Assembly: GCF_014201145.1 (NCBI RefSeq)
Contig: NZ_JACHDP010000001.1
Span: forward strand, 2,666,001 to 2,730,000
Direction of reading: 5' to 3'
Length of the DNA stretch: 64,000 nucleotides
Origin: Micromonospora parathelypteridis
GTDB lineage: Bacteria > Actinomycetota > Actinomycetes > Mycobacteriales > Micromonosporaceae
Shown: positions 1 to 64,000 of the stretch, in pieces
How positions within the stretch are numbered: the stretch's first letter is position 1
How the letters are laid out: each line of letters begins with the position of its first letter
The notes under the pieces: generated by a model
Seen by the model: the letters and a program-made list of their open reading frames with translations, nothing else
What the model was told of the DNA's origin: nothing
Databases searched by the model: none
Translations under genes and position numbers: made by a program

Positions 1-25
1 GAAGCCAGCGGCGGAAGGCGGCACG

Positions 26-934
26 ATGGCAGTCATCGAGGTGACCCATCTGAAGAAGCGGTACGGCGATCTGATGGCGGTGAACGACGTGTCGTTCACC
101 GTGGAGGCCGGAGAGATCTTCGGCGTCCTCGGCCCGAATGGCGCCGGTAAGACCACCACCGTCGAGTGTGTCGCCGGCCTACGCGTCCCAGACGGGGGCG
201 GGGTGTCGGTCCTCGGGCTCGACCCGCGCCGGGACGCGACCCAGCTTCGGCAGCAGGTCGGGGTGCAACTCCAGGAGAGCCAACTGCCAGACCGGCTCCG
301 GGTGGCCGAGGCACTGGAGTTGTACGCCTCGTTCTACCGCAACCCGGCCGACCCCGCGGCGTTGATCGACAAGCTGGGCCTCGGCGAGAAGCGGAACACC
401 GCGTACAAGAAGCTCTCCGGAGGTCAGAAGCAGCGGCTCTCCATCGCGTTGGCTCTGGTCGGCAATCCGAAGATCGCCATCCTCGACGAGCTGACCACCG
501 GGCTGGACCCGCAGGCTCGCCGGGACACCTGGGGCCTCATCGAACAGGTCCGCGACAGCGGGGTGACGATCGTGCTGGTCACCCACTTCATGGAGGAGGC
601 CGAGCGGCTCTGCGACCGGGTCGCGGTGATCGATCGGGGCCAGGTCGTCGCCCTGGACAGCCCGGCGGGCCTGGTGTCGACGGTGGCTCCGGAGCAGCGG
701 ATCCGGTTCCGGCCGTCGGCCCCGATCGACGACCGGCTCCTCACCGACCTGCCGGAGGTCACCGGCGTGCAGCGCACCGGCAGCCAGGTGGTGGTGACCG
801 GCACCGGTGAAATGCTGCACGCGGTCACCTCGGTGCTCGCCCGCCACCAGATCGTCGCCGCCGACCTGCGGTTGGAGCAGTCCACCCTCGACGACGCCTT
901 CGTCGAGCTGACCGGGCACCGCCTTGCAGACTGA
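26..934 (+). CDS. ABC transporter ATP-binding protein (DrrA-like, ABC-2 exporter)
   Basis: Cytoplasmic ATPase of an ABC-2 type exporter, 302 aa. Visible motifs: Walker A GPNGAGKT at residues 36-43, signature LSGGQ at 130-134, Walker B AILDE at 151-155, and the H-loop histidine at 187 (VLVTHFMEEAE). The C-terminal ~80 residues match the accessory domain common in DrrA/CcmA-type ATPases. A GGAAGG ribosome site lies just before the ATG. The permease gene follows 12 bp downstream, so the two form one exporter. Substrate cannot be told from sequence; antibiotic or lipid export is the usual role of this family, and the coupled two-component pair suggests inducible expression. Confidence 0.93.
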   Translation: MAVIEVTHLKKRYGDLMAVNDVSFTVEAGEIFGVLGPNGAGKTTTVECVAGLRVPDGGGVSVLGLDPRRDATQLRQQVGVQLQESQLPDRLRVAEALELYASFYRNPADPAALIDKLGLGEKRNTAYKKLSGGQKQRLSIALALVGNPKIAILDELTTGLDPQARRDTWGLIEQVRDSGVTIVLVTHFMEEAERLCDRVAVIDRGQVVALDSPAGLVSTVAPEQRIRFRPSAPIDDRLLTDLPEVTGVQRTGSQVVVTGTGEMLHAVTSVLARHQIVAADLRLEQSTLDDAFVELTGHRLAD

Positions 935-946
935 GAGGGAGTCACC

Positions 947-1681
947 ATGCACGCCTTCCGCCAGATCCTGAGGATCGAGGCGCGGCTCTACCTGCGGGAC
1001 CTGCCGACGCTGTTCACCATCGTCGGGCTGCCCACCCTGATCCTGGTGGTGCTCGGGCTGATCCCCTCGCTCCGCAGGCCGGATCCGAACTTCGACGGGC
1101 AGACCTTCGTCAGCTACTTCGCCCCGTCGTTGCTGGTGGTGACGCTCGCCATGGTCGGGGTGAACATCCTGCCCTCCGTGCTGGCCACGTACCGGGAACG
1201 CGGGGTGCTGCGCCGGCTGGCGACCACGCCGGCGAACCCGGCCGCCCTGCTCGCCGCCCAGTTGGTGCTGGCCCTGACCGGGATCCTGGTCAGCGCGCTG
1301 CTGCTCGTCGTGGTCGCCCGGTTGGCGTTCGGGGTGCCACTGCCCCGGCACCCGCTCGGCTTCACCCTGGCCTTCGTCCTCGGCACGGCTGCGCTGCTGG
1401 CGCTCGGCCTGCTGGTCGCCGCCGTGGCCCGGACGGCGAAGGCGGGCCAGGCCCTGGCCGTGCCGCTGTTCCTGGTCGTCATGTTCTTCGGCGGGGTCTA
1501 CCTGCCGCGGTTCCTGCTTCCGGACGTGGTGGCGCGGATCGGCGACTACACGCCGCCCGGGGTGCAGGCGCTCCTCGACGCCTGGACCGGGACGTCGCCG
1601 CAGCCGCTGCACCTGGCGATAATGGCGGTGATCGCCGTGGCGGCCGGCGCTGGCGCGGCGAAACTGTTCCGCTGGGAGTGA
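947..1681 (+). CDS. ABC-2 type transporter permease
   Basis: Integral membrane partner of the upstream ATPase, 244 aa, with about six hydrophobic segments (first near residues 20-45 around FTIVGLPTLILVVLGLIPSL, others around 60-80, 105-130, 140-165, 170-190 and the C-terminus). This is the usual size and hydrophobicity profile of DrrB-like permeases. A GAGGGAG site precedes the ATG. Its TGA overlaps the GTG of the sensor kinase by the 4-base GTGA, which implies translational coupling of transporter and regulator. Substrate unknown. Confidence 0.9.
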   Translation: MHAFRQILRIEARLYLRDLPTLFTIVGLPTLILVVLGLIPSLRRPDPNFDGQTFVSYFAPSLLVVTLAMVGVNILPSVLATYRERGVLRRLATTPANPAALLAAQLVLALTGILVSALLLVVVARLAFGVPLPRHPLGFTLAFVLGTAALLALGLLVAAVARTAKAGQALAVPLFLVVMFFGGVYLPRFLLPDVVARIGDYTPPGVQALLDAWTGTSPQPLHLAIMAVIAVAAGAGAAKLFRWE

Positions 1682-2961
1682 GCGGGGATCCGATGACCAG
1701 CAGCTGTGGGCACGACCGCCTGACCAACTGGCGAAAGCGCGAGGCGAACGTCTATCGCGTGTTTCCCTTCGGCGGGCTGGCTCTGGGCACCCTGCTGGCC
1801 CTCGTCGCACCGGCACCCGCCGGCCTCGGGGCGGTGCCCACCCTCGCCATCGCCGTGGCTGCCGGATGCTGGGTCGCCTGGTTCGTCACTCTGCACCCCG
1901 ACTGGCAGAGCCGGCTCACGCTGATGGCCGTCTACTACGCCGGGCTGCTCACGTTCGCCGCCGCGCTGGTGGCCGCCAGTCCGTGGTACGGCTTCTTCGC
2001 CTGGATCGGTTATATCCACGCCTTTCCGGTGCTGCCCGGACGCTGGCGGATCGCCGGGATGGTCGTCACGGCCGCCCTCGTCGCCACTTCTCAGGGCGGT
2101 GGCCTGACAGTTCTGACGTCGCACTGGCTGCTCTGGCTGGTGCTGGTGTTCTTCAACCTGCTGGTCGCCGGCTCGGTGAGCTGGTTCGCGATGGTCGCCG
2201 ACCAGGAGGACGCCAAACGCCAGCGGTTGGTGACGGAACTCGGCGAGACCAACCGTCAACTCACCGAGACGGCGCGGGAGAACGCGGGCCTGCACGCCCA
2301 ACTGCTCGCTCAGGCCCGGGAGGCCGGTGTGCTGGACGAGCGTCAGCGGATGGCACGGGAGATCCACGACACGCTGGCGCAGGGGCTGACCGGCATCATC
2401 ACCCAACTGGAGGCGGCCGAGCAGACCCGTGACCGGTCCGCCGACTGGTGCCGGCACGTCGACAACGCCCTCGCGTTGGCCCGGGAGAGCCTCACCGAGG
2501 CCCGCCGCTCGGTGCGGGCGGTCCGCCCGGAACCCCTGGAGACGGCCCGACTGCCGGACGCCCTCGTCGAGCTGGGCGGGCGCTGGTCGGCCCTGAACGG
2601 GGTACGGGCCGAGGTCGCCACCACCGGTACGCCCCGTCCGCTGCACCCGGAGATCGAGGTGACCCTGCTGCGGGCGGCCCAGGAGGCGCTCGCCAACGTG
2701 GCCCGGCACGCGGACGCGTCGCGGGTCGGGCTGACCCTGTCCTACATGGCGGACAGGGTCACGCTGGACGTCCGCGACGACGGGACGGGCTTCGACGTCA
2801 CCGGCCAGCCGGTGTCCCGCGAGCCCGGCGGCGGGTACGGGCTGACCGCCATGCGGCAGCGGGTGACCCAGGTCGGTGGCGAGGTGGCCGTCGAGTCCGA
2901 ACTGGGCAGCGGGACCGCCATCTCGGCGTCCGTCCCGGCGCTACCCGGAGGTGCCGGATGA
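1678..2961 (+). CDS. Sensor histidine kinase (NarL/DesK type, HisKA_3)
   Basis: Membrane sensor kinase, 427 aa. Residues about 28-175 hold several hydrophobic helices, then a coiled-coil linker (about 178-222). The dimerisation box contains EIHDTLAQGLTGI with phospho-acceptor His230. The C-terminal HATPase domain shows the N-box ANVARHA and G-box DDGTGFD. The GTG start overlaps the permease stop; an ATG five codons in (1693) is an alternative. It overlaps the response regulator by ATGA, so kinase and regulator are co-translated. Probably senses a membrane or exporter-related signal for the transporter encoded just upstream; the signal is unknown. Confidence 0.93.
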   Translation: MSGDPMTSSCGHDRLTNWRKREANVYRVFPFGGLALGTLLALVAPAPAGLGAVPTLAIAVAAGCWVAWFVTLHPDWQSRLTLMAVYYAGLLTFAAALVAASPWYGFFAWIGYIHAFPVLPGRWRIAGMVVTAALVATSQGGGLTVLTSHWLLWLVLVFFNLLVAGSVSWFAMVADQEDAKRQRLVTELGETNRQLTETARENAGLHAQLLAQAREAGVLDERQRMAREIHDTLAQGLTGIITQLEAAEQTRDRSADWCRHVDNALALARESLTEARRSVRAVRPEPLETARLPDALVELGGRWSALNGVRAEVATTGTPRPLHPEIEVTLLRAAQEALANVARHADASRVGLTLSYMADRVTLDVRDDGTGFDVTGQPVSREPGGGYGLTAMRQRVTQVGGEVAVESELGSGTAISASVPALPGGAG

Positions 2962-3599
2962 CCAACCAGGTGCGCCTGCTGATCGTCGACGACCATCCGG
3001 TGGTGCGCGACGGGCTGCGGGGGATGTTCACCGGCGACCCGGGGTTCGAGGTGGTGGGCGAGGCGGCGGACGGCGCGGAGGCGTTGGCCCTGGTCGCGAC
3101 GCTGCGGCCGGACGTGGTGCTGATGGACCTGCGGATGCCCGGGATGGACGGGGTGACCGCCATCGGCCGACTGGCCCGCTCCGGCAGCACGGCCCGGGTG
3201 CTGGTGCTCACCACGTACGACACGGACGCCGATGTGCTGCCGGCGATCGAGGCGGGCGCTACCGGGTACCTGCTCAAGGACGCGCCTCGCGAGGACCTGG
3301 TCCGAGCGGTCCGGGCCGCAGCCCGGGGTGAGTCGGTGCTCGCGCCGAGCGTCGCCGGTCGGCTGATGGGCCGGCTGCGCGCTCCCGTGGAGGAGCCGCT
3401 CAGCCAACGCGAACTGGAGGTCCTCACCCTGGTGGCCCGCGGCGCCTCCAACCGGGAGGCAGCGAGTCAACTGTTCATCAGCGAGGCCACCGTCAAGACG
3501 CACCTGCTGCACGTCTACGCCAAGCTCGGCGTCAACGACCGGGCCGCCGCGGTGGCCACCGCGTACGACAGAGGACTGCTGACCCCCGGCGGGCGGTGA
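2958..3599 (+). CDS. LuxR-family response regulator
   Basis: Two-component response regulator, 213 aa. Receiver domain begins MTNQVRLLIVDDHPVVRDG; the acidic pair is at residues 11-12, the phosphorylation Asp is residue 57 (VVLMDLRMPG), the conserved Lys is in YLLKDAP. The C-terminal LuxR/NarL helix-turn-helix spans about 147-205 (LSQRELEVLTLVARG, ATVKTHLLHVYAKLG). The ATG at 2958 overlaps the kinase stop codon; an open frame runs further upstream but lies inside the kinase gene. Most likely activates the ABC exporter operon that carries it. Confidence 0.94.
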   Translation: MTNQVRLLIVDDHPVVRDGLRGMFTGDPGFEVVGEAADGAEALALVATLRPDVVLMDLRMPGMDGVTAIGRLARSGSTARVLVLTTYDTDADVLPAIEAGATGYLLKDAPREDLVRAVRAAARGESVLAPSVAGRLMGRLRAPVEEPLSQRELEVLTLVARGASNREAASQLFISEATVKTHLLHVYAKLGVNDRAAAVATAYDRGLLTPGGR

Positions 3600-3622
3600 G
3601 CGGGGCCGGGCAGGATGGGCGG

Positions 3623-4591
3623 GTGCGCGCGTCCCGACTGATCTCGCTGTTGTTGCTGCTCCAGGCGCGCGGTTCGATGACCGCGAGCGAGCTGGCGCGT
3701 GAGCTGGAGATCTCCGAGCGGACCGTCTACCGCGACGTGTTGGCGCTCTCCGCCGCCGGGGTGCCGGTCTACGCCGACCGGGGCCGGGCCGGCGGCTACC
3801 GCCTGCTCGGCGGCTACCGGACCCGGTTGACCGGGCTGAACCGGGACGAGGCCGAGGCGCTCTTCCTCGCCGGGCTACCCGGACCGGCCGGCGACATGGG
3901 GCTCGCCGACGCGGTCGCCGCCGCCGAGCTGAAGGTGCTCGCCGCGCTGCCGCCGGCCCTACGCGACGCCCCGGCCCGCGCCGGGCAGCGGTTCCACCTG
4001 GACGTCCCGGGCTGGTTCCGGGAGACCGCGCCGCCGCCGTGGCTCACCGAGCTGGCGCGGGCGATCTGGCGGGACCGGGTGGTGGAGTTGCGCTACCGAC
4101 GCGGCGACCGGGAGGTGACCCGCCGGGTCCAGCCGTACGGGCTGGTCCTCAAGAACGCGGTCTGGTATCTGGTCGGCCGGGTCGGTGACGACACCCGCAC
4201 CTACCGGGTGGACCGGGTGACCGGGGTCGAGGAGGGCGAGGAGAGCTTCGTCCGGGACGGAGACTTCGACCTGGCCGGGCACTGGCGCGAGCAGGCCGGG
4301 TCGTTCCTGCGAACCATGCTGCGGGCCGAGGTGACCGTCCGGCTCAGCGCGGCCGGCCTGCGCCAGCTCCGGCACCTGGTCGACGCCCCCTTCGTGTACG
4401 ACGAGGTGGTCGCCGCGGCCGGCGCACCCGACGGACTGGGCTGGGTGGTGGCCCGGTTGCCCGTCGAGTCCGTCGAGGTGGCGTACCGCCAACTGCTGGG
4501 GCTCGGCCCCGAGGTGGAGGTGCTCGACCCACCCGAGCTGCGACGGTTGTTCGCCGAGGCGGCCGACCGCCTCGGCGCGCTCTACCGGTAG
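3623..4591 (+). CDS. HTH/WYL-domain transcriptional regulator (YafY type)
   Basis: DNA-binding regulator of about 322 aa. An N-terminal HTH_11 domain (LARELEISERTVYRDVLALS) is followed by a WYL domain whose core appears in VELRYRRGDREVTRRVQPYGLVLKNAVWYLVG, then a C-terminal WCX-like region. WYL domains bind ligands or nucleic acid. I chose GTG 3623 because the protein then begins MRASRLISLLLLLQ like its family; GTG 3596, which overlaps the response regulator stop (GTGA), would add nine residues and couple translation. It is the last gene of the exporter/two-component operon and its 3' end overlaps the convergent SDR gene by 10 bp. Confidence 0.88.
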   Translation: MRASRLISLLLLLQARGSMTASELARELEISERTVYRDVLALSAAGVPVYADRGRAGGYRLLGGYRTRLTGLNRDEAEALFLAGLPGPAGDMGLADAVAAAELKVLAALPPALRDAPARAGQRFHLDVPGWFRETAPPPWLTELARAIWRDRVVELRYRRGDREVTRRVQPYGLVLKNAVWYLVGRVGDDTRTYRVDRVTGVEEGEESFVRDGDFDLAGHWREQAGSFLRTMLRAEVTVRLSAAGLRQLRHLVDAPFVYDEVVAAAGAPDGLGWVVARLPVESVEVAYRQLLGLGPEVEVLDPPELRRLFAEAADRLGALYR

Positions 4592-5496
4592 CCGGTGACG
4601 TCCGCCGGTTTGCCGGCGTCGACCACCTCGACGATGTAGCGGAAGCCCTCCGGCTGGCTGCCGTCGAGATCGGTGAATCCGTACACCTTGGACAGCGTGC
4701 CCGCATCGACGGACTCGCCGTTCCAGCGGGCCTTCTCCTCGTCGGCGGCGAGTGCGGCCACCGCGCGGCCGACGAACGCCGGAGTCTCCGAGATGAGGAA
4801 GTTCGGGTCGGTGGCAGCGCCGTCGCGCCAGTTCTCCTCAGTCACGCCGAAGTGCTCCAGCATCGCCTCCGAGCGGATCCACCCCGGGGTGAGCGCCACG
4901 GCCGTGCAGCCGTGCTGCTTGAGCTCGTGCGCCTGGCTGAAGGCGAGCCGGTTGACCGAAACCTTGGCCAGGTCGTAGAAGATCGAGAGCCGGTAGTTCT
5001 CGTCGTTGTACGCCTTGGTGCCGTCGCCCATCTCCACCACCAGACCACCGGGCTTGCGGATCAGCAGCGGCAGCGCGAAGTGGCTGGTGATGAGGTGCGT
5101 GTCGACGGCCAGCCGCAGGGTGCGGAACCCGGCGTCCAGTGGCTGCTCCCAGACCGGCTTGTCCCAGGTGACCAGCGGGTCGCCACCCCAGATGTCGTTG
5201 ACCAGCACATCGAGTCGGCCCTGCTCGGCGTCGATCCGGGCGACCAGGTCGCGGACCTGCTCGGGCACCAGGTGATCGACCCGGACGGCGATACCGGTGC
5301 CACCGGCAGCGGTGACCAGCTCGGCGGTCTCCTCGATGGTCTCCGGCCGGTTCATCTCGGAGCGGCCGGCGCTGCTGCTGCGGCCGGTGGCGTACACGGT
5401 GGCGCCGGCGGCACCGAGCTGGATCGCGATCTGCCGACCGGCACCCCGGGTGGCACCGGCGACGAGCGCGATCTTTCCTGTCAGCGGTTGCGTCAT
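4582..5496 (-). CDS. SDR family oxidoreductase
   Basis: Short-chain dehydrogenase/reductase, 304 aa. The N-terminal nucleotide-binding motif reads VAGATRGAGRQIA, and the catalytic pair is in FYDLAKVSVN (Tyr-x3-Lys). NADPH is likely because an Arg and Ser follow the second strand (ATGRSSS). ATG 5496 gives the standard MTQPLTGKIALV start; a longer frame begins at 5526 but would run through a palindromic operator at 5506-5527. Substrate unknown. The stop is embedded in the convergent WYL gene end. Regulation by a dimeric repressor at the palindrome is inferred. Confidence 0.88.
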   Translation of the reverse strand: MTQPLTGKIALVAGATRGAGRQIAIQLGAAGATVYATGRSSSAGRSEMNRPETIEETAELVTAAGGTGIAVRVDHLVPEQVRDLVARIDAEQGRLDVLVNDIWGGDPLVTWDKPVWEQPLDAGFRTLRLAVDTHLITSHFALPLLIRKPGGLVVEMGDGTKAYNDENYRLSIFYDLAKVSVNRLAFSQAHELKQHGCTAVALTPGWIRSEAMLEHFGVTEENWRDGAATDPNFLISETPAFVGRAVAALAADEEKARWNGESVDAGTLSKVYGFTDLDGSQPEGFRYIVEVVDAGKPADVTGYR

Positions 5497-5505
5497 GCCT
5501 GCGAC

Positions 5506-5527
5506 GTTGTCAGGAATACCTGACAAC
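5506..5527. promoter_or_regulatory. Palindromic operator upstream of the SDR gene
   Basis: Perfect 9-bp arms GTTGTCAGG and CCTGACAAC separated by AATA, placed 10 bp before the ATG of the SDR gene on the minus strand. Position and symmetry are typical of a TetR- or MarR-type repressor site. The cognate repressor is not identified; no TetR gene is adjacent. Confidence 0.55.
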
Positions 5528-5566
5528 CGACGTCCGAATTTGTCACCCGACGTGGAAAAAACGCGC

Positions 5567-6304
5567 TCAATCCACCAGCCGGACGCGGACCCGCCGGTTG
5601 GCCCGGCCCTTGCTCTCCACCTTGACCACCTGCACCTTGCCGATCTGCGCGGTGGACGCGACGTGGGTGCCGCCGTCGGCCTGCACGTCCAGCCCGACGA
5701 TGTCGACGATCCGGACCTCCTGCTCGTCCGCCGGGATCAGGTTGGACTGGGTGCGGATGATGTCGGGCAGGGCCAGTGCCTCGGTACGCGGCAGCACCCG
5801 CGTGGCGACCGAACGGTCGGCTGCCACCTCGGCGTTGACCAGCTCCTCGATCCGGCTCTTGAAGTCCGGTGGCACCTCGGGGAGGTTGAAGTCCATCCGG
5901 GCCTCCCCCGGCTCCATCGAGTTGCCGGTCACGAGCGCGCCGAAGTCGCGGAACACCACACCGCAGAGCACGTGTAGCCCCGAGTGCGTACGCATCAGCC
6001 GGGTGCGGCGCTCGTCCTCCAGCGCGCCGACGACCTCGGTGCCGACCGGCGGCAACGGGTCACCCTCGGCGGGGATCAGGTACGGGTCGTCGCCCTTGCG
6101 GGTGCCGACGATCCGGGTCTGCACGCCCTGCCACAGCAGCACGCCGTGGTCCGGTGGTTGACCGCCGCCGCCCGGGTAGAACGCCGAGCGGTCCAGCACG
6201 ATGCCCTGCTCCGGGTCGGCGTGCAGGACCGTACAGGTCCACTCGCGCAGGGTCGGGTCGGCGAGGTCGAGCCGGTGCGTACGGCCATGCTGTGTGACGC
6301 CCAT
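5567..6304 (-). CDS. Alanyl-tRNA editing protein (AlaX-M type)
   Basis: Free-standing editing domain that hydrolyses mischarged Ser- or Gly-tRNA(Ala), 245 aa. The N-terminal part (YPGGGGQPPDHG) matches the AlaX/AlaRS glycine-rich motif; the zinc motif HxxxH appears as HSGLH near residue 103. The second motif is DGGTH, with Asp where AlaRS editing domains usually carry the Cys of CxxxH. Length fits AlaX-M, which has an extra N-terminal beta-barrel. A TAACGT box at 6313-6318 lies 8 nt upstream of the ATG, so the message is probably leaderless. Confidence 0.88.
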   Translation of the reverse strand: MGVTQHGRTHRLDLADPTLREWTCTVLHADPEQGIVLDRSAFYPGGGGQPPDHGVLLWQGVQTRIVGTRKGDDPYLIPAEGDPLPPVGTEVVGALEDERRTRLMRTHSGLHVLCGVVFRDFGALVTGNSMEPGEARMDFNLPEVPPDFKSRIEELVNAEVAADRSVATRVLPRTEALALPDIIRTQSNLIPADEQEVRIVDIVGLDVQADGGTHVASTAQIGKVQVVKVESKGRANRRVRVRLVD

Positions 6305-6315
6305 GACAGGGCACG

Positions 6316-7203
6316 TTACTCGTTGAGGAAGCCGGAGATGCGGTCCCGCAGATCGGCGCGTTCCGTCCAGAGGACGCCGGGCCGGTCGTACACGTGCAGG
6401 GTGGCCTGGGGCAGCGCGGCGGCGAGTCGCTCGGCGACCTCGACCGGGTGCAGGTCGTCGCCCGCGCAGGCGATCACCAGCGCCGGCGCGGTGACCGCCG
6501 CCAGATCACTGATATCCCGCAGCGACGTCTGCTCCGGCAAGGTGGTCAGCCCTTCGGCGAGACCGTCGCGGAGCAGCTGGTCGAGCCGCTGCCGCAGGTA
6601 CGCCCAGCCGGCCGGGGTGTTGCGCACCGCCGCGGGCATCTCCAGCGAGACGACATCCGCGACCGCAGAGGCGTCCCCGCTCTCCACCGCCTCCAGCAGA
6701 TCCGTGATCCGTTCGCGGGCGACCGGCCCGCGCGGCTCGTCGAGCACCGCCGGCAGGAAGAAGACCAACTTCTCGAAACGCTCCGGGCTCTCCGCCAGGA
6801 GTCGGCAGAGGGCACCCGCACCGAGGCTCGCGCCGAACGCCCGGCTGGCCCCGCCGAGGTCCGCGATCGCGCGCAGATCCCGGGCCAGGTCCAGGTAGTT
6901 CCACGGCCCGTCCGGAGCCTCGGAACGGCCGTGCCCGCGGAACTGGAAGAAGACCTTGCGTCCGGTCACTCCGCTGCCGAACGGGCGGGTGGTGGCGATG
7001 CCGTTGCCCAGCCCGTGCGCGAAGACGGTGACCGGATCACCGGTGCCGGTGACCAACCGCTCCAGCCGTACGCCGTGCGGGGTGGTGACCAACTCGGTCT
7101 CCGGCTCCGGCAGGGCCGGTCGACCGGTGCGTGGCCCACCCGGGCCGGGCCCCCAGGTGCGGGGCCCGCTGTCCGGCGGAGGTGGCCAGCGGAAACCTCT
7201 CAC
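6316..7203 (-). CDS. Alpha/beta hydrolase
   Basis: Serine hydrolase of the alpha/beta fold, 295 aa. Oxyanion region VFAHGLGNG, nucleophile elbow AFGASLGAG (Ser), and the late acid/histidine region around CAGDDLHPVEVAERL. The first ~35 residues are Pro/Gly-rich and may be disordered, or the true start may be internal. Its GTG start overlaps the stop of the DUF2516 gene (GTGA), so the two are translationally coupled. Substrate unknown. Confidence 0.82.
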   Translation of the reverse strand: MRGFRWPPPPDSGPRTWGPGPGGPRTGRPALPEPETELVTTPHGVRLERLVTGTGDPVTVFAHGLGNGIATTRPFGSGVTGRKVFFQFRGHGRSEAPDGPWNYLDLARDLRAIADLGGASRAFGASLGAGALCRLLAESPERFEKLVFFLPAVLDEPRGPVARERITDLLEAVESGDASAVADVVSLEMPAAVRNTPAGWAYLRQRLDQLLRDGLAEGLTTLPEQTSLRDISDLAAVTAPALVIACAGDDLHPVEVAERLAAALPQATLHVYDRPGVLWTERADLRDRISGFLNE

Positions 7204-7514
7204 CAGAACCCTTTGCCGTCGCTCAGGTCGCGCAGACCGACCCGAACGTCGAGGAGGTAGATCAGACCGGCGGCGATGCCGATCAGTCCGAAGAGGCTGA
7301 TCGGACCGAAGCCGAGCAGCGTCAGCACGAGACAGACGGCGAGGATGGCGATCCAGCCGCCCTTCGGAAGAGTGCCAATGGCGGGGAAAGCGTCGGAGCG
7401 CTGGGTGATCGCGTGCACCAGGGCGACGCCCTGGACGATCAGCGCGAAGACGAGCAGGATCAGCTCGATCACGTAGCGGACTTCGAACGCGAAGATCGGC
7501 GCGGCGTTGGCCAT
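7200..7514 (-). CDS. DUF2516 family membrane protein
   Basis: Small membrane protein of 104 aa with three hydrophobic segments (about 8-32, 50-68, 70-88). It matches the DUF2516 family, whose mycobacterial member (Rv0476) sits beside hbhA (Rv0475) and Rv0474; the same three families are adjacent here. A TAAGCT box at 7522-7527 lies 7 nt before the ATG. Function unknown. Confidence 0.85.
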   Translation of the reverse strand: MANAAPIFAFEVRYVIELILLVFALIVQGVALVHAITQRSDAFPAIGTLPKGGWIAILAVCLVLTLLGFGPISLFGLIGIAAGLIYLLDVRVGLRDLSDGKGFW

Positions 7515-7585
7515 GCCGGCAAGCTTATGTCGAGGACCCCGGCTACGTCCGACAAGGACGCCGCCGGGGTCGTCGACATGACGAA

Positions 7586-8311
7586 CTACTCGGCCGCCGG
7601 GCGGGTCCGCTTGGTGGCCCGGGGGAGCTTCGCCGACGGGGTCGCGGCCGGCTTCGGAGCCTTCGGCGCGCGGGCGGCCTTCTTGACGGCGGCCGGCTTG
7701 GCCTCGGCGATCTCGGCCACGTCGGCCGGGGTCGGCACGTCGACCGGGGTCGCAGCCACCGGGGCGGTGGTGGCGGCCGGGGTGGTGGCCGGCGGCACGG
7801 CCTGGGTCGCCTCGATGTCGGCGTTGACCGTCTCGGCGGCCTCCAGCACACCGGCGCCGACGACCCGCTCACCACGGGCGACCAGAGCGCCGTACGCGGC
7901 GTACGCCCGCTCCTGCGCGGCCTGGGCGCTCGCGAACACCAGGGCGGCGTTGCGGGTCGCGGCAGCGCGCAGCTTGTCAAGGTCCGCGACCTCGCGCAGC
8001 TTGGCCAGGTCGGCAGCCTCGCGCAGCTTGGTCAGGTCGGCCGACTCGCGGAGCTTGGTCAGGTCCAGCTCGGCCTGCGCCCGGCCGCGCAGAGTGCCTG
8101 CGGTCTCATTGGCGGTACGCAGCGTCTCGGTGGCCTTCTGACGCAGCTCGAAGCCGGTCAACACGGCCCGACCGCCCAGGTCGGCGACGACCCGGGTGCC
8201 GAGGACGCCGACCACGGCCGGCAGCCTGCGCAGGTGCTCGATGGCCAGTTCACCGGCGCCGGCGGCGGCGTAGATCGGGGCGGGGATCCGGTTGGTCTTC
8301 GGCTCGCTCAT
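7586..8311 (-). CDS. HBHA-like Ala/Lys-rich protein
   Basis: 241 aa protein like the mycobacterial heparin-binding haemagglutinin family. The centre has a run of near-identical short repeats built on LTKLRE-SAD-LTKLREAAD-LAKLREVAD (about residues 85-115), predicted coiled coil, and the C-terminus is rich in Ala, Pro and Lys (VKKAARAPKAPKPAA), which is the heparin/DNA-binding type tail. No signal peptide is visible. ATGA overlap with the upstream XRE regulator shows co-translation. In mycobacteria the family is involved in adhesion and in lipid-inclusion/growth functions; the role here is inferred only by family. Confidence 0.8.
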   Translation of the reverse strand: MSEPKTNRIPAPIYAAAGAGELAIEHLRRLPAVVGVLGTRVVADLGGRAVLTGFELRQKATETLRTANETAGTLRGRAQAELDLTKLRESADLTKLREAADLAKLREVADLDKLRAAATRNAALVFASAQAAQERAYAAYGALVARGERVVGAGVLEAAETVNADIEATQAVPPATTPAATTAPVAATPVDVPTPADVAEIAEAKPAAVKKAARAPKAPKPAATPSAKLPRATKRTRPAAE

Positions 8312-8913
8312 GACGTCTCCTCTTCGGCCGCCTCGGCGGCCTTCTTCTCGGGGGTGTTGGTGCTGGTGCTGCTGGGGGCGGGAGCGGTGCCCGCCTCGGT
8401 GACGGCAACCGACTCGAGCACGGCCTCGGTCGGGGTGCCGCCTGCGGTGGTGGGGCCGGTGGCGGCCAGGTTGGCCACGTCGGCGGGCTGGTCGGCGACG
8501 TCGGTCGGGGTGGTCGGGGTGGCCGCCCCGGCCGTGCCGGTGCCCTCGGCGTCGGCCTGGGCCTCGGCGAGCCGGGTGTTCTCCCGGCGGAACGTCTCGT
8601 AGATCTGGCTGAGCGACTGCTTCTGGGCCATCGTCAGGTCGGCGTCCACGGCGATCGCGGCGAGCACCCCGTGGCCTTCCTTGTCGTCGAGCAACCCGGC
8701 GCGCAGGTACATCGCCGGGGTGGAGACCCGCAGCGCGCTCGCCAGTTGCTGGAGCACCTCGGCGCTGGGCTTGCGCAGGCCGCGTTCGATCTGACTGAGG
8801 TACGGGTTGCTGACCCCCGCCTGCTCGGCGAGCTGCCTCAGCGAGATCTTGGCGTTGCGCCGCAGATCGCGGATGAACCCGCCGACATCGGGAAGGTCCT
8901 TCGGTGTGGCCAT
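8308..8913 (-). CDS. XRE-family regulator (Rv0474-like)
   Basis: Regulator of 201 aa. The helix-turn-helix is in residues about 10-65 (RNAKISLRQLAEQAGVSNPYLSQIERG). The middle (KQSLSQIYETFRRENTRLAE) looks helical and the tail is low-complexity Ala/Thr/Pro. It precedes the HBHA-like gene with a 4-base overlap, as Rv0474 precedes hbhA. A cluster of four GYTARC hexamers upstream (8922-8971) is a plausible autoregulatory site. Confidence 0.87.
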   Translation of the reverse strand: MATPKDLPDVGGFIRDLRRNAKISLRQLAEQAGVSNPYLSQIERGLRKPSAEVLQQLASALRVSTPAMYLRAGLLDDKEGHGVLAAIAVDADLTMAQKQSLSQIYETFRRENTRLAEAQADAEGTGTAGAATPTTPTDVADQPADVANLAATGPTTAGGTPTEAVLESVAVTEAGTAPAPSSTSTNTPEKKAAEAAEEETS

Positions 8914-8921
8914 GACGCGAC

Positions 8922-8971
8922 GCTAACCCGGCCCGCTAGCTCTTGCAAGCAAAATGCTAGCCATAGTTAGC
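8922..8971. promoter_or_regulatory. Cluster of four GYTARC hexamers (putative operator)
   Basis: GCTAAC at 8922-8927, GCTAGC at 8935-8940, GCTAGC at 8956-8961 and GTTAGC at 8966-8971 sit between the divergent XRE regulator (minus) and the alpha/beta hydrolase (plus). The two central GCTAGC hexamers flank an internally palindromic CTTGCAAG. This could be the regulator's own operator; direct evidence is only the repetition. Confidence 0.4.
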
Positions 8972-9024
8972 AACGTCTCAACGCCGTGTTTGCGCGCCGC
9001 TCCTGCGATCCGTACCGTCCGGCC

Positions 9025-9822
9025 GTGCACAAGATCACAGTCAATGGAGCAAGCATCGCGTACGACGACGCCGGTACCGGTTCGCCCGTCGTACTGCTGC
9101 ACGCCGGCATCACCGACCGGCGGATGTGGCACGGACAGCTGGCCGCGCTCGCCACCCGACACCGGGTGATCGTTCCGGACCTTCGCGGGTACGGAGACTC
9201 GGAGCTGCCGCCGACCCCGTTCACGCACCACGACGACGTGGTCGGGCTGCTGGACGCGCTCGACCTGCCCCGGGCCGCCCTGGTCGGCTGTTCCTTCGGC
9301 GGGTCGGTCGCCATCGACACCGCGCTTGCCCACCCCGACCGGGTGAGTGCGCTCGCGCTGTTCGACACGGCGGTCTCCGGCAACGAGTGGTCCGAGGAGG
9401 CGAACGACCTCTGGGACAACCTGGTCGGCGAGGTCGACCCCGACGACTTCGTCGCCGGTGCGGCCGGTGAGGTGCGGTTCTGGGTGGTCGGCCCGGGCCG
9501 CCAGCCGGAGGACGTGGACCCCGAGCTGATCGCGTTCGCGCAGGAGATGGACCAGCGCGCGCTCGCCGCCGAGCTGGCGCTCGGCGCGGTCGAGGTGGGC
9601 GAGCTGACGCCGCCGGCAATCGGTCGCCTCAGCGAGCTGAAGGTGCCGGTCCTGGTCACCGCCGGGGCCGCGGACGTGCCGGACATCATTCGGCTCGCCG
9701 ACCGGATCGCCGCCGAGGTCCCCGGCGCGGTACGACTGCCCGACGTGCCGGACGCCGGACACCTGCTGCCGCTGGAGCGTCCGGAGCCGGTCAACGCCGC
9801 CCTGCTCGACTTCCTGGGCTGA
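9025..9822 (+). CDS. Alpha/beta hydrolase
   Basis: About 265 aa alpha/beta fold hydrolase. Oxyanion/strand region VVLLHAGITDRRMWHGQ, nucleophile elbow VGCSFGGSVAID (Ser), and C-terminal His in PDAGHLLPLERPE. GTG 9025 (MHKITVNGASIAYDDAG) is preferred over ATG 8986 because a TACCGT box at 9013-9018 stands 6 nt in front of it, which is the leaderless arrangement seen across this window. Substrate unknown; resembles haloperoxidase/3-oxoadipate enol-lactonase-like members. Confidence 0.85.
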   Translation: MHKITVNGASIAYDDAGTGSPVVLLHAGITDRRMWHGQLAALATRHRVIVPDLRGYGDSELPPTPFTHHDDVVGLLDALDLPRAALVGCSFGGSVAIDTALAHPDRVSALALFDTAVSGNEWSEEANDLWDNLVGEVDPDDFVAGAAGEVRFWVVGPGRQPEDVDPELIAFAQEMDQRALAAELALGAVEVGELTPPAIGRLSELKVPVLVTAGAADVPDIIRLADRIAAEVPGAVRLPDVPDAGHLLPLERPEPVNAALLDFLG

Positions 9823-9863
9823 CCGCGCGGCGCCGCGCCGCCTCCGGGGCAGCCCCCGCCGCG

Positions 9864-9930
9864 AAAGGCCGGTGCTTCCGAAGCAGCCGGCACCCCCGAA
9901 GAGGCCGGCACCGCGTTGAGGCCGGCACCA
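9864..9930. repeat. Imperfect GCCGGCACC repeats with hairpin
   Basis: GCCGGTGCTT is followed by AAGCAGCCGGC, giving a hairpin, and the phrase GCCGGCACC recurs three times (beginning near 9888, 9902 and 9921). It lies between a plus-strand hydrolase and the minus-strand asparaginase, so it may help end transcription. No coding signal is seen. Confidence 0.4.
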
Positions 9931-9933
9931 CGA

Positions 9934-9983
9934 CGAGCGGTATACCTCACAGCCATATTTATGACTGTGAGGTATACCGCTCG
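9934..9983. repeat. Long inverted repeat (19-bp arms) with GTATAC core
   Basis: Arms 9934-9952 and 9965-9983 are perfect reverse complements (each holds GGTATACC or its complement next to CTCACAG). One mismatch further in, CAT/ATG pairs again, leaving an ATTT loop. It is much more AT-rich than its surroundings and lies between convergent genes. Candidate operator, terminator or copy of a dispersed palindromic element. Confidence 0.65.
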
Positions 9984-10041
9984 ACAAGGAGTTGGCCTCC
10001 GCGTCGGGAGGCCGGACCCACCGCCCGGTGGGCCGGTGGTG

Positions 10042-11001
10042 TCACCAGAGCGGGCGGACCGCCCCGACCGGTACGCCGCCGCCGAAGAGCGGCACCTCCG
10101 CGTACTCGGTCAGCACCGGGGCGTCCACGCCGAGCCGGCGCAGAGCCGAGACCAGCACCGGCATCCGGGCGCGGTCGGCGCCGTCGTCGATCTTCAAGGC
10201 GACGGCGCCGACGCCCGGCAGCGCCACCGCGATCACGCCCTCGGCACCGACCTTGGCCAGCAGACCCGGCACACCACGCATGAGCCGGGTGTCGTCCGCC
10301 TGGGTGCCACCGACGATCTCCGGGTGCGCGCGCATGGCGTCGGCCACGGAGCGCGGCACCGAGCCGGGCTCGGCGTCGACCAACCGGAGGTACGCCCCGG
10401 CCAGGCCGGTCAGCGACACGGCGAGCACCGGGGCGCCACAGCCGTCCACGCCCACCGCCGCCGCCTGCTCGCCGGTGAACTCCTCGATCGCCGCTCGCAA
10501 CCGCTGCTGCAGCGGGTGCTCCGGCCGCCAGTAGCCCTCCAGCGGCCAACCGGCGGCCTCGCAGGTCAGCAGCATTCCGCTGTGCTTGCCGGAGCAGTTC
10601 ATCTGCACCCTGGTGGGGCCGCCACCGGCACGCAGCACCGCCTCCCGGGCCGCAAGGCCCACCGGCAGGTCGGGCGGGCAGTGCAGCGCCTCTGCGTCCA
10701 AGCCGGCACGCTGCAACAACGCACCGACCCGGGCCAGGTGGAAGTCCTCACCCGAGTGGCTCGCCGACACCAACGCCAGGTCGGCCGGGTCAGTCAACGC
10801 CAGGCCGGCACGGAGCATCCCGATCGCCTGCATCGGCTTGCTGGCCGAACGGGGAAAGACCGGCGAGGTCACGTCCCCGGCGGAGGCCACCGGCAGACCG
10901 GCGGCGTCCAGCACCACCACCGAGCCGCGGTGCGCGCCCTCCACGAACCCGGAACGGACCACCTCGGCGAGCGGCGCGCCGCCCTCGTACGTCTTCGTCA
11001 C
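10042..11001 (-). CDS. L-asparaginase, Rhizobium etli (class 3) type
   Basis: Asparaginase II-like protein of the R. etli AnsA/ReAV family, 319 aa, hydrolysing L-asparagine to aspartate and ammonia. Visible family motifs: the Ser-Lys tandem PRSASKPMQ near residues 50-58, the CSGKHSGM motif (metal Cys and Lys) and GVDGCGAP with the second Cys. It is not related to classical E. coli type asparaginases. GTG start at 11001 is supported by a TACCGT box at 11009-11014, 7 nt upstream. Neighbour of a BKACE-type gene on the same strand but with its own promoter. Confidence 0.88.
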   Translation of the reverse strand: MTKTYEGGAPLAEVVRSGFVEGAHRGSVVVLDAAGLPVASAGDVTSPVFPRSASKPMQAIGMLRAGLALTDPADLALVSASHSGEDFHLARVGALLQRAGLDAEALHCPPDLPVGLAAREAVLRAGGGPTRVQMNCSGKHSGMLLTCEAAGWPLEGYWRPEHPLQQRLRAAIEEFTGEQAAAVGVDGCGAPVLAVSLTGLAGAYLRLVDAEPGSVPRSVADAMRAHPEIVGGTQADDTRLMRGVPGLLAKVGAEGVIAVALPGVGAVALKIDDGADRARMPVLVSALRRLGVDAPVLTEYAEVPLFGGGVPVGAVRPLW

Positions 11002-11095
11002 GCGCTGGACGGTACCGACGGTCCGGGGGTGCCCGACGGCGGGGTGACCAGGTGGTCCACCGCCCGGGTGACAGGGGCGTGGGACACACCCGGCC

Positions 11096-11923
11096 TTACA
11101 ACCCGAGCAACTCGCGGGCCTCGGTGGTGGTCAGCGGCGGGCGCTGCGCGAGCTGCGCGAAACCGACCGCACGGGCGACCAGTTGCATGTTGGACTCCAC
11201 CGGGCGACCCTTCGCGTACGTCACGGTGTCTTCCATGCCGACCCGCAGGTGCCCACCCGTCGACAGCGCGGCCAGCAGCACCGCGATGGTGCTGCGGCCC
11301 ACACCGGTGGCCGAGAAGGTCGTGCCCTCGGGCAGGTCCCGCAGCATCCGGTGGGCCGCGACAAGCGTCTCGGTGTTGCCCGGCATTCCGCCCGGCACAC
11401 CCATCACGAAGTCGACGTGCACGTGCCCGCCTGCCGGAAGCCCGTACCTGCCGAGCAACCGCTGCAACGCGGACAGGTGGCCGAGGTCGAAGATCTCGTA
11501 CTCCGGCACGATCCCGCGTTCCTGCATCCGGGTGTGCAGGTCGACGATGAACTCCCAGCGGTTGAGGAAGACGTCGTCGCCGAAGTTGACAGTGCCCATG
11601 GTGCAGGAGGCCATGTCCGGCCGGGCGTCGAGCACGGCGAGCCGGGCGGCCTCCGGATCGGTCACCGCGCCACCGGAGGAGAGCTGCACGATCAGGTCGG
11701 TGCTCTCCCGAAGCGCCGCCACCGTGTCGGCGAGGCGCACCGGGTCGAGGGTCGGCCGCGCCTCGTCGTCGCGGATGTGGACGTGGATCACGGCTGCGCC
11801 GAGCGCCTCGCACTCCTTGGCGGTGAGCAGTAGCTCGTCGAGGGTCACCGGCAGCGCCGGCACCTCCGCCTTGGCCGACTCCGCGCCGGTCGGGGCCACC
11901 GTGATCAACGTCCCTGTCGTCAT
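11096..11923 (-). CDS. 3-keto-5-aminohexanoate cleavage enzyme family (BKACE)
   Basis: Beta-keto acid cleavage enzyme (formerly DUF849), 275 aa. The family condenses a beta-keto acid with acetyl-CoA by a zinc-dependent TIM barrel. Visible motifs: AVIHVHIRDD (zinc His pair), SSGGAVTD, HVHVDFVMGVPGG and GHLRVGMEDT. A TAGGAT box at 11931-11936 lies 7 nt before ATG 11923, so I reject the longer frame through the upstream gene. Lysine fermentation is the founding activity, but the family is broad and this actinobacterial substrate is unknown. Confidence 0.87.
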   Translation of the reverse strand: MTTGTLITVAPTGAESAKAEVPALPVTLDELLLTAKECEALGAAVIHVHIRDDEARPTLDPVRLADTVAALRESTDLIVQLSSGGAVTDPEAARLAVLDARPDMASCTMGTVNFGDDVFLNRWEFIVDLHTRMQERGIVPEYEIFDLGHLSALQRLLGRYGLPAGGHVHVDFVMGVPGGMPGNTETLVAAHRMLRDLPEGTTFSATGVGRSTIAVLLAALSTGGHLRVGMEDTVTYAKGRPVESNMQLVARAVGFAQLAQRPPLTTTEARELLGL

Positions 11924-11946
11924 GCCGGCGATCCTAGACGGCCCGT

Positions 11947-13059
11947 TCAGGACGGGTCGATCGCCGCCGCGGTCTCCCCGATCATCAGCGCGGCGTCGTC
12001 CGGAACGTTGCGCTTCACCACCGCGAGGGCGACCTGACCCAGCTCGTGGTGCAGCACGGCGGTGCCGACAAAGCCAACCGCCCGGCCGTCGAGGGTCACC
12101 GGCGTACCGGCCGTCGGCGGCTGATCGGTGGTCACGCCGTCCAGGTGCAGCAGCACCAGGCGACGCGGCGGCCGGCCCATGTTGTGCACCCGGGCCACCG
12201 TCTCCTGCCCCCGGTAGCAACCCTTGTCGAGATGCACCGCCGGGGCGATCAGGTCGACCTCGGCCGGGATGGTCCGGTGGTCGGTGTCCACCCCGACCCG
12301 GGGCTGCCGAGCGGCCACCCGGATCGCCTCGTACGCCCAGAGCCCCGCGACCGGCACGCCGGCGCCGCGCAGCTCCGCCACCACCTGCTCCATCGCCGAT
12401 CGCGGCACCAACAGGTCCACCCCGAGCATGCCGCGCCGGGCCCAGCCGCCGATCGGCAGCGGTCGCACGTCGTACCGAACGCTCGCCCGGAGTGGGACGG
12501 CACCGTGCGGGAACTTCGGACCCGGCACCGCGACCAGGTCCGGTGCGGCGAGCCCGGTCACGCCGAGTGTGCCCAGCGCGTCCGTCGCCGCCGGCCCGAC
12601 CAGCGACAGCAGCGCCCGCTCGGCGGTCGCGTCGCGCGGGTCGACCTTGCTGAAGAACCGCATCCTCTCCAGGTAGCTCAGGAGACCCTCGGTCGCCCCC
12701 GGCTCGGTGTCCAGCCAGGCGGTCTCGCCGTCCTCCGCGACCAGGGCGTGCTGCTCGACGTGGCCGTGCGGGGACAGCACCAGCAGTTCGGTGCCCTCGT
12801 TGGCGGCCAGCGTGGTCAGGTGCTGCGACGTGATCGTGTGCAGCCAACTGGCCCGCTCTTCCCCGGACACCGCGATGACCCCTCGGTGTGACCTGTCGAC
12901 CAGGCCGACCTCGGTGTCGAGGATGCGCTGCTCGCGCAGCGGGTCGCCGTAGTGCGCGGCCACCCCCCGCACCCCGGCCGTGACGTGCGCCGGATCCGGC
13001 TGGTCGCGGCTCGCCTCGTCGATGCTCTCGACGGCTACCGCACCCGCGATGTCGATCAT
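11947..13059 (-). CDS. ygfZ: YgfZ/GcvT-like folate-binding protein
   Basis: Tetrahydrofolate-dependent protein that supports Fe-S cluster enzymes, 370 aa. The family signature appears as DKGCYRGQETVARVHNMG near residues 280-297, containing the conserved K-G-C-Y-x-G-Q-E. N-terminal region has VDRSHRGVIAVSGEERASWLHTITSQ typical of GcvT_N. ATG 13059 overlaps the stop of the Fur-like gene by ATGA. The family neighbour in mycobacteria is Rv0811c, next to the aminotransferase gene as here. Confidence 0.9.
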   Translation of the reverse strand: MIDIAGAVAVESIDEASRDQPDPAHVTAGVRGVAAHYGDPLREQRILDTEVGLVDRSHRGVIAVSGEERASWLHTITSQHLTTLAANEGTELLVLSPHGHVEQHALVAEDGETAWLDTEPGATEGLLSYLERMRFFSKVDPRDATAERALLSLVGPAATDALGTLGVTGLAAPDLVAVPGPKFPHGAVPLRASVRYDVRPLPIGGWARRGMLGVDLLVPRSAMEQVVAELRGAGVPVAGLWAYEAIRVAARQPRVGVDTDHRTIPAEVDLIAPAVHLDKGCYRGQETVARVHNMGRPPRRLVLLHLDGVTTDQPPTAGTPVTLDGRAVGFVGTAVLHHELGQVALAVVKRNVPDDAALMIGETAAAIDPS

Positions 13060-13484
13060 TTCTCGTCCCCGTTCTCGCAGCGTACGCAGACGCCGAAGAG
13101 TGACACATGCCCGATATCCACCCGGAACCCCCGCTGCGCGACCAACTCGTCGGCGAGCGGGCGGAGCAGCTCCGGATCGATCTCGTCGATCGCTCCGCAT
13201 TCCCGGCAGACCAGATGGACGTGCTGGTGCTCACCCGCCGCGTGGTAGGTCGGTGAGCCGTGCGACAGGTGCGTGTGGGTGACCAGGCCGAGCCGTTCCA
13301 GCAGCTCCAGCGTGCGATAGATGGTGGTGATGTTGACGCCGGCGGCGACCTCCCGGACGGCGGTGTGCACCTGCTCCGGGCTGGCGTGCCCCAGATCGAG
13401 CACCGCCTGAAGGACGAGCTGCCGCTGGGCCGTCAGCCGCAGCCCACGGGCCCGCAGCATTTCCGCGAGGGAGGATTCGGACAC
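13056..13484 (-). CDS. Fur-family metalloregulator
   Basis: Ferric/zinc uptake regulator family, 142 aa. Winged helix in the N-terminal half (LRLTAQRQLVLQAV, NITTIYRTLELLERLGLV), metal ligands in the EHQHVHLVCRECG stretch, and two CxxC motifs (CREC, CVRC) that form a structural zinc site. GTG 13484 is preferred because TATGAT at 13491-13496 lies 6 nt upstream. Coupled to ygfZ, an Fe-S maturation factor, which fits an iron or zinc responsive unit. Fur, Zur or another subclass cannot be settled by eye. Confidence 0.88.
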   Translation of the reverse strand: MSESSLAEMLRARGLRLTAQRQLVLQAVLDLGHASPEQVHTAVREVAAGVNITTIYRTLELLERLGLVTHTHLSHGSPTYHAAGEHQHVHLVCRECGAIDEIDPELLRPLADELVAQRGFRVDIGHVSLFGVCVRCENGDEK

Positions 13485-13553
13485 CGTCCGATCATAGTTC
13501 GGCCGCCATGCCGGTCCGCGCACCGCGATCGACCGCCGCTACGCTCGACGGTC

Positions 13554-14432
13554 ATGGTGATGCCGCCCATCGGGAAGGTCGCGGCCGACCCGACCGCGCG
13601 GATCGTCGTTCTCGGGCGCGGCCCGGTGCCTGCCGGAGACCCCGTGCTCCGTGGTGACGACCTCGGCGTGCTCCGCGGCGACGGCCTCTTCGAGACCATG
13701 CACCTGCGTCAGGGCCGGCCGTGGCTGCTCGACGAACACCTGGCCCGCCTGGTCGCGGCGGCCAGTGCCGTCGAGCTGGCCCTGCCTCCCACCGCCGCGC
13801 TGATCGACCTGCTCGACGAGGTACGTGAAGGCTGGCCAGCGCAGGTGGAAGGGGCGCTTCGGCTGGTCTGCACGCGGGGCCCGGAAGCCGGCGGCCCGCC
13901 GACGGTCTACGCCACCCTGGCCGAGGTGCCGGCGTCCTCCCGGGCCGCCCGACGGAACGGGATCAGTGTGGCCACGTTGCCGCTGGGGGTGCCCGCCGAC
14001 GCCCGGAACGGGCTGAGCTGGCTGCCGGCCGGGATCAAATCCACGTCGTACGCGGTCAACAGCGCGGCTCGCCGCTGGGCCGACCGAGCCAGCGTGGACG
14101 ACGTGCTCTGGATCTCCTCCGACGGCTACGCCCTGGAGGGCCCCTGGGCCAACGTGGTGTGGCTCACCCACGGCACGCTCTGCACGGTGCCGGCCGCCAC
14201 CACCGGAATCCTTGCCGGCACGACCGTGGCGTGGCTGCTCGCCCACGCCGCCGAGCTGGGCCTCGGCGCCGCCGAGCGGATGGTCACCAAGGCCGACCTG
14301 CACGCGGCGGACGGCGTGTGGTTCACCTCGTCGGTACGCGGGGCCGCCGAGGTCCACACGCTGGACGGGGTGCGCCGGGCCCGCTGCCCCCGCACCCCCG
14401 CCCTGCAGGCCCTGCTGGGTTTCCCCGTCTAG
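13554..14432 (+). CDS. Class IV aminotransferase / 4-amino-4-deoxychorismate lyase-like
   Basis: PLP fold-type IV enzyme, 292 aa. Motifs: LRGDGLFETMHLRQGRPWLL, LPAGIKSTSYAVNSAARRWA (PLP Lys in GIKSTSY) and ALEGPWANVVWL. It resembles the PabC-like Rv0812, next to ygfZ and the nitrobindin gene in mycobacteria. PabC would make p-aminobenzoate for folate; branched-chain or D-amino acid transaminase activity is the alternative. TACGCT at 13540-13545 lies 8 nt before the ATG and divergent from the Fur promoter. Confidence 0.85.
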   Translation: MVMPPIGKVAADPTARIVVLGRGPVPAGDPVLRGDDLGVLRGDGLFETMHLRQGRPWLLDEHLARLVAAASAVELALPPTAALIDLLDEVREGWPAQVEGALRLVCTRGPEAGGPPTVYATLAEVPASSRAARRNGISVATLPLGVPADARNGLSWLPAGIKSTSYAVNSAARRWADRASVDDVLWISSDGYALEGPWANVVWLTHGTLCTVPAATTGILAGTTVAWLLAHAAELGLGAAERMVTKADLHAADGVWFTSSVRGAAEVHTLDGVRRARCPRTPALQALLGFPV

Positions 14433-15020
14433 TCAGCCGCCGACCCGGACCAGCCGAGCGGAGAGGTGCGGGCTCAGCCCGTGCCCCATGGCGGCCATCT
14501 CCTGGGCATAGAGCAGCGCGCCCTCGACGATGCCGAAGAGCCGGTGCCCGCCGGTGACCTCCTTGGCGGTCGGAGTCCGGATCACCGCGTCGGTGGCGAA
14601 CTCGACCTGGGTGCCGGTGCGCTTGCCCAGGTGCAACTCCATCACCCCCGACGGGGTGGTGAGCAGCGCCTCCAGCTCATCGGTTGCCCGGCCGTCCACC
14701 AGCACCGGCCGCCACCAGCCGACCTCACGACCGGCCGGACGGACCGGCTTGCTCTGCTCGTCAAGGATCCAGGCACGGGACTCGTAGTGCAGGAACGGTC
14801 GGCCGTCGTGGCTGATCCGGATCTCCTGCGCGTAGTCGAAATCCTCGATGGTGGGGAAACCGCCCTTGCCCCGGCCACGCCACAGGCCGATGTAGGGCAG
14901 CAGCGCATCCAGCGCCGGGTGCAGCTTCGGTCCGACCCGCAGGTCGTGACTCTCCTCGAACGGGTACTCCTCGACCGGCGGCGCGTTCAGCCACGGCGGC
15001 TGCAGCGGATTCTCACTCAC
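14433..15020 (-). CDS. Nitrobindin-like heme-binding FABP family protein
   Basis: Beta-barrel protein of 195 aa in the nitrobindin/DUF1794 group (mycobacterial Rv0813c). The diagnostic GLWRGRGKGGFPTI matches the GxWxGxG family motif, and the C-terminal LYAQEMAAMGHGLSPHLSARL contains the likely proximal heme His. Members bind ferric heme and isomerise peroxynitrite. GTG start at 15020. It ends tail-to-tail with the aminotransferase gene, with no space between the two stops. Confidence 0.9.
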   Translation of the reverse strand: MSENPLQPPWLNAPPVEEYPFEESHDLRVGPKLHPALDALLPYIGLWRGRGKGGFPTIEDFDYAQEIRISHDGRPFLHYESRAWILDEQSKPVRPAGREVGWWRPVLVDGRATDELEALLTTPSGVMELHLGKRTGTQVEFATDAVIRTPTAKEVTGGHRLFGIVEGALLYAQEMAAMGHGLSPHLSARLVRVGG

Positions 15021-15075
15021 CCTGCCACCTTCGTCCGCGGCTGCGGGGCTCGCAAGCCCAGCTCACTCCTCGCGC

Positions 15076-15180
15076 TCACCAACGTCCTCTCGAAATGCGT
15101 ACGGCCAGGTAGACGAGGCCACCGGCGAGCCCGCCCAGGCCAGCGACCAGCAGGCTGACAAACCCGATCTCGGTAACCAT
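15076..15180 (-). CDS. 34-aa single-pass membrane micropeptide
   Basis: A 34-codon frame starts at ATG 15180 (MVTEIGFVSLLVAGLGGL) and ends RISRGRW. Residues 6-27 form one Gly/Leu/Val-rich hydrophobic helix followed by a basic tail, i.e. N-out, C-in topology. A TAGGAT box at 15188-15193 sits 7 nt upstream of the ATG, exactly the leaderless pattern used by neighbouring genes, and overlaps by two bases the opposite -10 of the DsrE gene. That promoter is the main reason to call it real. Function unknown. Confidence 0.6.
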   Translation of the reverse strand: MVTEIGFVSLLVAGLGGLAGGLVYLAVRISRGRW

Positions 15181-15187
15181 CCCGACC

Positions 15188-15197
15188 ATCCTATGCT
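15188..15197. promoter_or_regulatory. Overlapping divergent -10 boxes
   Basis: Read on the minus strand, 15188-15193 is TAGGAT, 7 nt before the micropeptide ATG. Read on the plus strand, 15192-15197 is TATGCT, 7 nt before the DsrE-like ATG. The boxes share the central TA, so polymerase can occupy only one direction at a time. Confidence 0.6.
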
Positions 15198-15204
15198 GGG
15201 CCAC

Positions 15205-15567
15205 ATGGCCCGCACTCTCGTCGTCAAGGTCACCGCGGGGGCGGACGCCCCGGAGCGGTGTGCGCAGGCATTCACGGTCGCCGCGACGGCGGTCGCGGCC
15301 GGAGTGGACGTGTCGCTCTGGCTGACCGGTGAGTCCACCTGGTTCGCGCTACCCGGTCGCGCCCAGCAGTTCGAGCTGCCGCACTCCGCACCGCTGGCCG
15401 AGTTGTTGCACGTCATCCTGACCAGCGGCCAGGTGACCGCCTGCACCCAGTGCGCGGCCCGACGGGAGATCGGCCCGGACGACGTACTGCCCGGTGTTCG
15501 GATCGCGGGTGCCGCGGTCTTCGTCGAGGAGGCGATGGCCGAGGGCGCGCAGGCGCTGGTCTACTGA
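15205..15567 (+). CDS. DsrE family protein
   Basis: 120 aa protein of the DsrE/DsrF-like (YchN-like) fold. Begins MARTLVVKVTAGADAPERCAQAF and contains AVAAGVDVSLWLTGESTW and a CTQC pair near residue 86, followed by GAAVFVEEAMAEGAQALVY. The family handles sulfur transfer in some bacteria, and the CxxC-like pair could be redox active or bind metal; the role here is unknown. ATG 15205 rather than 15193 because TATGCT at 15192-15197 overlaps the latter. Confidence 0.8.
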   Translation: MARTLVVKVTAGADAPERCAQAFTVAATAVAAGVDVSLWLTGESTWFALPGRAQQFELPHSAPLAELLHVILTSGQVTACTQCAARREIGPDDVLPGVRIAGAAVFVEEAMAEGAQALVY

Positions 15568-15645
15568 TCACCCGGCGCGGTCGGTCGATTCGAGCGGAGT
15601 GCCGATACCGACCCGACATCTCGGACAGCTGCCTACGATTCGGGT

Positions 15646-16026
15646 GTGACCGAGGCGACGGAGAGATTCTTCGAATCACTGCCGTCGCGCGCCCCTGACC
15701 TCCTGGGTGGTCTGACCGACGGAACCCTCCAGATCGACCTCGGCAGCGACCACCGGACCGAGCACTGGCTGGTTCGGATGCGACCCGGGTCGGTGCAGGT
15801 CAGCCGCGAGCGTGGACCGGCCGACGCCATCTGGTACAGCAGCTCGGGCCTCTTCGACCGACTGATCACCGGCGAGGCCCAGGGTGTCGCGGCGGTACTG
15901 CGCAACGAGAGCACGTTCAGCGGGAACGTGGTGCTCTTCCTCGCCTTCCGCCGGTTCTTCCCGAACCCGCCCGGCACCCGCGACCCCCGGGAAACGGCCC
16001 GCAGAGCAGCCGGACGACCGGTGTGA
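15646..16026 (+). CDS. SCP2 sterol-binding-like domain protein
   Basis: 126 aa protein with an SCP-2-like lipid-binding fold: GTLQIDLGSDHRTEHWLVRMRPGSVQVSR followed by ADAIWYSSSGLFDRLITGEAQGVAAVLRNE, the pattern of the SCP2 helix and gating segment. GTG start with TACGAT at 15634-15639, 6 nt upstream. It overlaps the debranching enzyme gene by GTGA, so both are made together; the functional link is not obvious. Confidence 0.82.
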   Translation: MTEATERFFESLPSRAPDLLGGLTDGTLQIDLGSDHRTEHWLVRMRPGSVQVSRERGPADAIWYSSSGLFDRLITGEAQGVAAVLRNESTFSGNVVLFLAFRRFFPNPPGTRDPRETARRAAGRPV

Positions 16027-18077
16027 AGGAACTCGTCAGCATTCTGGACGGCAACACCTTCCTGGTCAGCGACCGGCGGGGGGACATCGAGCCGTCCTAC
16101 GAGATCCCCACCGGGTTGTTCTCCTTCGACACCCGATTCCTGTCCAGGTGGGTGCTCACCCTGGACGGAGAGCGGCTGCACGCCCTCTCCGTCGACGACA
16201 CCGAGTCGTACCGCACCAAGTTCTTCCTCGCGCCCGGTGAACCCACGCACTATCTGGACGCGAAGGCATCGGTGATCCGCAGCCGGGCGATCGTGGGCAG
16301 CTTCGAGGAGGAGCTGACCGTGCTGAACCACACCGGTGCGGAGGTCGAGTTCACCGTCCGGGTCGAGATCGGGGCCGACTTCGCCGACCTCTTCGAGATC
16401 AAGCACCCCCGGGAGAAGCGCGGTCGGACGACGGTCTCGGTCTCTGCGGACGAGCTGCGGCTGACCTACCGCCGGGAGGCGTTCCACCGGGAGACGCTGG
16501 TCAAGACGACCACGCCGGCGCAGGTCGACGCCACCGGGATGACCTTCCGGATCCGGATCGCCCGCAACAGCAAGTGGACCACCCGGCTACACGTGTCCAG
16601 CGTCGTCTACGGGGCGCGTGGTGAGGACATCCGGGCCACCCTGCCGTACGGGGGCAGCCGCAGCGCGGACGCGATCCGGGCCGAGCAGCAGGAACTGATC
16701 GACCGGGCGCCGAAGCTCGGTTGCGACTGCCAGCCGCTGGCCGGGGCGTACCGGCGCAGCCTCGACGACCTGGCCGCTCTGCGCTACGAGTCGATCGCCC
16801 TGGGCGTGCGGCTGATCGCCGCGGGGCTGCCCTGGTTCATGACGCTGTTCGGCCGGGACAGCATCATCACCTCGTTGCAGGTGCTGCCGTTCCTACCGGA
16901 GTTGGTCCCGCCGACCATCCTGATGCTGGCCGGACTGCAGGGGCACCGGGTGGACGACTTCCGGGACGAGGAGCCCGGCAAGATCCTGCACGAGCTGCGG
17001 TACGGGGAGACCGCCGGCTTCGAGGAACAGCCGCACTCGCCGTACTACGGGTCGGCCGACTCCACGCCACTGTTCATCATCCTGATCGACGAGTACGAGC
17101 GCTGGACCGGCGACGCCGCGCTGGTCCGCCGGCTGGAGCCGCAGGTCCGCGCGGCACTGGAATGGATCGACACCTACGGTGACCTGCTCGGCACCGGCTA
17201 CCTCTGGTACCAGACCCGCAACCCGGAGACCGGTCTGCAGAACCAGTGCTGGAAGGACTCCTGGGACGGCATCTCGTACGCCGACGGCCAACTGCCCAGC
17301 TTCCCCCGGGCGACCTGCGAACTGCAGGGCTACGCGTACGACGCGAAGATCCGGGCGGCCCGACTGGCCCGGACCTTCTGGAACGACCCGGAGTACGCCG
17401 ACAAGCTGGAGCGGGAGGCCGCCGATCTCAAGCATCGGTTCGACCGCGACTTCTGGATCGACGACCGCGGGTACTACGCGCTGGCACTGGACGCCGACGG
17501 CCGGCAGGTGGACGCTCTGACCTCGAACATCGGGCACCTGCTGTGGAGCGGCATTGTGGACGAGTCCCGCGCCGCCAAGGTGGTCGAACACCTGCTCGGG
17601 CCACGCCTGTTCTCCGGATGGGGAGTGCGGACGCTCGCCGAGGACGAGGGGCGGTACAACCCAATCGGCTACCACGTCGGCACCGTGTGGCCCTTCGACA
17701 ACTCGATCATCACCTGGGGCTTGTGGCGGTACGGCTTTCGGGACGAGGCCGGGGTGATCTGCGACGCGATGCTGGCGGCGTCCGAGTTCTTCGGCGGGCG
17801 GCTGCCGGAGGCGTTCGCCGGTTACGCCCACGACCTCACCGAATACCCGGTGGAGTACCCGACCGCGTGCAGCCCGCAGGCCTGGTCGACCGGTACGCCG
17901 CTGCTGCTGTTGCGGGTGATCCTGGGGTTGGAGCCGCAGGGCGAGCACCTGATCATCGACCCGGCCGTGCCGCCGGGCATGGGCCGGGTCGAGCTGCTGG
18001 ACATCCCCGGCCGGTGGGGCATGGTCGACGCGTTGGGTCGCAGCCGTGGCCCGGAGGATCAGCCGCGCGACGGCTGA
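16023..18077 (+). CDS. Glycogen debranching enzyme-type amylo-alpha-1,6-glucosidase
   Basis: 684 aa. The N-terminal GDE_N_bis-like beta domain (about 1-250: DGNTFLVSDRRGDIEPSYEIPTG) precedes an (alpha/alpha)6 barrel with PWFMTLFGRDSIITSLQ, QCWKDSWDGISYADG and YPTACSPQAWSTGTPLLLLR, characteristic of the MGH/GH63-like debranching family. Removes alpha-1,6 branches or related glucosides; trehalose/glycogen metabolism is the probable context but no glg gene is next door. The GTG start overlaps the SCP2 gene. Confidence 0.88.
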   Translation: MKELVSILDGNTFLVSDRRGDIEPSYEIPTGLFSFDTRFLSRWVLTLDGERLHALSVDDTESYRTKFFLAPGEPTHYLDAKASVIRSRAIVGSFEEELTVLNHTGAEVEFTVRVEIGADFADLFEIKHPREKRGRTTVSVSADELRLTYRREAFHRETLVKTTTPAQVDATGMTFRIRIARNSKWTTRLHVSSVVYGARGEDIRATLPYGGSRSADAIRAEQQELIDRAPKLGCDCQPLAGAYRRSLDDLAALRYESIALGVRLIAAGLPWFMTLFGRDSIITSLQVLPFLPELVPPTILMLAGLQGHRVDDFRDEEPGKILHELRYGETAGFEEQPHSPYYGSADSTPLFIILIDEYERWTGDAALVRRLEPQVRAALEWIDTYGDLLGTGYLWYQTRNPETGLQNQCWKDSWDGISYADGQLPSFPRATCELQGYAYDAKIRAARLARTFWNDPEYADKLEREAADLKHRFDRDFWIDDRGYYALALDADGRQVDALTSNIGHLLWSGIVDESRAAKVVEHLLGPRLFSGWGVRTLAEDEGRYNPIGYHVGTVWPFDNSIITWGLWRYGFRDEAGVICDAMLAASEFFGGRLPEAFAGYAHDLTEYPVEYPTACSPQAWSTGTPLLLLRVILGLEPQGEHLIIDPAVPPGMGRVELLDIPGRWGMVDALGRSRGPEDQPRDG

Positions 18078-18095
18078 CCCGAGGACACGCCCGGC

Positions 18096-18959
18096 TCAGT
18101 CCGGGCAGCCGACGGTGGCGGCCAGTCTGGTGGCATCCGGGCTGAGCTCCGCCAGCACCGTGACCGCGCCGGTGCGGTACGCGTACACCGGGGGTTTGTC
18201 CAGCAGTGGGGCCTCGCCGGCCAGCGGGGCGAGGGCCTCGGTCGACGCGGCCTGGCCGGGGCCGTCCGCGGCCCGCGCGGTGCGGGCCAGCCCGCCGCCC
18301 GGGCAGGGCGCGGTGACCAGCTCCGGTGCCGCGTCGCTCGGCCGGCCGAGCGCCCGCAGCGCGGCGGTCAGGGCGGCAGCTTCCGGGCCGGCATCGGTCG
18401 CCGGGGCTGTCGTGTAACCCGAGCCGACCGGCCGACACCCGGTGTCGACGATCAGTCGCACCCGACCGTCCACGGTCGGCCGCCCCTCGACGGCCACGAA
18501 CTCCCCGGCGTCGGCGTGCAGCTCGGGGCCGTCCACCCCGGGCCCGACCCCGGCCCGCCAACTCGTCGGAAGCCGCTCGGCGATGCCGGCCAGCACGGCC
18601 CGCTCGGTGCCGGTGGGCGCGAGCACGCCGACCTCACGCCGCAGCCTTGCTCCGTCGGCGAACGGGGTGACTCGGCAGCCCGACGCGACCCGCGCCGGAC
18701 TCAGCTCCAGCAGACCGGCTGCGCCGGCGGCCCGGGAAAGCTCGCCGATTGCCCGGTCGACCACCGGGCCGGCCTGGCCGAGGGTACGTTGCTCGCGCAC
18801 GGTCGGCGGGTCGTTGCGGACCGACATCCAGGCGAGCAGGGCCAGCAACACGACCCAGGCCGCGGTCGCGGCCAGCAGCCAGCGCCGCCACGACCGGACC
18901 GGCGCCGGCGCGGCGGGACCGGCCGAAGAAGCCCAACCCGTCTGGACAGCACCGCTCAC
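18096..18959 (-). CDS. Hypothetical membrane-anchored protein
   Basis: 287 aa, family not recognised. One transmembrane helix at about residues 28-46 (LLAATAAWVVLLALLAWMSV) after a short cytoplasmic Pro/Ala/Arg segment; the rest is an extracytoplasmic domain with four cysteines (GCRVTPF, TGCRPVGSG, APCPGGG, GCPD near the C-terminus) that may form disulfides. Two apparent half-repeats each begin with ELSPAR or ELSPDA. GTG start. Tail-to-tail with the debranching gene. Confidence 0.7.
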   Translation of the reverse strand: MSGAVQTGWASSAGPAAPAPVRSWRRWLLAATAAWVVLLALLAWMSVRNDPPTVREQRTLGQAGPVVDRAIGELSRAAGAAGLLELSPARVASGCRVTPFADGARLRREVGVLAPTGTERAVLAGIAERLPTSWRAGVGPGVDGPELHADAGEFVAVEGRPTVDGRVRLIVDTGCRPVGSGYTTAPATDAGPEAAALTAALRALGRPSDAAPELVTAPCPGGGLARTARAADGPGQAASTEALAPLAGEAPLLDKPPVYAYRTGAVTVLAELSPDATRLAATVGCPD

Positions 18960-18971
18960 CCGGCCATGGTG

Positions 18972-19235
18972 TCACGGGCGGTCCGGTGGCCCGGCGGCGG
19001 AGGAGGGCGGGATGCGGACCGGCGGCGTCGAGCCACCCGAGGGCGGGAACAGTATCGCCCGCAGCTGGGTCAGGTCGGCGCAGCTCACCACCGAACCGGC
19101 CCCGTCGAGCTGTCGCAGCACCCGCTCAAGCACCGAGGCATCCGCGCTGACGCAGAACACGATCGAAACTTCTTCGTCAGACACGCCACCGCCACCCGCA
19201 CCAACCGTGATCTCCACCCATAAATAGTGACGCAT
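18972..19235 (-). CDS. Small hypothetical protein
   Basis: 87 aa, not recognised. Central segment VSIVFCVSADASVLERVLRQLDGAGSVVSCADLTQL reads as an alternating strand/helix fold, and the tail is Pro/Ser-rich. GAAAGG lies 8 nt before the ATG; an internal GTG at residue 18 (VSDEEVSIVF) is an alternative. It precedes the membrane-anchored hypothetical gene by 12 bp and may be co-transcribed. Confidence 0.5.
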   Translation of the reverse strand: MRHYLWVEITVGAGGGGVSDEEVSIVFCVSADASVLERVLRQLDGAGSVVSCADLTQLRAILFPPSGGSTPPVRIPPSSAAGPPDRP

Positions 19236-19298
19236 GCCGATGCCTTTCGGAGGCCTGCATGGCCGCCCCCGACTGACACACCGCCCGAACCTGCGGAA

Positions 19299-19340
19299 CG
19301 ACGAGGGCCGGCCACCCGTGCGGGTAACCGGCCCTCGTCG
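19299..19340 (-). terminator. Hairpin downstream of sseC-like gene
   Basis: Perfect 13-bp arms CGACGAGGGCCGG and CCGGCCCTCGTCG (19299-19311 and 19328-19340) around a 16-nt loop that can pair further (CCCGTGCGGG). It follows the sseC-like stop by 14 bp, so it probably ends the cysA2-sseC transcript. Confidence 0.65.
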
Positions 19341-19354
19341 ATCAGAGCAGTGGG

Positions 19355-19675
19355 TCAGGCGACAGTGACGCCAACCTCGTTGACACCCCGGCCTGCGGTG
19401 ACGGCCGTGTCGCCGTTGCCGTGCCGGGACAGCGCCCGAAGCGTCCAGGTGCCCGGCGCGGCGAAGAACCGGAACTGGCCGGCCGCCGAGGTCACCACCT
19501 CGGCGGTGAACTCACCGGTCGAGTCGAGCAGCCGGACGTACGCGCCCGGCACCGGCTCGTCCTCAGCGGAGCGGACGATGCCGGTGATCACGGTTTCCTT
19601 CTCCAGGTCGAGGCTGGCCGGCAGCGGCGCGGCCTGATCCGGTGCGGCGCAACCCGCGGCGATGGGAAGAGTCAT
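19355..19675 (-). CDS. DUF1416 protein (SseC-like)
   Basis: 106 aa beta-rich protein of the DUF1416/SseC family. Sequence shows a transthyretin/carboxypeptidase-regulatory-like repeat: ITGIVRSAEDEPVPGAYVRLLDSTGEFTAEV and GQFRFFAAPGTWTLRALSR. In mycobacteria SseC always follows the thiosulfate sulfurtransferase CysA2/CysA3, as here where the two genes are 2 bp apart. Function is unproven; it may assist the sulfurtransferase. Expected to be controlled with cysA2 by the Cys leader. Confidence 0.88.
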   Translation of the reverse strand: MTLPIAAGCAAPDQAAPLPASLDLEKETVITGIVRSAEDEPVPGAYVRLLDSTGEFTAEVVTSAAGQFRFFAAPGTWTLRALSRHGNGDTAVTAGRGVNEVGVTVA

Positions 19676-19677
19676 GA

Positions 19678-20526
19678 TCAGACCTCCCCGGGTTCGTCGC
19701 CGAGCGCGACCGGCACGCCGACCAGCGAGCCGTACTCGGTCCAGGAACCGTCGTAGTTCTTGACGTTGCGGTGGCCCAGCAGCTCCTGCAGCACGAACCA
19801 GGTGTGCGAGGAGCGCTCACCGATGCGGCAGTAGGCGATGGTCTCCTTGCCGTCGTCGAGCCCCGCGTCGCCGTAGATCCGGCGCAGCTCGTCGTCGGAC
19901 CGGAAGGTGCCGTCCTCGTTGGCCGCCTTCGACCACGGGACGCTGATCGCGGTGGGGATGTGACCGGCCCGCTGCGCCTGCTCCTGCGGCAGGTGGGCGG
20001 GGGCGAGCAACCGGCCGGCGAACTCGTCGGGGCTGCGCACGTCGACCAGGTTCTTGGTGCCGATCGCAGCGACCACCTCGTCGCGGAAGGCCCGGATGGA
20101 GCTGTCCGGCTCCTGCGCGACGTACTGCGTCGCCGGGCGGGACACCGCGTCGGTGACCAGCGGGCGAGCATCCAGCTCCCACTTCTTGCGACCGCCGTCG
20201 AGCAGCTTCACGTCGCCGTGCCCGTAGAGCTTGAAGTACCAGTACGCGTACGCGGCGAACCAGTTGTTGTTACCGCCGTAGAGGATGACGGTGTCGTCGT
20301 TGCTGATGCCCCGCTCGGAGAGCAACGCCTCGAACTGGGTCTTGTTGACGAAGTCCCGGCGGACCTGGTCCTGCAGGTCGGTCTTCCAGTCAATCTTGAT
20401 GGCGCCAGCGATGTGGCCGGTGTCGTAGGCCGAGGTGTCCTCGTCGACCTCGACGAAGACGACGCCCGGGGCGCCGAGGTTCTTCTCGGCCCACTCGGCC
20501 GAAACGAGTGCGGTGTCGCGACTCAT
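19678..20526 (-). CDS. Thiosulfate sulfurtransferase (tandem rhodanese, CysA2-like)
   Basis: 282 aa with two rhodanese domains. The C-terminal catalytic loop is CRIGERSS with the persulfide Cys near residue 236; the N-terminal domain is inactive (GGNNNW in place of the loop). Transfers sulfane sulfur from thiosulfate or another donor to thiol acceptors. ATG 20526 is preceded by AGGGAGTG; a frame from 20562 exists but is less likely. A leader peptide and hairpins lie upstream (20664-20824), so expression is probably Cys-controlled. Confidence 0.92.
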   Translation of the reverse strand: MSRDTALVSAEWAEKNLGAPGVVFVEVDEDTSAYDTGHIAGAIKIDWKTDLQDQVRRDFVNKTQFEALLSERGISNDDTVILYGGNNNWFAAYAYWYFKLYGHGDVKLLDGGRKKWELDARPLVTDAVSRPATQYVAQEPDSSIRAFRDEVVAAIGTKNLVDVRSPDEFAGRLLAPAHLPQEQAQRAGHIPTAISVPWSKAANEDGTFRSDDELRRIYGDAGLDDGKETIAYCRIGERSSHTWFVLQELLGHRNVKNYDGSWTEYGSLVGVPVALGDEPGEV

Positions 20527-20663
20527 CGAATCACTCCCTGGTGAGGATGGATGGTGAGCCAACGCGCGAGTATCGATGGGTGTAGCTGTCGCACCACGCG
20601 CGGGACCCAGCGGAAGGACGGGATCACGGGTTCGTGCGACGGCGCCGCTGCCGGTCGTTCGGT

Positions 20664-20716
20664 GGGTTCACCGGAAGGTGCGAGAACCCTGTGCCGGTGG
20701 CCGCCGTCAGGCGGCC
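20664..20716 (-). promoter_or_regulatory. Hairpins between Cys leader and cysA2 (putative attenuator)
   Basis: Two stable stem-loops: GGCCGCC/GGCGGCC (20699-20705 and 20710-20716), about 17 nt after the leader stop, and GGGTTCACC paired with GGTG...GAACCC (about 20664-20690). Together with the leader they make a plausible attenuation or ribosome-access switch. No clear T-run follows, so control may be by translation or Rho. The rest of the 20527-20663 gap shows nothing more. Confidence 0.45.
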
Positions 20717-20732
20717 GGAGACAGCCCCGCCG

Positions 20733-20810
20733 TCAGATGACGGGGCGACACAGGCAGGTGGCCACGCGGCACAGGTCGACCGCGCGCCGTTTGGTGAGGT
20801 GGGTCCCCAT
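20733..20810 (-). CDS. Cysteine-rich leader peptide (cysA2 attenuator)
   Basis: 25-codon frame on the minus strand starting at ATG 20810. The peptide ends RAVDLCRVATCLCRPVI and carries three Cys and three nearby Arg codons (Cys at 14, 19, 21), the signature of the actinobacterial VDLCR-type leader peptides found upstream of sulfur genes. A TAGGCT -10 box 8 nt upstream predicts a leaderless message, as described for polycysteine leader ORFs of the mycobacterial cysA2 operon. Ribosome stalling at Cys codons when Cys-tRNA is low would change the downstream fold and raise cysA2-sseC expression (inference). Confidence 0.8.
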   Translation of the reverse strand: MGTHLTKRRAVDLCRVATCLCRPVI

Positions 20811-20818
20811 GGGCAGGG

Positions 20819-20824
20819 AGCCTA
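20819..20824 (-). promoter_or_regulatory. -10 box of the cysA2 leader transcript
   Basis: TAGGCT on the minus strand, with GTGGCA 17 bp further upstream as a -35-like element. Its position puts the transcript start at or next to the A of the leader ATG. Confidence 0.55.
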
Positions 20825-20903
20825 CCAGCCGGTGACCGTGCTGCCACTGGGCCGACCACCATCCGGGAATGACCCGGCCCGCCGGCCGGACCGGCGTCGC
20901 ACC

Positions 20904-21692
20904 TCAGCCAGCGGAATTGATGGGTACGTTCTTCGCGTCGGCGGTGACCGCCAACCCTTCCGGCAGTGGTCGAACCTCCCGGACGGCGAGCTGGAACGGC
21001 AGGTCGGGCAGGGGTACGTCGATGGAGATGCTCTTCGCGTAGTTGCTCAGGAAGGCGCGGGCCAGCGGCAGGTTCGGCAGACCCGCGGCGTCCAGGTCGT
21101 TGAACCGCAGGGCGACGGCGCCGTTGTCGGCGACGGTGACGTCGGCGGTGCCGCTGATGGTGAGCTTCTGACCGAGGATGTCGGCCGGGGCCGTGACGGC
21201 CAGCTTGCCGTTCTGCTCGCCGAGGGTGAGCCCGGGCCGCTTCAGCAGTGCCGCGAGACTGTCGTAGCTGATCGTGCCGGTGCCCTTGACGGTGTCCGCG
21301 ACGACATCCCCCTGGCCGCTGCGCAGAGTGTCCAGCGAGGCACGCACGTTGCGAGCATCCACGTCCAGCACCGGCAACTGCACCGCGCCGCCCTCGACCG
21401 AGGCCTGCACGTCCCGCAGCTTGATGGTGATCCGTTCGTAGCGGCCGTCGAGCACCTGGGTGAGGAACGGAATTCCGGCCACTTCCACGTCGGGCCTGGT
21501 GGACTGCGCGCCCTGCTTGGCGACCTCCTGGCTGACGCGGTCGGCAATGGTCCGCTCGGCCACCCCGACCGCTACCCGGTCCGCGACCACCAGCAACCCC
21601 GCCAGCAGCAGGAGCAGAACGAACAACCCGATGAGCAGCTTGCGACCACGCCGCCGGGGCCGGACCTCACTCGCCGGATACTCCTGCGCCAC
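20904..21692 (-). CDS. lmeA: LmeA-like DUF2993 phospholipid-binding protein
   Basis: 262 aa. A basic N-terminus (RPRRRGRK) is followed by one helix at about 19-40 (LLIGLFVLLLLLAGLLVVAD), a signal anchor, then the DUF2993 domain (VEVAGIPFLTQVLDGRYERITIKL). The mycobacterial homologue Rv0817c (LmeA) sits in the periplasm, binds phospholipids and is needed for lipomannan maturation. GGAGG lies 4 nt before the GTG. Gene order beside cysA2 and glnR matches mycobacteria. Confidence 0.85.
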   Translation of the reverse strand: MAQEYPASEVRPRRRGRKLLIGLFVLLLLLAGLLVVADRVAVGVAERTIADRVSQEVAKQGAQSTRPDVEVAGIPFLTQVLDGRYERITIKLRDVQASVEGGAVQLPVLDVDARNVRASLDTLRSGQGDVVADTVKGTGTISYDSLAALLKRPGLTLGEQNGKLAVTAPADILGQKLTISGTADVTVADNGAVALRFNDLDAAGLPNLPLARAFLSNYAKSISIDVPLPDLPFQLAVREVRPLPEGLAVTADAKNVPINSAG

Positions 21693-21797
21693 GCCGCCTC
21701 CTGTCTCCGCCCGCCGAGGTGCGACGGGTCGTCCGTGCCGGTGCCGCAGCGCGGCGCACCCATAGGTACCCGACCGGCTCCGGGCTCAACCGTGCCT

Positions 21798-22856
21798 TCA
21801 GAGGAAGAGCATGCACATGGCGTACGCGGCCGGCGCGGCGAGAGCGAAGCCACCGAGCGGACCCTGCATGTGCCGGGCCACCCACATCGTGGGCGGTTCG
21901 CCGGCCATCAGGCGGCCCGCCTCGGCGTACCCCACGGCGAGATCGGAGAGGACGGCCGTGACCGCCGCGACCAGGCCGATCACGGCGGCCCGGGTCGGCG
22001 TGAAGGGAGCCACCAGGTAGCTGCCGAGCAGCGCGCTGGTGAGCGTGCCGACCATCGCGCCGGCCACCACCCCAGCGGCGCCCCGGGGCACCTGCGGAGC
22101 CAGCCGGGGCCAGGGCAGCACGGCGTCGGTGAGCCGGGCGACGGTCAGCGCGACACCGCTCGCGGACAGGCAGATCGTGATCGCCTGGGTGCCGGCCGGG
22201 ATCCGGCTGAGCACGATCAGGGTGCCGAAGGCCACCACCCCGACCACGATGAGCAGCGTCGCGCCGAGTGAGTCGGTGACCCGGACCCGGTCGACCCGGC
22301 GGACCAACTGGCCGAGCACCGCGGCGAGGAACCCGCCGACGGCCAGGTAGCCCAGCGGGGCCAGGCCGGCGATGTCGGTCTGCACCGCGGCGATGTCCGC
22401 GAGCGCCGCGACCGCGGCGCTGATCCCGGCGACGACCAGCAGCGCGGGCGGTCGCATGGCCATCGTCCAGGCGAGCACGAACAGCAACTGGACACCGAAG
22501 ATGATGAAGGCGAACGGCAGCCGGTGACCGGGGCCCGACGTCTGCGCGCCGAGCACCAGGCCGACGCCGAGCAGCGCGGCGAAGCCGGCGATGGTCACCG
22601 CCAGTTGGCGACGCACCTCGACCGGGGGTACGACCTCCTCCTCCGGCTCGTCGACCTCATCCTCGGATCGGCGAGCCGGCTCGCCGGCACGACGGGCACG
22701 ACGAGGCCCACCCCGTTCGCGACGATCGCCGTCGGCGGGTGCCGGACCGGTACGCGGGGCGGGCGGGTGGCCGCGGGTCGGTGCGGCGGCCGGACCCGGG
22801 TGGGGCCCAGCGGGCCACGATTCGCGGCCCGCCTCGGGCGAGGTGGAGGGAAACAC
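21798..22856 (-). CDS. Multi-pass membrane protein, CdsA-like appearance
   Basis: 352 aa. First ~78 residues are charged and Pro-rich, probably disordered; the rest holds about eight hydrophobic helices ending in PAAYAMCMLFL. Topology and the run SDLAVGYAEAGR resemble phosphatidate cytidylyltransferase-related proteins, but the CdsA signature is not visible, so only a membrane protein is called. GTG start with CACGAT 6 nt upstream (22863-22868). Divergent from glnR. Confidence 0.75.
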   Translation of the reverse strand: MFPSTSPEAGRESWPAGPHPGPAAAPTRGHPPAPRTGPAPADGDRRERGGPRRARRAGEPARRSEDEVDEPEEEVVPPVEVRRQLAVTIAGFAALLGVGLVLGAQTSGPGHRLPFAFIIFGVQLLFVLAWTMAMRPPALLVVAGISAAVAALADIAAVQTDIAGLAPLGYLAVGGFLAAVLGQLVRRVDRVRVTDSLGATLLIVVGVVAFGTLIVLSRIPAGTQAITICLSASGVALTVARLTDAVLPWPRLAPQVPRGAAGVVAGAMVGTLTSALLGSYLVAPFTPTRAAVIGLVAAVTAVLSDLAVGYAEAGRLMAGEPPTMWVARHMQGPLGGFALAAPAAYAMCMLFL

Positions 22857-22986
22857 GACCCGATCGTGCCAGACCGACCGCCCGGCGCGGTGGTCACGGG
22901 TTTCAGCAACGTTAAAATCTATGCCACGATCAGGGGCAAGCTAGACAAACGGGAAATGGCCTGACTGCGCGGCCGAGGCGATCGGT

Positions 22987-22992
22987 TAGGCT
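22987..22992 (+). promoter_or_regulatory. Possible glnR promoter -10
   Basis: TAGGCT about 110 nt before the glnR start, implying a 5' UTR of roughly 100 nt. The -35 is poor. The AT-rich segment at 22908-22950 just upstream may be an activator site; I found no good match to a GlnR box. Confidence 0.35.
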
Positions 22993-23103
22993 CAACGCGT
23001 TACCCGCCCGTCAGCGACGCCGGGACCACGCAATTTCTCAGCGCACTCCACCGTGAGTGTGTCTGGTCGCGTGCGGCCCCGCGCCGCCGGGACGGAGGTG
23101 ATC

Positions 23104-23817
23104 GTGGAGATCCTGTTGCTGGTGACCGCGCGCGCAGGCGAACCGTCGGCAGTGCTGCCGGCACTCGACCTGCTGCCGCACTCGGTCCGCACCGCGCCGC
23201 GCGACGTCCGCACTCTTGTCGCCGGCCCCAGCCCGGACGCGGTGATGGTGGACGCCCGGTCCGAGTTGAGCGAGGCCCGCGCGACCTGCCGAATGCTGCA
23301 CGCCACCGGGCTCGGCGTGCCGCTGGTCGCGGTGGTGACCGAGGCCGGCCTGATCGCGCTGAACGCCGACTGGGGCGTCGACGACGTCATCCTCGCCTCC
23401 GCCGGCCCCGCCGAGGTCGAGGCACGGCTGCGACTGGCGGTGGGCCGACTGAGCAACGCGACCGCCGGCGCGGGCGGCTCGATCCGGGCCGGCGAGCTGA
23501 CCATCGACCCGGACACGTACGCGGCCAAGCTCAAGGGTCGCCCGCTCGACCTCACCTACAAGGAGTTCGAGCTGCTGAAGTTCCTGGCCCAGCACCCGGG
23601 TCGGGTGTTCACCCGGGACCAGCTCCTGCGCGAGGTCTGGGGCTACGACTACTTCGGCGGCACCCGCACAGTGGACGTGCACGTCCGGCGACTACGCGCC
23701 AAGCTCGGCTCGGAGTACGAGTCGATGATCGGCACCGTTCGCCAGGTCGGCTACAAGTTCGTCGTGCCGCCGTCGCGGTCGCTGGCCGAGGCGGAGCACG
23801 CGCCCCTGCCGGTCTGA
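23104..23817 (+). CDS. glnR: GlnR-type nitrogen regulator (OmpR-like)
   Basis: 237 aa global nitrogen regulator. The N-terminal receiver-like domain ([56 protein letters not shown]) closely resembles Streptomyces GlnR, which works without a partner kinase. The winged helix reads [53 protein letters not shown] in sections. GTG 23104 is chosen because GGAGGTGATC lies directly before it. Position between lmeA and mshD matches Rv0818. Expected targets are ammonium and glutamine genes, with cross-talk to phosphate control. Confidence 0.93.
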
Positions 23818-23972
23818 TTCGCGCGGTCGCTCCTAGCGATTTCCCATATGCCCTTTTTGCGCAGCTTGGCAGTCCTATTCTGACTGCCGGGTTTGTCGGA
23901 GAAAGGGGCGACGGTGCGCGCAGTGACCACGGGGGCGACGGACCGCCCTGAGCGGCCAACCAGGCGGAAGCC

Positions 23973-24845
23973 GTGAATCGGGGCGACTCGACCGCAAGAG
24001 CGGCGGGGATCGTGACGCTGGTGGTGGCGGCGCTGCTCGGCTCGGCGTACGTGCTGGGCCGCAGTCTCGTCCCCGACCAGCAGGCCCAACGACACTCCAC
24101 CGGGGTCACGTCGAACGTCGACGTACCGGACTACGCCGACCAACCCAGCGGCGGTGAGCCGACCGCCGCCCCAAGCGCCAGCGGCCTGACCGGCCCCCCC
24201 GAGGCCGGCCAGGACGGGACGGGACGGGACGCCGGGGGCGACAAGCTGTTCGGCGCACACGCCACCACCGGCTCCCGCCGGCTCGCGCTGACCTTCGACG
24301 ACGGGCCGGACCCGCAGTACACCCCGCAGGTCCTCGCCACGCTGCGCGAATTCGACGTGCGGGCCACGTTCTGCGTGGTCGGTGAGAACGCCCAGAATCA
24401 CCCCGAAATGATCCAGGCGATCGTCAACGACGGGCACACCCTGTGCAACCACTCGTGGAACCACGACGTCGGCCTGGGCGCCCGATCGGCCGACGCGATC
24501 CGCTCCGACCTCCTGCGCACCAACGAGGCGATCCGGGCGGCGGTGCCGGACGCACCGATTGTCTGGTACCGCCAGCCCGGCGGCGCCTGGACGTACCCGG
24601 TGGTGTCGGTGGCGAGCCAGCTCGGCATGACCCCGCTGCACTGGTCGGTGGACCCGTCGGACTGGGAACTGCCCGGCGCCGGCCAGATCACCGCGACGGT
24701 GCTGACCCAGGCCGAACCGGGCTCGGTGGTGCTGCTGCACGACGCCGGCGGGAACCGCCAGGGCACGGTGGACGCCCTGCGCCGGATCCTGCCCGACCTG
24801 ACCGCCCGGTTCGAGCTGGAGGCGCTGCCCACCGATCCGACGTGA
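23973..24845 (+). CDS. Polysaccharide deacetylase (CE4)
   Basis: 290 aa secreted or membrane-anchored deacetylase. Residues 11-30 form a signal anchor (GIVTLVVAALLGSAYVLGRS), then a Thr/Ser/Pro-rich linker to about 100. CE4 motifs are complete: TFDDGPD, HSWNHD, YRQPGG, DPSDW and LLHD. Removes N- or O-acetyl groups from peptidoglycan, chitin or xylan; peptidoglycan modification is likely for a genomic singleton. GTG start with GGCGGAAG upstream. Not part of the glnR/mshD order in mycobacteria. Confidence 0.9.
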   Translation: MNRGDSTARAAGIVTLVVAALLGSAYVLGRSLVPDQQAQRHSTGVTSNVDVPDYADQPSGGEPTAAPSASGLTGPPEAGQDGTGRDAGGDKLFGAHATTGSRRLALTFDDGPDPQYTPQVLATLREFDVRATFCVVGENAQNHPEMIQAIVNDGHTLCNHSWNHDVGLGARSADAIRSDLLRTNEAIRAAVPDAPIVWYRQPGGAWTYPVVSVASQLGMTPLHWSVDPSDWELPGAGQITATVLTQAEPGSVVLLHDAGGNRQGTVDALRRILPDLTARFELEALPTDPT

Positions 24846-25032
24846 GGCGGCCACGCCGCCGAGTCGGTGATGTCGCAAACGATTCAGCTCCAAAGGCATC
24901 GACCAACACCTCGCCGACCAGCGCCGCCCGCAGCCTCCAGGCCATGCCGCCCACAGCCTCCGCTCGACGCTGGCCGCGGCTTTACTCGGCGACGGACCGG
25001 GCGCCACGACACGCAGCGACTACGGTGACGGG
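24846..25032. other. Intergenic gap before mshD
   Basis: 187 bp with no convincing gene or hairpin. TACGGT at 25021-25026 is the probable -10 box for mshD, 6 nt before the ATG. Confidence 0.45.
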
Positions 25033-25959
25033 ATGAGCAGCGCGGAGCCGACCAGCGACCAGGTGACCCGGACCGACCGACTGGCGCCGGCGGAGATCGC
25101 CGACGTGCTGGCCCTTGCCAGCTCCGCAGGCGACACCGACGGCGCGAACCCGCTCGACGAGCACGTCCTGCTCCGACTGCGCGACCCGGACGCCCCCGCC
25201 CTGCACCTGATCGCTCGCGCCGACGACGGCACCCTCACCGGGTACGCGCACCTGGACACCACCGACCCGGTCGGCGGGATCGGAGTCGAGCTGGTGGTGC
25301 ACCCCGCGTACCGGCGGCGGGGCACCGGGCGCGCGCTGGCCCGGGGCGTACTCGCCTCGGCGACCGGGCCGCTGCGGGCGTGGGCGCACGGCGACCACCC
25401 CTCGGCCGCCGCGCTCGGCGTCGACCTCGGGTTCACCCGGGCGCGGGTGCTGTGGCAACTGCGCCGGCCGCTGGCCGCCCCGCTGGGCGAGCCGCGCCTG
25501 CCCGACGGGGTGGCGCTGCGCGAGTTCCGGCCCGGGGCGGACGAAGCCGCCTGGCTGACCCTCAACTCGCGCGCCTTCGCCGAGCACCCCGAGCAGGGGC
25601 GGTGGACCTCGGACGACCTACGGGTCCGTCTCGCCGAGCCGTGGTTCGATCCGGCCGGCTTCCTGCTCGCCGAGGAGACCGAGACGGGCCGTCTGCTCGG
25701 CTTCCACTGGACCAAGGTGCACGAGCGCCCGGGGTCGGCCCGGATCGGCGAGGTGTACGTCCTGGGTGTGGAGCCGACCGCGCACGGCGGCGGGCTCGGC
25801 CGGGCGTTGACCACCGCCGGGCTGGCGTACCTGCGGGACAAGCGTGGCCTGGACCGGGTCATGCTCTACGTGGACGAGTCGAACACCGGGGCCGTCGCGC
25901 TCTACGAGCGGCTGGGTTTCGCCCGCTGGTCCGCGCACATCAACTACCACCTCGGCTGA
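25033..25959 (+). CDS. mshD: Mycothiol synthase
   Basis: 308 aa enzyme that acetylates Cys-GlcN-Ins to make mycothiol, the main actinobacterial low-molecular thiol. Two tandem GNAT domains: the first has VELVVHPAYRRRGTGRALARG, the active second has GEVYVLGVEPTAHGGGLGRALTTAGL and MLYVDESNTGAVALYERLGF, with HWTKVHER before it, all typical MshD. Position beside the phosphate transporter matches Rv0819-Rv0820. Leaderless start inferred from TACGGT at 25021-25026. Confidence 0.93.
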   Translation: MSSAEPTSDQVTRTDRLAPAEIADVLALASSAGDTDGANPLDEHVLLRLRDPDAPALHLIARADDGTLTGYAHLDTTDPVGGIGVELVVHPAYRRRGTGRALARGVLASATGPLRAWAHGDHPSAAALGVDLGFTRARVLWQLRRPLAAPLGEPRLPDGVALREFRPGADEAAWLTLNSRAFAEHPEQGRWTSDDLRVRLAEPWFDPAGFLLAEETETGRLLGFHWTKVHERPGSARIGEVYVLGVEPTAHGGGLGRALTTAGLAYLRDKRGLDRVMLYVDESNTGAVALYERLGFARWSAHINYHLG

Positions 25960-26063
25960 CCGTCGGGCGTCGCCGAAGTCCGGTCACCGGTGGGTAACGA
26001 CCGGGCGTCGGCGGGATAACGGCGAACCGGAAATATGAGCATACTTCCGACAGGTGTACCCGG

Positions 26064-26140
26064 GTTCACTTAACGGACAACTCACCCTCAGCAAGCGGTC
26101 ACCTCGGTGGCCGTACGTGTTCACCTTGCGTTCACTTGCG
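26064..26140 (+). promoter_or_regulatory. PHO-box-like direct repeats upstream of pstS
   Basis: Two adjacent 11-bp repeats, GTTCACCTTGC (26119-26129) and GTTCACTTGCG (26130-26140), and another GTTCACTTAAC at 26064-26074. The GTTCACC direct-repeat layout with 11-bp period is the PhoP box of Streptomyces. It lies 110-190 bp before the pstS start. The rest of the 25960-26250 gap holds no gene. Confidence 0.75.
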
Positions 26141-26250
26141 ACCGGCGAACCGGCTACCTGGCACTTCTAACTTTCGTGTCAGCCGGTCAATGCCGGTCCT
26201 CGGGCCCCGGATTCGGGGCGCCAAGTCAGACGCGAAGGGAAACCCCTCAG

Positions 26251-27357
26251 GTGAAGCTCCAGCGGTACGGCGCTATTGCCGGCCTCGCCCTCGCCGCGAC
26301 GCTCGGCCTCAGTGCATGCGGCTCGGACAACAACGAGCCCGCTCCCGGCGCCAGCGCTTCGGGCTCGACCGCCGCGGTCGACTGCGCTACCGGAACGCTG
26401 AACGCCCAGGGCTCGTCGGCGCAGAAGAACGCCATGGCCGAGTGGATCAAGGCGTACCAGACGAAGTGCCAGGGCACCACGATCAACTACGAGCCGACCG
26501 GCTCGGGCGCCGGTATCCAGGCGTTCATCGCCGGGACGGCCGACTTCGCCGGCTCCGACTCCGCGCTCAAGCCGGAGGAGCAGCCGCAGGCCGACGCCAA
26601 GTGCGTCGGTGGCAAGGCCATCCACCTGCCGATGGTGATCGGCCCGGTGGCCATCGCCTACAACGTGAGCGGCGTGGACAACCTCCAGCTCAAGCCGGCC
26701 ACCCTGGCGAAGATCTTCGCCGGCACGGTCACCAAGTGGGACGACGCGGCGATCAAGGCCGACAACCCGGACGCCAAGCTGCCGTCGACCACCATCCAGA
26801 CCGTCCACCGCTCGGACGAGTCGGGCACCACCGACAACTTCACCAACTTCCTGTCCAAGACCGCCGAGGCCGACTGGACCCTGGGTAAGGCCAAGGCGTG
26901 GAAGGCCCCGGGCGGCACCGGCGCCAAGGGCTCGGACGGCGTGGCCAGCCGGGTCAAGGGTGCCGACGGCTCCATCGGTTACATGGAGTGGTCGTTCGCC
27001 GAGAACGCCGGTCTGAAGATGTCCAAGATCGGCAACGGCAACGGCGAGTTCGCCGCGCTGACCGCCGAGGCTGCCGGCAAGACCATCGCCGGTGCCAAGG
27101 TCGACGGCCAGGGCGACGACCTCAAGCTCTCGATCGACTACAACACCAAGGAGGCCGGGGCCTACCCGATCGTCCTGGCGACGTACGAGATCGTCTGCAG
27201 CAAGGGCCTCGCGGCCGACAAGCTGCCGCTGGTCAAGGGTCTGCTGGGCTACGCGGCCAGCACCGAGGGCCAGGCTGCCATGACCGAGCTGGGCTACGCC
27301 CCGCTGCCGGAGACCGTCCGCACCAAGGTCGAGACCGCGGTCAAGAACCTCTCCTGA
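26251..27357 (+). CDS. pstS: Phosphate ABC transporter substrate-binding lipoprotein
   Basis: 368 aa high-affinity phosphate-binding protein. Signal peptide with lipobox LSAC (Cys about residue 23), then mature PstS: LNAQGSSAQKNAM, YEPTGSGAGIQAF, DFAGSDSALK, and HRSDESGTTDNFTNFL, which carry the phosphate-contacting Ser/Arg/Asp residues. GTG 26251 gives a proper lipoprotein signal; a frame from 26107 exists but would bury it. GAAGGGA is upstream. First gene of pstSCAB, under the PHO-box-like repeats. Confidence 0.95.
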   Translation: MKLQRYGAIAGLALAATLGLSACGSDNNEPAPGASASGSTAAVDCATGTLNAQGSSAQKNAMAEWIKAYQTKCQGTTINYEPTGSGAGIQAFIAGTADFAGSDSALKPEEQPQADAKCVGGKAIHLPMVIGPVAIAYNVSGVDNLQLKPATLAKIFAGTVTKWDDAAIKADNPDAKLPSTTIQTVHRSDESGTTDNFTNFLSKTAEADWTLGKAKAWKAPGGTGAKGSDGVASRVKGADGSIGYMEWSFAENAGLKMSKIGNGNGEFAALTAEAAGKTIAGAKVDGQGDDLKLSIDYNTKEAGAYPIVLATYEIVCSKGLAADKLPLVKGLLGYAASTEGQAAMTELGYAPLPETVRTKVETAVKNLS

Positions 27358-27395
27358 CCCGACCCACCACCTCCGCAACCGAATCGAGCGAGCAG

Positions 27396-28487
27396 ATGGG
27401 TGAAACCCCTCACCGCTCGGCCGACGCCGGCACCGGCGGGACGCGCGTGACCCAGAGTCACGAGTGGCCCGCCGGTGCCTCGGCGCGTGTGGCCGAGGCA
27501 CCAGTCAGCACCCGTTCCCCGGGCGGCACCGGGATGGGCGGCGGCGGCGCGTTGCCGCGCAGCCGTAAGTTCGGCGCCGAGCGGGCCTTCCGCGGTCTCA
27601 CCCTGGCCGCCGGCACCGCAGTTCTGGTCATCATCGCCGCCATCGCGATCTTCCTGGTCGCCAAGGCGGTGCCGGCCCTGCGCGCCAACACCGAGAACTT
27701 CTGGTCCTACGAGGGCTGGTCCCCCAACGAGACGCAGCCGAAGTTCGGCATCGGTGCGCTCGCCTTCGGCACCGTGCTCAGCTCGGCGCTCGCGCTGCTG
27801 ATCGCGGTGCCGGTGGCACTCGGTATCGCGCTCTACCTCTCGCACTACGCACCCCGTCGGCTGGGCACCGCGCTCGGCTTCCTGGTCGACCTCCTCGCCG
27901 CCGTGCCGAGCGTGGTCTTCGGTCTGTGGGGACGAGACGTCTTCAGCAGCCCGGTCGGGGACTTCTCGGTCTGGCTGAACAAGCACTTCAGTTGGATCCC
28001 GCTCTTCGGCGGAGACGGCCCGTTCGGCGCGTCCGTCATGCTGGGCGCCCTGGTGCTCGCGATCATGGTGTTGCCGATCATCACCTCGCTCTCCCGCGAG
28101 GTGTTCCTCCAGACGCCGACGGCGAACGAGGAGGCCGCCCTCGCCCTGGGCGCCACCCGCTGGGAGATGCTCCGCACCGCGGTGCTCCCGTACGGCCGCC
28201 CCGGCATCATCGCCGCGATGATGCTCGGCCTCGGCCGGGCGCTTGGCGAGACCATCGCCCTGGCGCTGACGCTCGGCATCACCTTCGGCATCTCGTTCAA
28301 CCTGATCCAGAACGGCGGCAACACCATCGCCGCCAACATCGCCAATGCGTTCGGCGAGGCGAACGAGACCGGCCGGGGCGCGTTGATCGCCTCCGGCCTG
28401 GTGCTGTTCGCCATCACGCTGATCGTCAACATCACGGCGCGGGCGATCATCTACCGCCGCCGGGAGTTCACGGAGTCGGCCGCATGA
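27396..28487 (+). CDS. pstC: Phosphate ABC transporter permease PstC
   Basis: 363 aa inner-membrane permease. A hydrophilic Ala/Gly-rich extension (~60 residues) precedes the first helix at about 67-88. The permease EAA loop is visible in TPTANEEAALALGATRWEMLRTAVLPYGRPGI, and LGRALGETIALALTLG marks the helix after it. Overlaps pstA by ATGA. Confidence 0.94.
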   Translation: MGETPHRSADAGTGGTRVTQSHEWPAGASARVAEAPVSTRSPGGTGMGGGGALPRSRKFGAERAFRGLTLAAGTAVLVIIAAIAIFLVAKAVPALRANTENFWSYEGWSPNETQPKFGIGALAFGTVLSSALALLIAVPVALGIALYLSHYAPRRLGTALGFLVDLLAAVPSVVFGLWGRDVFSSPVGDFSVWLNKHFSWIPLFGGDGPFGASVMLGALVLAIMVLPIITSLSREVFLQTPTANEEAALALGATRWEMLRTAVLPYGRPGIIAAMMLGLGRALGETIALALTLGITFGISFNLIQNGGNTIAANIANAFGEANETGRGALIASGLVLFAITLIVNITARAIIYRRREFTESAA

Positions 28488-29572
28488 CCACAACCGTCAC
28501 CTCCCACCGCTCCCGCCCGCCGGCCCAGCCCGACTCGCTGCGGGCCCGGCGGCTGCCCTGGTACGCCGCTCCGGCCATCGCCGTGGCGGCCCTGGCGCTC
28601 TCCGTCGTGATCGTCTACGGCACCGACATCGGCGGCCCAGTCCTCGTGGTCGTCCTCGGCGCGGTGCTCTACCTGGTCGGGCTCTTCGCCGCGGCCAACG
28701 CGGTCGAGGGGCGCCGGTCGGCCCGCAACCGCACCTGGAGCGCGCTGATCCACTCCGCCTTCGTGCTGGCGGTGCTGCCGCTGGTGTCGGTGGTCTGGAC
28801 GCTGCTCAGCAAGGGCACCGAGCGGCTGGACGGCAACTTCTTCCAGACCTCGATGAACAACATCGGGGCCCGGGACGCCAACGGCGGCGCGTACCACGCG
28901 ATCGTCGGCACGCTGGAGCAGGTCGGCATCGCCACCCTGATCACCGTGCCGCTCGGCATCCTCTGCGCCATCTACATCGTCGAGTACGGCCGGGGCAAGT
29001 TCGCCTTCACGATCCGGTTCTTCGTGGACGTGATGACCGGCATCCCGTCGATCGTCTCCGGTCTCTTCGTGCTGGCGTTCTGGGTGCTGGTCGTGTCGCC
29101 GTGGTTCAACGACGGCCGGCCCAGCTTCTCCGGCTTCGCCGCCGCGCTCGCGCTGAGCGTGCTCATGCTGCCCACCATCGTCCGGTCCACCGAGGAGATG
29201 CTCCGCCTCGTCCCGCCGCCGCTGCGCGAGGGCGCCTACGCGCTCGGCGTACCCAAGTGGAAGACCATCCTGCGGGTGGTGCTGCCGACGGCGCTGCCGG
29301 GCATCGTCACCGGCGTGATGCTCGCCATCGCCCGTGCGGCCGGCGAGACCGCGCCGGTGCTGTTGGTCGCTGGCGGCGGTGCCGCGATCAACACCAACCC
29401 CTTCGAGAACAACCAGTCGTCGCTGTCCCTCTTCGTCTACCAGCAGGCCGGTGACGCGTCGAGGTACGCACCGGCACGGGCGTGGACCGCGGCACTCACC
29501 CTGGTCGCCCTCGTGCTCATCCTGACGATCGCGGCGAAGCTGCTGGCCCGCCGCAACAGGCTCAGCCGATGA
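28484..29572 (+). CDS. pstA: Phosphate ABC transporter permease PstA
   Basis: 362 aa permease partner of PstC. Two extra hydrophobic helices (about 27-65) precede the conserved core; EAA loop seen in [31 protein letters not shown], then [16 protein letters not shown]. The stop codon overlaps an ATG (29569) that could start pstB translation. Confidence 0.94.
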
Positions 29573-29589
29573 ACCCCGGAGGTTCCACC

Positions 29590-30366
29590 ATGGCCAAGCG
29601 TGTCCAAGCCGCGAACGTCACCGCCTACTACGGTGGCTTCAAGGCGATCGAGAACATCAACCTGACCGTCGAGCCGAAGACGGTCACCGCCCTGATCGGC
29701 CCGTCCGGTTGCGGCAAGTCCACCTTCCTGCGGTCGATCAACCGGATGCACGAGGTGCTGCCGGGGGCCCGGGTTGAGGGCAGCCTGACCATCGACGACC
29801 AGGACATCTACGACCGGGACGTGGACGTCACCGCGGTCCGGCGCACGATCGGCATGGTCTTCCAGCGGCCGAACCCGTTCCCCACCATGAGCATCTTCGA
29901 GAACGTGGTGGCCGGGCTGAAGCTCAACGGCGTCCGCCGCAAGTCGATCCTGGAGGACGCGGCCGAGAAGGCGCTGCGCTCGGCGAACCTGTGGGACGAG
30001 GTCAAGGACCGGCTGGGCAAGCCCGGCGCGGGCCTCTCCGGTGGTCAGCAGCAGCGGCTCTGCATCGCCCGGACCATCGCGGTCGAGCCGCAGGTCGTCC
30101 TGATGGACGAACCGTGCTCCGCCCTGGACCCGATCTCCACGCTGGCGATCGAGGACCTGATGTTCCAGCTCAAGGACAAGTTCACGATCATCATCGTGAC
30201 GCACAACATGCAGCAGGCAGCGCGTGTGTCGGACCGGACCGCCTTCTTCTCGATCGAGAAGACCGGCGACCCGGGCCGTCTGATCGAGTACGACAACACC
30301 CAGAAGATCTTCAGCAACCCGAGCGTGAAGAAGACCGAGGACTACATCACGGGCCGCTTCGGCTGA
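29590..30366 (+). CDS. pstB: Phosphate ABC transporter ATPase
   Basis: 258 aa ATPase of the Pst system. Walker [10 protein letters not shown] near residue 37, the PstB-typical [18 protein letters not shown], signature [12 protein letters not shown], Walker [14 protein letters not shown] and H-loop VTHNM. ATG 29590 has GGAGG 8 nt upstream and gives the normal 258-residue length; ATG 29569, overlapping the pstA stop, would add seven residues. Last gene of the operon. Confidence 0.95.
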
Positions 30367-30446
30367 GCCGACCGTGACCGGTCACCGGCGCCCCGCCCTC
30401 CCGGCGTGGGCGCCGGTGCCGTTTCCGGCACCGGCGTTGCGAGATA

Positions 30447-30519
30447 GATCGCGCTCGAACGTGGAAGTAGTGGCCTCCTCCGCGCCACGACACCACTACT
30501 TCATGGATCGAGCGCGATC
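30447..30519. repeat. Dispersed palindromic element, copy 1
   Basis: Outer arms GATCGCGCTCGA (30447-30458) and TCGAGCGCGATC (30508-30519) pair perfectly over 12 bp; inner arms GAAGTAGTGG (30464-30473) and CCACTACTTC (30493-30502) pair over 10 bp. It lies between convergent pstB and the NUDIX gene. The outer arm and the GTGG inner element recur at 39302-39373 and 58974-59040. Confidence 0.75.
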
Positions 30520-30523
30520 TTGG

Positions 30524-30577
30524 GCGGGGCGGGGGGGCGGCCGGGGCGGGGGGCGGGGGCGGGGGGCGGGGGGCGGG
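30524..30577 (+). other. G-tract (possible G-quadruplex)
   Basis: A 50-bp stretch made almost only of G with single C spacers, including runs of six or seven G, next to the 3' end of the NUDIX gene. At least six G-runs of 4 or more fit an intramolecular quadruplex on the plus strand. It may also be a sequencing-error hot spot. Confidence 0.5.
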
Positions 30578-31411
30578 TCAGGCCAGCACGAAGCGGGGCT
30601 CGCCGTCCGGTGGGAGGTCGAGTCGCGGGGTGACCGGGGTGGCGGCGTCCCGCTCGGTCGCCGCCTGCGCCACCCCGGCCAGGTCGCCGGCCGCCGCCAC
30701 CTGGGCCAGCGTGACCAGGGTCGGTGGCAGCATGGTCAGCTCGCCGGCCTTCGCGCGGGCCAGCGCGTCCGCCGGCCGGATCCACAGGGTGTGGTCGGCC
30801 TCGCCGGAGACGTCGCGGGTCCGCTGTCCCGCCGGCAACAGAGCGATGAAGAAGTACGTGTCGAAGCGGCGCGGCTCGAACTCGGGAGTGATCCATCGAC
30901 TCCACGGCAGCAGCAGGTCCGACCGGAGGGTGAGCTGACGGTCGGCGAGCAGCGCCGCGAAGCCCAGCCGACGTCCCTCAAGGTCCTGCCGGGCCGTTTC
31001 CCAGTCGTCGCCGCTGACGTCGCCCACCACTGTCGCCGGGTCCGGGCCGGCGAGCAGTACGCCGGCCTCCTCGAAGACCTCCCGCGCGGCGGCGCAGACC
31101 ACCGCCTGTGCGGCGTCCGGGTCCACCCCGAGTCGACCCGCCCACTCGCCCGGTGTGGGGCCGGCCCAGTCCAGGTGGGCCTCGGAGTCGGAGCGGTCCA
31201 CGCCGCCGCCGGGGAAGGCGTACATCCCGCCGAAGGTCATCGCGGCGACCCGGCGGATGACGTACACCTCGAAGTCGACGTCGGTCGGACGCAGCAGCAA
31301 CACGGTTGCCGCGACTCGCGGCACCGCCGGGGTGCCGCCCTCAGCCTGGAACCGGCGGGCGTGCTCGACCAGGGCGGCCGGGGCGGGGAAGCCAGCACTG
31401 TCGATCGTCAT
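30578..31411 (-). CDS. NUDIX hydrolase (NUDT19-like)
   Basis: 277 aa. The Nudix box is split by an insertion as in the NUDT7/NUDT19 branch: FPGGGVD near residue 67, then CAAAREVFEEAGVLL near 107 containing the metal-binding REVFEEAG. Family members hydrolyse CoA esters or nucleoside diphosphate-X compounds. TAGGCT at 31418-31423 lies 6 nt before the ATG. Converges on pstB with palindromic element and G-tract between. Confidence 0.88.
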   Translation of the reverse strand: MTIDSAGFPAPAALVEHARRFQAEGGTPAVPRVAATVLLLRPTDVDFEVYVIRRVAAMTFGGMYAFPGGGVDRSDSEAHLDWAGPTPGEWAGRLGVDPDAAQAVVCAAAREVFEEAGVLLAGPDPATVVGDVSGDDWETARQDLEGRRLGFAALLADRQLTLRSDLLLPWSRWITPEFEPRRFDTYFFIALLPAGQRTRDVSGEADHTLWIRPADALARAKAGELTMLPPTLVTLAQVAAAGDLAGVAQAATERDAATPVTPRLDLPPDGEPRFVLA

Positions 31412-31539
31412 GCCGCGAGCCTAGTTCCCCGGCGAGCCGGCGCTGACGGGCCGGCGCGGAGCGCACCGGGGTCCCGACGGATGAGCTGGTCGGCGGCCGG
31501 GCAGCGGGCGGTTCACCTGGCTCGGCTAGCGTTCCGGGC

Positions 31540-32508
31540 ATGACTCGTTGGGGCATCCTGGCCACCGGCCACATCGCCAGCCGTTTCGCCGAAGACCTCC
31601 GGCTGGTGCCGGACGCCGAGCTGGTCGCGGTCGGCTCCCGTGCCGTCGAGAGCGCTCAGCGCTTCGCCGACACGTACGGCGCGAAGCGCGCGTACGGCTC
31701 CTGGGTGGAGTTGGCCGCTGACCCGGAGGTCGACGCGATCTACGTGGCGACGCCGCATTCGGCGCACTACGAGGCGGCGATGACCTGCCTGACCGCCGGC
31801 CGCGCGGTGCTGCTGGAGAAGCCGTTCACCCTCGAACTGGCCACCAGCACCGAGTTGGTCGACACCGCCCGCGCCGCCGGGGTCTTCCTGATGGAGGCCA
31901 TGTGGATGCGGACCAATCCGATGATCCTGCGCGCGGCCGAGCTGATCGCGGAGGGCGCCATCGGCACGGTGAGCAGCGTCCGAGCCGACTTCGGGGTCCC
32001 CGGGCCGTTCCCGCCGGAGCACCGGATGCGCAACCCGGCGTTGGGCGGGGGCGCCCTGCTCGACCTGGGGATCTACCCGATCAGCCTGGCCCACCTGCTG
32101 CTCGGCGTGCCGCAGCACATCCGGTCCTGGGCGAAGCTCGGCCCGGAGGGGACGGATGAGAACACCGGCATCCTGTTCGGCTACGACAGCGGTGCTCTGG
32201 CCGCGCTGAGCTGCGGAATGGTGGGGTCGAGTGAGCTGTCCGCCTCGATCACCGGCAGCACGGGCCGGATCGACCTGCCGGAGCCGTTCTTCCGGCCGGG
32301 TTCGCTGACCCTGCACCGGGCCGGCGCGGAGCCGGAGACGATCACCGCCGACGGGGCCGGCAACGGCTACCAGTACGAGGCGATCGAGGTGCAGCGCTGC
32401 CTCGCCGCCGGGCTCACCGAGAGCCCGCTGGTGCCGCACGCCGCGACCCTCGAGGTGATGGCGCTGCTGGACGCGGTCCGCGAACAGATCGGCGTGCGCT
32501 ACGAGTGA
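31540..32508 (+). CDS. Gfo/Idh/MocA family oxidoreductase
   Basis: 322 aa NAD(P)-dependent oxidoreductase. Rossmann start WGILATGHIASRFAEDL, followed by VDAIYVATPHSAHYEAAMTCL and the cofactor/catalytic VLLEKPFTLE motif (EKP). C-terminal dimerisation domain follows from about 125. Substrate is probably a sugar or trans-dihydrodiol-like compound. TAGCGT at 31527-31532 is 7 nt upstream of the ATG. A strong terminator follows the stop. Confidence 0.88.
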   Translation: MTRWGILATGHIASRFAEDLRLVPDAELVAVGSRAVESAQRFADTYGAKRAYGSWVELAADPEVDAIYVATPHSAHYEAAMTCLTAGRAVLLEKPFTLELATSTELVDTARAAGVFLMEAMWMRTNPMILRAAELIAEGAIGTVSSVRADFGVPGPFPPEHRMRNPALGGGALLDLGIYPISLAHLLLGVPQHIRSWAKLGPEGTDENTGILFGYDSGALAALSCGMVGSSELSASITGSTGRIDLPEPFFRPGSLTLHRAGAEPETITADGAGNGYQYEAIEVQRCLAAGLTESPLVPHAATLEVMALLDAVREQIGVRYE

Positions 32509-32512
32509 AAGA

Positions 32513-32542
32513 AAAGGGCCCCTCTTCCAAGAGGGGCCCTTT
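32513..32542. terminator. Bidirectional intrinsic terminator
   Basis: Arms AAAGGGCCCCTCTT and AAGAGGGGCCCTTT (14 bp, perfect) with A-rich 5' flank and T-rich 3' flank (TTTCTTC). It lies between the convergent oxidoreductase and pit genes and can stop both. Confidence 0.88.
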
Positions 32543-32553
32543 CTTCACGACGG

Positions 32554-33567
32554 TCAGCCGAAGAGCGGCCGGACCAGCAGGTAGGTGACGCAGGCGATCA
32601 GCGCGGCGGCCGGGAACGTGATGATCCAGGCGAGCACGATGTTGCCGGCGACGTTCCAGCGGACCGCGGAGAGCCGCTTGGTCGCACCCACGCCCATGAT
32701 GGCCGACGTGATCGTGTGCGTGGTGGAGATCGGCGCCTTCAGCACCAGGGCGTTGAAGTAGAGCACCGCGCTGGCAACCGTCTCGGCGGCGAAGCCCTCC
32801 GGCGGCCCCAGGTCGATGATCTTGCGACCGAGGGTGCGGATGATCCGCCAGCCACCGGCGTACGTGCCGAGAGCCAGCATGGTCGCCGAGGTCCAGAACA
32901 CCCAGCCCGGGATGTGTGTCTTGCTCTCCTGGAACCCGCCGGTGTAGAGCGCCAGCACCACGATGCCCATGGTCTTGGCGGCGTCCTGCATGCCGTGGCC
33001 GACCGACATGGCGGCTGCGGAGGCGGTCTGCGCCCAGCGGAAGCCCCGGTTGAGCTTGCCCGGCTGCCCCTTCCGGAACAGCCAGAGGATGGCCAGCATC
33101 AGCAGGTAGCCGAGGGTGAGGCCGACGATCGGCGACAGCACCATCGGCAGCAGCACCTTCTCGCCGATGTTGGCCCACTGCACGATGCCGCCGGTGGAGA
33201 CCAGGGTCGCGCCGACCAGGCCACCGAAGAGCGCGTGCGAGGACGACGACGGCAGACCGAAGTACCACGTGATGAGGTTCCAGGCGATCGCGCCGAGCAC
33301 CCCGGCGAAGACCACTCCGAGGCTGCTCACCCCGGTGGGGAGGGTCACCAGGCCGTCACCGACGGTCTTGGCCACCCCGGCGCCGAAGTGCGCGCCGACG
33401 AAGTTGCCGACCGCGGCGAGCCCGAGGGCGATCCGGGGTGTCAACGCCCGGGTGGAGACGCTTGTCGCGATCGCGTTGGCAGCGTCGTGGAAGCCATTGG
33501 TGTAGTCGAACGCCAGGGCCACCGCGATCACCGCCAGGACGGCGATGAGTTCGGGGGTCAGAGTCAC
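32554..33567 (-). CDS. pit: Low-affinity inorganic phosphate transporter (Pit)
   Basis: 337 aa, about ten membrane helices. PiT family signatures: FDYTNGFHDAANAIATSVSTRALTP at the N-terminus and the repeated GMQDAAKTMGIVVLAL in the second half. Imports metal-phosphate by proton symport. GTG start; GGAG lies upstream. Only 4 bp separate it from the DUF47 gene, so it is the second gene of that pair. Complements Pst in the phosphate cluster. Confidence 0.93.
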   Translation of the reverse strand: MTLTPELIAVLAVIAVALAFDYTNGFHDAANAIATSVSTRALTPRIALGLAAVGNFVGAHFGAGVAKTVGDGLVTLPTGVSSLGVVFAGVLGAIAWNLITWYFGLPSSSSHALFGGLVGATLVSTGGIVQWANIGEKVLLPMVLSPIVGLTLGYLLMLAILWLFRKGQPGKLNRGFRWAQTASAAAMSVGHGMQDAAKTMGIVVLALYTGGFQESKTHIPGWVFWTSATMLALGTYAGGWRIIRTLGRKIIDLGPPEGFAAETVASAVLYFNALVLKAPISTTHTITSAIMGVGATKRLSAVRWNVAGNIVLAWIITFPAAALIACVTYLLVRPLFG

Positions 33568-33571
33568 CGGT

Positions 33572-34198
33572 TCAGGACTCCTTGACGGCGATGGTCTCGA
33601 CCGTGTTGGCCACGTGCTCGAAGGCGTCGCAGGCGGCCTCCAGCTCGTCGGCGACCTCCTTCATCTTCAGCACCGTCAACGCGTCGTACTCGCCGGAGAA
33701 GAGGCGGACGAGCAACTGCCGGTTGATCCGGTCGCCCTCGTTCTCCAGCCGGTTGCACTCGATCCAGTAGTCCTCAAGATCCTTCATCGACTTGAGCCGG
33801 GGCATCGCGTCGGCGGTCAGCTTGGCCTGCTGGTCGAGCACGTTGACCATCTCGTGCAGCTCGCGGGGCAGCGCCGGCAGCTCGGTCAGCCCGTACAGGT
33901 AGAGCAGGTCCCCGACCGCTTCCAGGTGATCCATCACGTCGTCGAGCAGCGAGCCGAGCCGGTAGATGTCCTCGCGGTCGAACGGGGTGATGAAGGTCGA
34001 GTTGATCTTCTTGTACAGGTCGTGGGTGATCTGGTCGCTGTCATGCTCGACCTCGGTCAGCCGCTCGCTGACGGACTGCACGTCCACGCCGGGCAGAGCC
34101 AGCTCGTTGAGCAGCGCGGTGCCGCGGACCAGGTTCTGCGCGGCCCTGGTGAAGAGCTCGTAGAAGGCGCCCTCGGTGGGGCGGAAGGAAAACTTCAC
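33572..34198 (-). CDS. DUF47 / PhoU-like Pit accessory protein
   Basis: 208 aa all-helical protein of the DUF47 (PhoU_div) family: FYELFTRAAQNLVRGTALLNEL, LTEVEHDSDQITHDLYKKINSTFITPFDREDIYRLGSLLDDVMDHLE in pieces, with E/D-rich metal motifs. It pairs with Pit and is thought to regulate it. GTG 34198 begins VKFSFRPTEGAFYEL, the usual family start; a longer frame to 34315 would overlap the PHO-like repeats. Confidence 0.9.
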   Translation of the reverse strand: MKFSFRPTEGAFYELFTRAAQNLVRGTALLNELALPGVDVQSVSERLTEVEHDSDQITHDLYKKINSTFITPFDREDIYRLGSLLDDVMDHLEAVGDLLYLYGLTELPALPRELHEMVNVLDQQAKLTADAMPRLKSMKDLEDYWIECNRLENEGDRINRQLLVRLFSGEYDALTVLKMKEVADELEAACDAFEHVANTVETIAVKES

Positions 34199-34313
34199 AG
34201 CACAGACCTCGTCGCGTCGGTGGAAGGGTGGCGGCACCCGTAGGGCACCCGCTCGGTGAATGCTAGGAAACGACAGAACCGTGAATTCGCCGGCCCACCC
34301 CTGGCCAGGCGTC

Positions 34314-34346
34314 ATTCACCGCTCGTTCATCTACTGTTCATCTCGG
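34314..34346 (+). promoter_or_regulatory. PHO-box-like 11-bp repeats upstream of DUF47-pit
   Basis: Three consecutive 11-mers: ATTCACCGCTC, GTTCATCTACT, GTTCATCTCGG. They lie about 115-150 bp before the DUF47 start (opposite strand) and overlap the last codons of PPK2. Period and consensus match PhoP boxes, but orientation is reversed relative to the downstream genes. Confidence 0.5.
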
Positions 34347-35268
34347 CCGTCCCACCCGCACCCGCTCCCCCAGCGAGCAACCGCTCCCGCTCCCGCTCGA
34401 CGTCAAAATCGGCAGCCGGATACCCCAAGCCGAGAGTGTCGAACGTCTCACGTAACAGATGGGCCACCGCCCAGTCCCTGTACCACTTGCGGTCCGCCGG
34501 CACCACGAACCAGGGCGCGGCGTCCGTGTCGCACCGGCTGAGCGCCTCGGCGTACGCGGCCTGGTAGTCGTCCCAGTGGGACCGGGAGTCGACGTCGGAG
34601 GGGTTGTACTTCCAGTGCTTGCGCGGGTCGGTGAGCCGCTCCAGCAGGCGCTTGCCCTGCTCGGCGTACGAAATGTGCAGCATCACCTTGATCAGGGTCA
34701 CGTGGCCCTCGGTCAACTCCCGCTCGAACGAGTTGATCTCGTCGTAGCGAGCCCGCCAGGTCGCCTCCGGCACCAGCGAGCCGACCCGGGCGATCAGCAC
34801 GTCCTCGTACTGCGAACGGTTGAACATCCCCACGTACCCGGGCGGGGGCAACTCACGACGGATCCGCCAGAGGAAGTCGTGCCGCAACTCCTGCCGGGTC
34901 GGCGGCCCGAACGAGCGGATGTGCAGGCCCAGCGGGTTCATCGCGCCGGCCACCCGCTTGATCGTGCCGTCCTTGCCACCGCAGTCCATCGCCTGGAGCA
35001 CCAGCAGCACCCGGCGCGCCGGCCGGTCCAGCCCGGTCTTGGCCATCGCGAAGAGCATCTCCTGCTGTCGGCCCAACTCGCCGCCGACCAGTTCCACCTG
35101 CTCTCGCGCCCAGGCCTTCCGGTGCTCGCCGCGCCCCGCGGTGCTCGGCACGCCGGGCGTGGACCGCGGATCTATCGCGCCGAGATCCACCGGTGTGGTG
35201 ACCCGCAGCAGCTTCCGTACGGAGCCGCCGTCCGGCGCCACGATCTGCCCTTGCTGGGGTCCGCTCAT
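34327..35268 (-). CDS. ppk2: Polyphosphate kinase 2 family protein
   Basis: 313 aa. PPK2 Walker A-like motif VLQAMDCGGKDGTIKRV near residue 88, then SFGPPTRQELRHDFLWRIRRELP and NRSQYEDVLIARV, followed by the lid RLTDPRKHWKYNPSDVDSRSHWDDY. Uses polyphosphate to phosphorylate nucleotides (GMP/AMP/GDP class). The GGKDG lysine and downstream Asp/Arg are intact. Start ATG 35268. Sits with pit in a phosphate neighbourhood. Confidence 0.93.
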   Translation of the reverse strand: MSGPQQGQIVAPDGGSVRKLLRVTTPVDLGAIDPRSTPGVPSTAGRGEHRKAWAREQVELVGGELGRQQEMLFAMAKTGLDRPARRVLLVLQAMDCGGKDGTIKRVAGAMNPLGLHIRSFGPPTRQELRHDFLWRIRRELPPPGYVGMFNRSQYEDVLIARVGSLVPEATWRARYDEINSFERELTEGHVTLIKVMLHISYAEQGKRLLERLTDPRKHWKYNPSDVDSRSHWDDYQAAYAEALSRCDTDAAPWFVVPADRKWYRDWAVAHLLRETFDTLGLGYPAADFDVERERERLLAGGAGAGGTAEMNSR

Positions 35269-35442
35269 CCACGGATCATCGCCCACCCGCAGACGATCCG
35301 CCCGTCGAGACCCACCCCACACCGCCACCGGGGTGGGCGCGGTCCACCTGACGCCCGCCAGACCCGTCCAGGGCAGCCGGTGCGCCCAGTTGCCGGGAGG
35401 ATGTACGCCAGGACGGTGCCGACCGGGGAGGGGTGGTGGGTC

Positions 35443-36408
35443 GTGCGGGACCTGGCGACGGAGTTCGAGGCCGAGCGGGGCCGGTTGCTCGTGGTGGCCC
35501 GCCGGATGCTGGGCAGCCGCAGTGAGGCGGAGGACGCGGTGCAGGAGACCTGGCTGCGCTACGCCGGCGCGCTCGCCGACCCGGCAGCGCGCGCCGAGAT
35601 CCGGGAGCTGTCCGCGTGGCTGACCACCACCTGCGCCCGGATCTGCCTGGACGTGCTCCGCTCGGCCCGGGTCCGCCGGGAGGCGTACCCGGGGCAGTGG
35701 CTGCCGGAGCCGGTGGTGAGCCCGTTGGACGCTGGTCCGCCGACCGGCGGGTACGCACCCGACCCCGCGGAGCGGGCGGTCCGCACCGACCAGGTCGGTA
35801 CGGCGCTGCTGGTGGTGTTGGAGCGGCTCGCACCGGAGCAGCGGGTCGCCCTCGTGCTGCACGACGTGTTCGCGGTGCCGTTCGCCCGGGTCGCCGACGT
35901 GCTCGGCACCACCGACGCGGCCGCTCGGCAGCTCGCCGTCCGTGCACGTCGGGCGGTCACCGCGCCGGACGTACCCCGGCACACCGCTGACCCGGGCGAG
36001 CAGCGCCGGGTGCTCGAAGCGTTCGTCACCGCCACCGAGTCCGGCGAGCTGGACCAACTGCTGAAGGTGCTCGCGCCGGACGTGGTCTTCGTCGGCGACT
36101 CCGGCGGGCACTTCCCCTCCGCTCGCCGGCCGGTGCTCGGCGCGGAGGCCGTGGGTCGCTTCGCGCTGGGCCTGTTCGGCCAGGCCGGCCGCTACGCCGG
36201 CGGGGTGCTGGCCCGGCTCGTGCTCGTCGACGGCGTGCTCGGCATGCAGATGGAGGCCGTGCACAGCGATGGGCGACCGATCCGCCTGGTCACCGCGTTC
36301 GCGGTGGACCAGGGCCGGATCACCGCCATCTACAACCAGATCAATCCGGAGAAACTTGCCGACCTGCCACCGCTCGGTGCCGACGACGGCTGGCCGCCGC
36401 GCTGGTGA
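35443..36408 (+). CDS. sigJ: ECF41-type RNA polymerase sigma factor (SigJ-like)
   Basis: About 321 aa, twice the length of an ordinary ECF factor. Sigma-70 region 2 (ATEFEAERGRLLVVARRMLGSRSEAEDAVQETWLRY) and region 4 (LAPEQRVALVLHDVFAVPFARVADVLGTTDAAARQLAVRARRAV) are followed by a SnoaL-like C-terminal domain (LEAFVTATESGELDQLLKVLAPDVVFVGDSGG). In ECF41 factors that domain acts as a built-in regulator instead of a separate anti-sigma. GTG 35443 has GGGGAGG 9 nt upstream; ATG 35401 is the alternative. No COE-type partner gene is next door. Confidence 0.88.
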   Translation: MRDLATEFEAERGRLLVVARRMLGSRSEAEDAVQETWLRYAGALADPAARAEIRELSAWLTTTCARICLDVLRSARVRREAYPGQWLPEPVVSPLDAGPPTGGYAPDPAERAVRTDQVGTALLVVLERLAPEQRVALVLHDVFAVPFARVADVLGTTDAAARQLAVRARRAVTAPDVPRHTADPGEQRRVLEAFVTATESGELDQLLKVLAPDVVFVGDSGGHFPSARRPVLGAEAVGRFALGLFGQAGRYAGGVLARLVLVDGVLGMQMEAVHSDGRPIRLVTAFAVDQGRITAIYNQINPEKLADLPPLGADDGWPPRW

Positions 36409-36432
36409 ACCGGCCCGACCGGGCGCGCGGCG

Positions 36433-36939
36433 TCAGACCACCAGGGCCAACCACTTGCGGTACGAGGTGGCGAACGGCTCCGTGCCGTCGGCGAGCGCCC
36501 CGAACAGCCGCTGGGCGGCGGCCTCCGCCTCGACCACCACGTCGTCCGGGTAGCCGAATCGTGCCCGGTGCTCGGCGAACTCGTCCTCGTCGAGCAGCTC
36601 CACCAGGCCGGTGGCGCGACGCCGGACGACGTCCAGGTCCAGGTCGATCAGGTGGACGGTGTCGTCGGATTCCCAGTGGGCCGGGGTGGTGATGTCGCAG
36701 TAGACCTCGCTGGTGCGGGGCGGCGGGTTGAACATGGCCGTCCACCACGCGCGATGTGGCACCAGCAGCACGAACGGAATCTTCTCCACCGACGGCCGGC
36801 CGTGGTAGACCGACTCGGTGCCCTGGGGCACGCCGAGCCAGATGCCGAGGTCGTCCTCGGTGAGCCGGCGGGCCGGGTAGTCGCGGTGGGCGCTGCCGTC
36901 GTACTTGCGGTAGATCACTCGGACCATGTCGCTCGGCAT
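36433..36939 (-). CDS. DUF402 domain protein
   Basis: 168 aa. DUF402 core: MFNPPPRTSEVYCDITTPAHW and VHLIDLDLDVVRRRATGLVELLDEDEFAEHR, the pattern of nucleoside di/triphosphate or RNA-linked hydrolases in this family (FomD-like). Asp/Glu clusters could bind metal. TAGGGT at 36947-36952 lies 7 nt before ATG 36939. Substrate unknown. Confidence 0.85.
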   Translation of the reverse strand: MPSDMVRVIYRKYDGSAHRDYPARRLTEDDLGIWLGVPQGTESVYHGRPSVEKIPFVLLVPHRAWWTAMFNPPPRTSEVYCDITTPAHWESDDTVHLIDLDLDVVRRRATGLVELLDEDEFAEHRARFGYPDDVVVEAEAAAQRLFGALADGTEPFATSYRKWLALVV

Positions 36940-37082
36940 GATTCGCACCCTAACCGATACTGCCCACGCGTCGTAGCGCGGCCGTAACCGGACGGCGGAC
37001 CCGCGGCGACCAGCCTGGCCGGCATCGCGCCACGCGGCGGATGGGCGCGGCCGGTGTCGGCGGCGGCGGGTACCGTCGCACG

Positions 37083-39245
37083 GTGACTCCGCCCCGCACC
37101 GCCACCGGTTCCGCCACCCCATCGGCCCGTTCCGGGAGCCGGCGGCGGGGCGCTCGGCCCAGCGGCACGGAGCTGTTGGCGGCGGCGGTCGGCGCGGTGC
37201 CGGGCGGCGCGGAACGCCCCGGCCAGCAGCAGATGACCACGGCGATCGAGGAGTGCGTGGCCAGCCGCGAGCATCTGCTCGTGCAGGCGGGCACCGGCAC
37301 CGGCAAGTCGTTGGCCTACCTCGCGCCGGCGCTCACCGTGGACGGCCCGGTGGTGGTCTCCACCGCCACCCTGGCGTTGCAGTCCCAGTTGGTCGACCAC
37401 GACCTGCCCCGGCTGGCCGACGCGGTCGAGCCGCTGCTCGGCCGCCGGCCCACCTTCGCGGTGCTCAAGGGTCGCCACCACTACCTCTGCCTTGCTCGAC
37501 TGGACAACTCCACCGAGGAGGAACCGGAGGACACCCTCTTCGACGCCCCCGCGGCCCGCCCCGGCGGCGGGACGAAGTGGCTCGGTGAGGCGGGCCGGTT
37601 GGGCAAGCAGGTCGAGCGGCTGCGTGACTGGGCCGAGCGGACGGCCACCGGCGACCGGGACGAGCTGGATCCAGGCGTCGACGATCAGGCCTGGCGGCTG
37701 GTGTCGATGCCGGCCCGGGAGTGTGTCGGGGCGACCCGCTGCCCGTTCGGGCAGGAGTGCTTCGCCGAGGCCTCACGGGCCCGGGCCCGTGAGGCCGACA
37801 TCGTGGTGACCAACCACAGCCTGCTCGCCGTCGACATGCTCGCCGACCGGCACATCGTGCCGCCGCACAAGCTGCTCATCGTCGACGAGGCGCACGAGCT
37901 GGCCGACCGGGTCTCCTCCGCGGCTCAGGCCGAGCTGGTGCCGGAGCTGATCGACCGGTCCACCCGGCGGGCGCGCCCGCTGCTGCGACCGGAGACCGCC
38001 GAGGCGCTCACCGCCGCCGGCGACGCCCTCGCGGTCGGGCTGGCCGAGGCGCCGGCCGGGCGGATCACCGCCGGGCTGCCGACGCCCCTGCGGGAGGCGT
38101 GCACGCTGCTCGACGCGGCGACCCGGTCCGCCTTGGACGCGATCGGCGACATCAAGTCCGACGACCCGGACCCGGTCCGCAAGCAGCAGGCCAAGGCAGC
38201 GCTCGACGAGCTCTCCACGACCGCGCAGCGTCTGCTGGAGGAGGCCGACCACGACGTGGCCTGGGTGGAGAAGAACGACAGCGGCAACCGCCGGGCCCTG
38301 GTGGTCGCGCCGCTGTCGGTGGCCGGCACCCTCGCCACCCACCTGTACGACGAGCGCACCGTCGTCGCCACCTCGGCGACCCTGGCGTTGGGCGGCCGGT
38401 TCGACACGGTGGCCCGCGCCCTCGGGCTGGACGCGCCGCCGCCCGCCCCGCCGTCCGCCGCCGCAGCCGCACTGGCTGCCCGCACCGGCCCGGGCCGCCC
38501 GGCCGCCGAGACGCCTGGCCGTCGGCTCGCCGGCGACCTCCCGCCGAGTGCCGTCGTACCGGCGACCGAAGGCCCCGGTTGGCGCTCGCTCGACGTTGGT
38601 TCGCCGTTCGACTACGCCCGGCAGGGCATCCTGTACGTCGCCGCGCACCTGCCCCGGCCCAGCGTCTCCGGGCTGCCCGATGCCGCCGGGGAGGAGCTGC
38701 TCGCGCTGGTCGGGGCGCTCGGTGGTCGTACTCTCGGGCTCTTCTCCTCCCGCCGGGCCGCGCAGCAGGCGGCGGAGCTGCTCCGCGCGCGGACCGACCT
38801 GCCGGTGCTGTTGCAGGGCGAGGAGGCGTTGCCGCTGCTGGTCCGCCGCTTCCGGGAGGAGCGTTCCAGCTGCCTGTTCGGGGTCATGTCGCTCTGGCAG
38901 GGGGTGGATGTGCCGGGTGACGCCTGCCAGCTCGTGGTCATCGACCGGCTGCCCTTCCCGCGACCGGACGAGCCGCTGGCGGCGGCCCGTGCCGCCGCCG
39001 TGGACGCGGGCGGCGGCTCCGGCTTCGCCGCGGTCAGCGTGCCGATCGCGGCGGTGCGGCTGGCTCAGGGCGTGGGCCGGTTGATCCGGGCGACCGGCGA
39101 CCGGGGCGTCGTCGCGGTGCTCGACTCCCGGCTGGAGACGGCCCGGGGCTACGGGCCGTTCCTGCGCCGCTCGTTGCCGCCGTTCTGGTACACCACCCGC
39201 CCCGAGGTGGCGAGAGGTGCCCTGGAACGCCTAGCCAGCTCCTGA
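37083..39245 (+). CDS. ATP-dependent DNA helicase, DinG/XPD-like
   Basis: 720 aa superfamily 2 helicase. Walker A QAGTGTGKSLAYLAPAL, DEAH box IVDEAHELAD, and four Cys that can bind an Fe-S cluster (YLCLARL, then RECVGATRCPFGQECF). C-terminal motif VI is in LAQGVGRLIRATGDRGVVAVLDSRL. Unwinds DNA in repair of R-loops or damaged forks. GTG 37083 chosen since TACCGT at 37071-37076 is 6 nt upstream; an ATG at 37041 would add a Gly-rich 14-residue stretch. Confidence 0.92.
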   Translation: MTPPRTATGSATPSARSGSRRRGARPSGTELLAAAVGAVPGGAERPGQQQMTTAIEECVASREHLLVQAGTGTGKSLAYLAPALTVDGPVVVSTATLALQSQLVDHDLPRLADAVEPLLGRRPTFAVLKGRHHYLCLARLDNSTEEEPEDTLFDAPAARPGGGTKWLGEAGRLGKQVERLRDWAERTATGDRDELDPGVDDQAWRLVSMPARECVGATRCPFGQECFAEASRARAREADIVVTNHSLLAVDMLADRHIVPPHKLLIVDEAHELADRVSSAAQAELVPELIDRSTRRARPLLRPETAEALTAAGDALAVGLAEAPAGRITAGLPTPLREACTLLDAATRSALDAIGDIKSDDPDPVRKQQAKAALDELSTTAQRLLEEADHDVAWVEKNDSGNRRALVVAPLSVAGTLATHLYDERTVVATSATLALGGRFDTVARALGLDAPPPAPPSAAAAALAARTGPGRPAAETPGRRLAGDLPPSAVVPATEGPGWRSLDVGSPFDYARQGILYVAAHLPRPSVSGLPDAAGEELLALVGALGGRTLGLFSSRRAAQQAAELLRARTDLPVLLQGEEALPLLVRRFREERSSCLFGVMSLWQGVDVPGDACQLVVIDRLPFPRPDEPLAAARAAAVDAGGGSGFAAVSVPIAAVRLAQGVGRLIRATGDRGVVAVLDSRLETARGYGPFLRRSLPPFWYTTRPEVARGALERLASS

Positions 39246-39301
39246 CCTACCCGCACCGCACGCGGCGCTGCGCCGCGTGCCGCGCCGCTGGGCAGGCCCA
39301 T

Positions 39302-39373
39302 GATCGCGCTACAACAAGGAAAGAGTGGCCTCCCACTGACGGGAGGCCACTCTTTCCAGGATCGAGCGTGATC
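39302..39373. repeat. Dispersed palindromic element, copy 2
   Basis: Outer arms GATCGCGCT (39302-39310) and AGCGTGATC (39365-39373) pair with one mismatch; inner arms 39318-39334 and 39341-39357 are perfect 17-mers (GGAAAGAGTGGCCTCCC and complement). Lies between the convergent helicase and AI-2E-type genes. Confidence 0.8.
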
Positions 39374-39435
39374 TAGCGGAAGGCGGGACGCGCGGCCCGG
39401 GCAGGATCGCGGCCCGGGCGGCGGGACGCGGCGAC

Positions 39436-40746
39436 CTAGGGGGCGTGTGCGGCGACGACCACGGCGTCGGGCGGGGTGTCCGGGACCCTTCGAGCGGCAA
39501 GCCGGCGGATCGCGGTGTTCAGCACCGCGATGAGCGGCACGGAGACCAGCGCGCCGGTGATGCCGGCGAGTACGACACCGGCGGCGATGCCGATGATCAC
39601 CGCGAGCGGGTGGAGGGCGACCGCCCGTCCCATGATCAGCGGTTGGAGCACGTGCCCCTCGATCTGCTGCACACCGATCACCGCGCCCAGGATGATCAAC
39701 GCGGTGACCGGGCCGCTGTCGACCAGTGCCACCAGCACCGCCACACCGCCGGAGAGCGCCGCACCGACGATCGGGATGAACGCGCCGAGGAAGACGAGCG
39801 CGGCCAGCGGGAAGGCGAACGGGACGTCGAAGATGACCAGGAAGATGCCGATGCCGACCGCGTCGATGAAGGCCACCAGCACGGTCGCTCGGACGTAGGC
39901 GCCGAGCGTGTGCCAGGAGGCGCGGCCGGCGTCGTCGACCTTCCACCGGGCGGCGACCGGCAGCAGCCGGACCAGGAAGCGCCAGATCCGGTTGCCGTCG
40001 CGCAGGAAGAAGAACGTGGCGAAGAGCACTAGGAGCGTGCCGGTCAGCACCTCGGCCAGCGTCGCGGCGGTGCTCAGCGCCCCGCTGGTGAACTTCGAGG
40101 TGTTGTCGTTGATCCAGGCCTGCGCCTCGTCGATGTAGCGGTCGAGCTGGGTGTCGGAGAGGTGCAGCGGGCCGGTCTTCAGCCAGTTCTGGATCTGCCG
40201 GACGCCCTCCGAGGACTTCGCGCTCAGCTCGGGCACACCGCGGATGAACTCGTTGACGACCAGCGTCAGCGTGCCGATCACCGCGGCCAGACCACCGACC
40301 AGCACCACCCCGGTCGCCAACGACCGGGGCAGTCGAGCCCGGAGCAGCCAGCCCACCGCTGGCGCGAGCAGCGCGGAGAGCAGCAGCGCGATGGCCAGCG
40401 GAATGATCACGATCTTGATCGTGCTGACGATCATGAGCAGGGCCCAGGCCACCACGCCGATCACGATCAGCCGCCAGCACCATGCGGCGGCGATCCGCAG
40501 CCCGTGCGGGACGTCGGCGTCGTCCCGGCTCGTGGTCGAGCTGTGCAGGTCCACCGGAGGTTGCGCGCCGTAGACCGTGGCGCTCGACGGTGCGGTCGGC
40601 CCCGGAACGGCCGGCGACGCCACCCGCGCCGCCTCCGACACGTCGTTCAACTCTTCACTCGACGAGCCCTCGTCGGCGCGCCTCGACTCCTGTCGTGACT
40701 GGTAGGCGCGACGGAGCCGCCCGCGTACTCGTTCGAAGCGGCTCAA
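39436..40746 (-). CDS. AI-2E family transporter (PerM-like)
   Basis: 436 aa, about eight transmembrane helices after a ~105-residue charged N-terminus. Typical features: paired helices IPLAIALLLSALLAPAVGWLL, long extracytoplasmic loop, then the conserved AFIPIVGAALSGG and HVLQPLIMGRAVALHPLAVII. TTG 40746 is proposed because GGAGG is 5 nt upstream; a GTG two codons before is equally open. Role could be efflux of signal or ions; the AI-2 link is only by family name. Confidence 0.85.
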   Translation of the reverse strand: MSRFERVRGRLRRAYQSRQESRRADEGSSSEELNDVSEAARVASPAVPGPTAPSSATVYGAQPPVDLHSSTTSRDDADVPHGLRIAAAWCWRLIVIGVVAWALLMIVSTIKIVIIPLAIALLLSALLAPAVGWLLRARLPRSLATGVVLVGGLAAVIGTLTLVVNEFIRGVPELSAKSSEGVRQIQNWLKTGPLHLSDTQLDRYIDEAQAWINDNTSKFTSGALSTAATLAEVLTGTLLVLFATFFFLRDGNRIWRFLVRLLPVAARWKVDDAGRASWHTLGAYVRATVLVAFIDAVGIGIFLVIFDVPFAFPLAALVFLGAFIPIVGAALSGGVAVLVALVDSGPVTALIILGAVIGVQQIEGHVLQPLIMGRAVALHPLAVIIGIAAGVVLAGITGALVSVPLIAVLNTAIRRLAARRVPDTPPDAVVVAAHAP

Positions 40747-40906
40747 GCGCACCTCCTGGCAGAAAAACCGGTCCGCCCACGACGACAGGTCGGACAGCAT
40801 ACGTCCGTTCCCGACACCGTAGGACAGTTCCGCCACACAATGCCCCGACCACCACCGGCGTAACCACCGGCGGGCCCGCCGTCGGCCACACGGTAGCGTC
40901 TGCGGC

Positions 40907-41245
40907 GTGAGCGCCGACAACGATCTCGACAGCGGCCTGCCGATCCGCATGCTGCACGACCGCGTGCTGGTGCGGATGGAGGGCAGCGAGGGCGAGCGGC
41001 GCTCCACCGCCGGCATCGTCATCCCGGCGACCGCCGCGGTCGGCAAGCGCCTCGCCTGGGCCACCGCGGTCGGGGTGGGGCCGAACGTCCGCGCCATCGT
41101 CTCCGGCGACCGGGTGCTCTTCGACCCGGACGACCGTTCCGAGGTCGAGCTGCACGGCCGCGGGTACGTGCTGCTGCGGGAGCGGGACGTGCACGCCGTG
41201 GCCGCCGAGCGGATCGAGAACGACCCCACCGGCCTCTACCTCTGA
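40907..41245 (+). CDS. GroES-like chaperonin protein (lone copy)
   Basis: 112 aa with a GroES (Cpn10) fold: IRMLHDRVLVRMEGSEGERRSTAGIVIPATA, then AVGVGPNVRAIVSGDRVLFDPDDRSEVELHGRGYVLLRERDVHAV. The mobile-loop region is present. No groEL is adjacent (the only groEL in the window is at 54741-56363), so it may be a variant co-chaperonin. Leaderless: TAGCGT at 40894-40899 is 7 nt before the GTG. No CIRCE site precedes it. Confidence 0.85.
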   Translation: MSADNDLDSGLPIRMLHDRVLVRMEGSEGERRSTAGIVIPATAAVGKRLAWATAVGVGPNVRAIVSGDRVLFDPDDRSEVELHGRGYVLLRERDVHAVAAERIENDPTGLYL

Positions 41246-41338
41246 CGCACCTCCCCCGGCCACCAGGCCCGGCCGCGCACCGTTTGCCCGGGCGCACGAC
41301 GGGAAGCCATCCGGCGACCGTGGCCCTGGGGAGGGACG

Positions 41339-41506
41339 ATGCCAATATTCGTGAAGAAGCTGCTGACCTGGGGCAGTGTCGCGTTCCTGATCTACTTCAT
41401 GGCCTTCCGGCCGGACGGCGCCGCGCAGATGTTCAAGGCGATCGGAGCTGCGCTGATCGCGATGTTCCAGGGCTTCGGTGACTTCCTCACCTCCCTGATG
41501 ACCTGA
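41339..41506 (+). CDS. 55-aa small membrane protein
   Basis: Starts MPIFVKKLLTWGSVAFLIYF and ends GFGDFLTSLMT. Residues 10-23 are hydrophobic and the second half (32-52) is amphipathic or membrane-spanning. GGGAGGGAC lies just before the ATG, a good ribosome site. Found between the GroES-like gene and the PrsW gene. Function not known. Confidence 0.65.
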   Translation: MPIFVKKLLTWGSVAFLIYFMAFRPDGAAQMFKAIGAALIAMFQGFGDFLTSLMT

Positions 41507-41548
41507 ACCGGCCCGCCAGGGCCCCCGCGGTCAGGGGCAGCCCGTCGG

Positions 41549-42985
41549 TCAGGGGTGACCCGGCGGCCACGGCGCCGCCGAGCGCAGGCCGGGCCAGCCG
41601 GGCGGGGCGTAGCCCACCGGAGGCGGAGCAGGGGCCAGCACCACCGGAATCGGCACCACCGGCTCGTCCGGCGCGGCCACCGGACGCTGTGTACCGTCCG
41701 GAAAGCGCAGGTGGTAGCGGCTGCCGTCCCAGACCCCCGTCGGGGCCTGCGGGTCCCGACCGACGAAGAACGACCGGTACGCGCTGATCGTGTCCAGCAG
41801 CTCCCGCTCCTCCCGTGCGGTCCGCTCCTGGTCGGCGGGCTTACGGTCCAACCCGCGCAGCGTCCCGTCGCGCAGCAGGGCCAACCGGGTGGCGGCGGAC
41901 TGGTAGCCGCGCATCGCCCGCACCCCGGCGTCGCCGGCCACCCGCCGCGCCCAACTGCGGGCCGCGTGCCGCCTGCCGAGGCTGCTCAGCGCGGCCACCT
42001 CGGGTGGGCTCAACCAGCCGGCGCGGACGTAGTCGGGCAATGTCCGCTCGGTTAGCCGCCCCTCCCAGGCGCGCAGCCACACCGCCAACCCCACCGTGCC
42101 GAAGAAGACCGGCACCATCAGGCCCAGGAAGCCGTACAGCATGATCAACGCTTCGCCGGTGGCCTGGGTCAGCGTGGGCAGCAGGTTCCAGGTGCCGTGC
42201 AGCATCATCGCCAGCAGCAGGCCGCCGATCGGGGCGAGCACCCGGACCCTCCGGTCGGCCGTCCGCGCCGCGATGCCCAGGCCGATACCGGTCATCGAGG
42301 TGAAGAGCGGATGAGCGAAACCGAACAACAGGATCCGCAGGATGAAGATCGAAATCACCTGCTGGATGCCCGTCGCCGGGCCATAACGGTCGGCACCGGA
42401 CGCGAAGCCCAACCCGCCCAGGTAGAGGATGTTCTCCACCATCGCGAAGCCGACCGCGGACAGCCCGCAGTAGACCAGGCCGTCGGTGATCCCGGACCAC
42501 TCACGACGACGGAACACCAGCAGCAGGATCGGGCCCAGCGCCTTGGTCAGCTCCTCGATGAACGGCGCCACCAGCACACCGGTGAGCGCGGACGGCAGGC
42601 CCCAGTCGGCGAAGCGGCCGGCGGCGAAGTCGTTCACCGTGAGCGAGGCGGCGGTGGAGACGAACGCCCCCCAGGCGAAGCAGAAGACCAGGTACTTCAG
42701 CGGCTCCGGTTCGTACCGGTCCAGCCAGAGGAAGCAGGCGACCAGCACCGGCACCGGCAGGATGGCGGCGGCCACCCCGATCAGCAGAGCCTGCACGCCG
42801 AGCGACTGACCGAGCGTGATGGCCATGAACACCGCGCAGGCGGCGATGAACAGCACCACCCCGGCCAGCACCAGGAATCGCCGCCAGCCCAGTCGGCGCA
42901 GCGGCATCCGGGGCGCCTCGCGGACGGACGGGGCCGTGGGTGCGGGCGACGACGGCAGAGGTGAACCGGGCGGGGTGTCGGCCAT
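41549..42985 (-). CDS. prsW: PrsW-family intramembrane metalloprotease
   Basis: 478 aa. A Pro-rich N-terminus precedes about seven to eight helices. Metalloprotease motifs: APFIEELTKALGP (EExxK), SAVGFAMVENILYLGG, FAHPLFTSMTGIGLG and LLAMMLHGTWN (two membrane histidines). PrsW cleaves anti-sigma factors in Bacillus; the substrate here is unknown. A long cytoplasmic C-terminus (about 300-478) is larger than in Bacillus PrsW. TACGCT at 42992-42997 lies 6 nt before ATG 42985. Confidence 0.88.
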   Translation of the reverse strand: MADTPPGSPLPSSPAPTAPSVREAPRMPLRRLGWRRFLVLAGVVLFIAACAVFMAITLGQSLGVQALLIGVAAAILPVPVLVACFLWLDRYEPEPLKYLVFCFAWGAFVSTAASLTVNDFAAGRFADWGLPSALTGVLVAPFIEELTKALGPILLLVFRRREWSGITDGLVYCGLSAVGFAMVENILYLGGLGFASGADRYGPATGIQQVISIFILRILLFGFAHPLFTSMTGIGLGIAARTADRRVRVLAPIGGLLLAMMLHGTWNLLPTLTQATGEALIMLYGFLGLMVPVFFGTVGLAVWLRAWEGRLTERTLPDYVRAGWLSPPEVAALSSLGRRHAARSWARRVAGDAGVRAMRGYQSAATRLALLRDGTLRGLDRKPADQERTAREERELLDTISAYRSFFVGRDPQAPTGVWDGSRYHLRFPDGTQRPVAAPDEPVVPIPVVLAPAPPPVGYAPPGWPGLRSAAPWPPGHP

Positions 42986-43037
42986 GCGGTCAGCGTAGCC
43001 ATCCGCTGCCGGCTGGTCCGGTCGCATCGGTAGCCGC

Positions 43038-43043
43038 TATGCT
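43038..43043 (+). promoter_or_regulatory. -10 box of the SAM-IV transcript
   Basis: TATGCT, with the aptamer beginning 8 nt downstream, so transcription starts right at the P1 helix of the riboswitch. Confidence 0.6.
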
Positions 43044-43047
43044 GCCG

Positions 43048-43170
43048 ACAGGTCACGAGTGCCAGCGTTCAGCCCCGGCTTGCTGGCCGGCAACCCTCGT
43101 CGAGTTCGCGGTGGGGTGCCCCGGGTGATGACCGGGCCCAGCCCGATCGGTGTGCTGGGCAAGCGCGGAC
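43048..43170 (+). ncRNA. SAM-IV riboswitch aptamer
   Basis: Recognised by its invariant segments: GGTCACGAGTGCC at the 5' end, GCCCCGGCTTGCTGGCC, GGCAACCCTC and GGTGGGGTGCCCCGGG, then TGACC. P1 is GGTCA (43051-43055) with TGACC (43129-43133); the 3' SAM-IV hairpin is GCCCAGC (43136-43142) with GCTGGGC (43154-43160). Binds S-adenosylmethionine. The downstream gene is a cysteine-desulfurase-like enzyme, fitting sulfur control. Confidence 0.9.
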
Positions 43171-43187
43171 CCCGTCCCGACGTGCAC

Positions 43188-43210
43188 CCGGGGTCCCTGA
43201 CCCCGGAGGT
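43188..43210 (+). promoter_or_regulatory. Ribosome-site sequestering hairpin after SAM-IV
   Basis: CCGGGGTC (43188-43195) pairs with GACCCCGG (43199-43206). The GG at its end is the start of GGAGGT (43205-43210), the ribosome site for GTG 43217. This indicates translational control by SAM. Confidence 0.6.
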
Positions 43211-43216
43211 TCGGGC

Positions 43217-44491
43217 GTGCCCGTCACCCTTGTCCCCTCGCTGCCCACCCGCTTCGACGCCGCGCCCACGCCGGCCCCGTCGCGGCCGCTCGACGTCCTC
43301 GGCGTACCCGGCGAGATCAACCTGGACTACGCGGCCAGCGCACCGTGCGCGCAGGCCGCCGCCGACGCGGTGGCCGAGCTGCTGCCCTGGTACGCCAGCG
43401 TGCATCGCGGCGCGGGAGCGCTGTCCCGGCGCTGCACCCTCGCGTACGAGCAGGCCCGGCAGACGATCGGCGACTTCTTCGGCGCCCGCGCCGACGATCA
43501 CGTGATCTTCACCCGCAACACCACCGACGCGCTCAACCTGCTGGCGCGGGCGCTGCCGGCCGGCACGACCGTGGTCACGTTCGCCGGCGAGCACCACGCC
43601 AACCTGCTGCCCTGGCCGCGCGGCTCGGTGCGGCTGCCGGTGCCCACCGACCCCGCCGGGGCGGTACGCGACCTCGCCGCCGCCCTCAGCGAGCTGCGTC
43701 GGGGCAGCAGCCCGGCGCTGCCGGTGCTGGTGGCGGTGACCGGTGCGAGCAACGTGACAGGTGAGCGGTGGCCGGTCGCCGAGTTGGCCCGGGTGGCCCA
43801 CCGGCACGGTGCCCGGATCGTGCTCGACGCCGCGCAACTCGCCCCGCACGCCCCGGTCGACCTGCTCGCGCTCGACGTCGACTACCTGGCCGTGTCGGGC
43901 CACAAGCTCTACGCGCCGTTCGGTGCGGGCGTGCTGATCGGGCGGGCGGACTGGCTGGACGCCGCCCCGCCGTACCTGGCGGGTGGTGGAGCGACCAGCC
44001 GCGTCGGTCCGGCCACCCATGACGTGACCTGGGCGACCGGTCCGGCACGGCATGAGGGTGGCACGCCGAACCTGCTCGGCGCGGTGGCGCTGGCGGCCGT
44101 GTGCGCGGCGCTCGGCGACGCCGACCGGGCCGCGCTGGCCGCCCGCGAGCAGGCGCTGCTGTCCCGACTGCGGACCGGCATCGCCGATCTGCCGCACGTG
44201 GTGGAGCTGCGTACCTTCGGCCCGGACGCGCCCCGGGTCGGCATCGTCTCGTTCGTGGTCGCCGGCTGGGACTCCGCCGACGTGACCGCGCGGCTGGCCG
44301 CCGAGCACCGGATCGGCGTACGCGACGGGCTGTTCTGCGCCCACCCGCTGGCCCAGCGGCTACTCACCGAGGCGGCGGGGCGTACCGGCCGGCGGGACCT
44401 GCCACCGACCGCGCTGCGCGCCAGCATCGGGCTGGGCAGCACGGCAGCACAGGTGGACCGGCTGCTGACCGCGCTCGCCGAGCTGGGCTGA
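43217..44491 (+). CDS. Cysteine desulfurase-like class V aminotransferase
   Basis: 424 aa PLP enzyme. Motifs: LDYAASAPC, FTRNTTDALNLLARALPAG, AGEHHANLLPW, the PLP Lys in VSGHKLYAPFGAGVLIGR, and FCAHPLA with the Cys at the place of the SufS/CsdA catalytic Cys. May release sulfur from Cys, or act as a related lyase. GTG 43217 has GGAGGT 6 nt upstream. Control by a SAM-IV riboswitch points to a methionine or Cys pathway role. A 26-bp repeat follows the stop. Confidence 0.88.
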   Translation: MPVTLVPSLPTRFDAAPTPAPSRPLDVLGVPGEINLDYAASAPCAQAAADAVAELLPWYASVHRGAGALSRRCTLAYEQARQTIGDFFGARADDHVIFTRNTTDALNLLARALPAGTTVVTFAGEHHANLLPWPRGSVRLPVPTDPAGAVRDLAAALSELRRGSSPALPVLVAVTGASNVTGERWPVAELARVAHRHGARIVLDAAQLAPHAPVDLLALDVDYLAVSGHKLYAPFGAGVLIGRADWLDAAPPYLAGGGATSRVGPATHDVTWATGPARHEGGTPNLLGAVALAAVCAALGDADRAALAAREQALLSRLRTGIADLPHVVELRTFGPDAPRVGIVSFVVAGWDSADVTARLAAEHRIGVRDGLFCAHPLAQRLLTEAAGRTGRRDLPPTALRASIGLGSTAAQVDRLLTALAELG

Positions 44492-44538
44492 GGGCGCAGC
44501 GCGCCGAGGTGGCCTGAGGGCGCAGCGCGCCGAGGTGG
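44488..44538. repeat. 26-bp tandem duplication spanning a stop codon
   Basis: The 25-mer that begins CTGAGGGCGCAGCGCGCC occurs at 44488-44512 and again at 44514-44538. The first copy contains the TGA of the preceding gene. Recent replication slippage is the simplest reading. Confidence 0.8.
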
Positions 44539-44550
44539 GCTGGGCCTCGC

Positions 44551-45816
44551 TCAGCCGACCGGCGGGGCGGTGGGTGGTTTCGGCGCCTCGTCGGGCTCGG
44601 CCGGTTCACCGACTGGCCGCTCCTGCTCGCCGAAGGCGGTGCGGATCCACCGGTTCGCCTCCTCCTGCTCGATCCCGGAGGCCACCAGCAGGTCGCTCGC
44701 GGTGGTCCGGATCTGGGCGACGACCACACTGCCGGAGAAGCCGACCCCGGCGCCGTACGCCCGGCCGGCCTCGCTGACGGCACGCAGCGACCGCTCCCGG
44801 GCCTTCTCCGGCTCCTCACCGGCGGCGAACTCGTGCTTGAGCAGCCGGACCGACTCGGCGAGGTGACCGATCGCGTCCGGCATCGGATCGGGCACCGGCT
44901 CCTCGTCCTCGATCAGCGTGACGGCCCGGCGGATCAGCGTGCCGGTGTTGCGCATCGCCCGGTCTATCGGGTCGGCCGCCTCGGCGTAGTGGATCAGCTC
45001 GCTGCGGCGGTGCCAGCGGGCCGGGGAGAGGGTGGCCGTCTCCTTCGCGCCCTCGATCGCCTCGGCCAGCGTGTTCAGCTCGTCCTTGTTGTTGCGCAGC
45101 CGATCCAGCGCCCGCTGGACGCTGGCCCGGTCGCGGCTGCGCAACCCGTCGGCGGTGACGTCGAGCTGGGTGGCGAGCAGGTCCAGCGCCGGCCGGGCGG
45201 CCCGGTTGATCACCCGAAGCGGGTTCAGCGGCAGCAGCACCGCCGTGACCAGCAGGGCGACCCCACCGCCGAGGAAGGCGTCGATGAAGCGTGGGATCTC
45301 CAGGTTCTGGGTGGAGGGGCTCAGCGTGACGATCAGCACCGCCGTGGCTGCCGCCTGGATGACGATCGCCACGCTGGCCCCGGCGAAGATCGTGAGCAGG
45401 ATCGCCACCGTGACCACCAGGCCGAGCTGCCATGCCCCGGTGCCGAGCAGGTAGATCAGGAAATCACCGATGGCCACGCCGATCCCCACCCCGGCGATCA
45501 ACTCCACGGTCCGACGGAACCGCTGGCCGACCGACGCGGCCAGGGTGCCGACCGCGGAGATCGGCGCGAAGACCGGTTGCGGGTTGCCGAGCACCTTGTG
45601 CGAGATCAGGTACGCCAGCCCGGCGGCCAGCCCGGCCTGCACAGCCAGTCCGCCGGCCATCCGCACCCGGTGCAGCCGGTCGTGCAGGGTGGCACGGCCG
45701 CGATGGCGTAGCTGTTCGGTGGCCTCGGCGATCCGCGCGCCGTCGATGTCCACCAGGCCCTCGCGCAGCGCGGTACGTCGCACCATCGGAGGTTGGTTGT
45801 CCCGGGCCACGGCCAT
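44551..45816 (-). CDS. FUSC-family (aromatic acid exporter-like) membrane protein
   Basis: 421 aa. About six hydrophobic helices between residues 50 and 200 (FAPISAVGTLAASVGQRFRRTVELIAGVGIGVAIGDFLIYLLG, then LLTIFAGASVAIVIQAAATAVLIVTLSP), followed by a large cytoplasmic helical domain of about 220 residues. This is the FUSC_2 layout seen in efflux proteins such as AaeB-like. ATG 45816 or ATG 45786 could be the start. Substrate unknown. The first helices follow an N-terminal segment of ~45 residues. Confidence 0.82.
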   Translation of the reverse strand: MAVARDNQPPMVRRTALREGLVDIDGARIAEATEQLRHRGRATLHDRLHRVRMAGGLAVQAGLAAGLAYLISHKVLGNPQPVFAPISAVGTLAASVGQRFRRTVELIAGVGIGVAIGDFLIYLLGTGAWQLGLVVTVAILLTIFAGASVAIVIQAAATAVLIVTLSPSTQNLEIPRFIDAFLGGGVALLVTAVLLPLNPLRVINRAARPALDLLATQLDVTADGLRSRDRASVQRALDRLRNNKDELNTLAEAIEGAKETATLSPARWHRRSELIHYAEAADPIDRAMRNTGTLIRRAVTLIEDEEPVPDPMPDAIGHLAESVRLLKHEFAAGEEPEKARERSLRAVSEAGRAYGAGVGFSGSVVVAQIRTTASDLLVASGIEQEEANRWIRTAFGEQERPVGEPAEPDEAPKPPTAPPVG

Positions 45817-45891
45817 GGGCGCGACTACCCGTGGGCGGGCCGCTGAATCCTCCCGTGCCGCGCCGCGAGGCGATACGGCAGACTCGGCCGG

Positions 45892-46569
45892 GTGGTTGAT
45901 CTGCTGGATCGATGGCGGGTGGCGGCCCTCGGCGTCGGCGCGCGGCCGGACGCGGGGTTGACCAAAGCTGGTGAGCAGCTGCTCACCCGGTGGCGGGAGC
46001 CGCACCGGCAGTACCACACGGTGGCCCACCTGACGGTGGTGCTGGATGTGGTGGACCAGCACGCCGACCTGGCCGACCGGGTCGACGTGGTCCGGCTGGC
46101 AGCCTGGTGGCACGACGCGGTCTACGACCCGCGAGCCGCTGGCGACGCCAACGAACGGGACAGCGCCGCGCTGGCCGAAGGCGTGCTCACCGGGCTCGGG
46201 GTGCCGGCGCCCACGGTGGCCGAGGTGCGCCGGCTGGTGCTGCTCACCGCGGGACACGAGGTGGCGCCGGGTGACCGGGACGGCGCGCTGCTCTGCGACG
46301 CGGACCTCGCCGTGCTGGCCACGTCGCCGGCCGCGTACGACCGCTATGCGGCGGCGATCCGACGGGAGTACGCCCATGTGCCGGAGCCGGCCTTCCGGGC
46401 CGGGCGGGCCGCGGTGCTGACGGGCCTGCTGGCGCTGCCCGCGCTGTTTCGGCTACCGCCGCTGGCCAGCCGCTGGGAGGGGCCCGCCCGAGACAACGTG
46501 CGTCGCGAGCTGGCCGCGCTCACCGAGTCGACGGCGAACGCGGATCGACCCCGTGCCGACCTGGGCTGA
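45892..46569 (+). CDS. HD-domain hydrolase-like protein
   Basis: 225 aa. HD signature: EPHRQYHTVAHLTVVLDVV, AAWWHDAVYDP (HD pair), then DADLAVLATSPAAYDRYAAAIRREYAHV. This matches the family of predicted metal-dependent HD phosphohydrolases. GTG start with CAGACT at 45879-45884, 7 nt upstream. The 3' end overlaps the convergent DUF4031 gene by 50 bp. Confidence 0.85.
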   Translation: MVDLLDRWRVAALGVGARPDAGLTKAGEQLLTRWREPHRQYHTVAHLTVVLDVVDQHADLADRVDVVRLAAWWHDAVYDPRAAGDANERDSAALAEGVLTGLGVPAPTVAEVRRLVLLTAGHEVAPGDRDGALLCDADLAVLATSPAAYDRYAAAIRREYAHVPEPAFRAGRAAVLTGLLALPALFRLPPLASRWEGPARDNVRRELAALTESTANADRPRADLG

Positions 46570-46825
46570 CCAGGTGCTTCGGACGGCGTAGGCCGGAGGC
46601 GCGGAGCAACCGGACCAGCTCCCGACTCGGCACCTCCCGGGCGCCGAGCCACACCGCCGCCGCGAACCGGTCGGCCGGGATGTCGTAGTGGTCCCGGTCG
46701 AAGCCGCGCCGGGGCGCGCCGAGCGCCTCGGCGAAGGCGTGCAGCTCGGCGTACGAGACGTCGCTGATCAGGTGCGACCAGAGCCGACCGCGCCACGGCC
46801 AGGCAGGCCGGTCCAGGTAGAGCAT
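46520..46825 (-). CDS. DUF4031 domain protein
   Basis: 101 aa small protein. Core MLYLDRPAWPWRGRLWSHLISDVSYAELHAFAEALG and FDRDHYDIPADRF match DUF4031. TAACTT at 46833-46838 lies 7 nt before ATG 46825. Function unknown. Its last 16 codons overlap the HD gene on the other strand. Confidence 0.82.
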   Translation of the reverse strand: MLYLDRPAWPWRGRLWSHLISDVSYAELHAFAEALGAPRRGFDRDHYDIPADRFAAAVWLGAREVPSRELVRLLRASGLRRPKHLVSPGRHGVDPRSPSTR

Positions 46826-46893
46826 GATGCCCAAGTTATCCCGCGCAGTCGATCATGTTGATGATCGGCAGCCACCGACCTAGCCTCGGCTGC

Positions 46894-48294
46894 ATGGCCC
46901 CCACCAGTCTCCTCGACGACCTGCGCGCCGCGCTCGGCGCCGACGCCGTGCTCACCGACCCGGATCTGCTGCGGATGCACCAGCGGGACGAGGCCGACCT
47001 GTGCGACGCCGGCATGCCGCTCGTGGTGACCCGCCCGCGCAGCACCGAACAGGTGGTCGCGGTGGTCCGGGCGGCAGCGCGGCACGGCGTACCGGTGGTG
47101 CCGCAGGGCGCGCGGACCGGGCTGGCCGGCGCGGCGAACGCGGTGGACGGCGCGGTGGTGCTCAGCACCGTCGCGATGGACGAGATTCGGGAGATCGACC
47201 CGGTGAGCCGGATCGCGGTGGTGCAGCCGGGGGTGGTCAACGCGGCGCTGGCTGGGGCGGTGGCCGCGCAGGGGCTCTGGTACCCGCCGGACCCCGGTTC
47301 CTGGGAGTCGTCCACGATCGGCGGCAACGTGGCCACCAACGCGGGCGGGATGTGCTGCGTGAAGTACGGCGTGACCACCGAGTACGTGCTCGGCCTGGAG
47401 GTGGTGCTCGCCTCCGGTGAGGTGCTGCGCACCGGTCGGCGTACGGCCAAGGGGGTGGCTGGTTACGACCTGACCCGGCTCTTCGTCGGCTCGGAGGGCA
47501 CCCTCGGGGTGATCACCGAGGTGACCGTGGCTCTACGGCCGGCACCGGCCGACTCACTGACCCTGGTGGCGGTCTTTCCGTCCACCGCGGCGGCGGGCGC
47601 GGCGGTGGCCGAGATCGCGGCCCGTGGGCTCACCCCCAGTCTGCTGGAGTTGCTCGACCAGACCCACCTGCGCGCGATCGAGGCGTACCAGCCGATGGGG
47701 CTGCGGACCGACGCGCAGGCCCTGCTGCTGGCCGCCGCGGATACTGGCACCCGGGCCGCCGAGGACCTGGCCAGCCTGGCCGAGGTGTGCGAGGCCGCCG
47801 GGGCGGACGAGGTCTACGCGGCCACCGACGCGGTGGAGGCCGCCGCGCTCCTGCAGGCCCGCCGGCTGGCCCACCCGGCGATGGAGAAGTTCGCCGCCGA
47901 CGTCTACCCGGGCGGCAACGGCGGTCTGGTGATCGACGATGTGGCGGTGCCGCGTGGCTCGCTCGCCGCGCTGCTGGACGGGGTGGCCCGGATCGCTGCG
48001 GAGTGCGAGGTGCCGATCGGCGTGGTGGGGCACGCCGGGGACGGCAACATGCACCCGAACATCGTGGTCGACCGGGCCGACCCGGCGAGCGTGGAGCGGG
48101 GCCGACGGGCGTTCGACGAGATCATGCGGCTCGGCCTGGACCTGGGCGGCACGTGCACCGGAGAGCACGGGGTGGGGCTGCTCAAGCGGGACTGGCTGGC
48201 CCGGGAGATCGGGCCGGTCGGCGTCCGGGTGCACCAGGCGATCAAGTCGGCTCTGGACCCGACCGGCCTGCTCAACCCCGGCAAGGTGCTCTGA
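46894..48294 (+). CDS. FAD-binding oxidase (GlcD / D-lactate dehydrogenase type)
   Basis: 466 aa flavoprotein. FAD_binding_4 domain: VPVVPQGARTGLAGAANAVDG and WESSTIGGNVATNAGGMCCVKYG; C-terminal FAD-oxidase domain with GVVGHAGDGNMHPNIVVDRAD and CTGEHGVGLLKRDW (substrate His residues). Oxidises D-2-hydroxy acids such as glycolate or D-lactate. ATG 46894 is set by TAGCCT at 46881-46886 (7 nt); an upstream ATG at 46855 is less likely. No glcEF partners are next to it, so it is probably the single-subunit type. Confidence 0.9.
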   Translation: MAPTSLLDDLRAALGADAVLTDPDLLRMHQRDEADLCDAGMPLVVTRPRSTEQVVAVVRAAARHGVPVVPQGARTGLAGAANAVDGAVVLSTVAMDEIREIDPVSRIAVVQPGVVNAALAGAVAAQGLWYPPDPGSWESSTIGGNVATNAGGMCCVKYGVTTEYVLGLEVVLASGEVLRTGRRTAKGVAGYDLTRLFVGSEGTLGVITEVTVALRPAPADSLTLVAVFPSTAAAGAAVAEIAARGLTPSLLELLDQTHLRAIEAYQPMGLRTDAQALLLAAADTGTRAAEDLASLAEVCEAAGADEVYAATDAVEAAALLQARRLAHPAMEKFAADVYPGGNGGLVIDDVAVPRGSLAALLDGVARIAAECEVPIGVVGHAGDGNMHPNIVVDRADPASVERGRRAFDEIMRLGLDLGGTCTGEHGVGLLKRDWLAREIGPVGVRVHQAIKSALDPTGLLNPGKVL

Positions 48295-48316
48295 CCAGCG
48301 CGCCAGCGCGGCGTGC

Positions 48317-48850
48317 TCAGCCGACGATCTCGGCCGGGGTCGCCTGGGTGAGCAGCAGCAGGATCTCCCCCGCGACCCGCGTGCGCTCCTCACCTGGGCA
48401 GTCCTGCGAGGTGATCAGCCCGGTCGAGGTGAGCAGGCTGGACGTCAGCGCGTCGATGCAGGTGGTTCGGTACGTCCGCGCCTGATCGGTCTCGGTGGCA
48501 AGCGCCGGGTCGGCGAGCAGCACCTGGAGCCGTTCGGTCAACTCCGGGGCGAGGGTGCCCCGGGAGGTGACCCCGTCGCCGGCGCAGTCGAGACACTGCC
48601 ACGCGCCGTCCCGCTCGACGCTCAGGGTGCGCAGTGGGCCGTCTGCGCCGAGCCGCTGCAGCAGGCTGACCTGGCCGGCGGCGACCGTGGTGGGGATCTC
48701 CAACTGCGATCCGCCACCAGCGGTGGCGGAAGGTTGCGGCACCGACGTGCCCCGCACGTCCCGGTCGAGCAGCGAGCACCCGGTCAGGGCACCGACGAGC
48801 GCTGCGGCGAGGACGGGTAGGAGCAGACGAGGGCGCGCGCGGGGTAGCAC
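48317..48850 (-). CDS. Hypothetical lipoprotein
   Basis: 177 aa. Signal peptide RLLLPVLAAALVGALTGC gives a lipobox LTGC with Cys about residue 21. The mature part contains CLDC, TTCIDAL and QDCPGEE cysteines that could pair. GTG 48850 is chosen because TAGGTT at 48858-48863 lies 7 nt upstream and because the signal peptide then begins normally; a longer frame to 48982 would push the signal inward. Function unknown. Confidence 0.72.
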   Translation of the reverse strand: MLPRARPRLLLPVLAAALVGALTGCSLLDRDVRGTSVPQPSATAGGGSQLEIPTTVAAGQVSLLQRLGADGPLRTLSVERDGAWQCLDCAGDGVTSRGTLAPELTERLQVLLADPALATETDQARTYRTTCIDALTSSLLTSTGLITSQDCPGEERTRVAGEILLLLTQATPAEIVG

Positions 48851-48938
48851 GCGCGGAAACCTACCCCACCGTAGGTAGCGACCGAAACCGCCATCCGGGC
48901 TACTATCGATGGTTACCCCTCGGTAACGTTCCAATTCG

Positions 48939-50771
48939 TCACCGAGTGGACGGACGCAGCTCAGCCTGATCGTCGTCGCCACCCCGGTCGGCCGCGTATC
49001 CCCGCACGTCGGGGGCGCCGAGCCGGGCCGCGTCCGCCGCGGCGTCGTCCGGCATCAACTGGGACTGCCGCTCCGCCTCCACCCGGGCGCGATAGTGCTC
49101 GACCTCGCGTGCCCGGGTGGCGGCGTCCCAGCCGAGCACCGCGCCCATCAGCTCGGCGGTGTGCTCCGCCGACTCCAGCCCTCGGTGGCTGGTCTCGAAC
49201 GAGATCCGGGTCCGCCGGGTCAGCACGTCCTCCAGATGCAGCGCACCCTCGGCCCGCGCCGCGTAGGCGACCTCCGCCGCCAGATACTCCGGAGCACCGG
49301 CCAGCGGGGACGCGAGCAGTGGATCCGCGTCGATAAGCGCCAGCAGGTCCAGGGTGAGGGTGCCGTACCGCTCCAACAGGTGCTCCACCACGCCCACCGG
49401 CACGCCGTGCCGGCGGGCCAGGTCGGCCCGGTCCCGCCACATCGCCGGATACCCGTCGGCGCCGAGCAACGGCAGGTCGGCGGTACGCGACGAGCGGGCG
49501 CCGCCGAGCCGCCGAGCCGCACGGTCGACGACGTCGGAAGCCATCACCCGGTACGTCGTGTACTTACCGCCGGCCACCAGCAGCAGCCCGAGCATCGGCT
49601 CGAAGACCGCGTGCTCGCGGGAGAGTTTCGAGGTCGAGTCGGCCTCGCCGGCCAGCAGTGGCCGCAGCCCGGCGTACACCCCCTCGATGTCCGCGGTGGT
49701 CAACGGTCGGTCCAGCACCGTGTTGACCTCCCGCAGGAGGTAGTCGATGTCGCTGGCCGAGGCGGCCGGGTGGGACCGGTCCAGCCGCCAGTCGGTGTCC
49801 GTCGTGCCGATGATCCAGTGCCCGCCCCAGGGGATGACGAAGAGGACCGACTTCGCCGTCCGCAGGATGAGCCCCGTCTCGCCGGTGATCGCCGAGCGAG
49901 GCACCACCAGGTGCACCCCCTTGGAGGCGCGCACCCGAACGCCGGGCCGCAGGCCCACGTCGTTGAGCATCCGGGACATGTCGTCGCTCCACACGCCGGT
50001 GGCGGCGATGACGGTACGGGCCTGCACCTCGAACTCCGCGTCCGGCGAGCCGGCCGGCGCCTCCAGGTCCCGGACGCGCACACCGGTCACCTCGCGTGCC
50101 TGCCGGATCAGCCCGACGGCGCGAGCGCTGCTCACCACCGTGGCGCCGAGGCTGGCCGCGGTGCGGGCCAGAGTGACGACCAGCCGGGCGTCGTCGACCT
50201 GCCCGTCGTAGTAGCGGATCGCCCCGGCCACCGCGTCGGCCCGCAGGCTCGGGAAGATCCTCCGGGCCCCTTCCCGGGTCAGGTGCCGGTGCAGCGGCAT
50301 GCCCCGGCCACCGCCGAAGACTCCGGCGAAGGCGTCGTAGGTGGCCACGCCCGCGCCGTAGTACGAGCGGCGGAAGATCCGGGCCGGCAGGTCCCGTAGG
50401 CCCCGCCCGGCCGGCAGCGGCACCAGGAACGGCACCGGGCGCACCAGGTGCGGCGCAAGCCGGGTGGCCAGCAGGCCGCGCTCGGTGAGCGCCTCGTGGA
50501 CCAGGTGGAACTCCAACTGCTCCAGGTAGCGCAGGCCACCGTGGATGAGCTTGCTGGACCGGCTGGAGGTGCCCGCGGCGAGGTCGCGCGCCTCGACCAG
50601 GGCCACCTTCAGGCCTCGGGACGCCGCGTCCAGCGCGGCACCGGCACCGGTCACCCCGCCGCCGATGACCAGCACGTCGAAGCGCTCGGCGCGCAGTCGA
50701 CGCAGGTCGGAGGCACGGCGGATCGGCGAGAGCTGACCGGCGACGGATCGGGACACATTGGGGTCACGCAC
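48939..50771 (-). CDS. glpD: Glycerol-3-phosphate dehydrogenase (aerobic, FAD)
   Basis: 610 aa membrane-associated flavoenzyme feeding electrons from glycerol-3-phosphate to the respiratory chain. FAD motif DVLVIGGGVTGAGAALDAASRG near residue 32, SSKLIHGGLRYLEQLEF, VIPWGGHWIIGTTDTDW and C-terminal DAO_C domain. GTG 50771 is supported by TACGGT at 50778-50783, 6 nt upstream. A longer frame to 50987 runs through the divergent protease gene and is rejected. No glpF or glpK is adjacent. Confidence 0.93.
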   Translation of the reverse strand: MRDPNVSRSVAGQLSPIRRASDLRRLRAERFDVLVIGGGVTGAGAALDAASRGLKVALVEARDLAAGTSSRSSKLIHGGLRYLEQLEFHLVHEALTERGLLATRLAPHLVRPVPFLVPLPAGRGLRDLPARIFRRSYYGAGVATYDAFAGVFGGGRGMPLHRHLTREGARRIFPSLRADAVAGAIRYYDGQVDDARLVVTLARTAASLGATVVSSARAVGLIRQAREVTGVRVRDLEAPAGSPDAEFEVQARTVIAATGVWSDDMSRMLNDVGLRPGVRVRASKGVHLVVPRSAITGETGLILRTAKSVLFVIPWGGHWIIGTTDTDWRLDRSHPAASASDIDYLLREVNTVLDRPLTTADIEGVYAGLRPLLAGEADSTSKLSREHAVFEPMLGLLLVAGGKYTTYRVMASDVVDRAARRLGGARSSRTADLPLLGADGYPAMWRDRADLARRHGVPVGVVEHLLERYGTLTLDLLALIDADPLLASPLAGAPEYLAAEVAYAARAEGALHLEDVLTRRTRISFETSHRGLESAEHTAELMGAVLGWDAATRAREVEHYRARVEAERQSQLMPDDAAADAARLGAPDVRGYAADRGGDDDQAELRPSTR

Positions 50772-50835
50772 CCGTCCACCGTAACCGTCGCGCCAGCGTG
50801 TCGACATTCGCCGCCCGCCCCGTACTGTGCGAGTC

Positions 50836-53364
<2,529 letters not shown>

Positions 53365-53413
53365 GGACGGGCGGGAGTGCGGACCGAAACCCGGTGACCT
53401 AGGGTCGGCGACC

Positions 53414-54349
53414 ATGGACGCCGAGATCATCGTCACCGAGCTGACCCCCGACCTGGCCCCCACCGTGGTCCGGCTCTGTGCGCAGGCCCTCGACCTTCCC
53501 GAGGACGCCGCCGAGGCGGCCCCCATCGTGGACGTGCTCTGGCCCCGGGCCGCCGCCGACCGGCCGGTGGTCGGACTGGGCGCGTACCGGGGCGCGGATC
53601 TGGTCGGGGTGCTGCTCTGCTCGGTGTCGTCGACCGAGCCGGGCATCGGGCACGTAGACCTGGTCGCGGTCCTCCCCGACCACCGCCGCCGGGGCGTCGG
53701 CCGGGCCCTGCTCCACCGGGCCGAGCGCGTGCTCGCCGAACGCGGGGTGACCGAGGTGCTGCTGGCCGGGAACCCGCCGTACTACGCGTGGCCGGGCATC
53801 GACGTCCGCTACACGCCAGCGGTCTGCGCCGCCCTCGCCTTGGGCTACCAGCAGGACCGGACCGCCTGGAACATGACCGCAGACCTGTCGTACGACGAGT
53901 CGCCGGCACTGCGTTCCACCGAGGCCGCCGAGCGGCGGCTGGCCGATCAGGGCGTCACCGTACGCCGGGCGGAGCCGGCGGACCTGCCAGCGCTGACCGC
54001 GTTCGCCCGGTCCACCTTCGGTGGCGCGTGGGATGGCGAGCTGGCCGGGTCGGTGGGTCGTGACGGCGCCGGCTGCCACCTGGCCGAGCGGGACGGCGAG
54101 GTGCTCGGCTTCGCCGCGTACGGGTCGTCCCGGCCGAGTTGGTTCGGGCCGATGGGCACCGCGCCGGCCGCCGAGGGGTCGGGCATTGGCGGGGTGCTGC
54201 TGCGGCGCTGCCTACGGGACCAGCAGACGGCGGGGTTGGACCGGGCGCAGATCGGCTGGGTGGGGCCGGTGCCGTTCTATTCAGGCAGCGCAGGTGCCCG
54301 GATCGAGCGGGTCTTCTTCCTGTACCGGCGGGAGGTCGGGGCGCAATAA
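53414..54349 (+). CDS. GNAT N-acetyltransferase (tandem domains)
   Basis: 311 aa with two GNAT domains. First: VDLVAVLPDHRRRGVGRALLHRAERVLAERGV (acetyl-CoA loop RRGVGR). The second is degenerate: VLGFAAYGSSRPSWFGPMGTAPAAEGSGIGGVLLRRCL. Substrate unknown. TAGGGT at 53400-53405 lies 8 nt before the ATG. A hairpin at 54351-54389 follows the stop. Confidence 0.85.
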   Translation: MDAEIIVTELTPDLAPTVVRLCAQALDLPEDAAEAAPIVDVLWPRAAADRPVVGLGAYRGADLVGVLLCSVSSTEPGIGHVDLVAVLPDHRRRGVGRALLHRAERVLAERGVTEVLLAGNPPYYAWPGIDVRYTPAVCAALALGYQQDRTAWNMTADLSYDESPALRSTEAAERRLADQGVTVRRAEPADLPALTAFARSTFGGAWDGELAGSVGRDGAGCHLAERDGEVLGFAAYGSSRPSWFGPMGTAPAAEGSGIGGVLLRRCLRDQQTAGLDRAQIGWVGPVPFYSGSAGARIERVFFLYRREVGAQ

Positions 54350-54350
54350 G

Positions 54351-54389
54351 GGGCGAACGGGACACTGGTCCAGATAGCGCCGTTCGCCC
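54351..54389 (+). terminator. Hairpin downstream of tandem GNAT gene
   Basis: GGGCGAACGG (54351-54360) and CCGTTCGCCC (54380-54389) are perfect 10-bp arms with a 19-nt loop. It follows the stop directly, without a T-run. Confidence 0.5.
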
Positions 54390-54435
54390 GCACCGACCAT
54401 CGACGCCCCCTACCGTTTCGGTAGAGGAGGCAGCC

Positions 54436-54684
54436 ATGACCACGGATGACGACAAGACCGAGGACGGCCCGCCGATCACCTGGAAACCGGTCGGCGAACT
54501 CCCCGGCCAACTGCCGTTCGACCGGCTCGACTACGGCGACGCCGAGCAACTGGCCGAGATGACCACGGACGACTCGCCGTCGGTGGTCGAGGAGCCGCAG
54601 GAGATGGTGGACGCGCCGATCCAGCTGCTTCCGCCGTACGACCGGGCGCACAAACGGCGCAACCAGCGCCCACTACCGACCTGA
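54436..54684 (+). CDS. Small acidic hypothetical protein
   Basis: 82 aa, rich in Asp/Glu and Pro (MTTDDDKTEDGPPITWKPVG), hydrophilic throughout, no membrane segment, with a basic C-terminus RAHKRRNQRP. GAGGAGG lies 5 nt before the ATG. A small hairpin CTACCG/CGGTAG (54410-54424) sits next to this ribosome site and could tune translation. Family not recognised. Confidence 0.65.
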   Translation: MTTDDDKTEDGPPITWKPVGELPGQLPFDRLDYGDAEQLAEMTTDDSPSVVEEPQEMVDAPIQLLPPYDRAHKRRNQRPLPT

Positions 54685-54688
54685 CGAC

Positions 54689-54724
54689 GAACGGGGCGGA
54701 CCGCGTCAGCGGCCCGCCCCGTTC
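54689..54724. terminator. Bidirectional terminator downstream of groEL
   Basis: GAACGGGGCGG (54689-54699) and CCGCCCCGTTC (54714-54724), 11 bp perfect arms with a 14-nt loop, between the small acidic protein gene and groEL, which converge. Confidence 0.7.
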
Positions 54725-54740
54725 TGTGTCGGAACTGGAC

Positions 54741-56594
<1,854 letters not shown>

Positions 56595-56621
56595 TTAGCA
56601 CTCTCCCCTGCCGAGTGCAAG
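56595..56621. promoter_or_regulatory. CIRCE element (HrcA operator) 2
   Basis: TTAGCACTC, 9-nt spacer, GAGTGCAAG: a second, slightly imperfect CIRCE site 8 bp from the first. The start of the left arm TTAGCACTC is the strict consensus. Confidence 0.82.
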
Positions 56622-56635
56622 CACGATGGGGCCGC

Positions 56636-57799
56636 TCAGCCGAGTTCCGCGGCCAGTCCGGCAGTGTTCACCGGCGCCTCATGGGCCCGCTGCTCGGCGT
56701 ATGTCACCAGTAGCCCGATCAGCTGGGCGAGATGGGCCGGCAGGGCCAGCACCGCGGTGACCCCGATCACCGCCACCGCCCCGGTCGCGGTACCCGGCGA
56801 CGCGAGGGGATCCGTACCGAGAACGGAGGTGCCTGCCCCCTCCAGCGCCCCCGGGATCAGACTGCCGATGATCACCGCCAGGGCCACCAGGGCCACCCGA
56901 CCGAGCAGCAGGCCGAGTCGGTCGTGGAACATCCGGAACGATCGGCCGATCGGTTCGCGGCGTTCGAAGAGATAGACCGGGCCGGCCATGCTCAGCGCGA
57001 ACGCCAGGTAGATGCCGGGCAGCACGCAGAGACAGACGCCGACGCCGACGAGCACGCTGATCAGCAGGGTCCAGCCCCAAAGCCCGAGCGCCCGACGGAG
57101 GCCGTAGCGCAGCGCCGAATCGAGGCTGCCCGGCTGGCCGGCCGCCTGCTGGGTGATCACCCAGCTGCCGGCGGCCCAACCGACGGCCTGCACCAACCCG
57201 ATCAACAGACTGCCGCCGACCAGCACGACGATGATGCTCAGCAGCTCGGAGACGAAATTGTCCGGCAGCACGGCGGTCGGGTCCGCCTCGGCCTGGGCGG
57301 CCCACTCCGCCGACGGGTCCAGGCCGAGAGAGATCACCGAGAGCACCGCCGCCGGCAGCACCTGGGTGAGCAGCATGATGGGCACCAACTGCCGCCAACC
57401 CCGGCGCAGCGCGCCCCCACACCGGTTGAACCATCCGGCGAGACCGGCGCCGGGCGGAGTGACCAGGGGGTCGTTCGGGTCGAACCCGTAACCCGGCGGG
57501 TACCAGCCGACCGGCGACCCCGGATACCACGGCTGCCCGCCGTAGGGACCCGCCCCGAGCGGGTAGCCGCCGGTGGGCGGGAACGCCCAGCCCTGCGGTG
57601 GCGGGGCCGCACCCCAGGCACCCTGCGCGGGATCCCAGCCGGGCGGCGGACCGGCGTGGCCGGAGGGCGGGTCAGCCGGGGGCATGCCCGGCGCCCAGCC
57701 GGGCGGCGGACCGGAGTGACCAGGGCTGCCGGCGGGCGAGGACGGGTCCGACTCACCCGGCCCGGAGGGTGGGGTGGGCGGGGGTGGCTGGTCGGTCAT
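56636..57799 (-). CDS. Proline-rich membrane protein (glycerophosphodiester phosphodiesterase membrane-domain-like)
   Basis: 387 aa. First ~125 residues are Pro/Gly-rich (PPPPTPPSGPGESDP, repeated GPPPGW), then about six hydrophobic helices with the pattern GWRQLVPIMLLTQVLPAAVLSVISLGL and LLISVLVGVGVCLCVLPGIYLAFALSMAGP, as in the GDPD membrane-domain/DUF7847-like group. ATG 57799 has GAGGAG upstream. Function unknown. Lies between groEL and the cold-shock gene. Confidence 0.78.
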   Translation of the reverse strand: MTDQPPPPTPPSGPGESDPSSPAGSPGHSGPPPGWAPGMPPADPPSGHAGPPPGWDPAQGAWGAAPPPQGWAFPPTGGYPLGAGPYGGQPWYPGSPVGWYPPGYGFDPNDPLVTPPGAGLAGWFNRCGGALRRGWRQLVPIMLLTQVLPAAVLSVISLGLDPSAEWAAQAEADPTAVLPDNFVSELLSIIVVLVGGSLLIGLVQAVGWAAGSWVITQQAAGQPGSLDSALRYGLRRALGLWGWTLLISVLVGVGVCLCVLPGIYLAFALSMAGPVYLFERREPIGRSFRMFHDRLGLLLGRVALVALAVIIGSLIPGALEGAGTSVLGTDPLASPGTATGAVAVIGVTAVLALPAHLAQLIGLLVTYAEQRAHEAPVNTAGLAAELG

Positions 57800-57894
57800 G
57801 AACGCTCCTCGGCATCGGCTGGAACGGTTCACGATCTTCCCGGCTGCGCGCCCGTGCCGCAGCCCCGACCAAGGGGGCCGATCGGCCAGGAAGC

Positions 57895-58098
57895 TCAGCC
57901 GATGACGCGTACGTGCTCAGCCTGCGGGCCCTTCTGGCCCTGGGCGATCTCGAACTCGACCCGCTGACCGTCATCCAGCGCCTTGTAACCGTCCATCTCG
58001 ATCGCGGAGAAGTGGACGAACACGTCCTGACCGCCGTCGACGGCGATGAAGCCGTAGCCCTTTTCGGCGTTGAACCACTTCACGGTGCCCTGTGCCAC
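57895..58098 (-). CDS. Cold shock protein (CspA family)
   Basis: 67 aa nucleic-acid chaperone. RNP1 KGYGFIAV and RNP2 VFVHFSAI are both present; [11 protein letters not shown] start. GTG start with GAGGGAAG upstream. In Streptomyces a cold shock gene also follows groEL2. The 325-bp gap upstream (58099-58423) holds its leader and nothing else I can name. Confidence 0.93.
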
Positions 58099-58423
58099 GG
58101 TGCACTTCCCTCACTCTGCGCGGTGTTGCCTGACCCGGCGCACGGCGCGGCCGGGCGCCCCAGGACCACCGACTCAGCGATCGATGACCGCCATTGAATC
58201 AGGTGACCGAAATCGCACGCTACACGAGGAGTGACGGCCGCGCACGGCCACAAATCGGACACACTTCGGGGCGGCCCAACCGCACTGATCGGCGGGGTTC
58301 TCGATTCGCCGGATTCACGCCTGTCAGTGCGAATGGAGGGCGGGCCGCGATGGTGCCCCGAGGTGTCGGCAATCGGGTACAGCTCACGAAATGCCGCCCA
58401 TCCCCTGTGGTAGGCATGCGGGC

Positions 58424-58954
58424 ATGACCACCGACATGGGCTCAGTCGCCCTCCGGCAGGCACAGATCCGCCGGGTCCGGCCGGAGGACGCCGCCCGGAT
58501 GCGGGCGCTGCGCCTGGAGATGCTCGCCGACGCACCGTTGGCTTTCCTGGAGACCCTGGCGGACGCGGCGGCCCGACCGCACAACGAGTTCGCGGCCCGG
58601 GTCGCGTACACCTCGGCCGGTTCCAGTAACGCGCAGTTCATCGCCGACCCGGGCGGCCGGCTGGTCGGGCATGCGGGCGGCACGACCGCCCCGAACGAGC
58701 CCGGGCTGACCGTGATCTACGCCGTGTACGTCACGCCGGCCTGGCGGGGCCGCGGTCTGCTCGGCGAGCTGATCGACGGGGTGGCCGCCTGGTCGCGAGC
58801 CTGCGGCCGACCGGAACTGCTGCTGGAGGTCGTGGTCGGCAATGACCGCGCCTACCGCGCCTACCAGCGCCTGGGCTTCGAGGACACCGGCGTGCGAGTC
58901 CCCCACCCCACCATCCCGGCCCTGACCGAACTACAGATGCGCCGCGGGGCCTAG
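58424..58954 (+). CDS. GNAT N-acetyltransferase
   Basis: 176 aa. RVRPEDAARMRALRLEMLADAP start, FLETLADAA, then acetyl-CoA loop VYVTPAWRGRGLLGELIDGV and VVVGNDRAYRAYQRLGFEDTG. Substrate unknown. TAGGCA at 58411-58416 is 7 nt before ATG 58424. Ends at palindromic element copy 3. Confidence 0.87.
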   Translation: MTTDMGSVALRQAQIRRVRPEDAARMRALRLEMLADAPLAFLETLADAAARPHNEFAARVAYTSAGSSNAQFIADPGGRLVGHAGGTTAPNEPGLTVIYAVYVTPAWRGRGLLGELIDGVAAWSRACGRPELLLEVVVGNDRAYRAYQRLGFEDTGVRVPHPTIPALTELQMRRGA

Positions 58955-58973
58955 ACCGGAGAACCATCGCCCT

Positions 58974-59040
58974 GATCGCGCTGCAACCAGGATGTGGTGG
59001 CAACCGACCAACGGAAGCCCACTACATCCTGGATCGAGCG
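58974..59040. repeat. Dispersed palindromic element, copy 3
   Basis: Left arm GATCGCGCT (58974-58982), inner CCAGGATGTGGTGG (58987-59000) pairing with CCACTACATCCTGG (ending 59032), and the right GGATCGAGCG (59031-59040). Outer pairing is weaker than in copies 1 and 2, but the conserved GATCGCGCT and GGATCGAGCG boxes are kept. Between the convergent GNAT and paaN genes. Confidence 0.72.
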
Positions 59041-59122
59041 CAACCATGCGCGGTGAGGCAGGACCCCGGGCCAGATACCGCCCGAGACGGCCAGACGCGC
59101 AGACGACCACCGCGCCCACCGA

Positions 59123-59198
59123 GGGTTTCCGGGGCAGCCCGACCCGCGCAGGGATCAAGCCTGACCGCCCGGAGCGGGTCGGGCTGCCCCGGAAACCC
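59123..59198. repeat. 25-bp perfect inverted repeat
   Basis: Arms 59123-59147 and 59174-59198 are perfect reverse complements (inner boxes GGGGCAGCCCGACC and its complement) around a 26-nt loop. It lies 25 bp after the paaN stop on that strand and just beyond palindromic element copy 3. Confidence 0.78.
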
Positions 59199-59223
59199 CC
59201 CCAACAGCAACCAACCAAACAGA

Positions 59224-60897
59224 TCAGACGTGCCGCCGAGACTGCACAACCCGGAACCGATTAGCCACATAAGCCCCATCGGTCAACGCCGAGTTCGCCG
59301 CCGCGTTGGCGCCACTGCCGTGGAAGTCGGAGAACGCCGCCGACTGGTTCACGAAGACCCCGCCGGTGAGGTTGCAGGACAGGTGCACCCCGACCTCGAC
59401 CGCCACCGCCTCGGTGGCGTCCAGCACCGCCTCGTCGGTGGAGTAGACCCCGGCGGTGAGCGCGCCCTTCTCGCCGACCGTGCGGCGCAGCAGCTCCAGG
59501 CTGTGCGCGGTGGAGTCGGTCGCGATGGCGAACGAGATCGGCCCGAACCACTCCCGGCCGTACGTCTCCGCGTCGTCCGCGGCCAGCTTCACGATCGTCG
59601 GGGTACGCACCACCGCGTCGGCGTACGCCGGGTGGACCACGGCCCGCGACTCCAGCACCGGCTCGCCGACCTTGGTCACCTCGGCCAGCCGCTCCAGCAC
59701 CCCGTCGTTGACGATGGCGCCGGTCAGCTCCACACCTCGGGCCGGGTCGGCGGTGAGCTTGCCGACCACCGCGGCGATCCCGCCGGCCACCTCGTCGAAG
59801 CTCTTGTGCCCCTGGTCGGTCTCGATGCCACCGGCGGGGATGAGGATGTTCTGCGAGGTGGTGCACATCTGACCGCTGTAGAGGGTCAGCGTGAAACCGA
59901 GGTTGCGGCACATCCCGGCGAAGTCGTCGGTGGAGTCGATGACGACCGTGTTCAGACCGGCCTTCTCGGTGTAGACCGACGCTTGCCGGGCGTGCGTCTC
60001 CAGCCAGTCGCCGTACTCGGTCGAGCCGGTGAAGTCGACGATCCTGATGGAGCGGTGCAGGGCCAGGTCGCTCGCGAGCTTCTCGCCGGGAGCCTCAGCC
60101 GCCAGCATGATCAGGTTCGGGTCGAAGCCGGCCTCGGCGAGCACCTCCCGGGCGTACTTCACGGTGATGGCCAGCGGCAGCACCGCGCGCGGGTGCGGCT
60201 TGACGATCACCGGGTTGCCGGTGACCAGCGAGGCGAACAGCCCGGGGTACGAGTTCCAGGTCGGGAAGGTGTTGCACCCGATCACCAGCGCCACCCCACG
60301 CGGCACCACGTGGAACGTCTTGGTCATCCGCAGCGGGTCGCCCTTACCGGCGGCCTTCTCCCAGCCTGCCGTCTGAGGGTGCCGGGTCATCTCGGCGTAC
60401 GCGTACGCCAACGATTCCAGTGCCCGGTCCAACGCGTGCGCGCCGCCGGCCTGGAAGGCCATCACGAACGCCTGCCCGCTGGTGAACTGCACCGCGTTGG
60501 CCAGCTCGAAGATGTGCTTGTGCAGCCGGTCGAGGATCTCCAGGCAGATGCCCACCCGGGCCTGGGGGCCGGCGTCGCGCCATGCGGGAAGCGCGGCGGT
60601 GGCGGCGCGGACCAGCTCGTCGGTGCCGGGGTGCGGGTAACGCACCGCCAGCTCGACCCCGAACGGGCTCGCCTCGGTGGCGACCCGTTCACCGGTGCCC
60701 GGCTGGTCGAGCGGGAAGTCGCCGCCGAGGTACGCCTCGAAGGCGGCCTTGCCGTCGGCGGCGGCGGTCTCGCCGTACACCCGAGGGCTGGGGGATTCGG
60801 GATAGGCGGACCAGTAGCCCCGCTCCGTGATCGCGGTCAGCGCACGGTTGAGGGTGTCGGCGTGCCTGTCGTACAGGGGATGCGGGGTCTCCGTCAT
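59224..60897 (-). CDS. paaN: PaaN-type aldehyde dehydrogenase
   Basis: 557 aa. Aldehyde dehydrogenase fold of the phenylacetate-degradation PaaN group: PRGVALVIGCNTFPTWNSYPG, VKPHPRAVLPLAITVKY, catalytic Cys in LYSGQMCTTSQNILIP, and GGVFVNQSAAFSDFHGSGANAAAN. Likely oxidises an aldehyde of the phenylacetyl-CoA ring-cleavage route, or is a lone homologue; no other paa gene is adjacent. CATGAT at 60905-60910 lies 7 nt before ATG 60897. Confidence 0.9.
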   Translation of the reverse strand: MTETPHPLYDRHADTLNRALTAITERGYWSAYPESPSPRVYGETAAADGKAAFEAYLGGDFPLDQPGTGERVATEASPFGVELAVRYPHPGTDELVRAATAALPAWRDAGPQARVGICLEILDRLHKHIFELANAVQFTSGQAFVMAFQAGGAHALDRALESLAYAYAEMTRHPQTAGWEKAAGKGDPLRMTKTFHVVPRGVALVIGCNTFPTWNSYPGLFASLVTGNPVIVKPHPRAVLPLAITVKYAREVLAEAGFDPNLIMLAAEAPGEKLASDLALHRSIRIVDFTGSTEYGDWLETHARQASVYTEKAGLNTVVIDSTDDFAGMCRNLGFTLTLYSGQMCTTSQNILIPAGGIETDQGHKSFDEVAGGIAAVVGKLTADPARGVELTGAIVNDGVLERLAEVTKVGEPVLESRAVVHPAYADAVVRTPTIVKLAADDAETYGREWFGPISFAIATDSTAHSLELLRRTVGEKGALTAGVYSTDEAVLDATEAVAVEVGVHLSCNLTGGVFVNQSAAFSDFHGSGANAAANSALTDGAYVANRFRVVQSRRHV

Positions 60898-60947
60898 GCC
60901 CGCAATCATGCCTGAGCACCCGGCGTGAGCAGTAGCGCCAATACCCG

Positions 60948-61967
60948 TCAGAGGGTGAGCTGCCAGTTGTTCCAGGAGTCCACCGGGCGGAAGCCGAGCT
61001 GCTCGTTGATCGCCACCATGTAGCTGTTGCTGGCCGCGTTCCAGGTGTCGATGACGCGGACCGCCGGCTCGTGGGTGAGCAGGTGGTGCAGGTTCTCGGC
61101 CTTCGCGATCAGGCCGAGCCGACGCCCGCGGTGGGCCGGGTCGACGAGGGTGATCTGCTGGAAGGCGTGCCAGTCGGCGGAGGCGCCGACGTCCAGCAGG
61201 GTCCAGGCGACCAGCCGACCGGACGCCTCGTGCCGCATCCCGAGGTGGTACCGCCGCCGGCCCCTGGCGTCCAACGCCCGTTCGTTGCCGCGGATGCGCT
61301 CGGCGTCCACCTGCTCCGGTTCCCACTGCACGTCGCCCATGGGCGCGTCCATCATGAGCCGGCTGTCCAGGTAGGCGATGTCCGCCACGTACTCCTGTGG
61401 GGTGGCACCCTGCCAGCAGACCGACTGGTAGCCCTCGGCCCGCGGCCGGGCCTCCGCCAGAGCCGCCCGCAGCGCGACCCGGTCGATCTCGGCGACCTCG
61501 AGCCGACGACGCACCTCGGCCAGGGCGGATTGAGCGCCGGTCGAGGCGGCGAACGCGTCGCCCGCGACGCTTCGGGCGGGCCCGGCGGGCAGCGCGCGGA
61601 CGGTCATCGCGACGACCCGCTTGCGTCCGTGCTCCCGCAGCAGGCGCACCCCGTACTCGTGCAGTGCCCGGCCGACGCCCCGCCGCCGCAGCTCCGGATG
61701 CACCACCAGCTCGGCGGTGGCGTTGTCGGTGTTGTCGAGCTGCGGAAGGTCCAGTTGGAGGTAGCCGGCCGGCACGCCGTCCAGTCGGGCCAGCGCCCAG
61801 AGGGATCGGGTGCCGGGCATCGGCGTGTGGAACATCGCGTCGAACCGCCGCCGGCAGAAGGGCGGGAAATCCGGCAGATCGGCGTCGTTGACCGCCGCCC
61901 CGATCAGGTACGCCTCGTCGACCGAGGCTCGGTCGGCGCCATCGAAAGACGCGATCGTGATGCTCAT
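60948..61967 (-). CDS. GNAT N-acetyltransferase (tandem-domain type)
   Basis: 339 aa. First GNAT: TAELVVHPELRRRGVGRALHEYGVRLLREHGR. Second half has ITLVDPAHRGRRLGLIAKAENLHHLLTHEP and VIDTWNAASNSYMVAINEQLGFRPVDSW, a typical second GNAT. Substrate unknown. ATG 61967 has CACGCT 7 nt upstream (61975-61980). A structured RNA with a terminator lies directly upstream. Confidence 0.85.
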   Translation of the reverse strand: MSITIASFDGADRASVDEAYLIGAAVNDADLPDFPPFCRRRFDAMFHTPMPGTRSLWALARLDGVPAGYLQLDLPQLDNTDNATAELVVHPELRRRGVGRALHEYGVRLLREHGRKRVVAMTVRALPAGPARSVAGDAFAASTGAQSALAEVRRRLEVAEIDRVALRAALAEARPRAEGYQSVCWQGATPQEYVADIAYLDSRLMMDAPMGDVQWEPEQVDAERIRGNERALDARGRRRYHLGMRHEASGRLVAWTLLDVGASADWHAFQQITLVDPAHRGRRLGLIAKAENLHHLLTHEPAVRVIDTWNAASNSYMVAINEQLGFRPVDSWNNWQLTL

Positions 61968-61989
61968 GCCGCTGAGCGTGCACCCTGGA

Positions 61990-62126
61990 AAAGCGATCGG
62001 GCCAGCGAATTATTCGCTGGCCCGATCGAACGTGGTCGGGAGGGACACTCGCACAACGCCTCCGGCGTTGGGTCGCAAGAACTTCAAAAGTCTTCGGCGA
62101 AATGCCCTCCCGCACGGAGCATCTTG
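61990..62126 (-). ncRNA. Candidate structured small RNA with promoter and terminator
   Basis: On the minus strand: -35 TTGACG (62149-62144), 17-bp spacer, -10 CAAGAT (62126-62121), predicted start near 62113. The transcript begins CGGGAGGG-like and an 8-bp helix (CCCTCCCG 62105-62112 with CGGGAGGG 62037-62044) closes a loop with a 7-bp hairpin (62054-62060 and 62064-62070). It ends in a perfect 16-bp hairpin (61994-62009 and 62013-62028) followed by CTTTT. A short frame from GTG 62115 is possible but not preferred. Confidence 0.5.
61994..62028 (-). terminator. Intrinsic terminator, 16-bp stem
   Basis: Perfect 16-bp arms 61994-62009 and 62013-62028 with a 3-nt loop; on the minus strand the stem is followed by CTTTTCC. 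It ends a transcript coming from 62030-62150 or from thrC. Confidence 0.82.
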
Positions 62127-62246
62127 CGCCGTCCGGTTCCTGCCGTCAAGTACAGAGCGGCGGGTTTTCCACACTCACAGCGAAATCCCAGTTACACGGC
62201 GGCTCTTCTCCCGCGACCCCGATCCGAGCAAATGATCCACTCCAGA

Positions 62247-62295
62247 TCGCCGATGTGGCGGTGTCCCACTCACTCGGATACCGCCACGTCGGCGA
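62247..62295 (-). terminator. Hairpin downstream of thrC
   Basis: 16-bp arms TCGCCGATGTGGCGGT (62247-62262) and ACCGCCACGTCGGCGA (62280-62295), one G-T pair, 17-nt loop, 64 bp after the thrC stop. Confidence 0.6.
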
Positions 62296-62358
62296 AACGG
62301 AGTCGATCAATCTCGCGGCGCCCAGTGACCCAGACCGACGCGACAGGCGCGGGCGGGG

Positions 62359-63645
62359 TCAGCCGAGGAGACCGGCGTCGCGGGCGGCCCGCAGCGAGGG
62401 CTTGATGTGGTGGGTCGGCCCGACCTGGCCCGCCACCGCGTCGATGGTCTTCAGTCCTTCGCCGGTGTTGAACACGACGGTCTCCGCCGTCGGGTCGAGC
62501 CGACCGGACTCGACCAGCTTGCGCAACACCGCGACGGTCACCCCGCCGGCGGTCTCGGCGAAGACACCGGTGGTGCGGGCCAGATCGCGGATGCCGGCGC
62601 GGATCTCGTCGTCGTCGACGTACTCCATCCAGCCACCGGTACGGCGGACCGCCTCCAGGGCGTAGAGGCCGGCGGCCGGGTCGCCGATGTTGAGCGACTT
62701 GGCGATGCCGGTGGGCTTGACCGGGGTGATCGTGTCGGTGTCGGCGTGCAGAGCGGTGGCGATCGGGTTGCAGCCGGCCGACTGGGCTCCGAAGACCTTC
62801 CAGCCGCCGGCCGGGGCCTCGACCAGGCCGATCTCCACCAGCTCGGAGAACGCCTTGTCAATCTTGGTGAGCAGCTCGCCACTGGCCATCGGGATGACCA
62901 CCTGCGCCGGGATCCGCCAACCGAGCTGCTCGGCCACCTCGTAGCCGAGCGTCTTGGAGCCCTCCGCGTAGTACGGCCGGACGTTCACGTTGACGAACGC
63001 GGTGTCCTCGAATTCGTCGGTCTCCACCAGCTCCCCGCACAGCCGGTTGACGTCGTCGTACGAGCCGTCGATGGCGACCAGCTCGCCGCCGTAGACGGCG
63101 GTGGTGATGACCTTGCCCTGTTCCAGGTCGCTGGGGATGAAGACCACCGAGGGCACCCCGGCGCGGGCGGCGTGCGCGGCCACCGAGTTGGCGAGGTTGC
63201 CGGTCGACGCGCAGGCGAAGCGGGTGAAGCCGAGCGCCTTCGCGGCGGTGAGCGCCACCGAGACGACGCGGTCCTTGAACGAGTGGGTGGGGTTGGCGCT
63301 GTCGTCCTTGACCCAGAGCGGCGCGGTGATGCCCAACTCGGCGGCGAGGTGCGGAGCCGCCACCAGCGGGGTCAGCCCCGGGTCGAGGGTGACCCGGCTG
63401 GCCGGGTCCTGACCGGCGGGGAGCAGTGCTGCGTACCGCCAGATGTTCTTCGGGCCGGCCTCGATCTGCTCGCGGGTGACGGTGGCCAGTGCGGCGGTGT
63501 CGTAGTCGACCTCCAGCGGGCCGAAACACTCGTAGCAGGCGTGCTGGGCAGCGAGCGGGTACCGGGCCGAACAGGCGCGACAGACCAGGGCGCGGGCGGG
63601 GCTGGCGGAGGTGTCGATGCCGGAGGCGGCGAGCGTCGACGTCAT
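62359..63645 (-). CDS. thrC: Threonine synthase
   Basis: 428 aa PLP enzyme making threonine from O-phosphohomoserine. N-terminal zinc ribbon LVCRACSARYPLAAQHACYECFGPLE (CxxC and CxxC), then PLP Lys in SANPTHSFKDRVVSVAL, AGVPSVVFIPSDLEQGKV and SGELLTKIDKAF. The zinc-ribbon form with ~430 residues is the second actinobacterial threonine synthase type rather than the ~360 aa operon form. ATG 63645 has GAGAGG 9 nt upstream, inside the SAM-I aptamer end. Threonine and methionine routes share its substrate. Confidence 0.92.
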   Translation of the reverse strand: MTSTLAASGIDTSASPARALVCRACSARYPLAAQHACYECFGPLEVDYDTAALATVTREQIEAGPKNIWRYAALLPAGQDPASRVTLDPGLTPLVAAPHLAAELGITAPLWVKDDSANPTHSFKDRVVSVALTAAKALGFTRFACASTGNLANSVAAHAARAGVPSVVFIPSDLEQGKVITTAVYGGELVAIDGSYDDVNRLCGELVETDEFEDTAFVNVNVRPYYAEGSKTLGYEVAEQLGWRIPAQVVIPMASGELLTKIDKAFSELVEIGLVEAPAGGWKVFGAQSAGCNPIATALHADTDTITPVKPTGIAKSLNIGDPAAGLYALEAVRRTGGWMEYVDDDEIRAGIRDLARTTGVFAETAGGVTVAVLRKLVESGRLDPTAETVVFNTGEGLKTIDAVAGQVGPTHHIKPSLRAARDAGLLG

Positions 63646-63653
63646 GTCGAGAG

Positions 63654-63659
63654 TCCTCT
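63654..63659 (-). promoter_or_regulatory. thrC ribosome-binding site within SAM-I P1
   Basis: On the minus strand GAGAGG, 9 nt before the ATG. It coincides with the 3' strand of aptamer helix P1 (GATGAGAGG), so SAM binding should mask it. Confidence 0.55.
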
Positions 63660-63792
63660 CATCTTTCCCCGCATCGCACGGTGCGGCGGGGACGGAATTG
63701 GCACCTGCCCCGCGGGTCGCTCAGCGGTGAGCGCGCGGGGTGGTTGCCGGGGCGTCGTCGGGCCGTATCCCTCAGCCCCTCTGGATGAGGTA
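63655..63792 (-). ncRNA. SAM-I (S-box) riboswitch
   Basis: Minus-strand sequence shows all family blocks in order: CTCATCCAGAGGGGCTGAGGG, then CGGCCC, GCCCCGGCAACC, GCAGGTGCCAATTCC and GGGAAAGATGAGAGG. P1 is CCTCATC (63790-63784) with GATGAGAGG (63663-63655). Binds S-adenosylmethionine. It lies between a -10 box and thrC, whose ribosome site overlaps P1. Confidence 0.93.
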
Positions 63793-63808
63793 TGCAGTTG
63801 TGACGTCG

Positions 63809-63814
63809 AGTCTA
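63809..63814 (-). promoter_or_regulatory. -10 box for the SAM-I/thrC transcript
   Basis: TAGACT on the minus strand, giving a transcript start near 63801 and an RNA that begins just before the aptamer. Confidence 0.5.
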
Positions 63815-63858
63815 GGCAAAGCCGAGCGCGGCCTCCACCGCGGATCCCAGTGAGTGGG

Positions 63859-64000
63859 TCAGCGGGCGCTGACCGCCACGGGGTCGATCACTGCGATCTG
63901 GTCCGTGACCGCGGTCGTCTGCGGCAGGGACGAGGGCCGGGTCCGCGCCCTGGTGGCGAGGTTCGCGGCGACCAGCGCGGCGATCGTGATGGCGGCGCCG
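63859..64000 (-). CDS. C-terminal part of a membrane or secreted protein (cut by window edge)
   Basis: Open frame on the minus strand entering from the right edge and ending at a TGA at 63859. The visible 46 residues are an Ala/Val/Leu hydrophobic helix (ITIAALVAANLA) followed by a polar tail ending DPVAVSAR. Start, family and full length are outside the window. Confidence 0.5.
   Translation of the reverse strand, partial: GAAITIAALVAANLATRARTRPSSLPQTTAVTDQIAVIDPVAVSAR

Follow-up and report, generated by a model that had tools for sequence, protein, structure and literature searches.

A short reading frame with three cysteine codons lies upstream of a sulfurtransferase gene in Micromonospora parathelypteridis, raising the question of whether it is a regulatory leader and, if so, which of its codons does the sensing and how the signal could reach the gene. 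We analysed it within a stretch of 64,000 nt (the window). The leader ORF (MGTHLTKRRAVDLCRVATCLCRPVI, followed by a stop) occupies 20733..20810 on the minus strand, with its ATG at 20810, its stop codon at 20735-20733 and cysteine at positions 14, 19 and 21 of its 25 codons. A -10 box, TAGGCT, lies 8 nt upstream of the ATG (20819..20824, minus strand). The gene downstream (19678..20526, minus strand) encodes a sulfurtransferase with two rhodanese matches (PF00581, E 3.2e-34), and a second gene, with a DUF1416 domain (PF07210, E 7.7e-42), follows at 19355..19675 on the same strand. The ORF with its three cysteines, the box and its spacing, and the sulfurtransferase target had all been proposed in an earlier note made from the sequence alone, and each was confirmed. 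We take the two downstream genes to be those named cysA2 and sseC.

The cysA2 start at 20526 was picked on the basis of a Shine-Dalgarno-like AGGGAG (20534..20539, minus strand) and leaves an untranslated region (UTR) of 206 nt between the leader and cysA2. Upstream of the leader, an LmeA-like protein is encoded at 20904-21692 on the minus strand (PF11209, E 1.1e-32). A consensus scan of 20400-20950 gave no sigma-70 promoter, that is, no match to a -35 box, and 0 terminator-like sites, that is, no U-tract terminator. An Rfam search over 12 kb returned a single match, to mir-341 (19351-19287; E 0.076, 25.6 bits vs. a gathering score of 90), which was taken as chance.

Family membership and promoter geometry

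The leader ORF matches the NCBIfam model NF042933 (Ms5788A family Cys-rich leader peptide) over its whole length with 63.6 bits (E 9.4e-18, cut-off 45) and therefore falls in a family already named by NCBI. It also matches NF042934 (cis_reg_atten, putative leader peptide) with 40.1 bits against a cut-off of 27. Leader matches over the cut-off were found in 111 of 150 Micromonosporaceae genomes and in 0 of 14 control genomes; at E up to 1 they were found in 149 of the 150, yet in 6 of the 14 controls too. A phylum-wide search gave matches at E up to 1e-6 in 21 of 296 genomes, 11 over the cut-off, and in 0 of 14 controls. We compared 130 Micromonosporaceae loci, namely the 111 above the cut-off plus 19 that scored lower. 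By tblastn, cysA2 was present in 126 of them and was not found in the stretch at L142, L143, L144 and L152. A script parsed 112 of the 130 for the leader and the cysA2 start, the 18 dropped being L116, L140, L142-L144 and L146-L158, and counts out of 112 refer to that set.

A TANNNT box precedes the leader ATG by 6-8 nt in all 112 parsed loci (8 nt in 90, 7 nt in 21 and 6 nt in one, a later in-frame ATG having been taken as the leader start by the parser at some loci), while at spacings of 6-9 the chance level is 0.6% of UTR positions. None of the 112 loci showed a word resembling a Shine-Dalgarno sequence within 20 nt upstream of the parsed leader start. Comparison thus shows the -10/ATG geometry to be conserved, and the leaderless layout claimed previously fits this architecture: the leader ORF is probably leaderless.

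A single UGU codon and a conserved peptide core

If the leader senses cysteine, its cysteine codons need not contribute equally. Counting from the conserved Asp, D+9 is the ninth residue past it, which in the window's leader is Cys21 (UGU, 20748..20750, minus strand). This last cysteine is encoded by UGU in 112 of 112 cysA2 leaders, whereas UGU encodes Cys14 (D+2) in 9 of 112 loci and Cys19 (D+7) in 5 of 111, one locus having Ala there; at D+10, the count of UGU among cysteine codons is 0 of 28. The background in the window is 17 UGU among the 114 cysteine codons of 41 long ORFs, selected by length and by G+C at each codon position. The codon-level conservation across the Micromonosporaceae that the earlier note had proposed to look for holds for the last cysteine, which is UGU throughout, but not for Cys14 and Cys19, which show no UGU bias, and the note's three-cysteine pattern is not supported as the sensor.

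The same codon recurs in other leaders of the family. In 63 distinct leaders, which overlap the cysA2 leaders in part and were found with a pattern that demanded Cys at D+6 to D+9, D+9 is Cys in all 63 and is encoded by UGU in 61 and by UGC in two (L178 and L217). A set of 28 leaders outside the RAVDLCRV type, collected with no Cys required, has Cys at D+9 in 27, with UGU in 25 of those 27; the sole leader without it, L218, is probably a chance match. The D+2 residue is variable in these 28, with Cys in 7, and the cysteine of the VDLCR motif, to which a sensing role had been ascribed, was rejected as the sensor on this ground. Thirty-one further places were then counted, among them duplicates of leaders in the set of 63 (L259-L261) and four leaders from loci already in hand that had gone uncounted (L236, L238, L243 and L255). 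The motif is present at 30 of the 31 (L265 has none), with Cys at D+9 in 29 of the 30 and UGU in 29 of 29. The other one of the 30, the family leader L257, has UGA in place of the D+9 UGU. Because the NF042934 model favours a terminal Cys, the presence of cysteine was partly chosen by the search; the choice of codon was not. On these comparisons, which show the UGU to be nearly invariable, cysteine is most probably sensed at one site, the UGU of codon 21. UGU and UGC are decoded by the same tRNA-Cys in bacteria, and the preference for UGU is left unexplained by the usual codon-counting account of cysteine leaders.

That account, applied here, would have the three cysteine codons jointly sense Cys-tRNA as in poly-Cys leaders, the rest of the peptide being irrelevant. 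Five Mycobacterium-like leaders of the NF042933 family do carry 7-8 cysteine codons, and the window's leader has its three within eight codons. We nevertheless consider such a plain codon run quite unlikely, given a codon choice that singles out D+9, a D+2 cysteine in just 7 of the 28 other leaders and a non-cysteine core that is conserved at the protein level. We compared this 13-codon core (LTKRRAVDLCRVA) among the 112 loci, the five poly-Cys (Mycobacterium-like) leaders and eleven Streptomyces-like cysA2 leaders. Between the three bacterial families, the mean numbers of differences over the 13 codons were 6.2-6.7 synonymous vs. 0.25-0.39 nonsynonymous, while 35 of 117 random single changes are expected to be synonymous. 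Since changes in the core are overwhelmingly synonymous, the comparison shows selection on the peptide itself and not just on the cysteine codons.

The core stays constant across families while the number of cysteines varies: three in 80, four in 31 and two in one of the 112 Micromonosporaceae leaders; the Streptomyces-like leaders have two, and the five poly-Cys leaders have seven or eight. Conservation of this kind suggests a contribution from the nascent chain and, as in arrest peptides, the conserved nascent-chain motif stands at a fixed distance from the proposed stall codon. Tentatively, the leaders of this actinobacterial family may be cysteine-tuned arrest peptides, a reading we put forward as possible but rather doubtful, with stalling predicted from comparison: R-x-x-[VI]-D-L-x-R, placed nine residues (Asp to Cys) before the single UGU, would make the ribosome pause there. 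If so, one codon and one peptide would report cysteine supply for many different sulfur genes, and the mycobacterial poly-Cys run would be a lineage-specific elaboration. Across genera and target genes, what selection maintains is the core of the peptide together with a single synonymous codon choice. Strong conservation at the peptide level would also suit a small protein that acts in trans, with the UTR incidental, but the adjacency to sulfur genes, the constraint on UGU and the pairing of the stop region described below all point to action in cis, and we regard a trans-acting peptide as very improbable.

Predicted alternative pairings between the leader and cysA2

The earlier note had placed two hairpins after the leader, and both fold. 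Hairpin A, at the stop codon (20746-20724), has a predicted energy of -16.6 kcal/mol (z -3.5, 0/200 shuffles as good; z -2.85 and 3/200 when two bases are added) and is conserved. Its 5' arm, element 1 (GCCCCGTC; 20739..20746, minus strand), folds with element 2 (GACGGCGGGGCTGTC; 20720..20734, minus strand), which begins inside the stop codon. Hairpin B (GGCCGCC-TGAC-GGCGGCC; 20699..20716, minus strand) has -16.4 kcal/mol (z -2.8, 0/200 shuffles as good). A pattern search found it in 15 of the 112 loci, 14 of these being among the 21 closest relatives. Covariation, which the note had named as decisive for the stem-loops, left signs in hairpin A, where native arms outdid swapped ones (p=0.013, uncorrected), and in hairpin B within close relatives only, where a variable pair is C-G in 11, T-A in three and T-G in one of the 15 loci. 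A column covariation scan of 70 loci was set aside as dominated by relatedness. We rejected hairpin B as the core of a mechanism because it is nearly confined to close relatives, and the two-hairpin layout is not what is conserved: the post-stop sequence has its conserved partner further downstream.

Conservation within the UTR falls on a block near 20652-20588, about 70 nt beyond the post-stop sequence. The parts that had been assigned to 20733..20824 are real, but the putative attenuator region reaches past 20733 to the cysA2 start at 20526. Element 3 (GGCAGCGGCGCCGTC; 20638..20652, minus strand) is the predicted partner of element 2, and its CCGTC is conserved: of the 112 loci, 96 have TGACGG, 106 have CCGTC in the UTR (resampled UTRs give an expectation of 54%) and 91 have both. 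When the post-stop bases were paired with the remaining UTR without selection, the best duplex averaged -23.1 kcal/mol vs. -19.9 for resampled UTRs over the 112 loci, and in 46 of them it ranked third or better out of 51. We also aligned 70 loci, chosen by patterns containing CCGT, and assembled a group of 74 for which GCC-GTCG (or AAC-GTCGTAC) plus a closing stem was required. Among the 38 of the 112 loci that did not enter this group, the unselected duplex averaged -20.9 vs. -19.7 kcal/mol. Across the alignment, GACGG:CCGTC is paired in 70 of 70 loci, and one pair of the flanking GCTG:CAGC is GC in 38, AT in 14, GT in 11 and unpaired in 7. Element 2 finds its best duplex on the element 3 block in 68 of the 74 loci, which were chosen for GTCG there. 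Because both sets of patterns contain part of element 3, the invariance at that element is partly selection.

Swap tests were run on 16 clusters of the 74 loci, with nine tests and uncorrected p-values. The 2:3 duplexes averaged -24.1 kcal/mol with native partners, -22.9 with swapped ones (p=0.028) and -16.0 with a shuffled partner. Element 4 (GGGTCCCGCGCGTGG; 20594..20608, minus strand) and element 5 (CGCGCGTTGGCTCA; 20555..20568, minus strand) gave p=0.006 for 4:5 (uncorrected), while the four pairings that had not been proposed gave p=0.19 to 0.93. For 3:4, native arms were no better than swapped ones over the 16 clusters (p=0.79). Hairpin 3:4 (GTCGCAC...GTGCGAC; 20588..20640, minus strand) is of modest stability in the window, at -21.4 kcal/mol (z -1.6, 15/200 shuffles as good). 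Its base stem keeps pairing through sequence changes (GTCGCAC:GTGCGAC, GTCGCTC:GAGCGAC and GTCGTAC:GTACGAC) in loci that were chosen for the stem. A T-rich, terminator-like tract follows 3:4 in 8 of the 74 loci (L055, L060, L062, L064, L067, L091, L096 and L097).

A pairing of CTGTGCC in the leader with GGCACAG in the UTR, spotted by eye, was dropped because close relatives differ in that part of the UTR. In several Streptomyces-like cysA2 leaders (L165-L176), the post-stop sequence appears by eye to be complementary to a nearby downstream stretch, for example GCGGAAG...CTTCCGC, which may be a local version of the same pairing idea.

Taken together, the locus is likely to be a cysteine-linked leader-peptide attenuator, as judged from its sequence and its relatives. 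The comparison shows complementarity for both 1:2 and 2:3 in most loci, and the explanation that serves best as a whole, which we hold to be somewhat probable, is a stall at UGU21 that switches between 2:3 and 3:4 and turns cysA2-DUF1416 on when cysteine is short. A leaderless transcript would start at or beside the leader ATG and be translated immediately. When Cys-tRNA is short, the ribosome would halt with the Cys21 UGU in its A site, probably aided by the conserved TKRRAVDLCRVA nascent chain; it would then mask element 1 and leave element 2 free, so that 2:3 would form and hairpin 3:4 would be weakened, and with 2:3 paired cysA2-DUF1416 would be expressed. When cysteine is sufficient, the ribosome would move on to the stop codon and mask element 2, so that hairpin 3:4 could form and expression would drop. 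Hairpin 3:4 could act at the level of transcription, whether Rho is involved or not, or at that of translation.

We folded the RNA ahead of the ribosome, up to the end of 3:4, at the 74 loci. The index for 2:3 was ~1.0 when any of D+8 to D+10 occupied the A site, 0.65 at Cys19, 0.59 at D+11, 0.51 at D+5, 0.17 at Cys14 and 0 at the stop codon, so that structure too favours the last-cysteine region over Cys14. The mean for 3:4 was 0.36 at Cys21, 0.38 at D+5, 0.56 at Cys14, 0.61 at Cys19, 0.81 at D+11, 0.65 at the stop codon and 0.55 without a ribosome. It was higher at the stop codon than at Cys21 by more than 0.1 in 51 of the 74 loci and lower by more than 0.1 in 9. The contrast between Cys21 and the stop codon was kept with footprint edges of 10 and 16 nt, Cys19 acting like Cys21 at 16 nt, and most of it was lost when the 17 post-stop nucleotides were shuffled. 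The window's own sequence ran in the direction opposite to the proposal, with values for 3:4 of 0.53 at Cys21 and 0.26 at the stop codon, and reached 0.97-0.99 at D+11 and D+12.

The output step could be translational, with the alternating helices masking or exposing the start of cysA2 by way of element 5, which is partly complementary to the ATGAGTC of that start. The 70 aligned loci show this complementarity. At codon 2 of cysA2 (20523-20521), 108 of the 112 loci have AGT, a rare Ser codon (29 of 727 Ser codons in the long ORFs of the window), and element 5 is missing from all four loci with AGC and from 30 with AGT (Fisher p=0.007, uncorrected for kinship). The available text of a review (PMC9031893) and of a research paper (PMC13236596) also describes the M. 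smegmatis case as translational. Against this stand a swap test for pairing of element 5 with the cysA2 start (5:6) of p=0.06, uncorrected, and an accessibility of the cysA2 Shine-Dalgarno sequence and AUG that, in equilibrium folding of the 112 loci, was unchanged with ribosome position. Sequestration of the Shine-Dalgarno sequence by equilibrium folding through the cysA2 start was rejected for the latter reason, and we regard translational control as plausible but on balance not probable.

A further possibility is that Rho terminates transcription in the UTR, at a place that translation of the leader exposes or hides, which would suit the absence of a U-tract terminator from the scanned region. 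In the part of their paper available to us, Seliverstov et al. (2005; PMC1262725) predict cysteine-run leaders without terminators before mycobacterial cys operons and put Rho forward for them. Termination of this kind does not require the conserved 2:3 complementarity, however, and we think it unlikely at this locus. The switch between 2:3 and 3:4 makes use of that complementarity and remains our preferred reading.

Target genes and relation to known leaders

Six of the 23 leader matches (E up to 10) in the window's own genome were inspected. Apart from the window's leader, the cut-off is passed by L010 (33.5 bits); L011, L012, L013 and L017 (23.1, 20.5, 17.2 and 15.3 bits) fall short of it and were selected visually for their pattern. 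All five have an RxxVDLxR-like...C(UGU) pattern. They precede genes for, in order, an M14 peptidase, a Cons_hypoth698 membrane protein, a family-3 solute-binding protein, a DUF1684 protein and a NIR_SIR (sulfite/nitrite) reductase. A scan for target families at 18 of 23 loci with a downstream ORF added NIR_SIR, PALP, luciferase-like monooxygenase, NMT1-type (sulfonate-type) binding proteins, SBP_bac_5, SDF symporter and 2OG-Fe(II) oxygenase; the ORF downstream of L231 matched no family at 1e-10. By their predicted families, several target genes fit sulfur or amino-acid uptake, the rest being less clear-cut, and the leaders may provide shared control of a set of sulfur-linked genes in each genome.

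Like a trp-type attenuator, the locus is predicted to form exclusive helices that share the post-stop sequence, 1:2 and 2:3 both using element 2; unlike one, it has no U-tract terminator before the gene (0 sites in 20400-20950). The uORFC-8-2 element before cysS in Rhodobacterales is likewise a uORF with cysteine codons and stems and, in the portion of the report available, is regarded by its authors as a case of ribosome-mediated attenuation, but it has two tandem cysteine codons with UGC dominant and a U-run terminator, and belongs to another phylum (PMC8632094). NF042934 leaders share the RR-x-V-D-L-x-R core and the D+9 cysteine with the window's leader and differ from it in forming a broader family with other target genes. 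Our literature search, which lay largely outside subscription papers, found no report of a D+9 UGU rule or of the leader in Micromonosporaceae.

The polycysteine leaderless attenuators of mycobacteria, reportedly described by Canestrari et al. in 2020, resemble the window's leader in the short ORF, the leaderless layout (predicted here) and the target gene, and the Mycobacterium-like loci compared here share its peptide core. They have contiguous cysteine codons, which the window's leader lacks, and it has in addition a 206-nt UTR with conserved alternative pairing. According to the accessible parts of papers that cite that work (PMC9031893, PMC13236596 and PMC9094748), attenuation in M. smegmatis responds to cysteine, and Shell et al. 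(2015; PMC4633059), in the text available, report a leader before Rv0815/cysA2 and, in M. smegmatis, ribosome occupancy of the locus. The window's leader probably works as the polycysteine attenuators do. Lacking a contiguous run, it is filed under NF042933 and not as a polycysteine attenuator. The kinship with mycobacterial cysteine leaders that had been suspected is upheld by this shared family, whose Mycobacterium-like members carry a poly-Cys run in place of three dispersed cysteines. The leader family is already named in databases, and the window's leader, over the curated cut-off across its whole ORF and upstream of cysA2, is a member of it with three dispersed cysteines.
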